A DNA stretch of 64,000 nt from Ascidia mentula (lineage: Eukaryota > Chordata > Ascidiacea > Phlebobranchia > Ascidiidae), in assembly GCA_947561715.1 (NCBI GenBank), contig OX387197.1, positions 24,764,266-24,828,265 of the forward strand, written 5' to 3'. The notes beneath the pieces are model-generated. The model was given only the letters and a program-made list of their open reading frames with translations, searched no databases and was not told the DNA's origin. Below, one piece after another: positions 1-64,000 of this stretch. The position numbers and the translations under genes were made by a program. Within the stretch, counting starts at the first letter, position 1. Every line of letters starts with the position of its first letter.

Positions 1-337
1 TTTTTTTCAATTTAGTTATAATTAGGTCTTTTTTTACTTGAGCTGTCATTTTTGAAGATTGCTGGTTGGCTTTGATACCAGTTACAAAGTACTATTTGTT
101 CAATAAAGCTTTTGCTTGCTCATTTAGCAATTTTCTTTTATATTACTTAAGAAATGGTATTGCTTTGATGGAATTAAAGTGGGTAATATTCTGTCAAAAA
201 TATAATGCTATTTTTAAACAACATAAACAATATCAGCAATATTGACAACCCACAAAGAAATCAGTTCATTGTAAACTTTCTCTGTTTCTGTAACATCTTG
301 TAGATGAATAATATTGTAATTGTGTGTGTGATTACAG

Positions 338-2661
338 GTTTGGATCTAAAAACTATTGTAGTACTGCCAGGAGGAGAAGACCTTAATGACTGGATTGCTG
401 TACATGTCGTTGACTTCTTCAACCGCATAAACTTAATTTATGGAACCGTGTCAGACTTCTGCACTGCTGAGGTCAGTATTTGGCAGGCAATCTTCCACGT
501 TGAATACTTTGGCATGAAAGCAAAAGTTACGAAGGCAATATATCACTTCCTGCTTCACTCTGTCTGTCTGCATGGCGTGTTGGCCACGGTGGCCATATAA
601 GTATGTCATCAGCGGCCAACATATTAAGCAATATGCTAGTATATAACCCTTAAGATACATACTGTTTGTCCTGTTTGGGCTTTGCTGTTCATGGTAAACC
701 TTTATAAACCCAGAAGTTAAGTTTCTTAAGTTATGTTGTTAAAAGGTTAAATTTAATTTTTTTAAGCAAAGACAAGAGTTTTTTTATTATTGTGGATGTT
801 AAAACGTTGTTCATTTCCATGTCGGTCAGACAAGTTGCTTTGGTCCAAAATCAATTTTGTCAAATGTACTTTGGCCCTATACTCTTTAGCTGTCCATCAT
901 AGCTTTAATTTATTATGCAAAGTTACTATCTTTCCATTGAATGTTGTCCTCAAATGTACCCCAGATATATTTACATTACAGTCATGCCCCATAATGTCCG
1001 GGGGTCCGAGGTACGAATACAGATGGCAGGACAATGGAAAATACAAAAAACCAACCAATCTTTCAGCATCTGAATATGTTGCCGAACTCATGCAGTGGAT
1101 CGAACAACTTATAAATGATGAATCCTTGTTTCCCACCAAAGTTGGTATGTATCGACACAACTGATTGTGTACTAAACAAGAAAAAACGTAGTGTATATAG
1201 GTTATACACATACTGGAAAACTGTTTGGCCCAATGTTAGTATATTTGGATTTATAGGCAAAACTACTGTGTACATAGTTGTAAATATTATTAGACAAGAC
1301 CATCTGTCTGTAGATTTTAGGGTAATTGTCTTTGAATTTCCCTAATTATAAATGAGCTTCTTTGGTCACCATTCACATATGGTTTCCTAGTAGCACTTTT
1401 TGTTGAGCCACTATGTACAGTGTGGGTATTTTCTGTCGCTCTATATTTGTCCATTCTTTCATCAGCAGTGATGCACCCTATTGTCTTTTGCAGGAACTCC
1501 ATTTCCTAAATCCTTTCAGGGGACATGCAAGAAAATCTTGACCCGCCTTCATAGGGTTTTTATACATGTTTACATCCACCACTTCGACAGGGTACATGTA
1601 AGTACCTCTACACCTTTCAGGCCACATCCTGTTGATAAACTGTTGTCATTAGTCATTGTGTACGGTGACACAACCCATATGAGAGTAGATACATGGGCAG
1701 TTTGTTTGTGTGAAAAATTTTTAGTTTTATGCTTTAAAATGGCCTGAAGATAATTTTGGTGCATTTTTAAGTGGGAACGCACACCAACGATTATGTGTAC
1801 CTCAATTTACTTTGCAAAATTTTTTGAATAGATTTGTTGACACGAACTTGTAAAAGCTGCCTGAAATGTTAACATGTTACAATGGTAAAGGCTGAAATTT
1901 GTTCAAGTCACGAACAAAAGTTGGGTAATCCATCATAAAGCTGTTTATGTTTCCTAATTTAGTTTACTACTTAATGGTCTGGAACTGCCCTGATAACCCA
2001 ATTACAATGACTTACTCATGATGATAGTGTGCTGTTAATTGTATTAAGTATAAAACTGGGTCAGCCCAAGTTGGTGCTGTTTAAAATTTGTTGTCTTGGG
2101 ATGATTTGCAAATATGCCAAGATCCAGCAGTAGTAAAAAAAGTTCTAAAAGGCTAATATATTTTGGGAGCTTGTGATAATATCATCATGATTGACTTTTT
2201 TCTGCTTGTGGTGGTATTAAACTACACACTAAACCATCCATTTTGTGGAACCATGTTTTTTTTACATGTGTCACATATAGATTCCTATGCAATATATTAT
2301 AAATTGAGTGTTTTTAACACAGAGCATGGGGGCAGAGGCACATATAAATGCCTGCTACAAACATTTCTTCTATTTTGTTCGTAATTTCAACTTGGTCGAT
2401 AGAAAAGAGCTTGAACCCCTGGTAAGATTTGTCCCTTGGACTAAAAACTGTAGCCAGCATGTAGTTTTGTTACATTTTTGTGCTAAAATATTCTTTTTTT
2501 ATGAACAAAAAGCCAAATGTAAATAATATATGTATATGTATTTTTATTGATTGTTTATTGTATGTAGTTGAGTATTTATAGGGTTCAAGAATATTAGGAT
2601 CAGTTTGAACTTTCACATCTTTTTGCAGAAAGAAATGCAAATGACAATTTGTCATGAGTAA
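338..2661 (+). CDS. MOB3: MOB3-type kinase activator, 3' part of the gene (first exon before the window)
   Basis: Five exons at 338-471, 982-1144, 1494-1597, 2323-2421 and 2629-2661 join in phase and end at TAA 2659-2661. The joined protein reads [77 protein letters not shown] and ends [10 protein letters not shown], which follows vertebrate MOB3A/B/C closely, including the zinc-ligand Cys and His positions of the family. The N-terminal exon (about 35 residues) must lie upstream of base 1 because exon 338 opens in the middle of a Gly codon. MOB proteins are adaptors that bind and regulate NDR/LATS or MST kinases; MOB3 members are linked to MST1. Introns are short with GT-AG ends. An AATAAA lies near 2720 in the presumed 3' UTR. 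Family assignment is secure; which MOB3 paralogue is not. Confidence 0.95.
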
Positions 2662-4214
2662 CATTTCATCCTTCACTGGAAAATAATCTTAAAAAAGAAC
2701 AACGGAAGAATGACATGTAGGAAATAAATTGTACATCTGAAAAAAATGTTCATCAAGCAAACCATGAAAGTGGATGGTGAAAGTGGATTCAATGCAGTAA
2801 TTCTTTCTCCATTGTCAGTAGACTGCTCTCTGCCTCCAACCTATTTATGCTTTGGACTGTGAAGAGGAATTGAGCTATTGTTATTTGGTTTCACATTTGA
2901 TTCCTTCCACTAGTTTCGGGCAACAAACTTCCTTCATTGTTTGTGAGGAAATCTTTGCAAACAAGGTTTCTTCAAGTCCTTTTTTAAAATTCCTTTTGTT
3001 TAATTTTGTTGAGCTAACATAACATTTTAACATTTATGTTACTGTCAAAATATCTCACAGTTTTTACATTAGCTTGTGGATGTAGCTAGTGATTTTTCGA
3101 TGTTATTAAAGTCATTATGTTTTGTAAAACATTGATAAAAGTGTTTTAGTGGTTTGAGAAATATTATCCATTCCCAATCCTGCCCAAGTATAAGTGATAA
3201 CATTGTGATAAAGAAGTGTTTTTTGCATCAGGTTAAATGTTGGAAAGTAGTCGTGTTGGTTTGCAAGCACACAAAGAAAATGTCCTGTTGTTTCACTACA
3301 AACTCTGGATGCTCCGAGTTTTGTGTGTGCTTACTGCATATATTGCCTCAAACACAATGAGAATGAGGACTTGATATTGCGTTTAGCTCATGACTTTTAA
3401 AGTAAGAAACAAATGTTCCTTCGCTACCCAATTGCACCAATATTTTTTTACCATGTTCTTCGTGTGGCGTTTTGTTTTCTAGTTGAGAAATTGAATTTTA
3501 CTTTTGCATTGTTAATAACATGACACATTAGATTTCATGACTCAAGTTATTTCATTGCTTGTTTTTTTTTCATTGTCAGTCTTTGCAGCCTGGTTTCAAA
3601 TTTGCCTTTTCACCAAAATCTGCTAATTTTACACAAAAGTTTAGTAAACCAACCCCCGATCAACATTTTCCGCTTTCACTGGATCCAACGTTTTTTACTG
3701 TATTTTATTCTGGTGTGTTTTGTCTGCATTGAGATTATGTTGCTTTGTTGGCCCTCCTCGAAAACATTGTGTCATTCATTTCTTCCTTCGAAATTGTAAA
3801 TAAACCAAATTCCGGAAAACAGCGTGCACTGTAACGTCACAAACGTTTTTTTAAAAAGCGCTGCTGAAGTTCTTCACACAAACGTTGTCATTGCAATGTA
3901 ACAAATAATCTTGTTCTGTCCTAACTGAAAAAACTTCGTATATTTCACAGAATCGGTGCAAGTACCTTGTGTAATTTAGATGGCATGAGATTGTCGGTAA
4001 AACCCCAGCCTTTTACGATAGAATTCTCTCAATTCATGGCACCCCCATTGTCTGTTCGTGGGCCCTCATAACAGACAGGAGCACCTGATCCACCTCCTTA
4101 ATGGGGTTTAATGAAACACATTAGTTTGCTCGTTCTAACTAACTTATTTAAGTCGAACTACAAACAAATGATTTGGTGGCGGTCAACGCTATTGCGATCT
4201 ATATAAGCCCATGT

Positions 4215-4300
4215 TTTGTGTTGTTTTAATTTTCACATAGAGATTCGAACCTAGGTTTTCCGGAAAATACTACTACACCGGGTCACAAAGTTTTTTTTCC
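4215..4300 (-). repeat. tRNA-derived SINE fragment
   Basis: On the minus strand the segment contains GGTTCGAATC, a good Pol III B box, followed upstream by GTGACCCGGTGTAGTAG. This looks like the tRNA-related head of a SINE. No A box was identified with confidence. It sits 130 bp from a second SINE-like fragment. Confidence 0.4.
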
Positions 4301-4424
4301 AAATTTGATCCACATATAATTATGTGTAAAACAGAAATATGTGCGAATGTTAATGATCAGGCGTGAACAGGGCCACCATGTGTCATTTTTGTTTATAAAT
4401 TTGAGTTTAAATACTACACGAAAT

Positions 4425-4575
4425 CGAATCAGCTTTTCATCTTGGTATATTGGTCGGGCGCTTGACCTTTTCTTTGAACACACCTGGATTTGAACCCAGG
4501 ATAGCCACAAATCCCAATCAGGTTTTCTTCTCTTGGTATACTGGTCGGGCGCTTGGTCAATGCTGCCAATCAATT
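4425..4575 (-). repeat. tRNA-derived SINE-like repeat, two partial units
   Basis: The motif TTGGTATAYTGGTCGGGCGC occurs twice (near 4442 and 4535). Between them, at 4483-4500, is the T-arm-like hairpin CCTGGGTTCAAATCCAGG (minus strand), which contains a B box. On the minus strand the repeated motif resembles a tRNA anticodon arm. A related segment occurs at about 44100-44195 (shared pieces: GATCAGGTTTT, GGGCGCTTGGTC, GGCCAA or GCCAA). The arrangement suggests a dispersed tRNA-derived SINE family, here a partial dimer or one insertion next to another. Confidence 0.45.
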
Positions 4576-6176
4576 ACGAACCAAATTATCTTCTTTCACC
4601 ATGCGGGTAATAAAAACTGCACAGTGCAGTCGCAAGGTGGGGTTACTGAGATATTGCTCTTGTGCGTTTTGTTCTTTGCAATTTGCTTTCAGTCATGCGT
4701 ATCCAAGCGGTACACCGACATCAGGAATTTTTCTTTCAAGATGACAAATTTTTAATCGATTGTTCGGTAAGCAGTGAAGAAGGAGGAATGGTGGCATGGA
4801 AACGAGGGAAAGCCAAAGGTCCCTTGGGTCCGGATCGTTTGTCTTCTTGTCGAGGCGCCAGGGGAATTGTGTCAGGACGACTTTTACACGATTGCGTTTT
4901 GGGCTCACAAACTCATCGGATTACCGTTTGATTCATGGCGTTCATTGAACCGGATGCTTCCAGAGTGTGGACAGAAGGTGTTGTCACTCTGCTAGAATGC
5001 TGGCGCTGCTATTTTGAGAGAATGCCGGAAAACTTTGTAATTGTGGTGAATATAACCTTGCGCGTAATTATGTTCACAAACTTACGTTAATAACTTTTTT
5101 AGGAAACGTTTGGTTGTATTTGTGACAGTTCGGTAAAACAAAAGTTGTGTTGAATAACATAGGAAGTTGCAAAAATCGAACGAGGAAAATTTTTAGTTCT
5201 TTTCAACTAATTTTAAATTAAATACAATTACGGTTAGGCGAAAGAAGATTGAAACGTTGAGTAACTTTTAAGGACGAAAGAGGTCTTTGCAATGGGTTAC
5301 ACAGACAACAACGCCTATCTCACTTCAAAATTGTCTCTGTTTAGTTTAATCTCTTTAAAAATAAAATGCAAGGCGGAGCAAAGACGATGTTTTTTGTGTG
5401 TAAGATGGTTGTTAATCTAAACAGTGATTTTATCACCCAAAAGAAGGAAGGGTGCGGTTGTTGAAGAAGAAAAAGTACTTTTACCATGAGCAGTTTACAA
5501 CCTTGATAAAAAGTTGCATCTACTGTTTTTATAAATGTCGGTAGTTGATGTCCGACAATGTCAATCTCAGCGTTTGGACGTAAATTTTGCCCATTTTACG
5601 GCAGGATATTTCCCTGTTAGTTGGTCTTTGGGCACAAGTACAACACGATCCAACACCAGAGCAGTTTGTCCCGCACTGCCGGACAACGCTCGAATATAGA
5701 ACGGCTACCACCGGGAGCATAAGGAGTCGTTGCATTAAAAATGTATGTGATCGAATCATCATATTAGGAAAGGCACCCGAGGCACTTACGACCAGAACAG
5801 AATTTCCCCGTGCAAGGATTTGGTGGCTCTTAGGCGGCCTGTAGTCACGTTTAGAAAGCTGAAAGGTCAAAACAATTTGTTTGAGCTATTTCGGGGGTGG
5901 ACAGAACTATTTGAGCTTATTTGTAAATCTCAAATTCGCTAACACTGTTTGGCGTCGTATGTTGTTCAGCAAAAACCGTTTGTCCAAGGATGTGTTTCGA
6001 AGACGTCCTCAAATGCAACAATAGACCGGTTATGAAAAATACGCAGAGCAAATTATGATTAAGCAAATCCAGCAATTCGTAAATACCTTAGTAATCATTG
6101 TGTCATTTGTGTGCAGAAGTTTGTTGTTCAATCTAAAAGCTTTTATTGGAAAATTGTCTGTGATTCGTCGATCAGA

Positions 6177-9100
6177 ATGTTCTTCGAATTATGGATGGTA
6201 ATCTTGATTACAATCGAAGCCAGAGGTAAGAAAATAATATTTTTAAAAAATGTGCACTGCTGTGACAAAACAATATATGCTGTGACGTCATTTTCCTTAC
6301 ATAAAAAATTTACTTAATTGACGAAATAAATGGTCAAAATATTACGTTTTTCGTTCGCACGATACGATTTTTGTGGAAATAATTCAGTATTTTCATAGCG
6401 GTTTGTTGGAAGCGAACAGAAGTTTTCGACCTTAAATAACCTCTATTGCGTCACGCAAATCCATATAACTTTGTGTCGCATTAAACCTGAAGTTTATAGT
6501 AAACGTTTGGACAGGTAGCGTTAGGGTTCGATTGGTCGATAATCTATAGGACGATTAAACGCCCACAACTAACACAATACGTTTTCCCTTGTGTTTCATC
6601 AAAACCCAAATTTTAAGACGTGTCTGCGTATCACGACAACATATCAACAATTGTTAACTGGTATCTGTTGGATGTATTGGTTCCTATACACCGGCCCTTG
6701 GAACATATGGGACCAATTGCACTACAACAAGCCACGCGCTTGAAGAACGGGGCCACAGTTTACCATGAAAAAAGTGCTTTTGGATATTGTAATGACCTTG
6801 TTTTAGTGAAGTATAGAGGTATGTAATTGGCCCACATATTCTAGGACCGACTCTAACAATACGTTCGATAATATGTTCTTGAGCGATTGGCTGACACGGG
6901 TAATTCGAAAGGACATTAAAATTTCATATACACAGCGAACGAGGTTAAGTTAAAATACATTTGGGTTGTGAAGTAACGTAGTTGCAAGTATTACGAAAAC
7001 TTGGAGGCAAGTGTTCCACCAAGATTTTTGCCTCACGACAACTTGCATGAAAAGTTTGGTCGAGTTCACGTCGTAGTGGAGTTTTGATTTATAGAAGATT
7101 ATATTATACGATCCTTTTGTGGTACGCAAGGGCACAACTAAATGCGCACTCGATGTTTTAGCTACACGCCTTGTCACATCCTATACATCCGCACATAAAT
7201 TCGAGTCCCAGGCGTTTTACAGCATCACCCGCGCACGTCACATTTTATCAAAGGTACAGCAAACATCGGCCGAGCGGTCTGGGTCGGCCGTCGTCATTAC
7301 GCCGACAACACGACTTGGATTCCCCGGGGAATCTCGATAAGACGCGCCGGCTTTGCGACAAATCGAATCTGCCGCTCGTTAGGAATCGTACACAACGTAT
7401 TAGAATCGATCGAACGCCGGGTAACCTTAAATTAAAGGGTCGCCGCGACGAGGTCTAATCGTGAGTCTTATTTTGCAAGTGATCAAAATTCTGAATTTAA
7501 TATATTTTTCGGTCGACTGATTCTCTTTTGCTGAAATAAACGCAATAAAAATTATTGGCTCCACATTGCTTATCATATGATTATTGTGACACGGGGCCTG
7601 ACGGCACTATTGGTTGAGCTTTGCTTGGCCATAGTGTTTCCACCTTGTTTTCGCCGTAAGGTTGCACCTAGTTTGGTGCTGAACGGATGACGGTGATTGC
7701 ATAGTCACCACAAAGTGGATTTTTTTGCCTGGCCGTTTGGTCAGCAAAGTCGTCTTATAGTCACACCAGCTGCACTGATGAGACCTTTTAGGTCGAAACA
7801 GTGGCCATCTGTCTGCAGCTTATACACAAGCAATAATATAACCGAATTTGATTTACTGAATAAGAATAAGCAATAACACTTATTTTTCAATTATTTTCAA
7901 ACGAAACTTGCATTTAAAATAACAAAGCAGTCACGCATATAACCACAAATATCTACACTTTATAAGTTGCCTTGCATTGGTATGAGTACATCGTTCAACC
8001 TGATTATATACGGAAATATAATCGAAACTTTCATAACAATTAAGTCACACAATTTCCGCATTGTCAGAGGCTATGGATGATTTTTCTTTGTCAGTTGAAA
8101 TGTTTACATAAACCTTCCTTGCATATCATCAGGTGGTGACACAAAACGACTGGAACCAACTACTCCAAAAGTGACTGCAGTCAGGCAACCTCTTTTCACC
8201 TTGAAACGACCTCCAGAGATTGAAATCAACGCTCCAGATCTCCTCCGCACACGGTATGGTTCGTGTTCTTACGAGGAGATCATGATCGCATCCCAGAAGT
8301 GCGAATCCCTCTTCTTCAAAGGCCTCATGGAGGATAACTGCAGGAGTTGTTCGTACGTTACCCGAATTTACATGAAATTGTCCACTATATCAATAGATAT
8401 CCATTCTGTTTCAATGCGATATTGGCCTTCACAATACAACAGAAGGTTCATGCATAAACTATATACAAAACAAGACTTTAATTTTAAAATAACGTTTTAT
8501 GTAATTTTAGTTCAATGCATGAAGACCTGCAAGTTGACTATAATCCAACATTTATCAATTTCTAATTCATATAGACCTGAGTCTTGTGTTAATGTTACGT
8601 GATGCAATAGTGACCCACACACACGTATACGGGGTATTTATAAATTGTTCCTGTTTCTGTGCAGAAGCCAGTACAAGTCGTTGCAACAATGTGTGAGTCG
8701 GAAATGGCTGAGTTGTAACACTGCGCAAAAAATGACGTCACTTGCAACATTACCTGACAATAGATTCGTTCAGAATTCTGAAGCCGCTTATTGCAATGGC
8801 GGAACGCTTGCACTGCCTGGATCCGGGTACGGAATAATTCAATTTTACTCTTGTGTTACCAAATGTCGCATATATCGTACTTTGATACTAAACGTACTTT
8901 AATGGTTAAACTGGATGCGTAATTTAACGTGAAATTACTTTCGAAATCGTCAATAAGTCGACAGGAATCAGCCTGTCCTGCTTGGTGGCACTCACGAATC
9001 TTCCTTTTCCTGCCTGGAATCCAAAATTACTCACAAAGGAGTGGCTTTGTGAGTAATTTTGGATATTATAAACTTTCTGAAACGGTAAAATCCTCCTTGG

Positions 9101-10845
9101 GTACATTATTTCAACAATATGATGGTTTGGTTGCACATATGTCGAGGCAGAAAAAACTTCGATCACGAGAAACTCTGCCTTTAAAAATGTTTACAAATCT
9201 TGATTGTTTCGACTTTATGACTTCCTCTCAAAATCCCGGTAACCTCTGTCCACAGGCACCCCATCAACTACTGCTCACCCGATTACTACACGGAAGCAAA
9301 ACGGTGTCTCCGCAAATTCCACCAAATGTTCCGGCAAAACGTAACCCACCCAGGCACCTGTGTTGCCTACTTGAGAGCGAGGACGTGTTTCAATCGAGTG
9401 CAAGATAGGTATTGCGAATACCCAAAGTTCCTGCAGGTCATCCTCAACGTAACGAGGGACCTTTACAGGCAAGTAGAATTTGTTAAACGTCCAGTTAAAG
9501 TTAATTTACGCTTGGAGCGCTGTCACCTCTGAACTCGCAGTTTTTAAATATTTGTAATTTTAGCAATGGTTTTGCAACGAATAACGTGGTAGGTGGCGCT
9601 TAACTAAGTTAGGCGTGGAGTTTCGTAGTGAAACTCACATCAGAGTTTATTGTCTGGAAAATACGCCTCCGGTCAATGGACCCGGCTTCCTTTTACTTTC
9701 TTCAGTAATATGATATTCTCAGTAGTTACTTCCAATCAAAATATGTTTATTCTTTTAAGTCTTGCAAATCAAAACTGGTATCCACTACAGAGTTAGCATT
9801 GCATTAATGTCGTGTAGAATTCGCATGGAATAAAAATAGAATAGAATGAGTGACTAAACGCCAGACTGCAACGCAGGCAGTCTGGAGCAGAGGAAACAAT
9901 TAGCACTTAACAGTTTATATGGAAATCATGATTGCTTGCTAGTTCAGCTTGGTAATTACAAGGCCGTTGCAGTTTCGATTACAATATAATGAAAGAAATA
10001 CGGATGAAATATTATTTTCGCTTAAATTCCTTACATTTGACTTGATTTGATCTGTTACCGCCTTACCAACATAACACGTGGCTTTAATGTTCCGTAAATT
10101 TGTAAATCGTCTGCTAAAAGTTTGAACTTACGCCAGTTTTGAACACGTGAATTATTTATAATATAAGACAAGGTTCCGCGATTCCAATATTATCAGAAGC
10201 GACGCAGTAATCTTTCATGCAATCGCATGATTTGCAGGATCGCCCACTGCACAGGTCCTTACTTGGCGATCACAGCGATGTTAACTATCATATAGTGAAA
10301 CTACTGAGCTCCTGTAGCTAAATCGGTAGAGCGTTGGACTTGATTAGCCCAGGGTCATGAGTTCGAACCTCACCAAGAGCTTCAATTGTAAGAATGATAA
10401 ATCACAAAACGTTTTGAACAATATTTAACGTGTGATAATATAATGAAATTTTTGACTGTCAGTTCATAACCGGAATATGTTTAGGTGCTGGAACCCATTC
10501 TGTGTCTGGCAAGCAACCAACCGTGGCGCCAACACACCCTGCGGTCAACAGGCCGTGACGAGACAAGAGTATTACGTAATACGGGGAATACCCGCCGGCT
10601 GCAATCGCAACGAGGCGGCTGAGGTTTCTCAATGGCTCACCATGGACCAGGTAACGTACCGCCCTTCAATCGACCTTCAGAGGACAAGAAAAAGGACTTT
10701 GAACCGCTTGGCGGCGAGGGTCAACAAGAAGTTTGTCCCGCCCGGAAAAATTACCACACCACCTACTGGAAAAGCTGCAAAAAATACTTGTACACTCGGT
10801 GTCGTTGTTTTGCTTGCTGGTCTTCTTACGTTTGTGCTGTGTTAA
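6177..10845 (+). CDS. Secreted, probably GPI-anchored cysteine-rich protein; family not recognised
   Basis: Five exons join in phase: 6177-6225, 8133-8352, 8665-8826, 9256-9468, 10485-10845, giving about 335 residues. Exon 1 encodes a short signal peptide, MFFELWMVILITIEARG. The mature part has two similar cysteine-rich modules. One starts YGSCSYEEIMIASQKC and contains CRSCSSQYKSLQQCV. The other starts INYCSPDYYTEAKRC and contains TCVAYLRARTCF and RYCEYPKFL. A further Cys-rich segment starts RCWNPFC. The C-terminus ends in a basic spacer and the hydrophobic tail CTLGVVVLLAGLLTFVLC right at the stop, the usual GPI-anchor signal. The string CSSQYKSLQQCV resembles GDNF-family receptor alpha domains, but Cys spacing elsewhere does not settle this. 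Intron 4 starts with GC (AG|GCAAGT) rather than GT. Intron 1 carries a hammerhead-bearing repeat. The gene model is well supported by phase; the function is unknown. Confidence 0.75.
7260..7460. other. CpG-rich island inside intron 1
   Basis: This 200-bp stretch is much richer in CG dinucleotides than its AT-rich surroundings and contains the palindrome CCCCGGGG near 7324. It also contains GGCCGAGCGGTCT, which resembles the A-box region of Leu or Ser tRNAs, but I cannot fold a tRNA from it. It may be an unmethylated regulatory patch or a repeat fragment. Confidence 0.3.
7620..7860 (+). repeat. SINE-like dispersed repeat carrying a hammerhead ribozyme (copy 1)
   Basis: The segment shares CACAAAGTGGA, the CTGCACTGATGAGACC block and surrounding sequence with segments near 17450-17640 and 38070-38205. 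Outer limits are approximate because similarity fades. It lies in intron 1 of the GPI-protein gene in the same orientation as that gene. Confidence 0.6.
7768..7820 (+). ncRNA. Hammerhead ribozyme, type I topology, apparently intact
   Basis: All canonical parts are visible. Stem I is AGCTGCA 7768-7774 pairing with TGCAGCT 7814-7820, seven of seven pairs. The core CTGATGA is at 7775-7781. Stem II is GACC 7782-7785 pairing with GGTC 7791-7794. GAA follows at 7795-7797. Stem III is ACAG 7798-7801 pairing with CTGT 7809-7812 around a 7-nt loop. The cleavage-site nucleotide is C7813, preceded by the required U. Hammerheads of this kind are known in animal retroelements and small circular retrozyme RNAs. 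Self-cleavage here is inferred from structure only. Confidence 0.88.
9019..9064. repeat. Perfect 20-bp inverted repeat, 6-nt loop
   Basis: ATCCAAAATTACTCACAAAG at 9019-9038 is followed by GAGTGG and then its exact reverse complement at 9045-9064. It lies in intron 3 of the GPI-protein gene. It could form a stable hairpin in RNA or be the trace of a small inverted-repeat insertion. Confidence 0.9.
10225..10290 (+). repeat. Dispersed repeat, also present near 28610-28700 on the other strand
   Basis: The block containing CAGGTCCTTACTTGGCGATC, preceded by ATGCAATC and AGGATCGCCCA, recurs in reverse orientation at about 28610-28700. The two copies differ by scattered changes and a small indel. 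This copy ends shortly before a tRNA-like segment, so the two could belong to one composite element. Confidence 0.6.
10308..10380 (+). pseudogene. tRNA-like sequence (degenerate tRNA or tRNA-derived SINE head)
   Basis: Acceptor halves GCTCCTG and CAAGAGC pair six of seven. The A box TAGCTAAATCGG and the B box GTTCGAACC both match Pol III consensus. The T arm ATGAG/CTCAC has one mismatch. The anticodon arm TGGAC-TTGATTA-GCCCA also has a mismatch and would give anticodon GAT. One extra base lies between the D and anticodon arms. The mismatches and insertion argue against a working tRNA. Confidence 0.55.
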
Positions 10846-11397
10846 TACGCCATTACTTTACACAGTAAATATTTTAAGCGCGAGCAGGGATAATTGTATT
10901 TGAAACATTTTGAGATGTCACAGCACGCAGATTAATACAAGCAGCATATATCGGAAAGTCGAATTTTGAGACCAGAGTCGTAGAGAATGTTCTAAATCAA
11001 ACCGCACCGTTTTTCTGCTTAGCCAGTGTTTCTCAGCACTTTTCCCTGTGCGGGCGAATTCAGTTTTGGTAAAAGCTGCATGGCCTAATGTTAAACAGCA
11101 CTTTGATCCAAGATCCACTGGTTAAGAAATACTGTGCAAAACCAATCAAAGTTTTTTATGCTTCCATTAAACTGTGCCTTCATCTTTTTACTTTCATTTA
11201 CACCAACACTTGTTTTGGATTTACTGTGTAACACATGGAAATATAGGAAATGTATTCCACCAATTCTACAATAAGGTTCCACACATCAGCAGAAAACCAT
11301 AATAGGCATCGATATCAAAATATATTCAAGTTCTCCACAAAAAAAACATTAAAACACAAGTAATGCACATTGTCAGGAGTTTATAGTCGACGCTCCA
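10846..11397. other. Intergenic region between convergent genes
   Basis: About 550 bp separates the stop of the GPI-protein gene (+) from the stop of the BRD7/9 gene (-). It presumably holds both 3' UTRs. Nothing else was recognised. Confidence 0.5.
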
Positions 11398-13227
11398 TCA
11401 TAAATCAACCCCCATAGCTTGGTGAATCCCCGAAACTGAAACCAATGCTTGTGGTGTTGTCTTCGAAGCAAGATTGACAAAATTCTGTTGCAACTCAGCT
11501 GCAACCTCCGCCTCAACAGCCGTCGGTGGATTTATATTTGGCTCATTTGGATTTGGTTTCTGGCTCAGTCTTTTGTCCTGCTCAGATTTAAGCTTTTGGA
11601 TTAAGTCACTAGCATGGTCCAAATTGGCCTGAATGCTGTCATCTGCTTGTTTCTTTACTGCTGGCTTAATTTGTTCTTTACCCTTTTCCATTTCATCCAA
11701 GAAAGCCACATCAATACCAAGGTCTTTCAGCGTACGAAGTTGATCAAAGTCAACTTCAACCTCCTTTTTTTCTTCAGGTTTTTGATCTTTAGCAGTTTTT
11801 CGCTTGTCCAGAATTTCCTGGTTTGTCTGCGAGTGGGCACTGTGGGTTACATTATCCAACAAGTTGGAGACCATGTTGATCATTCCCTTATCACAGCCAC
11901 TCACAAACTCCTGAATGCTTTGGGCAAAAAGATATCCAGTTTCACCGCTATAGGCTGAAAGCAACAAGTCACTTTCTTCCTGTGTGAGATTCGAGATTCT
12001 GGAGTCGTAAACAGGAGCAAAGGATCCAAATGCACCATAGCTTAAGTATTCCAACGGTGTCACTTTATTCCTTTTGTCTTCTTTAACATCCTGCATGACA
12101 TCCATTCCAGACTGAATGGCACCAGTCAGGGCTCCCATATCCACTACTTTTGTTTCCTGTTGTCCTGCATCAGGATTCAAAAGATTTAAGGTGGTTTTTC
12201 CATCATCATCCATTCTTAAAATACCAAATTTTCCGTGACGATTCTTTTTCATCAGTTTCTCCCTTGCTTCCTTTGCAGCCTCAAGCACATTAGGGGCAAC
12301 AGACAAGGCATCATCAGGGTCAGTAAAGCTAACTGCTTCATGAAGTGTATCCACATCCATAGGGGTTGATGCTTGTTCTGCTTCACCAACAGCAATAGCA
12401 GTGTTTTGGGTATCGACTCTAGTAACCTCAATTGTGCATTCGGCAGATATATCAGTCACTGCTTTATCCTTGTTTTCTGTACCAAGCATTTCTTGTGCTT
12501 CACTTTTAGAAAGTTCATTAGTGGCACTCAAACTTCGCAACATGCTCGCCAGACGATCTTTGCTAAACAATTTGCCCGCTGATGCCAACAATTTTTTTGC
12601 CATTTGATAGTAAATTGTTTCCTCCTTGTTGTAAATGCAACAGTTTTCCACCATCTGTTCCACATCGACCTTCATTTCATCCAAACTGTCATACTGGTTT
12701 GTGACGATTTTGTTTCTCATTGTGCTAAAGTCCATCGGACGTTGAATGACTGAGGAATATCCAGGAGCAATAATATCATTTACTGGCCACTTAAAAATCT
12801 CATGTGGGTCTTTGCGTTCAAGCTGCCTCAAAAGATTCATTAAGACCATGTTCAATGACTTCCTCTTGCTCGCTGTCATTGGAACTGGGGGTGCAGGGGG
12901 TGGTTTCACAGTTTCTGTCGGTTGTGCGACAAAAGACTGCTCCTCTATTTGGGCCTCGGATGAGCTGGATTCGACTTCGAAAGTTTCGTGAATTTTAGGG
13001 GACAAACTGGGTGCTTTCAGGGGCTTAAATAATATCTCAGATGAGCGCTTCTTCTTTTTCTTCTTGTGGTGATGATGGTGGTGGCTTGAGGGTGAGTCAG
13101 CATAATCCGAATCATATGTACCCTCAGATCCACGTTTTAAAATCAGTTTTAATGGTGTTTTCTCTGACCCACCATTATCGTCAGAATGGTGCCAATCACC
13201 TTTATGCTTCTTGTGTTTTTTGGTCAT
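11398..13227 (-). CDS. BRD9: Bromodomain protein of the BRD7/BRD9 family, intronless
   Basis: One uninterrupted 609-codon frame. The N-terminus is Lys/His-rich (MTKKHKKHKGDWHH; a six-His run and Lys-rich tract near residues 49-62), as in BRD7/9. A bromodomain occupies about residues 118-225: LLRQLERKDPHEIFKWPVND, APGYSSVIQRPMDFSTM and CCIYNKEETIYY, with the acetyl-lysine-binding Asn in the YNK motif. The C-terminal half matches the DUF3512 region typical of BRD7/9 (GKFGILRMDDDGKTTLNLLN; TPLEYLSYGAFGSFAPVYDS). BRD7 is a subunit of PBAF and BRD9 of non-canonical BAF chromatin remodellers; tunicate proteins may be pre-duplicate, so the symbol is approximate. A splice-acceptor-like TTTACTTCCAG lies about 45 bp upstream of the start, possibly a 5' UTR intron or a trans-splice site. 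PPAN lies 292 bp upstream on the same strand. Confidence 0.93.
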   Translation of the reverse strand: MTKKHKKHKGDWHHSDDNGGSEKTPLKLILKRGSEGTYDSDYADSPSSHHHHHHKKKKKKRSSEILFKPLKAPSLSPKIHETFEVESSSSEAQIEEQSFVAQPTETVKPPPAPPVPMTASKRKSLNMVLMNLLRQLERKDPHEIFKWPVNDIIAPGYSSVIQRPMDFSTMRNKIVTNQYDSLDEMKVDVEQMVENCCIYNKEETIYYQMAKKLLASAGKLFSKDRLASMLRSLSATNELSKSEAQEMLGTENKDKAVTDISAECTIEVTRVDTQNTAIAVGEAEQASTPMDVDTLHEAVSFTDPDDALSVAPNVLEAAKEAREKLMKKNRHGKFGILRMDDDGKTTLNLLNPDAGQQETKVVDMGALTGAIQSGMDVMQDVKEDKRNKVTPLEYLSYGAFGSFAPVYDSRISNLTQEESDLLLSAYSGETGYLFAQSIQEFVSGCDKGMINMVSNLLDNVTHSAHSQTNQEILDKRKTAKDQKPEEKKEVEVDFDQLRTLKDLGIDVAFLDEMEKGKEQIKPAVKKQADDSIQANLDHASDLIQKLKSEQDKRLSQKPNPNEPNINPPTAVEAEVAAELQQNFVNLASKTTPQALVSVSGIHQAMGVDL

Positions 13228-13519
13228 TGTTAAAGTTGCTACAATTTTTTTTACATATCCAACCTAACTACATCTGGAAGTAAAGATGCAAAGAGACAGT
13301 TGTTACAGTTTAGAATAAACACACCATGGCAATTAAATTTGTTTTGGAATTGAATAAGATCAATTGAAATTACCAATGCACAAGATGCAATAAAAAAACA
13401 CCACTAAACAACATAAACAGCCAGTACTTTGCCACTAAAAGAAGTATAACAAAAGTGGGCGTTATTTGGGCAGTGACGTCATACATGTTTAATTGCATGT
13501 CGTTCAAATTTTTTGTTTT

Positions 13520-14539
13520 TTATTTCTTTTTAGCATATCGTGACTTTGAATTAAGCATCTTGTTTTTTCTTGATTTCTTAATCACTTTTGACAACTTTGG
13601 CTTTTTTGGAAGAGTTTGTTTCTTTTCAACTGATTGTTTTTCTTTTTCAGTTTTCTTTTCGAAAGAATGAAAGAGGACTTCTCCAGCACAAAGCCCTGAC
13701 TGAACTTTGTATAACTGTAGAGTCAAACGAGGACCAAGCTCTGTCAATCCAACTGCTGACACTGGTCCAACAGTTGTCCAGGCAGTGTTTTCTTTGCCAG
13801 GCACCTGGTTTTCATCACTTGGTTCATCTTTTGTCAGTAATTCACTTATGTCCTTAAGTTGGCTCAGATCGGGAACAGACTTTTTTCCATCCACTAAATT
13901 ATCCATTTTGTTGCTCAAATTTACAGCTTTTCTTGCAATGTTGTAGTGGCGAAGCTCTATGCAATCATTAGCGACATCGTGTTTGAACAAAACACATCTT
14001 TGGACCATTCCAACCGATAACCTGTTGATGTTTAATGAAGGAAGCATGTTCTGGAGCATTGTTCTGCATAGCTTCATTTCGGTTGAGCCCTCAGTCCCAG
14101 GTTGAACAAAGTTATTGAGTACCAACAAGGGTGCAGACTTGAATTGCCCCTGCGATGGTTTTGGTCTGTCCTGGGCTGAAGTAACGTCCTTTTTCAGGCA
14201 GTACTTTAATACTTTGAAGCAGATTGTGGGGCCTTGTGGCAAACGGGAAATGTTCACATTCACGCCGGACAAAGATTTTGTGAAGACAATCATGTGAGTT
14301 ACACCAAGAGGTGATGATACAGCGACGAAGTCCTTCAAACTGTTTCCTTTTCTCACTTTTAAGCTTGAAGCTGTGTACGGCTCCATTATCTGACGAACAT
14401 CCGCCGTCAGTTGACGAATATTGGTACCGACTTGACCTTTCGAGAAAACAAACGAATGTGGCGCTTTCTGCATTTCAACCTCCATGTTTCTATTGTTTTG
14501 GTTACGCTTTTTTGCCCTTCCTTTACGCTTTTTTGCCAT
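13520..14539 (-). CDS. PPAN: Peter Pan / SSF1 ribosome-biogenesis protein, Brix domain, intronless
   Basis: A 339-codon frame. After a basic start (MAKKRKGRAKKRNQNN) comes the Brix domain: HSFVFSKGQVGTNIRQL, VRQIMEPYTASSLKVRKGNS, LKDFVAVSSPLGVTHMIVFT, RLPQGPTICFKVLKYCLKKD, LLVLNNF, ISELL and TELGPRLTLQLYKVQSGLC, then a Lys-rich tail. These blocks align in order with human PPAN and yeast Ssf1, which act in 60S subunit (27S pre-rRNA) processing in the nucleolus. The protein is shorter than human PPAN (about 470 residues) mainly in the C-terminal acidic/basic extension. The start is the first Met, matching the family. It and the neighbouring BRD7/9 gene both lack introns, unlike all other genes here. 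Confidence 0.96.
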   Translation of the reverse strand: MAKKRKGRAKKRNQNNRNMEVEMQKAPHSFVFSKGQVGTNIRQLTADVRQIMEPYTASSLKVRKGNSLKDFVAVSSPLGVTHMIVFTKSLSGVNVNISRLPQGPTICFKVLKYCLKKDVTSAQDRPKPSQGQFKSAPLLVLNNFVQPGTEGSTEMKLCRTMLQNMLPSLNINRLSVGMVQRCVLFKHDVANDCIELRHYNIARKAVNLSNKMDNLVDGKKSVPDLSQLKDISELLTKDEPSDENQVPGKENTAWTTVGPVSAVGLTELGPRLTLQLYKVQSGLCAGEVLFHSFEKKTEKEKQSVEKKQTLPKKPKLSKVIKKSRKNKMLNSKSRYAKKK

Positions 14540-15817
14540 ATTTGCGTTAATTTACACTCAAAACGAGTCTTAATTCAGTAAATTTGTTAAACTCTCACAC
14601 GTCGGGACTTTTTTGGAAAAACAAACTAAATAGCGCGCTTTGTGTCGCGCGTCGCGTCAAAGGTGTCGCTGCATAGAAAACTCAACAAAAGTTGCCCCTG
14701 GTCGCTGTTCATATTTCACCAAAATACAAAAGATCGGACAATATCAGTGGATTTGCTCTTTAAAAGCAGCTCCACAGTTTAAAAAAATTCCTGGCAATTT
14801 CTTATCAATGCTGAAACTGTAATCATATATTCATCCATTACTATCTATATTCAGGTATATCTAGTATAATTGGATTTGACGGGTACACGCAGATTACATC
14901 ATTTTTACTACTTCCAATGTTTCCACTCAACCAAGTGTTCGACCAGACAAATCCTTTACGTTTGCTACTGCCACGTTTATTATTCCGCTACCAATTATAC
15001 TGATGATGTTGACGGTTTCTAAAAGTTGGAAGCAAAAACAAAAACCACACAAGTGAAACACACACACAGTAAATGACAATATGAAAACAAACAAGTTGAA
15101 GTGGTTTCAAAGCCAGCTGGGAAGAGGTTGTTATGTCACACAATGTTAACGTATGGTATAAAGTGACAGTGGGGCAAATCACAGCAAAAAGTGTCTCAAA
15201 GGTCAGTTAAACTTGATGGTCAACAGTTAAACACAGCAAAACAAAAATAGTGTTAACATAGCAAAGGTAGCTTCACCAACCCGCCATTTGATAGCTTACA
15301 TAAGAATTGTATTTAAAATACGCAAAAAACGGCGACAGCAGCAAACGAACAGAAATTTAAGACAACAAAGCTATGTCTAGCGTTGCCTTAAACCGTCTAC
15401 AATTTACAACATCGTCTTGTTTGCAAGCGAGGTTTTGATGATTGCAGAAAGCGGGCATTTATAAAATTACGGCATCATGTACTGTAAGAAACGATGATGA
15501 TATTTTCAAGCACATATTTATCACAATAATCGACGTGGTCAACCGAAAACAAAGTAATCGATGTTTTGTCCGACATAATTGAAGACTATTCTGAGTTCAT
15601 AGTCTGTGGATAAAAGTGGTCAATCATTTTTAGTTGTTCAACATATTGTTTCGTCAATAGTTAACAAAAATGGGGATTCCCGATAAAGAAGGGTGGTTAT
15701 AATAGTGTTCGCCAACCAACGCTATGAACGCGTTGCGTGTATTCAAACAACCAAAAAAAATTTTGCTTCGTTGTGTGCATTTACAAGCAGATCAGCAAAT
15801 AGAAAGCTATCGTTTAA
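14540..15817. other. Intergenic region, no gene seen
   Basis: 1.28 kb between the PPAN start and the DEPDC1 stop, both on the minus strand. It presumably holds the PPAN promoter and the DEPDC1 3' UTR. No repeats or conserved frames were recognised. Confidence 0.5.
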
Positions 15818-18800
15818 TTAAACACAAATGGTAATATACCTCAAGTTTCGCAGTCTCTGGATAGCGCCAGTGAGCAAAGGTTGTTTTTTCTGGGGAGCGG
15901 AATCCAACCTCGGATGACCTTGCGGGAATCGCGCTTTGTAAATACCGGGGTACGACTTTTGGAACTAAATTCATGCACAACACAAGAATGTGCTTTATAA
16001 CTTTAAACATCACGATTTTAGCATCAGCAAATCGCAACGTAAACATCTCCATGGTTACCAGTGGGGTCGTTGCTTAAATACCTGCTTCAGTTTTTTCTTC
16101 TTCTCTTTAACCGAGATCGTTTTGTCTTCAACGATTTTCTGCAGTAGTTCAGTGAGAGCTGTCCTGAGTGCGGACTGACTGTGACTTTCGTATTCTGCGT
16201 TGCTGACCTGGAATAAAGTTGAACATCTAACAATTCAAATCGAGGTATTTTCTGCTAAATCTGTTACTGAGTCTCCGTTAGCCATAGAGACAACAGGCGA
16301 TCGAAGAAAACAAATTTAAGGTGTTTCAATGTTTGAACTATTGTCAAGAAAGTACAAATGGACCCGGTCGAATCATCAATGATTTCTACAAACCTGTTTG
16401 CAGAAAGTGTGTTGTCTCGATAATTTCTTCCGACCAAACGTGTCCTTTTTCATGTTTTCCTGAAAATAAATAGAAAACATCAAATCACCAGGTACTTTTG
16501 TCTGGAGCAAAGTTCCCCGCAACCTTATTTTAATCACGCCACACTTCCAGCGACACACAGCACCCCAAAACACAACTTCTTGATGCAAACCCTTGATTTT
16601 TTTTATTATGACGTAATAAAGATTAATTGTCCAATTGTCGTAAACGTTCAAATATTCCCAGGATAAAATGTACAGTCTCCTACAGAACGCCAGTTACAAT
16701 CAATGGAAAGAAATTTTTTCTATCGGTAAATAACTCGCCAACGTTTTTGATTTCGATTATTTGTTACGTCACAATTACCTTATCGGCCACGGTACGCTGA
16801 ATTTGATTTTGAACCTCTTCTCGAAGTTTATCGGGAACTTTCATCAACACAGCTGCGTGATCGAGCATGAAGCAGAAGACACGCTCCGATAGCTTCGTTC
16901 CTACGCCATCAGACACGTCACGTGGGCGGACGATACAGGAGGTGAATTTTTGGACAAGCTGTGCGGATAACGTTGTAACAATTAGTTGATTTAATAATGC
17001 AAAAACACACAGAGTTGCAGCATTTCAACAAACAGTCTGTTGTACATCCAGGGCTTCCCGAACGCTGGCCCATTTCATTTGAATACAATTTTTCGCGAAT
17101 TTTTGTGTTGGACATTTTTCTAATTTTCATATTTTGATGAAAGAGCAATTTTGCTATAACGACTTAAAAACGGGCATATATGGTGACCCCCATCTACGTC
17201 CCAGGAAGCGTAGTTTGAGAAGTGCAATTAAAGGGCAGGGAAATTGCTTACGTCTCATAAGATTCATCGTTCGACCCCCAGTTTTGGAAGCCTCCTGACA
17301 CAACTTACCAATGAACGCAGTGAGAGATGTTCGTCAAACGTGATAAGATGGGGGTTGCTCAACATTTTCGACAACAAGCGGAGAAGCAAATGGAGTTTTC
17401 TGCATAAAGTGTCGATAATTTTTTAACTGAAGAGCTTTTTGTGTTGATTGTTACCTAGTTTGGTACCCAACATATCGACGATTGACCGTAAGGTACAACA
17501 AAGTGGAAATCTGTGTGCCTGCTAGTCTACCAGCCAGCACAGTGCCACATCAACAGCTGCACTGATGAGACCTTACAGGTCGAAACAGTGCGTGTATACA
17601 CCCTGTCTGCAGCTCTCATTGATCATTATGGCTCTTTTGCGCATATAAAGTGCTTTTTAATTTAAAAAAAAGTATTTTTGGAAGTTTTGGTATTAGACGC
17701 GGGAATTATGCAATGTAGTAAACAGATAACCTTTAACCTTATTTTAACGTAACGAAACAATATTATTTATCAAGTGATTTCATACAAATATTTAAATATT
17801 ATTGGTAGAAGAATTCAACATCATTCAAACACAAATGCTTTATTTTTTGGTCATCGCTTTCTACACAAAAACCATTAATGCCCACTATTTAAAGTGAAAA
17901 AGAAATTCGGTAATTCGGAATAAAAATTGCAATCTCAACATTAAACCTCTACAGATGCGGCCTCCAACACAATAAATACCTCCTGTTTGATGGCGGGAGA
18001 AGCAGAAGACAAAGTTGGAAGGCCTCGGTTGAATGAGGCCGAACTCCCTGTTGTTCACCTGTGTAATATTAAGAAACATAAATAATCAATATTGCCAATA
18101 ATGTTTCAAGTGAGCTGCAAACAGGGCCAGCAGTGTTTTGACCTATTTGGTTTCATGCAGTGCATTGGTGAAGTTACGGCAATCTTGCCAGCTAAGCAGC
18201 CAGTATCAAGAAATCTTATGGGCCAAACAATGGCACTGCAACTAACTTAATACATATAACATTATTAACACACCCGTAAACGCGCATATTGTAAATACTC
18301 AATAAGTTTTGTTGCAATAAAAGTTCAATAAATAAAACCAACCAATAGCAACGCGTTGTTTTCGCGCCAAATCCAGAGCCGCGCTCAGGGGCGACTGGGG
18401 TTGAAAAGGGGTGACAACACTTGGACGACTCGCGCTCTTGTGACGTAACAAAGGAGCGGCGTCGGGTTGGAATTCGGAAGACGGTGGGAGGGGTTGGGGA
18501 GGGCAGGTTTTCCTTCGTGGGTGAAGACTGCTGTAAGATCTGTGTCATTTTCAAAGAATAATGGCTTTTAGTATTTTTAATGATAAAATTTGTGGTTTTG
18601 AGTTTGGGAGTCGCGTTCAAGGCGTTGCTGACGTTCTAATTATAAAAAGTCGCCTGCAACTATAACGCTGTGAAAATTATATAAATAAATAAACAGGAAA
18701 TCACATTTGGCGTGCAACTCTGTCGTGCTTTACACCAATATTACTAAGTGATTGCAAGTTTTGCATAAATACTAGCAAAGTTCAATTATAATAACAGCCA

Positions 18801-21800
18801 TGTTGGATAAGATGTTTTCAATGGTTACACAAAACTACAGCGATAAACGAACCTGCTGAGGCGTTCAAATTTGCCAGCCACGTCCTTCCGAGACGGTCCA
18901 GACAGTTTTTCGTCCGACGAGCCAAGAGATACGTAAGGTAGTCTCATAATCCGTGACTTTATATGGTGAGCGTTAGTCTGATGTTGACCGCTCTCGGTTG
19001 GGGGGACTTCCCGTCTTTCGATGATGTCGGACTTCGGGCGAACTTGGATTAAGCCCGCGACGCCACCGTGCGGTTTTCTGTTGTTTCGCAATTCTGTTTG
19101 ATATACAAAAAAAAGGTATTGACATGTAATATGTCATTTGCTTAGCTGATGTGCGATGTTGTTTTAAGTTATTACAAAAAACCTAATACATTATTGGCTT
19201 TGCTGAAAGAAAATGCCCAAGGCTAGATATTGTTTCCTATTTATCTTGCAAATGGAATAATAAAGAATTGAGTTAAAGAAACCTACAACACATATAGAAA
19301 ACAATGTCCTTGTTTTTTTTTAAAAAGTTTTTCAGAAATTAAATTCATATCTTAAATTTCAAACCACAATTTATGTTAAACGCACCTGCATTTCTCACAG
19401 AGTAAACTCTTCCAACTCCAGCTGGGGAGATTTTTCTTGTAATCCTCTGCATGCTTCTGAATTTCTCCTTTTCCCCATTCATCTTGTTGTACATGTCGAA
19501 CGCGGAGGGGGAGTGTTCCTCGTCAGTGCTCTTCATCCTGGGCAACATCTCCATGTAAGGATCACCGGATGAGGAAGAGGAGTCCTCGGAGACAGGGATC
19601 TTTTCCGACGGATATTTAACTGGAATCTGATCCCGGAATGGAGTTGAGTGAATCCTGGGAGGTATTTTGTCCGCTGGAAGAGGTTTCATGCTTCTATATG
19701 GAGGAGAGAAGATGTCATTGTTCACATCATCTTCTTGAGCATCCTCATCTGCTTCTCGCATGAGGTCGAGTTCCAGCTCATTTCGCATCGTGTGACTCAT
19801 GTTAAGGAGAAGATCCTCCACAGATGAGAATATTTCCTCTTCGTGACGATGAATTTCTTAAGAAAAAAATTAAGATATAACTTATTTGGGGTCTTGGGTC
19901 AATGAAAAGTAAATAGTTTATAAATATATACACAAATATTTTTTATGTTTCTTGTAATGAAAAAATATTTTAATATAAAACGTCACTAATATTCACTTAT
20001 AGGCAACAACCTTGGTTTTACATGGGGTTACAAAAGTTTGACTGCAGAGAATATCAGAGAATTACAAAAACATTTTGGTGTAAATCAGTCCAAATTACCA
20101 GGTCCAGTTTGAAATACATTGTGTTGGAAACTGAGGTTCACATAATTCTCCACAGCACCATTTTTGTGGGTTGAAACATTGTGTTCAGAAATTCTTAGTT
20201 CCGGCAGGGAAGCTGCGATGTTGTTGTTCACGGAATGTGGCACCGAAGATCTGACAAAAACAATCATGTATTCTTTGCACAAAATAAACTTACATGCAAC
20301 TAAATGGTAAAAACAACTAAAACAGTTATTATTACATATTAACATGTTTAAAACAGAGATACTTTTAATAGTATAGTATTTCTAGCGGTCGAAGTTGTTG
20401 TGTTTTATCCTTATCCCTTTCTTTACTGTTGTTGTTTGTCAGACATTTTTAAAATCATTTGCTGTGTTTACTGCAAGGGACTGAAGACGACCATGGGGCC
20501 AAATATATATTCCTGATTATAAGCCAGGCTGGTCCTGTAGCAAAAAGCTTTTTTAGTAATATCTCATAACAACTGTTACAATTTGACTGAACAAAACTGT
20601 GGGATGTCACAATTTGACCTTATACCTTTCTGAAAGACTTTGATCTTGCCTGAACTGGAAAGAAGTTTCCTCATCAAGTACATCCAGTGCAGGAGTACTT
20701 TGATATTGACTGGACATCTTATTCTTTGAGCGATTTTCCATTAGGCTGTGATTTCTATAGTACAATGAATTTTTTTAAAACACTCTTTTTTGTAGAATTC
20801 ACTAAAGTATTGTTGGAAAAAATACCAAAATGCACAATACCTTTGCAAGGGATTCCTTTTATTGTTGTTTGCTTCCAAACCTGCATGTCTTGGACAAAGC
20901 ATGGGTGCAGATGAAATGCCTGAAAACAAATGAACATAAAATGCCTCATGCGAAAGGGTAAGTAAACATTGATGTCCTTTTGTAGAGCTGCATGTAAAGC
21001 ATGATCTATCATTTTACATTCCTACAGTATAAACTATTCTTGCATAAATCATCATGAATATTTTAGTGTTCCAGGAGGTGACCAGGAGCAAAACACATAC
21101 CTTCTGGCTTGAAGAGTTTTCTACCGGCCCTTACACTCTTCTGTCTTCTCACCGCAATATTTTCGTGTCTCATCTGAGCTTGGATCAACTTCTTGTGAAT
21201 TTTCTCTAGTTCTGCTTCAGATTGAGGGTTTGGTTTAGGATCTGAAAAATCGAAAAAATACATTTAAAACACAAAAGTATACAAAGTAATTTTCTAAACA
21301 ACTGTTATGCCTTTAACACATATGGCATGCATACAAATACAATAAAAAATGTATCCGCACCGTAACATAATAAATTTTTTTTAACCATTAACATATGTAC
21401 ATTTCAAATAAAGAAATGAGGCAAACCTTGTATAGTGACAGTGTGGCTATGACCTCTGCACATCTCATCCAACAACTCTCCACGAACCAACAAAGTTGTG
21501 AAAATCTCGTACAGACCCTGGGTTGTCAGTGCATCAGGCATTGCATGAAAGTATTCGTGTATTGCCTTGAACACATCTTTTTCAAAACCTACAGAGTTTG
21601 AACATGCTTAAGTTTGAAATTGTTTTGCTCAGTGCAGTCACACAGTTTTCCTTACCATAAATTACACAAAAAAAACATTACAAAATTGTTATTTACCTTC
21701 ATAGTTTGGCAGTCCGGAATCTGTTGAATCTGGCCATCCGGCAAGACATTTCATTGCACTGAGAAGCCAACATGGCAATTCATGCTCCGCCGTAACATGC

Positions 21801-23612
21801 ACAACACCGGATGGCGCCAGTTGTGTTGAGTTGTGTTGAATCCATTCACCATTGAGCTGCTTGCCAGGAAATATGTCAGTCGCATTTTCAAGATGTAAAA
21901 CTCGCCGTAAACTAAAACAAACAAAGCAAATCAATTGCATATCATTCATACTGTGCACAAAACCCTCTGCAAAATTGTAATGAAGACTTTTTTTCACCAA
22001 AAACTTAAAAAAGATATCACATTTGTCGAATTAATGTATGAGATCTGCATTAATAATCAAGAAAAATTGGCTTATTTTACAATCAAAAATATTAACATAC
22101 AAAACACGCTTTTATCAAACTGCCAACAACTTAGCACTTACCAAACAAGAAGAGACTTTTTCCACACTCCATTCATTTCCTCCGCAGATAATTGTGAGTC
22201 TTGCTGCAACTTTGATCCAACCATGTTTGCACTTTGCGGTTTGTCTCCATTCCCTCCATTGTTCTCAATGACAATGGATGTGGAGATCTGAACAATGGCA
22301 AGCAATTAGTGAGCAATTTTCTGTGTTTCCTTTTCATAGGATTTAAATTATGGGCTTTGCCAAGGACCGACAGATTATGGCTTGTTGTGGAATTTGATGT
22401 GATTTGTCATAATTTATTAAAAACAAAAAAAATTTATATCTAAAAACTTAATATTCAATGAAATGTGCATGGTTTTATGCAAACAAATGGCAGCTCCTAA
22501 AATAGCTTCGCTTATTACTCTCTATTAAAGTGCTTATTCTATCCACCACATGTGTTTAAACAACAAACAAAAATTGGCAGGACGTTTGTTTAACTTCTCA
22601 CCTTTGATAAATTAGGGGTTGATTTGTAAAGATTTGTTTTGGGCTTTTTGAATGATTTTTCTTCCACTTTTGTTGCTGCATTGGTTGGAATTAGTGCAAG
22701 TGGCTGTCGTATTGATTTGGATGGAGAGTTAGCAACTGGAAATCTACAGAACAAAAACAATTATATCCATCCACACAGGTGACTGTTTGATTTAGTGATA
22801 AAAGCACCAAAAGTTAGGACGGTTGAACCCATATATTCTATATGTTTGGCATGTTTTTGAAAATATTCCAGTGTGTTTTCCTTTTGACGTTTTAAAGGTA
22901 TCACCAACAGACTATGCATTTTGATTGACAATCAGCGCAAAGCAAAATAAACTGGCACTTTAAAGCTAAACACATTTCCAAAATACAAAAAGTCACCTGT
23001 ACAGTTGATTGTTATCAGAGAAGTTTTCTGATCCCCAAGATCCGTGTATGTCCTCGAACACATGGTTTTTCAGAAACTTTTTGAGAAGTTGAATTGTTTG
23101 TTGACGAGTAACCTGTTACCCAACACAAGTAATAACTAATAAGCAATCAGAGCGCAATAAGTAAAAACATACTGGAATACCAAACATACGTTATGAACAA
23201 TCGTTGTGTGAATGTAAAGTTAAAAACATACTGGAATACCCAACAAAAAACATAAGTAGAAATACTCATACTATGTATTCACAAACCTGGGACCCAAAGT
23301 TTCTGTTGGCTTTTAGCAAAGAGTGCAACCATTCTATAGCTTCTGCTGCTGTGAAGCAATCATCATACGTTTTAAGCAAATGCCTGTGCTTTTTTGTTGG
23401 AATTCCAGCTTGGAAGAGTCTCACTACTTCATTCCACTGTTATAAAAAAACAAATATTTTGTAAGATACTGTTATTAAAATCTTACCTTTTCTTTTATTT
23501 AATATTTAGTATTGTGATCATTTCAATATTCAAGTTTAGCAAATGTTTGAACAAGCTTTACCAATTTTGTGGCTCTGTAAGGTCCCTGTGGAATACTTCC
23601 TGAAGAGATCAT
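15818..23612 (-). CDS. DEPDC1: DEPDC1-type protein (DEP domain plus RhoGAP-like region), 20 exons
   Basis: Exons, in transcript order: 23562-23612, 23287-23436, 22997-23112, 22602-22743, 22142-22287, 21697-21911, 21427-21588, 21101-21241, 20841-20919, 20626-20745, 20099-20250, 19386-19856, 18853-19093, 18343-18530, 17980-18058, 17309-17399, 16779-16958, 16394-16459, 16082-16207, 15818-15964. All phases agree. The start reads [17 protein letters not shown] then [59 protein letters not shown] and [16 protein letters not shown]: the DEP domain in the DEPDC1 form. The RhoGAP-like region has [20 protein letters not shown] and [13 protein letters not shown]. Downstream are [40 protein letters not shown] and [18 protein letters not shown] near the C-terminus, all paralleling vertebrate DEPDC1. 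The middle (exons 8-14) is poorly conserved. Vertebrate DEPDC1 is a mitotic, proliferation-linked protein. The A versus B paralogue cannot be assigned. Confidence 0.95.
17440..17650 (+). repeat. SINE-like dispersed repeat carrying a hammerhead ribozyme (copy 2)
   Basis: It shares CAAAGTGGAAATCT, CAGCTGCACTGATGAGACCT and the tail CTGTCTGCAGCTC with the other copies. It lies in the DEPDC1 intron between exons 15 and 16, antisense to the gene. Limits are approximate. Confidence 0.6.
17555..17614 (+). ncRNA. Hammerhead ribozyme, type I topology, apparently intact (copy 2)
   Basis: Stem I is AGCTGCA 17555-17561 with TGCAGCT 17608-17614. The core CTGATGA is at 17562-17568. Stem II is GACC 17569-17572 with GGTC 17578-17581. 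GAA follows at 17582-17584. Stem III is ACAG 17585-17588 with CTGT 17603-17606, extended by the inner hairpin GTGTATACAC. The cleavage nucleotide is C17607. Core and stem I are identical to copy 1 while loops II and III differ, as expected for a conserved ribozyme. Confidence 0.87.
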
Positions 23613-24597
23613 TTTTCCATTTACAAAAGTAATCACTAATGTGTGTCAGCCAGCAATTGCTGATATTGTAGATTAGCTTAAAGCGCCAGACGATATGGCA
23701 CCAAGCAATCAAAACTGATTTAAAAGGAACGAAAACAATTTGTAATTAGTTTAAAAAAACAACACTTTACATTATCTTTTTGTTTCAGTTAAAAATTTGA
23801 ATATCACTAGCACATGCTTAGTAAACAACTAAACGAGAAATTTGTCCTAATACTTTCAAAAAACTGATCGTTTCAGCAGCATTATTCTAAAACACACGAC
23901 TGATGGAAAAGAAAACAAACCTAAAGGATTTCGTATTTCGCGCTTCTGTCACCAGGTGCCGCTACACACTAATTTTTTTTTTATATTGGGGAATAATGTT
24001 TATTCTCCCAGCTACTTCGTGAATTACAGTAAATATATGTATATATTTTAGACGTTCAGTATATTAAGCATTAAATCTCATGCATTGCTTAATTTAACAC
24101 TAGTCCACGGGCGAAACTAAATTCAATTTGAACACTTTAGACTACTCGCTATAACAGGGCATGCAGAGTATAAGTTGCCTCTCGGCTTTGCATGACCTCG
24201 CTCATAACTTGTTGTAACCAAATGTTGTAAAGTCAGATTGCCTCCATGTGTTTATTGCCTTAAATATGATGAGTAATTGACACGAACTACAAACAGCCGG
24301 TCGTCAGAAAATAAATCCAATTTTAACAGTTACAAATTTCAAGATATTGAATACCCGGCTTACGGCCTGAATTTTTTTACAAATCTGAAACCACTCCGGT
24401 CATAACAACGTTATAATCACACCAGTGTAATATACAAAGCGCATTATATTACTGGGCACAGCCACACACAAAATCAAAGCAATTACGTTTAACTGGACAA
24501 ATCAAAATGGCTACATGTACATATAATTTGACCGTGGAAACAGCATGACTTCTGTACACTGTACATATGAATGGGGTCCCAAGTATTTCTTCCTTCA
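23613..24597. other. Intergenic region, no gene seen
   Basis: About 1 kb between the DEPDC1 start and the stop of METAP2 copy A, both minus. AT-rich, with no supported gene or recognised repeat. The sequence just above 23612 should contain the DEPDC1 promoter. Confidence 0.5.
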
Positions 24598-27733
<3,136 letters not shown>

Positions 27734-28851
27734 GTTTAAAATACAAGTCTGCAGTGCAGATATTATTTAACTATCGTAGTCTATGCGACAACAAAAACCA
27801 GATTAGAAATCTAGCAAACGCACTTTAGTTTACACAAATTGAAAAAAAAGCGCATCACAAAATACAATGGACTTTTGCTAGTTTATGTTAACATTAACTA
27901 ATAACAAACAAAAATTGTTATGCTTTGTCACGCTGTAAATGGCGATGTCTTTACAAACGTAAGTTAAAGTTACTGCGGATAAAAGTCCTATAAGCGGAAG
28001 GAAAATGTCATTTTTGATTTAAATCAACTAAAATAAAAATGAACTACAAATTCATAAAAAAATCTGTAAAAAGCAAAAGTCTGATTCATCAGTTTAACCA
28101 CAGCAGAGGTTCACACATGGGGTAGCGCGGCGAACTGGTGCGTTGTTTCAATCAAAGATTCGATAACTGAGGCTACTTCGCCTATCAAAGTTCATCGACA
28201 TAACATTTTATGAGGGCAACCAAAGATATTCGATTTGAACCGTTTGAACCCATAAACTACATACAGCAGTCTTTCAATTATCCTTGGAGGGAATTTATTT
28301 TGTTCTCGTCCATTTAGGTTGAATGCAAATCGATTACTTTTAACAGTTTTACTTGATTAAAACGAAATGAAGTTGTTCATTTAAACTTGATCGTGCATTT
28401 GAAGAAACTCAAAATTGAAAGTAGTCACTACAAGCGAGTGAAGCATGCCATTAAATAGCAGCATTCAAACAGCAACACTGACAATAAACGCTTTGTGAGT
28501 TGTTGCATTCTGTTAAAAATTCAGATTACATGACAACATCGTTAGAAACTCGGTGTAGTTTTTAAGCCTGTTTCCGAAGAGCTGAACATCGCCATGCTGT
28601 GCTAACGATCTCAATACGATAACTGTGATCGCCAAGTAAGGACCTGCGTAGCTGGGTGATCCTACCAATCATCGGATTGCATAAAATATTGTTGCGATTA
28701 CTAATATTGAAAACGTTTGTGTATCTGAATATTTATAACGGAAACTTGTTGATCTCCTTTCAAAGCAACCAAAGAATCACAGCTAGCATCGTGCTGAATA
28801 GTTTTGCGAAGACGTCCATGAACTTTGTCGAGAAAGCGTCGGAACAAGACT
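27734..28851. other. Spacer between METAP2 copies A and B
   Basis: About 1.1 kb holding the copy A promoter and copy B 3' region. A dispersed repeat related to 10225-10290 lies at about 28610-28700 in reverse orientation. Just upstream of the copy A ATG is CTGCAG about 20 bp away, a possible splice or trans-splice acceptor. Confidence 0.5.
28610..28700 (-). repeat. Dispersed repeat, second copy of the 10225-10290 element
   Basis: On the minus strand it reads ATGCAATCCGATGATTGG, AGGATCACCCAG and CAGGTCCTTACTTGGCGATC, matching the plus-strand block near 10225-10290 with scattered differences. The family is unidentified. Confidence 0.6.
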
Positions 28852-31976
<3,125 letters not shown>

Positions 31977-33391
31977 CGTAAAACTAATACAATGGTATGC
32001 TGTGGCGGTTAAATTTTTTTATGTGATTTGTATTATTGTATTGCACTTTGTTTTGGTTTTAAGATAGGGGACGGCATGACATAAAAAGTCCAATGAGCGA
32101 AAATAGAATTTACTGACCAGTGTCAAAGTGTATTTTGCTCGTCTTCAACAACTTTTCGCAAATACAGTAGCATTTTACATTGATTTTATTTTGCAGTTTA
32201 CGGTGTTCTGGTGGTGTCAAAAAGATTTTTAAGTAATTTCGTTTCCTTGTATGCTCAAACGTTTTGTTGGTATCCATGCTATTTTGAGATTGCTTGTGTA
32301 GTTCATTTACGTTGTAGCAAAATATATAGTATGATGATAATGTATACCGCCATACAGGTTTCATACAAAACCAATCCCTCACTTGGTGTCCTGTATAAAT
32401 TATGCAGAAAATAAACCAATGAAAAAGGCTCTAATTTGAAGAAATCAAAAATGTTCTTGCCCTTCCATTTTTTTATTTGAAAAATGTCACGTTTGTCACT
32501 TTCATAAAACGAATATGAAAACACAAAAGCATTGAAAACGAAGTGTGTTTTATTTAAATACTAAATAAATGAGTTGCAAAGCATTGTCATTAAAAACCCT
32601 TACTAGTATTTTTTGCACGCAAGCTTTGAAGGTTATGTATACCACCAATAACCAATTTCAAACGCAACTTGGGCCACGCCAACAACGCAAACCAAACCTG
32701 TACACTATATAAATTAGTTCTTGGTTTCCAGCTTAAAAGTGCGGAACAAAAATAAAAGTTTTGTCAGATGGCACAATTTTTGCAAAGTTGATTCTTGGCA
32801 TTGGGATGAAACTTTTAACCTTTTCAAAAAGGTGAAATTAAAATTGTCGTACAATGGACAAGGATTGGATTATGAAAGTGTGCACCACACACTTGTTGCC
32901 AAACAGACAAGGTAGTGAATGAATTGGTACACAACTGCAACAAAAGTTACTACCTTACACAGTATCAAATGCATATACATGCAAAGTAGCGACTTGTGAC
33001 AAACAACCTGCGTTTCATTCCAAAATGTTTGACAGTTACTGTGGTTGCAACATGATTTATTTGGGTTTCTAAACATTAGCATTGTAATGAACTGGTTTAA
33101 GTTATTAGCAACTAATCCAATACCATAAAAAAGGAACTTCAAATCATGCACAGGTGAAGGTACATGTTGGAAAATTTAACACTGGCGATGCCAAGGTTAG
33201 TTTAAAGCAAGCAAAAATTGACATCAAATATTTCAAACTCAAACTCAAAGCAGAAAGTGAATTTCACTCTTTGACAAACTTAAAAAATGTTTTGTGCCCC
33301 TGTGACAGCACTAGTCACACAGTTTTGTAATGTGCCAGCAAAGTAATGTGCCAGCAAAGAACTAATCGAACAAAAAACAAGAAACAGGCCT
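31977..33391. other. Spacer between METAP2 copies B and C
   Basis: About 1.4 kb, AT-rich, with no recognised gene. It should include the copy B promoter and the copy C 3' UTR. Confidence 0.5.
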
Positions 33392-36449
<3,058 letters not shown>

Positions 36450-38069
36450 GTTTTACTTCAACCAACCAACCTGTCTGCAGGGGTTAGAACCTAAGTTAAA
36501 GTAAATACAAAACGACATGATTATCCTTTTGCAAGAGAAAACACGTTGACAATCCCAAATTGCAACATGACAATTTTGGGATTTTCAGTTTTGTTTATCT
36601 TCCAAACCACACGAGGCCCAAGGTCGGATAAGCGGAACGACAATTTATGGTTCCCCTTTTTCACAAAATTTACTCTTACTCTGTTCACGGAACACCAGGG
36701 ACCACAGTTGGCCAGGGTCAATGGTTTATCTATGCCTGAAATAAACCAACAGTATATTTAGAACAAATAATTAAGCGAGTTTTTTTACAACGCCTTGTAC
36801 GTTTTTCCTGCAAACAGACGCGTTTTGTGTGAAGGGATTTTCAATTGTGATTTGTTGTGAAGTTCGTTTTGACAACCTGAATTATGTGGTAAGCTTGATG
36901 TTGTCCACTTTGAAGAACACTCATATAAACTATCAATAAATGACAAAATAGACAAAATATTATGACAGGTTACATCCAGCATGACGTTTGTTTCATCTCT
37001 TTCAATGCAAATATTTTCGAGAAAATAGATTACCGCGATATTAACACGTGTGACGTGTGTAGACCTACAAATTTAGCAGTTTCGTCGCTAATCCGTCTGC
37101 TTAAAACACCCGAAGTAACTGTTACCTACGTCACGATTATGGTTCATGCCACGCGAGCAACTGCATAAGGGTTTAGGCAATACATGACACATAAGGTTGG
37201 TGAGATCGATAGCTTCCCTTTCCGATCTGTTGTTTACGTGAAAGTGTCAACTGGTTCTTAGTGGAAAGGCTATGGCAGAAGAACAATAAAACGAGTAAAA
37301 ATCAGAATTTTTTTGTCGTGTAGCACCGACAAAACGACTACTGTTTGTTCTGAAACGAAAAGGTGAAGTAGTATTAGGAAAGTAATATTCTGAAGTGCAC
37401 ACGCACAAATTTGTTTCAAATAGCTTTTTAGCACTTATTTATACTTTGGCGGTTTTTCAAGCGAAGGTCGACATTTTGTTACAAATTTTCTTGTATTGGA
37501 GGAAAATTTCAAAAAGGCCGAGGGCAGTAAAAAGAAGCACCAACCTGCTACAGGTAATACCTTTGGGCAAGCGGAACCCTTTTAAATGACACTACAAAAA
37601 ATTAAAGAACAAAGGCGTTAAGCGGACGCGAATGTTATGGTTTAGTTTAGACGGTTACAACGGATTCGATTGTTAAGACGAAAGGTTTATGACGCGTAGG
37701 CTCTGATTAGGGTCATATTTACGTGAGTCATAGTTGTACGGATCTAAAACGCCTCCATATGAAAATATATATTCAGACCAACGACTGGCAGCTTGTGCTA
37801 CAGGCATGCGACGCTGTGTTGCGCTGGACGTCAGTTTACAGTTTTATAAATGAGTCGTTTTGAAACGATGTTTCAACATATAACAGCTTTCACAATGCAG
37901 GGCCACAAGCAGCAGTAGTACAGAAACCTCATGGACGCATGTTTCTGTATTGTAAGCTAAAGCCTTACAGCTATAGTAAAATACTTTTGTTTATTTTCCT
38001 ATTGTTTGCCTAAATTCGATGTTATAAGACAGATGGCGTCTCTGTAGTTTGTTTGTTTAACATTTAAGG

Positions 38070-38205
38070 ACAATGGTTAACAAGGTCTGTATAGTCACCA
38101 CAAAGTGGAAATCTTGCTTGGCTATTTAGCTGACAAAATCGTTCAATGTCACACCATAGCTGCACTGGTGAGACCTTAGGAGGAAACAGTAGCCCGGTCA
38201 TCTTT
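38070..38205 (+). repeat. Decayed copy 3 of the hammerhead-bearing repeat
   Basis: It shares ATAGTCACCACAAAGTGGA with copy 1, then GTCACACCATAGCTGCACTG. The ribozyme core reads CTGGTGA instead of CTGATGA, the stem II return strand is changed, and the stem III and stem I return strands are not recognisable. It should be catalytically dead. Confidence 0.65.
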
Positions 38206-39251
38206 CGAAATTTTTAGAGGCCAATAGGGTTTATGTGCCAGGCCAGGTATGATCCATTATGTGTAAAACTGTAGGGTCATATCACGTAAGCGTTTGCGAC
38301 GTCAGTAGTCAAACGGACTATTGCGACATGCCTGTCATCTTGTATGCCTGCAGTATGTCACAAAGGTTACTGTAACAGGCCATCTTTATCACTCCTAGAT
38401 ACTATTGCCTCATGACAATGATATGTATCGTATTGGCTCTGCATGCTTGCAACGGCCAAACACACTGCATTGAATGCAGGTTAGACAAGCTGGATTTCCG
38501 GTCATCAACGTGGGCTGAGTTTCGCCTTTATTTAAGATCAGTTTGGTGTAAACAAAGCAACCGCCTGTTAATTTTTGCTATGTATTATATAAGATTTAAA
38601 TACTACACGAAATTATAGCGTTAATATTTCCACAGATTTCTATGTTACATAGTCTTATATGTGAATCAAGTTCACGATATGAAAGTTTCATAATCACTTT
38701 CCTTTCAACGGGAACCCCCTCGCGTGCAATTTAAAGCTTTGTTCGTGAAATCTGCATAAATCTTTGTCCCGCCCTGAGCAGCATGTATGTGTGTACGTAG
38801 CCAGTCGTATGCCAAATTCCTCCAATTTCAAAGCACACGAAATGCAACCAAATCTAAAGTAGGTGGGCACGTGCAAAAATTACCAGATATGTCTCAGTAA
38901 ACATTTGTTTACGTTTGAATTTAACGACAATGATGTATTTTTGAGCCAAAGTGACTCATAAGTTATAGAAAACAATGCGCTATGCAAGATCAACATTAAG
39001 GCTAACAGGGGTTAAAAACAAAGACACAGAGCATAAGTGCTAAATTTGTGATGTTATACGTGTAACGCTGGCTGATTGTCACCTACAATTACGACGTTAG
39101 TTTTAGCAACAACTTTCACTTAATCATTTTTGTAAACAGGTTTTAAGACATAACCCTGAGAAACGTTAGTTTCAATAAACACTTTCGAAACTTAAATTCC
39201 AGAAGAGCAATTCGTATTAATTACTATGCCTGGCAGCAAAAATAACACTAG

Positions 39252-39719
39252 GTTTATAATAGTGATGCACCGAAACAGCTATTTTTATATTCGGCCGAAA
39301 CCGAATATTCGGCAAAAGTTGCCGAATTAACTCGGCCGAATCAACCGAAACTAATTTTGGTATCCATCTCTTTAAACGCAATAAATTTAAACAAAACATA
39401 TACTGGATTAGATCTTATATCCTATCATACAGCCTTTTTTGGTGCCTAAAGAATAACCTCGTCTTCTGTACCAAATGCTTAAAGTTAATTTTTATCATTT
39501 CTGTGAAAGTCAACAAATGAAACAAACACATTCGTACAGTTTAAACAATGATTTTAACCTTTTTTAAACTTTGCGTATCAGCGTTAGATGCAGTAAAAAA
39601 GTTTCGGTTTCTGCCGAATTTTGCTGAAATATTCGGCCGAAACCGAATAATTGCGAAAACCTTAGTTTCGGCCGAATAAATTCGGCAAACCGAACTTTCG
39701 GTGCATCCCTAGTTTATAA
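39252..39719. mobile_element. Non-autonomous hAT-type MITE with 8-bp target-site duplication
   Basis: The element spans 39260-39711 (452 bp). It begins TAGTGATGCACCGAAA and ends TTTCGGTGCATCCCTA, and is flanked by a perfect 8-bp duplication GTTTATAA (39252-39259 and 39712-39719). Internal sequence has several palindromic ATTCGGCCGAAACCGAAT-like blocks near both ends and no coding capacity. The TIR and 8-bp duplication are hAT-superfamily hallmarks. Confidence 0.9.
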
Positions 39720-40433
39720 GATATCACCCCTTAAGATCACAAAGTCCGGTAGATAGTATTTGGCGCGCATGATAGATAGTGGACAACATATTGGCAGACG
39801 CGGAGTTGGACAACTGTTTAGGCCTTTGCAAGATACACAAATATAATAACCGTAGGATCGCATTTTTGTTCTGTGGAGTTGCGTTAAAGACACAGTGAAA
39901 GCAAGTTCCTTGATTGTCTCTTTGTCATTGCACGCCTGTACCCTTACATATGTGCCGTTTTCTTGGCTCATTCACTTTTGTTCTTTTTCAGTTTCGCGAC
40001 CTTGCAGACAAAGGATATGAAGTGCGTTGACTAAGAGGCAGCGCAGCAGTTCTTTATTGCTGCCTCGCAAAGTGTGCCAGAATGATTAGGCGGAAACTGC
40101 GAGACAGTCAAATTTAGCTCATCAAACATTTTGTTTTGTAGCATTGTGAACGTTGAGTTGATGAAGTCAAAATGAAAATCTTGTAAGTGTCTGGCGTTTA
40201 TGCCAGTATGTTACAGGGAATTTGCAATGATTAAAAATGATTTCTAGAAAAAAATGTTAGGCAAAATAATTTCATTAAAAGCTGTTGTTATGCATGTTAA
40301 GACCAAACGTCCAAAACAAACTAATAAAATTTTACCTTTTATGACACAGGCAAATATACCTACGTAGGTTTAAGTCAAGACTGTTAGACTGTGTATACAA
40401 ACGAAAGTGACATCATACAGAAAACGTGACGTC

Positions 40434-43400
40434 ATGGACAAACCAACATCTCTGTCGTCATCGGGTCAAATGTACATGGAAGGCTTTCTCATCAAGCGGG
40501 TCAGTTAAAATTATTTAAGGGGTTATGAATATTCTGACGACAACATTGTACATTCACCGGTTTATGATACCGTGTCATCGCAACATTATACGAAACTTGT
40601 CGCTTTTATCTACAAATGAACCCCGAGGTAAATTTACCACAAAAATATTTTACATTGAGATCGGAACAATCGAAATGTTTGCAAAGATAAATCCGGCTCA
40701 TGTCATGTACATGTTTCTTAATGTTTTAGAATAGTATTAAAAACCCCACATATGCAACAAATGCAATGCCACAAAGCACATTGTCAAAGACAATGCGCAT
40801 ATTTTGTCAATGAAGATCCGTACGATTGTTAAAATACGATTATCAAATTATGCCCCACAAAGATTTTCTGGTGCAACCCGTGCACTGCAGTGTGAATATT
40901 AAAACTGTTTGTAAATAGAAATTTCGTGTCATGAACAATTTACGCCGTCGCGGCAAACCATGTACGTATTATTTTGAAAGGCTTTTTTATATACTTAACG
41001 TGAGTCTATTGATCAACACAATGGGCGGATACACATGATTTGCACATAGTTGCTTTGTGATTTTGTTGTCGCTGCGTGTTCACAGTTAGTAAGGGATGAT
41101 ATTTTCCCCGCCCAGCCTTCGCATTAACTCTAACACCATTTGTGTTCCTTGATTTGGTCATGCCGCTTCTTTTCATCACTAAGCATGTGTTAATGAACTT
41201 CTTACGACTTTGCTTACACTTTTCAGCTTCGACTAATTGTTTGTTACGTCATAACAGGGACACGTACGACACAACTGGAAGACGAGGTGGTTCAAGCTTT
41301 CCGACACATCTATGCGTTATTATAAGAACCAAAAGCACACTGTGCCGCAGGGCAGAATTCCGCTAAAGGGCGCCAAACTCGACAAGCACGTGATTTTTTC
41401 AACCGACGAGAAGGACAAGAACAGAGAAGTAGATATTATTTTTTTTGCAAATATCGCCGACACAGACTTTTCAGAAACGTACATTTTATAAATAATTGGG
41501 AAATGGTAACTACAAGTAGATTTTACAAGTAGATTTCAAAATGCCTGCACACATTACCTAAAAAAGCACGCTCAAACATGTCAATTTTAGTATCAAACTT
41601 AAAAATACCCTACTAAACCACGGCGTGCAAGATTAGAAAAAAATACAAATCCCAACAAACAATAAATTGGGGATGCACAACCATTTTTATTGCACACCAT
41701 CTATCGCTTACTTAACGTTTGTGTGTTTTAAGGGTTAATATCTTAAAACCTGTTTGCAAAACAGCTTGGTTGAACGTTGTTGAATAAACAATTAATCACC
41801 ACACGTTTCTAACTTTCCAAGTAAAAGTCAACACGCATGACATTTTTAACCAATGGCCCGCGGACCCTACGTGGTGCACCCCTGCATTAAATGATTGATT
41901 TTGTTTAGCACGTGTTCATGATAACCACTGCTAACGGTTCCGAGTATCCGATTCAAGCTGCAACGTCCGCCGAACACGAAATTTGGACCGAAATTATCGA
42001 TGCCATCATCGAAAGATTAGACAGCAGCTGTTTGGTGAGTGGTGTTGCTTGTACCAAGGCAAATTACCACGTTATGTTTTCCGTGTTTGCTAAAGCAAAC
42101 GCACGTAGCTTCCATATTGCCTACGCCTATATTATAAATAAATTAGTCGCAATGTTAACAGTCCTGTGTACAGGTAAATAACTTTACCTACGTTAACATG
42201 GACAAGTAAATCCCATATCTTGAATTGTAGGTGGGGTTTGGCCGCAATCACACTTATTTACAATTAATTCTGAAACTGTAAATAAGTGTGAAATATGAAA
42301 ACATTCAATCTTTTCTAGACTATAGGCCATCAGTCTGTGAAATCTCAGAATTATGAGTAAATCTGTTGTTAGTGTTTCTATTTGATATTAAGTTTTTTTA
42401 ATAATTAGGACAACTCTTTGGATTCGCCGCTGAGTCCGCAAAGTCTATCCACCGATTCGACGGATGAGAGCGAAGAAATGCGTAGGAGCGCAGAGTTGAT
42501 TGTGAAAATGTCGTGTAAGGACGGCGGAGTTGTGAAGGAATCTCGGACGATTGATGGAATCCGATACACACAGGGATTCTCGGGTACCAGACGATATTTG
42601 ACGATTGAATCACGATTTTTTAACCGACGCATATAAGACCTTTCAAAAACAGTCATGTTCGCACAAACTTTATACAATAAATGTTGTTTTGCTGTGGCGG
42701 ATGATAAACTAAAACAAGTATATTAATTTAACCCGCAGTAAGTTTATTGACTTGAAAAAAGTTTGAATTGGAAAGGAAAACATTCCTTATACGACTTACT
42801 GCGACTTTTACTTCCCGTGGGAAACCATGTATGGTTCAAATACCAAAAACCTTATCGTGCGACCATATGTCTGTAGTGCCAAATTGAATGAAGCAAAGCT
42901 TTATAGGTTCACCTTGGCATGAGGTATATCTTTGGCAAGGGAAAAAATAGTCGTTGGTTGCGGTTTATGTCAACGCAATCACGACTAAGTCACATTTTGT
43001 CGCCAACATGTTAAGTTTTGTTCTTTATATGGTTTTGCCAGAATGCAATTAATCCTTGTAATTTGGCGACAACGCAGGCGCTGAACTGCAAAGCTGGATG
43101 TGGAAGAATATGGGTTTAAATGGCCGCGAAGCAGATTCCACAGTAGCAAGTCTCATGGGTGTTGGGCTGCTGGATTGTCTCACTTCAGACCTTCACGTGT
43201 CGCCCTTTTCTGACCAACATTACTACAGATTGGTAAATATTTTTTAACACTTAGTGTTAGAATGGCATTATCCCTGCGTTAGTACATTAGTTCGAAAATT
43301 GTGTAATAAACATTTGCTAAACAAAGACCCTAATTTCATGGCAACTTGCGCAGCAAAACAGAAAGTGAGCATCATATTATTATTGAAGACTGCATTTGCT

Positions 43401-44746
43401 GTTTACGCTGTTAAGGTATATCATAATTATCGCAAATGAAATTTCTCGGGATTTCCTGGTATCCAATGCGTTTAAATTGGCCAATGTATGCAGCATTATA
43501 AATACCACCGCATGCGGCAACAGTGTGCCTTGCAGTTATAAATTATTACTGATACTGCCAAGCATGTTTTATTGCTACAAGACGACTCTTCTGGCAGTAA
43601 CTTTATTGTATCGACGTTTCGGCCATCATGCAGCAGCCTGCATCAGCATGCAAACAGTTACGCAGTTATCTTACTGTCATGCGATAAAACGTTTTCTTAG
43701 CTGAGCGACGACCTCTCCATGAAAAACGGAAATTCGCATTCTTCCGTCACCCCGACGTCCCCCTCAAAACCCGGGAGTTCCCCTGTATTTAACCCCCACA
43801 AGTTGAAGTGAGTTTTTTATTTTCATTTCGCTCAAGGAAATTTTGTAAAACCTTCGCCACTTTTCGCCACAGGAAACTCCAGGCTCTCAAACAAAAGGAT
43901 TCGTCGGGCCTTCCTTTGGATTTACCCGCCGGTGACGTCATCAAAAGGGGGATTCTTTTTAAACGGGTAGGCAAGCATGGTGTACCGAAAGTAGTATCAT
44001 ATTCTTGAATTGGAGCAGCATGAAAAGTGGTTGCTCCATCAATTATAAATACTCGAAATAAAAAAATAATTGGTGACATCAATATTCGGTAATACCCTAC
44101 GAGTCCTACGACATCCTGGCCACGAGTCCCGATCAGGTTTTTTTCTTAATATATGGGTGGGGCGCTTGGTCGATGTGGCCAACCGTTCAAAACCCTTGTT
44201 CGGCAACACTGGCCACTGCCATCTAGCGACTTTTAAAAAATGCTTCATACTTTATTGTAGGGTCATGTGGTTCCGTCTTGGAAGTCGAGGTGTTTCGTGC
44301 TACAGCAATATCCGTCCACCATTTCCTACTTTGACCCAGCAAAAAAATCGGCAAAAACAATCAACTCCATGTCGCTCCATGGCGCCACCGTTTTCACTGT
44401 GGGCAAAATTGCCGCCGAAGTTGGTAGGAAATTTGTAGGAGTTTTCCAATTTCATTTAATTCCGTTTTTACCTACACGAACACTGAAGACACATAACAAT
44501 AAATACCTCAGTAGGAAAATTCACAATTTTACAATTTAGTGCATTTATGCGTCTCTCTTTTGATCGAATAGTTGATTTATTCCGTTCTGCATTTCAGCCC
44601 TCAACATGAAGAATCCTCCCGACCACCTATTCTGTGTGAAAGTTGCAAGTGGGACGCTGTACCTTATTGTTGCTACGAGCGACGCCGAACGGAATGAATG
44701 GATTCAAGCCATCAAGCCGCTGTGCAGAAGAAAGCGCGAAGAATAA
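40434..44746 (+). CDS. PLEK: Pleckstrin-family protein (PH-DEP-PH)
   Basis: Nine exons in phase: 40434-40499, 41258-41428, 41909-42034, 42409-42583, 43078-43232, 43701-43807, 43873-43966, 44261-44423, 44598-44746, about 400 residues. The first PH domain runs MYMEGFLIKRGHVRHNWKTR, WFKLSDTSMRYYKN, GRIPLKGAKLD, HVFMITTANGSEYPIQAATS, WTEIIDAI. A Ser/Asp-rich linker follows, then a DEP domain: IVKMSCKDGGVVKESRTIDG, YTQGFSGAELQSWMWKNMGL, GVGLLDCLTSDLHVSPFSDQ, YYRL. After another Ser/Pro linker comes the second PH domain: GDVIKRGILFKRGHVVPSWK, SRCFVLQQYPSTISYFDP, HLFCVKVASGTLYLIV, ERNEWIQAI, ending CRRKREE. This is the architecture of pleckstrin and pleckstrin-2, which bind phosphoinositides and link PKC/PI3K signalling to the actin cytoskeleton. 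Both PH domains are split by a phase-0 intron at the same place, after the LIKR/LFKR segment. Confidence 0.95.
42248..42291. repeat. 15-bp inverted repeat in a pleckstrin intron
   Basis: TCACACTTATTTACA (42248-42262) and its reverse complement TGTAAATAAGTGTGA (42277-42291) flank a 14-nt loop inside intron 3. It is a possible hairpin or small-insertion relic. Confidence 0.8.
43480..43700. repeat. Possible retroelement-tail fragment in pleckstrin intron 5
   Basis: The string TATCGACGTTTCGGCCATCA near 43611-43630, followed by GCAGCCTGCATCAGCATG, resembles the terminal motif seen in many Penelope-like and SINE elements. No reverse transcriptase is present. Identification is tentative. Confidence 0.25.
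44095..44195 (-). repeat. tRNA-derived SINE fragment related to 4425-4575
   Basis: It shares GATCAGGTTTT, GGGGCGCTTGGTCGATG and GGCCAACC with the 4425-4575 repeat at similar spacing. It lies in pleckstrin intron 7, antisense. Confidence 0.45.
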
Positions 44747-45887
44747 ATCGATAAAAAAGTTGCAATGTTGTTTTACGCCAAAGTACGGTTTTGGATCTCT
44801 GACCTGTGAATCTGTTTTCTCTTCTTTTTTGTACAATTGTTGTCTATAAAAAATCTCGCCACTTTGTACGATCCGATTATTTATTGTAAAATTGCGATTG
44901 TCTATAACATTTGGCCCCAGCGGGTTCATCCAAACCCCAGGCTGCATGCGCCACCCCTGACGTGACTTTATGCGGCATATCACTGGGCCCTTGAAGATAT
45001 TCCTCACAAACTTGGACCAACCTGGACTAATACTTCGTGACGCTTCTCTATTGTTTCTTTTTTTAGCCACTATGTGGCGCTACTGTACTTACACGTGGCA
45101 TTTCCAAAACTCCAGTGCAACACCCTGAATATATGTGTGTTCGTTACTTGACTGACAAAATGTAAGCGGACCCTGAATGCATCTTTCTTCGTATGGTTAC
45201 TAATAATAAGGAAACCTGTTTAAAAGGTTTTCATTTTTCTTTTGTGTAATATCCAAAACTTATGGTTGGCGATTTTGGCGCTGGGCGAGGAGAAATCTAT
45301 GCGCTAAAAAGGCACTCTGTCGCGTGAACAACGATTAGCAGATTTATAAAATACTCTTTTGTCCAATCCCAGATCCGCCTTAGTTGCTAGTGTCAAAGAA
45401 AGGCAGTTTTAAAAACCCGCGGCGTTTTACAAAAGAATTCTCACCAATCAAAACCTCCCGGATGTTTGCCAGATTAAAGGTAAAATACACAAGGCAACAT
45501 TTTAGTTTTCGTTTATAAACAAAAGCCTCGCGAAAAAGCTACGCAAGACTCAAGCACCCCAGCACGATAAACACACAAAAAAATAAAACAGACAAAAGAG
45601 TAGATCTAGGTGAGAGGAACAAAATGTGCTCATCCCGATAATACTTTAATGCAAAACAATAATCGCCAGATTACGGAAATAGTCAAGTTGATGCTCTCCG
45701 AGGGTTGCCATGGCGACTCGGGAAATTACGTGACGGAGGATCCCGGTCATATCGCGGTTTTCCGTTTGCTGTGTTTGCCTGGGGAAGATATTTTCTAATT
45801 TGAAGCGATGTCTGGAATGAAAAAAAAAACGCTTTTGAGATTTGTACAAATGGCTATGTTGTTTCGTTTGTTGTTACTTCACAATAT
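44747..45887. other. Intergenic region between convergent genes
   Basis: 1.1 kb between the pleckstrin stop (+) and the MITE that adjoins the stop of the MADS-like gene (-). CpG-richer patches occur near 44900-45000 and 45260-45330. No gene was recognised. Confidence 0.5.
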
Positions 45888-46015
45888 TACAGTAGAATTC
45901 AGCTAATCCGGATTCGTTTTGTCGGACAAAATTGTGTTACAAATTAAAATCAACTTTATACGAACCAGGCGAAATTCCGGATAAATCTAATTCGGATTAC
46001 CCGGGTTATGCTGTA
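45888..46015. mobile_element. Short pogo/Tc1-like MITE, TA-flanked, touching the end of the MADS-like gene
   Basis: The ends TACAGTAGAATTCAGCTAAT and, read from the other side, TACAGCATAACCCGGG converge on matching TAATCCG-ATT segments. This forms degenerate terminal inverted repeats of about 27 bp with TA at each end and no coding capacity. The right end lies one base from the stop codon of the gene at 46017-49611. Confidence 0.5.
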
Positions 46016-46016
46016 T

Positions 46017-49000
46017 TCACTGAACAGAGGAAAACTGACACGCGCCATTGAATGTAATACCACTAGGCTTTGGATTAAAAAATCTTACCAGTTTTAAGAT
46101 GCGATTCTGCGTTTCCGTGAGTTTGAGAAAATTTCCGTTCAAATCCGCGTTGCGATCATGAGAACATCGCGGTTTCTTAGCAGGCACGTGACCACTTCGT
46201 GATTCGCAAGGTTGATTTTCATGGACGTTCCAAGGTCGTTTTTGTCGACTTTCTACGTCAAAAAGCTGATGATTTACCAACCTCGTGACGTCTGGGGGGG
46301 TTGGGAGGAGCGTTCTTCTACCCGTCGTCGAATTTAGCCGGGGAAAATTCGTTTCGGTTCCCTCATTGGATTCGAAATAGCGCCATCCTTTGGTTGAGTT
46401 TCTGTTTAGTCCAGTTTGCTCCGGTTGCAAAGTTGGTTTGTTCGATGACGACAAATTCGACGCCCTCGACTCGTTCGAAGAACTCGAATGTTTCTCTTTC
46501 GGAGAAGCGGTCTTCACTGCTCGCGCGTTGGTTACTTTGTTCTGGGACCGAAGGTTGTGGCTTTTCGGCGAAAGTTTATTTTTTCTTTCCGTATTTGTAT
46601 GGTTGGATTTCTTTGTCGGGCTACTTTGGAGGGAACGCTTCGGGTGGGCGGGTTCGCGGGGTTTACTCGACTTGTGGCTCAAGGTCAAGTTTTTCACTGA
46701 CGTCATTGACTGACGCGTCCTCGTGCGATTGGAAATTGACGAGCTTTCCGGCTGCGGAAACGGCGGCACTTCGAAAAATGACTTTTCGGGTTTCAACGGT
46801 TTGTCGCGTTGTCTCGCGGTCACTGGTGATCGGGATCGTTCGGGTCGGCCTTGGCGGCTGTGGTGGGTTTTGGAGGGAACACTACGCTGATAACTTTTAC
46901 TTGGCGTCCGTCGACTGTTGAGACTTGCTTTAGATGGCGGTTTCACACGCTCCGGGGCGCCACCAGAGGGCGATGTTTTTCTGCAGCTCGTCGTTGTTTC
47001 CGTTTTTCCGCTCGAAACTTCGTTAGCGTTGCGATTGGATGGAGTTGTTGCGTTAATTTTCGGTTTGTTGAGTGGGCGAGTCGGGTTTGTCTTTGTTGGC
47101 CCACTGATGGGAGACGCTTTCTTTCTATCTGCCGAATTCGTGGCTGGTGAAACACTTCTCGAAGTCTCAAAATTATTTCCTTTTATTCGCTGTTCTCCTT
47201 TTGATCTTTGCAAGTCGTCTAGCGTGTTCTTCGTCTCTTTAGAGGCAGATTTCACTGATTTTTCGCAAGTAGTCACCTGTTCTCCTGTCCCTCCACCCTT
47301 TTCAACTGGACGATTTTTAACGGACTTTTCGGATGATTCCGGACGTGCAGGCGACCTATCTGAACCAAGCTTCAATGCCGGGTTAGGAGTTTGAATATTT
47401 TGTGCTTTTTCGTTAGATTGTGATGAATTAGTTTTGATCCCAGTCGACTTTTCTTTGGATGGAGTTTTTGTTTGGGGTTTAGTCGGTTGTTTCTTATTAG
47501 TTGGTTTGTTTGGTTGCGGTTTTGTCTTTACCGGATTATTTTTTTGGTTGGTATTTCCGGTTTTCCCACTTTTCTGACTTTTCTTTGGACCTTGTTCTGT
47601 GTTTGACTTGTATTTCTTGCACCATTGCACCATCGACTCCACCGGATTTGGCGCAGGAGATTTTTCAGCATCGAAGAAAATGTGCGAACTAGGCTTTGAC
47701 TTGCCAAACTTGCAATTTGCACAACGACGATTATTGCATTTTTTTGCCGTGAGGTTTCCTATAAACTCGTAGGGATTTTTGTGTTTCGTCGCAGAACCAT
47801 CACCAGTCCCATCTCCTTTGATTTCACCACCATGGGGCGTCTCTCTGCGTGCAATGTCCGGATGGTCTTTCTCACCCTGCCGAGTGGCGGTTGCCATAGC
47901 AACAGTTTCAATAAGAACTGGTTTCACATCCACCAGTGGAGGAGGTTGGGGGACTCCGCTTTCTGCAGCATCTTCAGATGAAGAGCTGTTGTCACTGGAG
48001 GTGGAATCTTCGCTTTCCGATGACGACTCGTCGCTGCTGGTGGTGTCACTTGAATCACTAGAGTCATCACTGTCGGATGAGCTGGAACTTGAGGATTCAT
48101 CTCTTATCTGAGCAGAGTGCTGAGGATGCTTCATCTTCTCCACTTCAATATTGATGTCCAACGACAACTCGGATTGGTTTCGAATTCGTCTTCGAATTGT
48201 GCTTTCCAATGTCGGAACATCATCGGATAATTGCTTATTGTTTACATTTAACTGTGGTTGATTCTGTGCCTCAGTAAAAGAAGGTTTTGGCCTGGGTAAT
48301 TTCCGGATCAGTGGAGTGGATTTTTTTCCCTGAGCAGTGTTAGTCTTTGGTGATTGCTTTCTCACCTCTTTCGGATTGGTGGAAGCCAAACTAGTGATTT
48401 TGGCTGGTTGTTGGGGTCTTGGGGATGGTGCTTGAGTTGAAGTGGTAGTTGCAGATGATATGTGGGTTCTGGGGGTGTTATATGGTGAACCACTGGTTGT
48501 GGGAATTGTTCTCTGAGGTGTACCAGTGGTTTTATTCTGGCTTTGCATAGGACTGGCATTCAGGTTTTGACCTTGGGATATTGGTGAGGTGACACCATTG
48601 TTTGGTGTACTCTTGTCAGTCGTAGATATTGAGGTTTGTTGGCTGACAGCATGGTTTTCATTATTGTGTCCTACTGTGTGGAAATTGTTGGCAGTATTCA
48701 ACATGCCACGGAAATGTGGATTCTGCAAGGAAAAAAAAAACTTGTGTCATGGCAACTACAAACTACATACAGGTTGCTTCATGTAGCAATATGAGTTATT
48801 GGAATATATAGTTTAAAAACAGTTTCTTTTGCTTGTTTGAAGAGCTTCAGTTATAAGTAACATGAAAGCTCCACTACATCCCAGCCACAATTTTGATGGT
48901 AAGTTTTAACCTGCGAGTCTCAACCATATAGAAAAATAAGAAAACTGGAAACTTACAAAGGCACAGGCTGATGTAAAATAATTCTTGGTAAACTGACGGG

Positions 49001-49611
49001 AGTAATTTTCAATTAGTTCACACTTTTTGAGCTTCTCCTCCAACACTGTATTGCTAGCATAGAAAGCAATACCTTGAGATGGCGATCTCACAGTTACAGA
49101 AACCTGCATTAAAAAAAGTTGTTTAAGAAAGGGCTTGCCAGTTGCTTGCAACCCCGTTTAATCACATAAAATTTTATGTGACCTTTTGTGTCTGACTGTC
49201 AACTAATTATACCCAGCATAGGTATCAGGAGGTGCAATTTGAGACAAAGTACCTTTAAAAAATTTATTGTTTAACATTCTACTCTTTGTTGCCTCCAGTT
49301 AGGAAAATCCCAGTTTAAAGAACTCACTTTTTTTACACAAACATATCGATTTGGCTTGTTTAAAATTATACAAACACGAAACAATTCTATTGTTGAAAAT
49401 TTGATTGCAAGACATACTTAAAATACTTTATGACACAAACACATGAGAGCAATTCCACACAAACCTCGGCACCAGTAGCTTCTTCCAATTCAAATGCTTT
49501 CTGCATGAGAGTCCGCTGCCTTGACGTGTAGACCCTTTCATATTCAGCCGCCGATGTTATATTCTGCAAGACCCTCCTGTTTTTCGGTGCTCGCTTTGGT
49601 CTTGACAACAT
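46017..49611 (-). CDS. Large disordered protein with a divergent N-terminal MADS-like domain
   Basis: Three exons, all phase 0: 49465-49611, 48957-49103, 46017-48722, giving 999 residues. An in-frame TAG upstream makes the Met at 49611 the first possible start in this exon. Residues 1-75 read MLSRPKRAPKNRRVLQNITS, YERVYTSRQRTLMQKAFELE, EATGAEVSVTVRSPSQGIAF, YAS. They align without gaps to the SRF MADS core (FSKRKTGIMKKAYELSTLTG): shared I, R, M, KA, EL, TG, V and A positions. The two strands and the recognition helix are recognisable, but several basic DNA-contact residues differ. Next comes a charged helical segment (EEKLKKCELIENYSRQF). The long third exon is low complexity: a Ser/Asp/Glu tract near residues 304-350, a Cys cluster CNNRRCANC near 425-435, and a Pro/Thr/Lys/Ser-rich C-terminal half rich in SP and TP sites. 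A distant reading as an AFF-type protein was considered because of the Ser/Asp tract. Function inferred only: a nuclear DNA-binding or co-regulatory protein. Confidence 0.8.
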
Positions 49612-49993
49612 TTCCACAGTCTCATGAGCACAATTTGTGTAGTAAACTTCCTACCACAAGGTCTAAAAATTAAAAAAGAAGTTAAAGTAAAAATTTCAGA
49701 GGTACCAACAACTAAAGGTTGGTGTAAGGAGGCACACATGTAGAAAAAGCAAGAGGTATGGAAGAGTTTTACTTACAAGCACTTGCATAAAAAGAAACGA
49801 AATATATGTAATTAACACATGAACTGCTTCATAAAAAATAAAATAATTGTTGAAAAGAAACCATGTTACAAGTGCACAACCAATCATCACAAATTTAATT
49901 TTCAAATGAAAAGTGCATTAAAACTGCACAAAAATGACGATACAAAACTTCAAACAAAAAAGTACACAGTGTCAACATTTCTTTCTAAGCTAC

Positions 49994-51258
49994 TCAATCT
50001 TCATCCAAGTTAATATTCTGCAACTCCAATGGAATAATGTTGAATGTTATAATCTCTGCAAATTCCTCGAAAGGTATTTTTTTTGCAAATGCAATGAAAT
50101 CTTCCTCGTCAATATAGCCCTGCTCATTTACATCTGCCTTAGAAAAAAAGACATAACGGTGAAATCAACGTTGAGCAAAATATAGTGGGAGAACATATAA
50201 CCTTACTTGTTTAATGAAATTGCTGGCCATTTTTTGCAATGAATCTTGTTCATATTCAGGGTAAACATGCTTAAGAATCCTTTGGACAATTTCCACAGTT
50301 AATGGTTTTCCATTGTTCAGTACAGCAAATATTACTGAAAGGCAGACAAATTAAAATTTTAGTAAGTTATGTAGATAAAAACAGGCAACAAAACATGTAT
50401 AAATGTAATAGACCACCTTTTAATTTCACCAAGGGCTCAATATTCTTAAACCAAAAACAAACTTTCAGATAGCTTTGAAAGGACAATTGGAATTTTTTAT
50501 CCCATGGGAGCTGTCTCAGTAACTGCCAAAAAACAAGGTTTTGTTAAACACACTCGATGAAAACCAACAAATATATTCAAGATGTAAAATAAACCTGTTG
50601 AATAAACTTGTCATCTGACTGCCATATTTTGCTTTGTTTCGTCAATACACCTTTATTATTCGAACCCAACAATACAAACCTTCTCCAGCATCTAACAACC
50701 TACAAAGACAAATTGACGATAATATTCTGTCCAAAATTAGAAAACAACAACATCCAATCAACAAGAAGGAGCAAATATAATAAGAACAGTTGAACTTTAT
50801 AAATATGTACTGTTATTTTTTGGTCAGACTTGCATGTAAAGCAAGAATGTAACTGCTCAAATTAATGTTCAATAATAGGACATATTGTATGGGTAATTTA
50901 TTGACATTATTTCAAAACAAACATTGTGCACTGAAAAAATTTGATCAAACTTTTCATCAAGACAATGAACATACCAATGCGAAAAATATAGGCCATACAA
51001 AAATCCATTGAAAAGTTTATTGTTTTGATGAAAAGTTTGGAATTTTTGTGCACAATCATATTTCAACCAACTTTGGTTGCACATTTCAATGCTTTTTTAT
51101 GCGTATTATTATAGCAGTTATATTATATTCATACGTACTTCAGCAAAGGGCATCCCACATGCTTCGGCATGCCTGAAAATCCACTGGGGGTTGCTTGGTT
51201 TCAAATTTTTAACCTGCTCTTTCTTCTGAATGACGAAATGTGTATTGTATGCTCCCAT
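49994..51258 (-). CDS. Small EF-hand protein, calcineurin B / CHP-like
   Basis: Five exons in phase: 51139-51258, 50595-50699, 50417-50522, 50207-50334, 49994-50137, about 200 residues. An in-frame TAA upstream makes Met 51258 the first start. The N-terminus MGAYNTHF fits an N-myristoylation signal (Gly2, Thr6). Helical EF-hand-like segments follow: VVRCWRRFVLLGSNNKGVLT, QLLRQLPWDKKFQLSFQSYL, VIFAVLNNGKPLTVEIVQRI. The last EF-hand, ADVNEQGYIDEEDFIAFAKK, keeps Asp, Asn, Gly, Ile, Asp and an acidic twelfth position and could bind calcium; the earlier loops look degenerate. This layout matches the calcineurin B / CHP / CIB group, which bind phosphatases, exchangers or integrins. The exact orthologue is not recognised. 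It sits 382 bp upstream of the MADS-like gene on the same strand. Confidence 0.75.
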
Positions 51259-53121
51259 CTGATGCAAAATACGAAGTGCTTTGTGGGAACTACGGTCGAT
51301 AATTTAGTGCCAATTGGATGAAAAAAATACAACTCTCATTTGCAGCAGTACACACGCACTATATGACGTCACTTTAATCCATGGGGAATACCCTACGTGT
51401 GTTGTAAAATAAAAATATGATTTTTTCAGCGGAAAATTAAGAAAACATTTTTCTAGTACGACAAAACTACTTCTGTCGAAGGCTTGACAAAAGACTGCAG
51501 AGTACTCTGAGACAAATAAAACGTTGTGATTATGAAGTGGATAAGAACATATCAATTCGTAAAAAGGAGTTTATTAATCCATATACTGGCAATCCATATA
51601 TTTATCACGGTAATTAAAAAGGGACAATCAATCTACAACAACAATACAGGAGCATAATTTAGTTATTTTTGACCAGTAGAGATAACGGAAGGACGACAAA
51701 ATATTCAATAGTTTTGTAAGTCCCCGACTCGCTGGGGCTTGGTGTATATGCAGCGCATGATTTTAGTTTGGAGCACCTGCTTTTGACCAGAGGGATGTTA
51801 GTTGACAAAAAAATCGCCGGTTATAACAAAACTGTAAACGCGGGTTACTTGGCCACCCTAAGAGCAGCATGATGTTTTTGCACGTAAAAGTTCATAGGCT
51901 GACCTATCTAAGGATACCAAAATTCTTTTTAAAAAACATATTCATGTTCGGTTATGAATATGATATGCGTGTTATGACATAAGTTGCGAAAAAAAGATTC
52001 GCTGGCAAAAATTATAAATCAGAGCATTCTACGCGCTTATAACGATATTAAAATATCTGAAAAATTCGAACAGACAAGTGCAGAAATATGAATTTATATT
52101 TTGAAAACATGAAAAAATATCGATTTTTCTTTGATAACATTTTTCATCGTTATATGCTCAAACTTTTAATTTTCAACCAAACGAAAGTACGAAAACCAAG
52201 CTTTTCAAAGATATTAAACTTGTCTAAAAGCGCATTAAGCCGCCGCTGTACGAGCCGAATACAGTTGAAGCCTATACCCCCCTTATAAGCACAGCTTAGG
52301 GGTGGTGTGGTGGATACTTTTGTCGATAAATGTTCGTTTTCAAATATTTTAATATCGTTTGGAAGGGTTAAGCGCATAGAATGCTCTTGCCTTAAAATTT
52401 TTGCCAGCAAATCTCGTTTTGGCAACCGATGTCATAATACGCATATCATATTCATAACCGAACATGAATATGTTTTTTTTTAAATAATTTTTGTATCTTT
52501 AGAAAGGTGAGCCAATAAACTTTTACAGGCAAAAAAAATCATGCTGCTACCTCGCAGGGTAGCAGAGTAACCCGCGTTTAAAATTTTCTTAACTGGCAAT
52601 TTTTTTTTGGCAACTAACATCTCTCTGGTCTGCTTTACATTTTCGCAATGCTGCAATTCGCAGCAGTGATACGATATTAAACAAAACTTAAATCTGCTTG
52701 GTGTCGTGGCTCGAACTGTTAATTCTGTAGGCTACCAGTAAAATATTTGATCAATTATCATGAAATTCTTCTTTGCCAAGACTTATTACGTAATAAAACG
52801 GATTCTTTTGGGGTTTGGATTTTTGTGGTTGTAGTATGATTTTTAGTTAGGCCTAATATAAATGACACTGCTCTGTGTCCACATTTTAAAGCTGTCGTTG
52901 CTTTGCATGAATCTCAGGTTGGCTTTAAAGAAAATGCTAGACAATTTTTTTTCCAGCCAACTTATAATAATCATAAAGGCCAAGATTCATTTGTCACTAA
53001 ACACACAATGGAACTTTAGTGTTTGTATTTATTCTCTTGTAGTTTAGCGCATATCATAAGTCGTGGAGCAATATACGTGAGAGCATAAGGCTTACTGCAG
53101 CTCCATCTCAACTTCCATCTT
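51259..53121. other. Intergenic region holding a foldback element
   Basis: Apart from the 51785-52630 inverted-repeat element, nothing gene-like was recognised. The part just above 51258 would hold the EF-hand gene promoter. Confidence 0.5.
51785..52630. mobile_element. Foldback-type element: two roughly 300-bp inverted arms
   Basis: The left arm (about 51785-52080) and right arm (about 52320-52630) are imperfect reverse complements: GACCAGAGGGATGTTAGTTG outside, AAACGCGGGTTAC, CAGCATGAT, CATATTCATGTTCGGTTATG, GAATATGATATGCGT, AGCATTCTA and CGATATTAAAATAT inside. The spacer is about 240 bp with no coding capacity. A target-site duplication could not be fixed. It looks like a non-autonomous foldback or long-TIR DNA element. 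Confidence 0.85.
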
Positions 53122-53749
53122 TTAAAGCATATATGCTACCAACAATGGAAGCAGGAAATGAAAGGAAAAGTTGGGAAGTTGACTGTGGATAGCAGATGAT
53201 TGTTCGGGATCCACTGTGTTGCAATAATCTGTGGAATTTTATTTATCGTTGAGATTGGTTAAAATGAATCAAAAAAGGGAACAATTTAGTTTATTGTTTT
53301 TGAAAGTTTATTAGAAATTCGTCAGGTTTTAGTATGAATGGCCACTCTTTAATTTGAAACGTGTGTTACATGTCATGGTACTTCAAAGCAAAAGTTTGTT
53401 CAAAGTGTGTATTCCTGAAACTAAACAACTGGGTAAGGTCACAAAAGAATTAGATGAGCAAACTGAAACAGTAAAGTATGCACTGCATCTTACCGCTTTC
53501 GCACAAAAGACCGCAAATCACGTTGTCGGGGTCCCAGCAATTCCGATACGTTGTCGGGGTCCCAGCAATTCCGATACGTTGTAGTGGTATGTTTCCAAGA
53601 TCTGCTTGGTTCCATGCAATATGAACAAACAGTATCACAATCCACCACATATGAAGAGTTGGGAAATAAATGTGCCTGTGTGCAATCCATATTGTCGATT
53701 TTGCCCCTGTACCACGTGTAGCTACACTCATAACACTTGAGACCATTGC
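53122..53749 (-). pseudogene. Broken Ly6/uPAR-type GPI-protein gene
   Basis: Exon 53494-53749 encodes GNGLKCYECSYTWYRGKI, NSSYVVDCDTVCSYCMEP and CWDPDNV. Exon 53122-53228 encodes DYCNTVDPEQSSAIHS and a hydrophobic tail FHFLLPLLVAYML. Both parallel the intact genes at 58018-59344 and 61270-62596 (LKCYKCS; DYCN; FLLPLLIAYNIGML). No signal-peptide exon is found upstream, where a fossil Ty3/gypsy element lies. A 28-bp direct tandem repeat (about 53521-53576, unit containing GTCGGGGTCCCAGCAATTCC) lies inside the larger exon; 28 is not a multiple of three, so it shifts the frame. This paralogue is much more diverged than the other two and carries the second and third exons as one. Confidence 0.75.
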
Positions 53750-53834
53750 CTACAAAGTGTTAAAATATCCCGTGAAAAGTCATTTCGTGAATTCGTTTCG
53801 GTTAAAAAAATTGTATAGTTTCACCATATGATAT

Positions 53835-53880
53835 AGATGCAAAAGAGCCACAATAATTATTATGAGCTGCAGACAGTTGT
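53835..53880 (-). repeat. 5'-truncated tail of the hammerhead-bearing repeat
   Basis: On the minus strand it reads CTGTCTGCAGCTC followed by TTATTGTGGCTCTTTTGCATC, matching the copy 2 tail (CTGTCTGCAGCTC, then ATTATGGCTCTTTTGCGCAT). The ribozyme core upstream is absent. It lies beside the 3' end of the fossil gypsy element. Confidence 0.5.
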
Positions 53881-53926
53881 GCACAAGTCGCAAGCAAAGT
53901 AAGACTCATTTATCACAACGCAGTTT

Positions 53927-56820
53927 TCATTCTTCGAAACACGGCGAATTACATTGCACAATATCACGAACGTTATTTCCCGACATGTCAATTAACTGAT
54001 TATTGTGACGCTTCCAAAGAAATTTACAGTTTACACGTACAAGATAAGTCAGTGGCCCGAGAACTTTTTCAATGACGCCAACTGCCCAACGCTTACTACG
54101 AGCGCGATAATCTAGGGTTGCCACTTTTTGACCAACTTCAAATGTTCGTGGCCGTTGCCCGTGGTGTTTGTCGATGTGTTTTTCTATACATTTCTCGACC
54201 CTTCCCTCTCCCGTGGGTTGAACAAGATCCAGGCGGGTTCTCAGATTGCGCTTGATGAACAGCTTGGCAGGGGACTCTCCTAACAATGCATGAGGAGCAT
54301 TGCGGTAGGACAGCAAAAATCTTGATAGTTTGCTTTTGATGCTTCCGGTTTCGTTTGACATCGACTGTAAACCTTTCTTTACGGTTTGTACAAATCTCTC
54401 CGCTTGGCCGTTTGTGGCTGGTGAGGATGGAGCAGTCTTCATATGACGAATACCGTTCATCTTCAGGAACGTCTGGAACTCCTGTGAAATGAATTGAGGA
54501 CCATTGTCAGAAACAATTTTTTCAGGAATACCGTTCCTCCAAAAAAGCGGTGCGAAGTTCGTCTATAGTTGCAGCCGCCGTGGCGGAACGCATTGGGATT
54601 ACCTCCGGCCACTTAGAATAGGCATCCACGATCACCAAAAGCATGTGGTTTTCCACAGGACCTGCAAAGTCTATATGTATGCGTTGCCATGGTTTAACAC
54701 AAGTTTGCCAGGGGTGGTATTTTACTACAGGTGGTACGTTTCTATTTTGTAAGCACCCCGAACAGTTTTTGGACAATTCTTCAATATGGTTATCAAGGTT
54801 GGGCCACCAGACGTAATTTCGTGCGATTTGTACATTTTCACAACACCCAGGTGTCCGTTGTGTAATTCCTGCAAAATAGAGGACCTTAGATTTTCTGGAA
54901 TAACCACTCTGGGTCCCCAAACCAAACATCCGTAAAATGTGGATAACTCATTTCTTCGATAATAATATGGCATATTGGCACTTTCCGGCACCCAATTGCC
55001 CGATGTCACGCAAGCAAACACCCGTGACAAAATTTTATCTGAACGTGTGTGTTTAGCAATATCCTCGGCCGTTACAGGCAAAAAGTCAATCTGCTTTAAA
55101 TAAAAATTGCTTGCAGCATCGCACGAGGTTTCAGTGGAACCTTGCGGTAATCTAGACAAACAATCAGCGTTGCCGTGTTGAGTTGTACTGCGGTATTCGA
55201 TGGAATAATTGAGGCCTTGTTGGATGAAATATAGAAGAGAGAGGCTCGTGGTCAGTCACTAGCGTAAAATGTCGACCAAACAAGTAAATGTGAAACTTTT
55301 GCACATCCCACACAATTGCTAAAGCTTCTTTATCAATTTGCGAATAGTTTTTCTCGGACTTCGACAGAGATCTCGAGATGTACGCAATGGGTCGCTCAAT
55401 GCCTTCCGGCATTACATGTGACATAACTGCACCAATGCCGTACGGCGATGCATCACATGCTAACTTAATTGGCAAATTTACGTCGTACTGCGTAAGAACC
55501 TTATCAGAAGCCATCAGTTTACGAGCTTTGCAAATGACTGAATGCATTCCAAGGACCATGCAGTTCCATCTACGACCTTTCTCTAAAAGTTCACATAACG
55601 GATGCAACAAAGATGAAAGATTGGGCCAAAATCGATGATAATAATGAACTATAGGCCAAAAAACGAACGAAGCTGGGACACATTCTGTGGGGTCGGACAA
55701 CTTGTGACCGCCTTAATTTTATCTTGTGATTTATGCAATCCCTCTTTATCTACAACATGGCCACAAAATTCAATTTGATTCTTGAAAAACTCGCACTTGT
55801 TCGGATTGACTTTTAACCCATATGTTCTAGATCTGTTGCTCCAGTTATTATCATATCATCCAATAAACATTGTACTCCTTTTAACCCTTGCAACACTTGA
55901 TCCATAGCCTTTTGCCATAATGCCGGGGCTGAAGCTACCCCAAAAACTAGGCGGTTGTAACGAAAGAGTCCTTTGTGCGTATTAATGGTAAGCAAATGTT
56001 TACATTCGTCTTCCATTGTCGTTTGCAAATACGCATTTTTTAAATCCAGTTTTGTAAAACGATTTCCTCCAGCTAACGTGGCAAAAATATCAGTTACTTT
56101 AGGCAAGGGATATTGCTCTATGTTTAAGACTGGATTTAAAGTTACTTTAAAATCTCCGCACAATCTTACTGAGCCATCCTATTTCTGCCACACACGCTCT
56201 TCGGTTTCTTAGATTTTCATTTCTACTAAACTTGTTAATGGACACGTCATTATTTCTCATTATTTTTGTATCAGCATCGGCTTTTTCCAAAGTGTTAGCA
56301 ATTAGCACGGCTTGGGAAAAGTTCAAATTGCTTTCAATTAACAATCGCCGCTGTGTGGTCTCCGAAAGTATACCACAAACAAATCTTTGAGTTAATGCAT
56401 CGTCCAAAAAATCACCGTTTACAGATTCTCCAGGAATTTGATCACGCTTTCCAAATTTAAAACGTTCAGAAATTTTGAGGGTCGTAGGGTAAAAATGTTC
56501 TGTTAAAATTTTCACAATTTCCTTGTACGTTTTTGAGTAAGTTTTGGAGGGTGCAACCAAATCTTTCAAAAGACTGTATGTCTTAGCACCAACAAAATTC
56601 AAAAGCGCCGGTACTTTTTTTGTCATTGGAAATGTCATTAATTGTGAAGAACTGTTCAATACTTTCCACGTACGTTGGCCATGTTTCCGTTTCAGCACAA
56701 AATTCACAAACACTTCCCAAGTAAGACGATCCCATCCTCGTCGCTAGTGTAAAGTATTTGCCTTCCGGGACAGCCACATACACGCTTTCCTCGAGTAATT
56801 TATTGTAATGACCTCTCCGG
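53927..56820 (-). mobile_element. Fossil Ty3/gypsy LTR-retrotransposon, broken
   Basis: In minus-strand order the remains include a gag-like part (about 56150-56780), reverse transcriptase (about 55810-56160), RNase H (about 55160-55700), integrase zinc-binding and core regions (about 54520-55160), and the integrase C-terminal part (about 53930-54460). The family is Ty3/gypsy of the kind common in invertebrates. It is degraded, with several interruptions (roughly half a dozen). No flanking LTRs or target-site duplication were recognised, so it may be end-truncated. Its domains are still easily readable, which suggests moderate rather than great age. Confidence 0.9.
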
Positions 56821-56899
56821 CATACAGAGTGCTTATAAAGCGGTCGTTACGCTTCAGCGAGCACACGTGGTAATTGCAACACAAACACAATATATAACA

Positions 56900-59624
56900 T
56901 ACAAAGCATATGACATCAATAAGTTACGTAAAATATACACTGAAAATAGCGCAATGTTTTACGTGGTAAATTGTGCAGCTATTTACGTGACAAGTATTGT
57001 CCACGTGCATTGTGTTGCGAACATCTGTTTACTGTTGCATTATTTCACATTTCAAAACACTGCAGCGATATATCCGACCATACGAAAGGTTTTATTAAAA
57101 AAAAACATATTATCTTGCACAAATATTTCAAAAGAAAAACAATTTCTGCGAAACGGGAAAACAGTGCATGCATCGTTTTATTGTTGAAAAACTGCACTGT
57201 TTGCCTTTCCATGTAAAAAAAAGATAAAACAATTTCCGCAACCGTGCTTGCTGTAAACCCATGTTTTACCACAAACCATATTGCTGTGCGGGCTTAATTT
57301 CGGCGGTTTCAGAAGTCTTGTTTAGTTAAAACAATATTGACTTATATTTTGTCCAATGAATCTTTGTGCGGCATCACAACAAACGTGATAATATATATTC
57401 CTTTTAGCAGGTTCGCAGAAACAAACCTTATTGACACAAACTACAGCATTTTCAACTTCTTTCTTTTAGAGCATATACGCGACCAACAAAGGGAACATAA
57501 AATTTCTGCTGATTTATTTTCTGTGTTTTGCGTCCCAGACAGTTGTCTATAGTTCGCCTAATGCAGTTTTTTCAACCCGCCGGTCGCGATACAAAGATGG
57601 GTCGGCTGCAAGTTTTTTGAGGTCGCTTGTTGCAAGTGAAGCGTAAAAATTGCGATATATGATTTGTAAATATCGATGTTTTTTTGTTTACATGTTGTTT
57701 GTCACGTCAAAGTCACTACATTGCTTTCATGCTAACGTCGCAAAATTTTGGAAACGTTTTTTTTGAAAATTAGGGTCGCCTTATAATAGTTCCGGATTAG
57801 TTGCCCTGATGACCGCATAGGCCTGCTTGTTCCAAATATATTGTACATAAGACCTCGTTTTGTTGCTTACACAACATAACTTATAAATGATAATGCACGA
57901 TCCTAAATAAATACACACGAAGAAGTTTAGTCCTTTGTTATTCTTTATTCTGCACATAAAACGTCATGCAGCAATACATTGACAGCATAATATCTACTGC
58001 ATGCAGCTCTGTTGACTTTAAAGCATACCGATGTTATATGCAATCAGCAGCGGTAGCAGAAAATGAATAAGTTTACTGCTGTAGATGTTTGAACTGCCGT
58101 GAGCGTTGCAATAATCTGTAAAAATGAATCAATTTACCGACTAAAATCGATCAATGAAGTTATACAAATACACCACGACACATGGTTATAAGGCCTTCTA
58201 TGACCCAAGATGGTTGGATAAAGTTTATTTATTTGTTTTTTAAGTTTTCTCGTAAATGTTACAGCTTTCGGTATGAATGTCAGTTTTAAATTTGATCAGT
58301 GTGTTACACGTCAAACTACTTTTAAAGCAAAATCTTGTTCAAAATTTCCATTTTCTGATGTAATGACTGGACCAGGTTAAATAAGAGCTTGGTGTGTAAA
58401 TCTAAACAGTAAATTATCACAAGTTACCTGTGTCACACGTGTAATTTGTCCTGGTGCAACCGCCCCCATTCGGTGGTGCACAATACCGACTTACTCTGGA
58501 GGTACATTCACCTGCAAAACGATCAGTACAAACTCTTGCAAATTGTTTTTTGTGTTTCCAAAAAAAAAAATTTGATTTTCACAAATTTTTTGTAACGTTT
58601 TGTTAAAAAGGTACTGCAACAATCAGAGCAAAAAATGTAACTGAACAACAAAACTTACGCCAATAGCATCTTGCAACACAAGTTTCGCATTGATCACCAG
58701 TAGCACATTCCACCACATACGGCGAGGTTGGGTTTATTTCACCAATTTTGCATCCGATGTTCGTAGACTGCAGTCCAATATCATAAGAAAGAAAGAAGAG
58801 GGTGTGGCTACACTTGTAACATTTTAGACCGTTACCTAGAACGAATGAAATGTTTCATGTTACGTTAGTTGGTGAAAGTAGACATCTCTATTTAGCAGAA
58901 CAATTCTATTTTACAGCCACGACTTACTTTTTGTACAGCTTCGCCATCAGGTATCACCACATATCGTAACATAACAATTTCGGAAAACAGTTATTTTGAT
59001 GAAAAATATCGAGTGGTTATTTGGCATAGAAGTTGCTACAATATTTACAAACTATACTTTTGTATATTAACACAAATCTAAAAGTTTCAATTATTTCTAC
59101 AAGTTTGCATGTCAATCTTTGAAAGATCGAGCGCCTTTATTACCACGCAATTTTGATATTTTACATTTAAATTGGAAATGTTCGGCATTTTATCCTTTAA
59201 GATTTTGAACTGGTAGCTCTTTAAACGGTTTTCTCTACCATACGTGTCCTTTATGTCAGATGCAAATGACAGATTTCTTAAAAATTACTCACCACACAAA
59301 CCGTTCATGATGAAGATAAACAACACGATGACAAACTTGTTCATTTCTATAGTGGAATCTCACACTGACAGATAAAAACGAGTTTCTGTAAAATACAGAA
59401 ATGGAAATGTTACAATAACCGCTAATAATACTTATTAACATACATTATTACTACTACATACAGCAACAAAACAAGCACTGTGTAAATTGAACAAGAAGTG
59501 AAAACCATATTTGTGATGCGACTGCAACTGCAACTGCAAAAAATCATCACCATCCTAACGCTTTATTACTACAGAACATATTGTTTTTCTGTCGAGTTTT
59601 TATAAAAAAATGGTCAGTTTCCGC
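56900..59624. repeat. Tandem duplication unit A (contains an intact Ly6-type gene)
   Basis: This unit matches 60154-62876 almost base for base at a nearly constant offset of 3252-3254 bp. A 500-bp segment (57236-57760) also matches a third partial unit at about 62885-63382. Near 57563 the non-coding part contains CAGTTTTTTCAACCCGCCGG then TCGCGA, similar to hAT-type terminal motifs; no second terminus was found. Confidence 0.9.
58018..59344 (-). CDS. Ly6/uPAR-domain GPI-anchored protein (unit A copy)
   Basis: Four exons in phase: 59293-59344, 58659-58835, 58428-58511, 58018-58115, 136 residues. MNKFVIVLFIFIMNGLC is a signal peptide. The mature start is GNGLKCYKCSHTLFF, the LxCxxC start of a three-finger Ly6 domain. 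Then come IGCKIGEINPTSPYVVECAT, GDQCETCVARCYWRECTS, RYCAPPNGGGCTRTNYTCDT and DYCN, the typical final CN of the fold. The C-terminal tail IHFLLPLLIAYNIGML is hydrophobic to the stop, as expected of a GPI signal. Ly6 proteins are cell-surface or secreted ligands and receptors; no specific role can be assigned. Confidence 0.88.
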
Positions 59625-60153
59625 AAATAATCTGAACCGGTATGTTTCTTTGCAACAAAACAAAATCAAACCTTTTTGTAAAGGGATCAAAAATTTTAAC
59701 CTTTTTAAACTGTGTTAAAAAAACGTATTCAAACATGGGCTTTTTCATACAACTTACATTATACATAGTTTTTATAAAAGCAACTGTTTTGTATTTAGCT
59801 GTTTTTTTCTTTTCTTTGTTCAAGACGAACGAAATGAAAGGAATAAATCAGAATTTTACACAGCAGGAATCTGCAGCAATGATTTGTAACAGGGATGCAC
59901 AACTCAATTGAGGATAACGTGTCAAAGTAATTTGTGCTATATTCGGTCACGTTCGCACCGCACGTTGTTATTCAGGGAGCCTAGTGGGTAGTAATTTGAA
60001 AATACCTTTTTACACGTTAAGTAATTAAGTTACTAGAAAGCCCTTTGAAAGTAGGCCACAAAAATCAGGTTCAAGGTAAAGTGTATGATGACGTAACTCT
60101 TGAATACTTTGTACCAGGCAGTATAAGAACACCTGCAACGGTAAAGTTACAGA

Positions 60154-62876
60154 TACAAAGCATATGACATCAAAAAATTACTTAAAGTATACACTGAAAA
60201 TAGCGCAATGTTTTTCGTGGTACATTTTGCAGCCAATTGCCTGACAAGTATTGTCCACGTGCATTGTGTTGCGAACATCTGTTTACTGTTGCATTATTTC
60301 ACATTTCAAAACACTGCAGCGATATATCCGACCATACGAAAGGTTTTGTTTAAAAACATATTATCTTGCACAAATATTTCAAAAGAAAAACAATTTCTGC
60401 GAAACGGGAAAACAGTGCATGCAACGTTTTATTGTTGAAAAACTGCACTGTTTGCCTTTCCATGCAAAAAAAAAGATAAAACAATTTCCGCAACCGTGCT
60501 TGCTGTAAACCCATGTTTTACCACAAACCATATTGCTGTGCGGGCTTAATTTCGGCGGTTTCAGAAGTCGTGTTTAGTTAAAACAATATTGACTTATATT
60601 TTGTCCAATGAATCTTTGTGCGGCATCACAACAAACGTGATAATATATATTCCTTTTAGCAGGTTCGCAGAAACAAACCTTATTGACACAAACTACAGCA
60701 TTTTCAACTTCTTTCTTTTAGAGCATATCCACGACCAACAAAGGGAGCATAAAATTTCTGCTGTTTTATTTTCTGTGTTTTGCGTCCCAGACAGTTGTCT
60801 ATAGTTCGCCTAATGCAGTTTTTTCAACCCGCCGGTCGCGATACAAAGATGGGTCGGCTGCAAGTTTTTTGAGGTCGCTTGTTGCAAGTGAAGCGTAAAA
60901 ATTGCGATATATGATTTGTAAATATCGATTTTTTTTTGTTTACATGTTGTTTGTCACGTCAAAGTCACTACATTGCTTTCATGCTAACGTCGCAAAATTT
61001 TGGAAACGTTTTTTTTGAAAATTAGGGTCGCCTTATAATAGTTCCGGATTAGTTGCCCTGATGTCCGCATAGGCCTGCTTGTTCCAAATATATTGTACAT
61101 AAGACCTCGTTTTGTTGCTTACACAACATAACTTATAAATGATAATGCACGATCCTAAATAAATACACACGAAGAAGTTTAGTCCTTTGTTATTCTTTAT
61201 TCTGCACATAAAACGTCATGCAGCAATACATTGACAGCATAATATCTACTGCATGCAGCTCTGTTGACTTCAAAGCATACCGATGTTATATGCAATCAGC
61301 AGCGGTAGCAGAAAATGAATAAGTTTACTGCTGTAGATGTTTGAACTGCCGTGAACGTTGCAATAATCTGTAAAAATGAATCAATTTACCGACTAAAATC
61401 GATCAATGAAGTTATACAAATACACCACGACACATGGTTATAAGGCCTTCTATGACCCAAGATGGTTGGATAAAGTTTATTTATTTGTTTTTTAAGTTTT
61501 GTCGTAAATGTTACAGCTTTCGGTATGAATGTCAGTTTTAAATTTGATCAGTGTGTTACACGTCAAACTACTTTTAAAGCAAAATCTTGTTCAAAATTTC
61601 CATTTTCTGATGTAATGACTGGACCAGGTTAAATAAGAGCTTGGTGAGTAAATCTAAACAGTAAATTATCACAAGTTACCTGTGTCACACGTGTAATTTG
61701 CCCTGGTGCAACCGCCCCCATTCGGTGGTGCACAATACCGACTTACTCTGGAGGTACATTCACCTGCAAAACGATCAGTACAAACTCTTGCAAATTGTTT
61801 TTTGTGTTTCCAAAAAAAAAAATTTGATTTTCACAAATTTTTTGTAACGTTTTGTTAAAAAGGTACTGCAACAATCAGAGCAAGAAATGTAACTGAACAA
61901 CAAAACTCACGATACGAGCATCTTGCAACACAAGTTTCGCATTGATCACCAGCAGCACATTCCACCACATACGGCGAGGTTGGGTTTAATCGATCCGATT
62001 TGCATCCGATGTTCGTAGACTGCAGTCCAATATCATAAGAAAGAAAGAAGAGGGTGTGGCTACACTTGTAACATTTTAGACCGTTACCTAGAACGAATGA
62101 AATGTTTCATGTTACGTTAGTTGGTGAAAGTAGACATCTCTATTTAGCAGAACAATTCTATTTTACAGCCACGACTTACTTTTTGTACAGCTTCGCCATC
62201 AGGTATCACCACATATCGTAACATAACAATTTCGGAAAACAGTTATTTTGATGAAAAATATCGAGTGGTTATTTGGCATAGAAGTTGCTACAATATTTAC
62301 AAACTATACTTTTGTATATTAACACAACTCTAAAAGTTTCAATTATTTCTACAAGTTTGCATGTCAATCTTTGAAAGATCGAGCGCCTTTATTACCACGC
62401 AATTTTGATATTTTACATTTAAATTGGAAATGTTCGGCATTTTATCCTTTAAGATTTTGAACTGGTAGCTCTTTAAACGGTTTTCTCTACCATACGTGTC
62501 CTTTATGTCAGATGCAAATGACAGATTTCTTAAAAATTACTCACCACACAAACAGTTCATGATGAAGATAAACAACACGATGACAAACTTGTTCATTTCT
62601 ATAGTGGAATCTCACACTGACAGATAAAAACGAGTTTCTGTAAAATACAGAAATGGAAATGTTACAATAACCGCTAATAATACTTATTAACATACATTAT
62701 TACTACTACATACAGCAACAAAACAAGCACTGTATAAATTGAACAAGAAGTGAAAACCATATTTGTGATGCGACTGCAACTGCAACTGCAAAAAAACATC
62801 ACCATCTCAACGCTCTGTTACTACAGAACATATTGTTTTTTTGTCGAGTTTTTATAAAAAAATGGTCAGTTTCCGC
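60154..62876. repeat. Tandem duplication unit B
   Basis: It is nearly identical to 56900-59624. The two units are separated by about 530 bp (59625-60153) not repeated elsewhere in the window. The low divergence implies a recent duplication or gene conversion. Confidence 0.9.
61270..62596 (-). CDS. Ly6/uPAR-domain GPI-anchored protein (unit B copy)
   Basis: Same four-exon plan as the unit A gene, shifted by 3252 bp; start ATG ends at 62596, stop 61270-61272 (TGA where unit A has TAA). Signal peptide MNKFVIVLFIFIMNCLC. The domain is identical over most of its length but differs in a cluster: IGCKSDRLNPTSPYVVECAA (unit A IGCKIGEINPTSPYVVECAT) and VARCSYR (unit A VARCYWR). The frame is intact, so both copies look functional. 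Clustered replacements in an otherwise near-identical pair hint at selection on an exposed loop or gene conversion from an unseen paralogue. Confidence 0.87.
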
Positions 62877-62884
62877 GATAAATT

Positions 62885-63382
62885 ACCGCAACCGTGCTTG
62901 CTGTAAACCCATGTTTTACCACAAACCATATTGCTGTGCGGGCTTAATTTCGGCGGTTTCAGAAGTCGTGTTTAGTTAAAACAATATTGACTTATGTTTT
63001 GTCCAATGAATCTTTGTGCGGCATCACAACAAACGTGATAATATATATTCCTTTTAGCAGGTTCGCAGAAACAAACCTTATTGACACAAACTACAGCATT
63101 TTCAACTTCTTTCTTTTAGAGCATATACGCGACCAACAAAGGGAACATAAAATTTCTGCTGTTTTGCGTCCCAGACGGTTGTCTATAGTTCGCCTAATGC
63201 AGTTTTTTCAACCCGCCGGTCGCGATACAAAGAAGGGTCGGTTGCCATTTTTTGGCGTCGCTTGTTGCGTGAAAATAGCGATATATGGTTTGTAAAAAAA
63301 ATATATATGGTTTGTAAAGTTGTTTGTCACGTCAAAGTCACTACATGGCTTTTGTGCTAACGTCGCAAATTTTTGGAAAACA
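62885..63382. repeat. Third, partial tandem unit
   Basis: It corresponds to 57236-57760 and 60488-61010, with a small internal deletion and more changes. It contains no Ly6 exons. It ends abruptly at the junction with the segmental copy of the MADS/EF-hand region. Confidence 0.85.
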
Positions 63383-64000
63383 TTTCATATTCAGCCGCCG
63401 ATGTTATATTCTGCAAGACCCTCCTGTTTTTCGGTGCTCGCTTTGGTCTTGACAACATTTCCACAGTCTCATGAGCATAATTTGTGTAATAAATTTCCTA
63501 GCACAAGGTCTAAAATTTAAAAAATGGGGTAAAAGTGAAAATTTCAGAGGTACCAACAACTAAAGGTTGGTGTAAGGAGGCACACATGTAGAAAAAGCAA
63601 GAGGTATGGAAGAGTTTTACTTACAAGCACTTGCATAAAAGAAACGAAATATATGTAATTAACACATGAACTGCTTCATAAAAAATAAAATAAAAGAAAC
63701 CATGTTGAAAAGAAACCATGTTACAAGTGCACAACCAATCATCAAAAATTTAATTTTCAAATGAAAAGTGCATTAAAACTGCACAAAAATGACGATACAA
63801 AACTTCAAACAAAAAAGTACACAGTGTCAACATTTCTTTCTAAGCTACTCAATCTTCATCCAAGTTAATATTCTGCAACTCCAATGGAATAATGTTGAAT
63901 GTTATAATCTCTGCAAATTCCTCGAAAGGTATTTTTTTTGCAAATGCAATGAAATCTTCCTCGTCAATATAGCCCTGCTCATTTACATCTGCCTTAGAAA
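63383..64000 (-). pseudogene. Segmental copy of the MADS-like gene 5' end and EF-hand gene 3' end
   Basis: 63383-64000 matches 49536-50145 with few differences. The MADS-like part is cut inside exon 1, in the codons for ITSAAEYERV, so only about the first 28 residues remain and exons 2 and 3 are absent. The last EF-hand exon is complete here (63849-63992, minus, stop TGA at 63849-63851). That gene copy continues beyond the window and may be intact. I call the MADS-like piece a fragment; the EF-hand copy cannot be judged. Confidence 0.85.

What the first reader, a model, noticed from the sequence alone, without database searches (positions are those of the whole stretch)
7768..7820. Complete hammerhead ribozyme in a SINE-like repeat, in sense orientation inside an intron
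Seen directly: CTGATGA core, four-pair stem II, GAA, four-pair stem III with the U-C cleavage step, and a seven-pair stem I. Known: hammerheads occur in Penelope-like elements, some SINEs and small circular retrozyme RNAs. Inference: because it lies in intron 1 in the gene's own orientation, each pre-mRNA would carry a self-cleaving intron. That could release RNA, affect splicing, or serve retrozyme circularisation.
Basis: partly seen in the sequence, partly recalled or inferred. Interest (0 to 1): 0.88.

Follow-up and report, generated by a model that had tools for sequence, protein, structure and literature searches.

The report
Sea-squirt retrozyme with hammerhead ribozyme
The sequence is one copy of a small element with a complete self-cutting RNA motif, present in very many copies in a sea-squirt genome, and the way its copies are joined to the chromosome looks like the work of another mobile element, Penelope, which had so far only been a candidate for copying such elements.

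Summary
The hammerhead at 7768-7820 is real as a motif: complete type I, cut site 7813^7814; Rfam does not accept it at threshold. It forms the 3' part of a one-unit copy (7549-7829; target duplication GCAATAA at 7542-7548 and 7830-7836) of a 285-nt, often tandem repeat in an ascidian genome. The 25-nt core has 2,376 matches at up to two mismatches, 0 in the reversed control. It is not a SINE but an animal (non-LTR) retrozyme. The window also holds a second family with an intact hammerhead (17440-17648) and a decayed copy (38088-38194).

The new part is how copies end. In both families cDNA starts at one of two sites, 11-18 or 37-58 nt past the cut, typically 28-30 nt apart. All 28 two-armed copies sampled are head-to-head; in family 1, 19 of 20 scorable carry one end of each kind. 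Most have short target duplications. That is the published "tail" signature of Penelope-like elements (PLEs), and PLEs of this genome show it. PLEs were so far a proposed mobiliser of animal retrozymes. The template ran through the cut site: a circle (favoured) or uncut multimer. Cleavage and circles are untested; the intron claim is unproven.

The parts
7768..7820 (+). type I hammerhead ribozyme motif; predicted cut 7813^7814
   Evidence: reading; chance control; genome count
7549..7829 (+). one-unit (one-lap) copy of retrozyme family 1, about u1-u282 of a 285-nt unit; ribozyme near its 3' end
   Evidence: BLAST gives 7551-7829 = u3-u282; first two bases by reading between target duplication and u3
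7542..7548 (+). left target-site duplication GCAATAA
   Evidence: reading; (L001 row)
7830..7836 (+). right target-site duplication GCAATAA
   Evidence: reading; (L001 row)
17440..17648 (+). 5'-truncated copy of retrozyme family 2 (293-nt unit), intact hammerhead motif 17555-17614, predicted cut 17607^17608; the match runs some 8 nt further
38088..38194 (+). decayed retrozyme copy, 79% to unit u151-259; core reads CTGGTGA and the GAAA side is altered

Best explanation
The feature is the ribozyme of a non-autonomous animal retrozyme that is copied into the genome by the reverse transcriptase / GIY-YIG endonuclease of Penelope-like elements (PLEs). Model: tandem copies are transcribed; the hammerheads cut the RNA into 285-nt units that are closed into circles (inferred from published animal retrozymes, not tested here). 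The PLE enzyme nicks A+T-rich DNA on both strands and starts cDNA at either of two RNA sites, 11-18 or 37-58 nt past the ribozyme cut, one site for each DNA end when both ends are extended (end positions shown; enzyme identity and the step itself inferred). Reverse transcription runs through the closed cut site for part of a lap, one lap or several, giving truncated copies, monomers such as the window copy, or tandem arrays, joined head-to-head when both DNA ends were extended (architecture shown). The copy at 7549-7829 is such a one-lap insertion and has no demonstrated role in the neighbouring gene.
For: Repeat and copy number. Units of 285 and 293 nt, tandem and inverted. Two groups of 3' ends, counted from the cut: family 1 (33 loci, 54 ends) 32 at 14-18 nt, 21 at 37-58, 1 at 269; family 2 (17 loci, 24 ends) 6 at 11-13, 16 at 38-51, 1 at 1 and 1 at 69. 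All 21 + 7 composites are head-to-head. One end of each kind: 19 of 20 scorable of 21 family-1 composites (expected 10.0 if independent, P 2e-5); 4 of 5 scorable of 7 in family 2 (expected 2.4, P 0.17, not significant). Shared words of 7 nt or more at the insertion ends: 28 of 33 (mismatched flanks mean 2.6, max 7) and 12 of 19 (mean 0.6, max 3). Flanks are 71% A+T, window 62%. PLEs of this genome: 150 GIY-YIG matches over cut-off among 150 scored of 382 candidates; three frames scanned match RVT_1 and GIY-YIG, one of them below both cut-offs; all five fetched PLE regions are head-to-head and L060, L061 also tandem. One PLE family shows two 3' ends about 38 nt apart: of 54 rows (40 of 390 candidates scored) 29 end at q301-313, 9 at q263-268, 15 run on to q414-421, 1 ends at q329. 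Published PLE tail: PMC11167929 (parts 1-2 of 4 read) and PMC3846280 (passages).
Against: No test of cleavage, circles or enzyme. Rfam does not accept the motif at threshold, and neither the lowest-energy linear fold nor, on my reading, the predicted circles contain the whole native ribozyme. I saw no sequence likeness between retrozyme and PLE tails (by eye only), so how the PLE enzyme would recognise the RNA is unexplained. The retrozyme spacing of 28-30 nt is at or just under the published 30-40. Circle against uncut multimer is open: family 1 has a one-lap class (6 of 12 one-armed copies are 280-282 nt; one of them, L015, has about 8 nt of inverted unit on reading), family 2 has none (0 of 10). 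Units within one array are not more alike than units of different loci (0.035 same strand and 0.023 opposite arms against 0.031; 0.025 and 0.022 against 0.026). In the anole PLE the ribozyme was not needed for insertion in vitro. Loci are best-scoring ones, not a random sample.
Confidence: 0.78

Rival explanations
1. It is a retrozyme, but its template is an uncleaved multimeric transcript, and the ribozyme plays no part in copying.
For: Arrays could be transcribed as multimers; the anole PLE inserts RNA with dead ribozymes in vitro (PMC11167929); array units are no more alike than units of different loci.
Against: Five or six family-1 copies stop after exactly one lap, which a multimer does not explain. 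In array L028 the variant 211T>C is in 4 of 4 units on both arms and in only 2 of 33 loci. Published animal retrozymes are found as circles. Among motifs that keep stem II, both core segments are intact in 57 of 67 and 25 of 26.
Confidence: 0.25
2. It is a SINE-like element: a defined linear RNA from its own promoter, copied by a LINE.
For: The window copy is a monomer with both ends defined and a short target duplication.
Against: Multi-unit arrays with the same junction, head-to-head composites, two alternative 3' ends, and no A-rich tail on reading of the ends; no tRNA match in the element. Pol III boxes were not scanned for separately.
Confidence: 0.03
3. It is the solo terminal repeat (pLTR) of an autonomous PLE, not a separate element.
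For: PLE pLTRs are reported to carry hammerheads; same end geometry. In L064 a decayed related hammerhead (81% over 53 nt) lies about 460 bp 3' of a PLE frame in the same orientation.
Against: No match to the unit in L060-L063 beyond words of 12-18 nt. The hammerhead-like motifs of these PLEs read GAAACGTC/T (L062-L064), GAAAGCTT (L060) or GAAATATA (L061), without room for a stem III hairpin (by eye), unlike the 4-bp stem III here. Arrays sampled consist of the 285- or 293-nt unit.
Confidence: 0.08
4. The hammerhead was retained for host use: it cuts the intron of the overlapping gene to control splicing.
For: The motif is intact and may lie in an intron.
Against: The copy is about 94-96% identical to the other full-length copies listed, and intact cores are the rule in the copies sampled, so no retention needs explaining; gene structure not established.
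Confidence: 0.03

Closest known systems
Animal non-LTR retrozymes with type I hammerheads (coral, mussel, axolotl; PMC7229834, abstract and sections 13, 14, 17 read)
   Same: type I hammerhead, tandem repeats of 150-450 bp, G+C below 50%, no LTR, target duplications over 4 bp, PLEs in the same genome
   Different: ascidian host, not named in its main text; head-to-head composites and a two-site 3' end are shown here, while 'inverted' and 'tail' occur 0 times in its main text (supplement not seen)
Penelope-like elements: anole Poseidon (PMC11167929, parts 1-2 of 4 read) and bdelloid Pen families (PMC3846280, passages)
   Same: head-to-head inverted copies, partial tandems, 8-10-bp target duplications, optional 31- or 30-40-bp tail on one end, hammerhead near the RT start
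   Different: the retrozyme unit has no reading frame and a different hammerhead, with a 4-bp stem III
Plant LTR retrozymes (PMC4918200, search listing only)
   Same: hammerhead, non-autonomous, circular RNA
   Different: type III ribozymes in LTRs and 4-bp target duplications (as told in PMC7229834), Gypsy machinery

Membership tests
animal non-LTR retrozyme | type I hammerhead with complete core | tested here: met
   but Rfam threshold not reached
animal non-LTR retrozyme | multi-copy tandem repeats of 150-450 bp | tested here: met
   285 and 293 bp
animal non-LTR retrozyme | G+C below 50%, no LTR | tested here: met
   0.46 and 0.48; one-armed copies without flanking repeats. PBS and PPT were not scanned for
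animal non-LTR retrozyme | target duplications longer than 4 bp | tested here: met
animal non-LTR retrozyme | highly self-paired circle that leaves the ribozyme free to fold | tested here: inconclusive
   circular folds z -2.99 and -3.04 against 100 shuffles, 68% paired, but the predicted circles do not show the whole native ribozyme
animal non-LTR retrozyme | self-cleavage and circular RNA in tissue | not testable with these tools
   no RNA data
mobilised by a PLE | two adjacent 3' ends 30-40 nt apart (tail) | tested here: met
   about 30 and 28 nt, at or just under the published range; one PLE family here about 38 nt
mobilised by a PLE | head-to-head inverted copies, tail on one side | tested here: met
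   28 of 28 composites head-to-head; 19 of 20 and 4 of 5 scorable one-of-each
mobilised by a PLE | A+T-rich target | tested here: inconclusive
   flanks 0.71 A+T against window 0.62; no intergenic control
autonomous PLE | RT + GIY-YIG reading frame in the unit | tested here: not met
   units of 285/293 nt; no frame of 90 aa or more overlaps 7549-7829
tRNA-derived SINE | tRNA-like head | tested here: not met
   no tRNA match within 7549-7829
Rfam RF00163 / RF00008 | score at gathering threshold | tested here: not met

The most novel reading that the evidence does not exclude
Animal retrozymes are parasites of Penelope-like elements: the PLE enzyme copies a ribozyme-made RNA circle, starting at two fixed sites just past the ribozyme cut, one site per broken DNA end, and one lap or several laps of the circle explain monomers and tandem arrays alike. 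The ribozyme's purpose would be to make the circle and to lie beside the start sites. A PLE-derived 358-bp mini-unit array in the same genome would show how such a parasite can be born from a PLE.
Probability: 0.6. Interest if true: 0.75.

Novelty: new member of a known kind. Interest (0 to 1): 0.6.

Why it matters
Which enzyme copies animal retrozymes has been open; PLEs were named as a strong candidate because both carry type I hammerheads, occur in tandem and co-exist (PMC7229834). Here the insertion ends themselves carry the PLE signature, in two retrozyme families and in a PLE family of the same genome, so the question becomes directly testable with one purified enzyme and one RNA. The one-of-each rule also gives a geometric clue to how a PLE joins both ends of a break.

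Tried and rejected
Core against loop substitution within families: copies too similar to decide. Within-array against between-array identity as a test for circles: no difference. L038 as a true composite: its 30-nt flanks are reverse complements of each other (read; a first check was off by one base and is not used), so it is probably an inverted genomic duplication; it is still counted among the 20, as the one exception, and its shared variant is not used. Covariation of the stems: an alignment of 7 hammerheads was made, but the intact families share the same stems, so nothing could be tested; no covariance model was built. Gene identification: nothing above cut-off. Assembly-size literature search for the species: nothing useful. 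End counts were not used, because that query itself stops at the tail. My three-helix finder found no hammerhead in L039-L058 with strict rules nor in L060-L064 with relaxed rules, and Rfam found none in L060-L064; the minimal motifs of the PLEs were picked out by eye from CTGANGA...GAA hits, and no activity or dimer fold was tested.

Sampling: family-1 loci are 30 cut out (40 of 1,936 candidates scored) and 8 (40 of 1,744), reduced to 33 by dropping L002, L009, L021, L030, L034 as overlaps. Family 2: 20 loci (40 of 1,858 scored); L068 dropped as overlap; L076 and L084 dropped as duplicated loci for (17 left), but both were still (19). These samples favour copies close to the query. In one search a shared word could reach up to 4 bases into the element on either side, so its lengths (up to 15) are upper bounds.

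Full report
Observation. A simple finder gives two such motifs in the window and, at 11 or more pairs, none in 20 random sequences of the same size and first-order composition. Rfam does not list it at threshold; the best sub-threshold matches are Hammerhead_3 at 21.6 bits and RAGATH-1-hammerhead at 19.8. The type I model over the genome does not list this site, but only 73 of 27,659 candidates were scored and its 32 matches are at the level of the control genomes. The predicted lowest-energy fold is a slightly more stable alternative. So the motif is complete, but its activity is untested.

Host. COX1 on contig C79 looks right only with AGA/AGG read as glycine (code 13; judged by eye against the conserved protein, and that this code marks ascidians is recalled), so the 195.8-Mb genome is taken to be an ascidian's. 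The species is not known to me.

The repeat. BLAST and genome search show that 7549-7829 is one copy of a repeat. Elsewhere the unit recurs every 284-285 bp in arrays. The core pattern has 2,376 matches at two mismatches or fewer, control 0; the count covers family 2 as well, whose core differs at two of the 25 bases. The window copy is flanked by GCAATAA on both sides. A second family (293-nt unit) has a copy at 17440-17648 with an intact hammerhead motif, 72% alike to family 1 over 143 nt, and a decayed copy lies at 38088-38194.

Ends. For 33 non-redundant family-1 loci and 17 family-2 loci I placed each outward end on the unit. 3' ends fall into two groups: 14-18 and 37-58 nt past the ribozyme cut in family 1 (32 and 21 of 54 ends, 1 elsewhere), 11-13 and 38-51 nt in family 2 (6 and 16 of 24, 2 elsewhere). 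The commonest values, 16 and 46 in family 1 and 13 and 41 in family 2, lie 30 and 28 nt apart. Every two-armed insertion sampled, 21 and 7, is head-to-head. In family 1, 19 of the 20 with scorable ends have one end of each kind (expected 10 if independent, P 2e-5); in family 2, 4 of 5 (not significant). One-armed family-1 copies use the near site in 11 of 12, one-armed family-2 copies the far site in 9 of 10. The flanks share words of 7 nt or more in 28 of 33 and 12 of 19 loci, against means of 2.6 and 0.6 for mismatched flanks.

Reading of the ends. Both start sites lie just 3' of the ribozyme cut, and the cDNA then runs back through the cut site. A linear unit released by the ribozyme would end at the cut, so it cannot be the template; the template was closed or never cut. 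Five or six one-armed family-1 copies are exactly one lap long (280-282 of 285 nt), which fits a circle; family 2 has no such class, and array units are not more alike than units of different loci, so an uncut multimer is not excluded.

Penelope. The anole PLE enzyme cuts both strands of A+T-rich DNA and starts cDNA at two adjacent internal RNA sites; the stretch between them is the optional 30-40-bp tail of PLE insertions (PMC11167929, parts 1 and 2 of 4 read). That paper saw no difference in start site between the two strands in vitro. Bdelloid PLEs have an inverted pLTR, a 9-bp target duplication and a 31-bp tail at one of the inverted pLTRs (PMC3846280, passages). The retrozymes here have all of these: head-to-head arms, target duplications, and a 28-30-nt tail on one arm. 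PLEs abound in the same genome (150 GIY-YIG matches over cut-off among 150 scored of 382 candidates). Of five PLE regions fetched, all are head-to-head and L060 and L061 also tandem. Three frames were scanned and match RVT_1 and GIY-YIG, that of L061 below both cut-offs. CTGANGA...GAA motifs that look like the minimal PLE hammerhead lie near the frames by eye, but neither my finder nor Rfam accepts them. For the PLE family of L063 the genome rows end at two sites about 38 nt apart (29 and 9 of 54 rows, 40 of 390 candidates scored). From those rows I could pair seven two-armed loci by reading (six PLEs and the mini-unit array named below); all seven have one end of each kind.

What this adds. 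The 2020 retrozyme paper named PLEs as a strong candidate because both carry type I hammerheads, occur in tandem and co-exist. Its main text holds neither 'inverted' nor 'tail' nor 'ascidian', 'tunicate' or 'urochordate'. Searches for retrozyme with ascidian (0 papers), hammerhead ribozyme with Ciona (5 papers) and retrozyme with Penelope since 2020 (9 papers, of which I saw sections or passages of two) showed no report of this signature in what I saw; one ascidian genome paper counts 9 type I hammerhead loci (PMC8704543, passages). The library lacks most subscription papers, and the 2014 PLE-hammerhead paper was not held.

The gene. An open stretch with splice-like borders begins near 8132 on the same strand, but the translated pieces gave no Pfam match over cut-off, and no first exon was shown. 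The copy may well be intronic; with one ribozyme it could at most cut the transcript once. Nothing sets its core apart from that of the other copies sampled, so a host role needs no invoking.

Noticed in passing
17440-17648 (+): Second retrozyme family with an intact hammerhead motif (predicted cut 17607^17608), not named in the finding; used here as a second family.
   Followed up: yes
38088-38194 (+): Decayed retrozyme copy; the other 39 of 40 scored matches in the genome are 79-88% alike, so an older family.
   Followed up: partly
L085 (G000:C70:3831200-3833800) and rows C70:3829790-3833654: Array of 358-bp units made of a PLE's terminal repeat, hammerhead-like motif and first codons, head-to-head, with outward ends at the two PLE end sites: a PLE-derived mini-element laid out like a retrozyme. 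One locus only.
   Followed up: partly
L064:1575-1625 (-): Decayed hammerhead related to family 1 about 460 bp past the end of a PLE frame, same orientation; chance neighbour or shared ancestry unclear.
   Followed up: partly
L038: Retrozyme pair whose 30-nt flanks are reverse complements of each other, as after an inverted duplication of the locus (by reading).
   Followed up: no
10308-10381 (+): tRNA gene match, 39.5 bits, between open frames of the unnamed gene on the same strand.
   Followed up: no
53927-56743 (-): Broken retroelement-like frames; the piece 54522-54947 has weak integrase matches below cut-off.
   Followed up: no
G000:C67:21047249, C72:2640110, C73:3735722 and others: Sub-threshold type I hammerhead model matches (best 26.7 bits); the same search rings in 11 of 14 control genomes, so most may be noise.
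   Followed up: no
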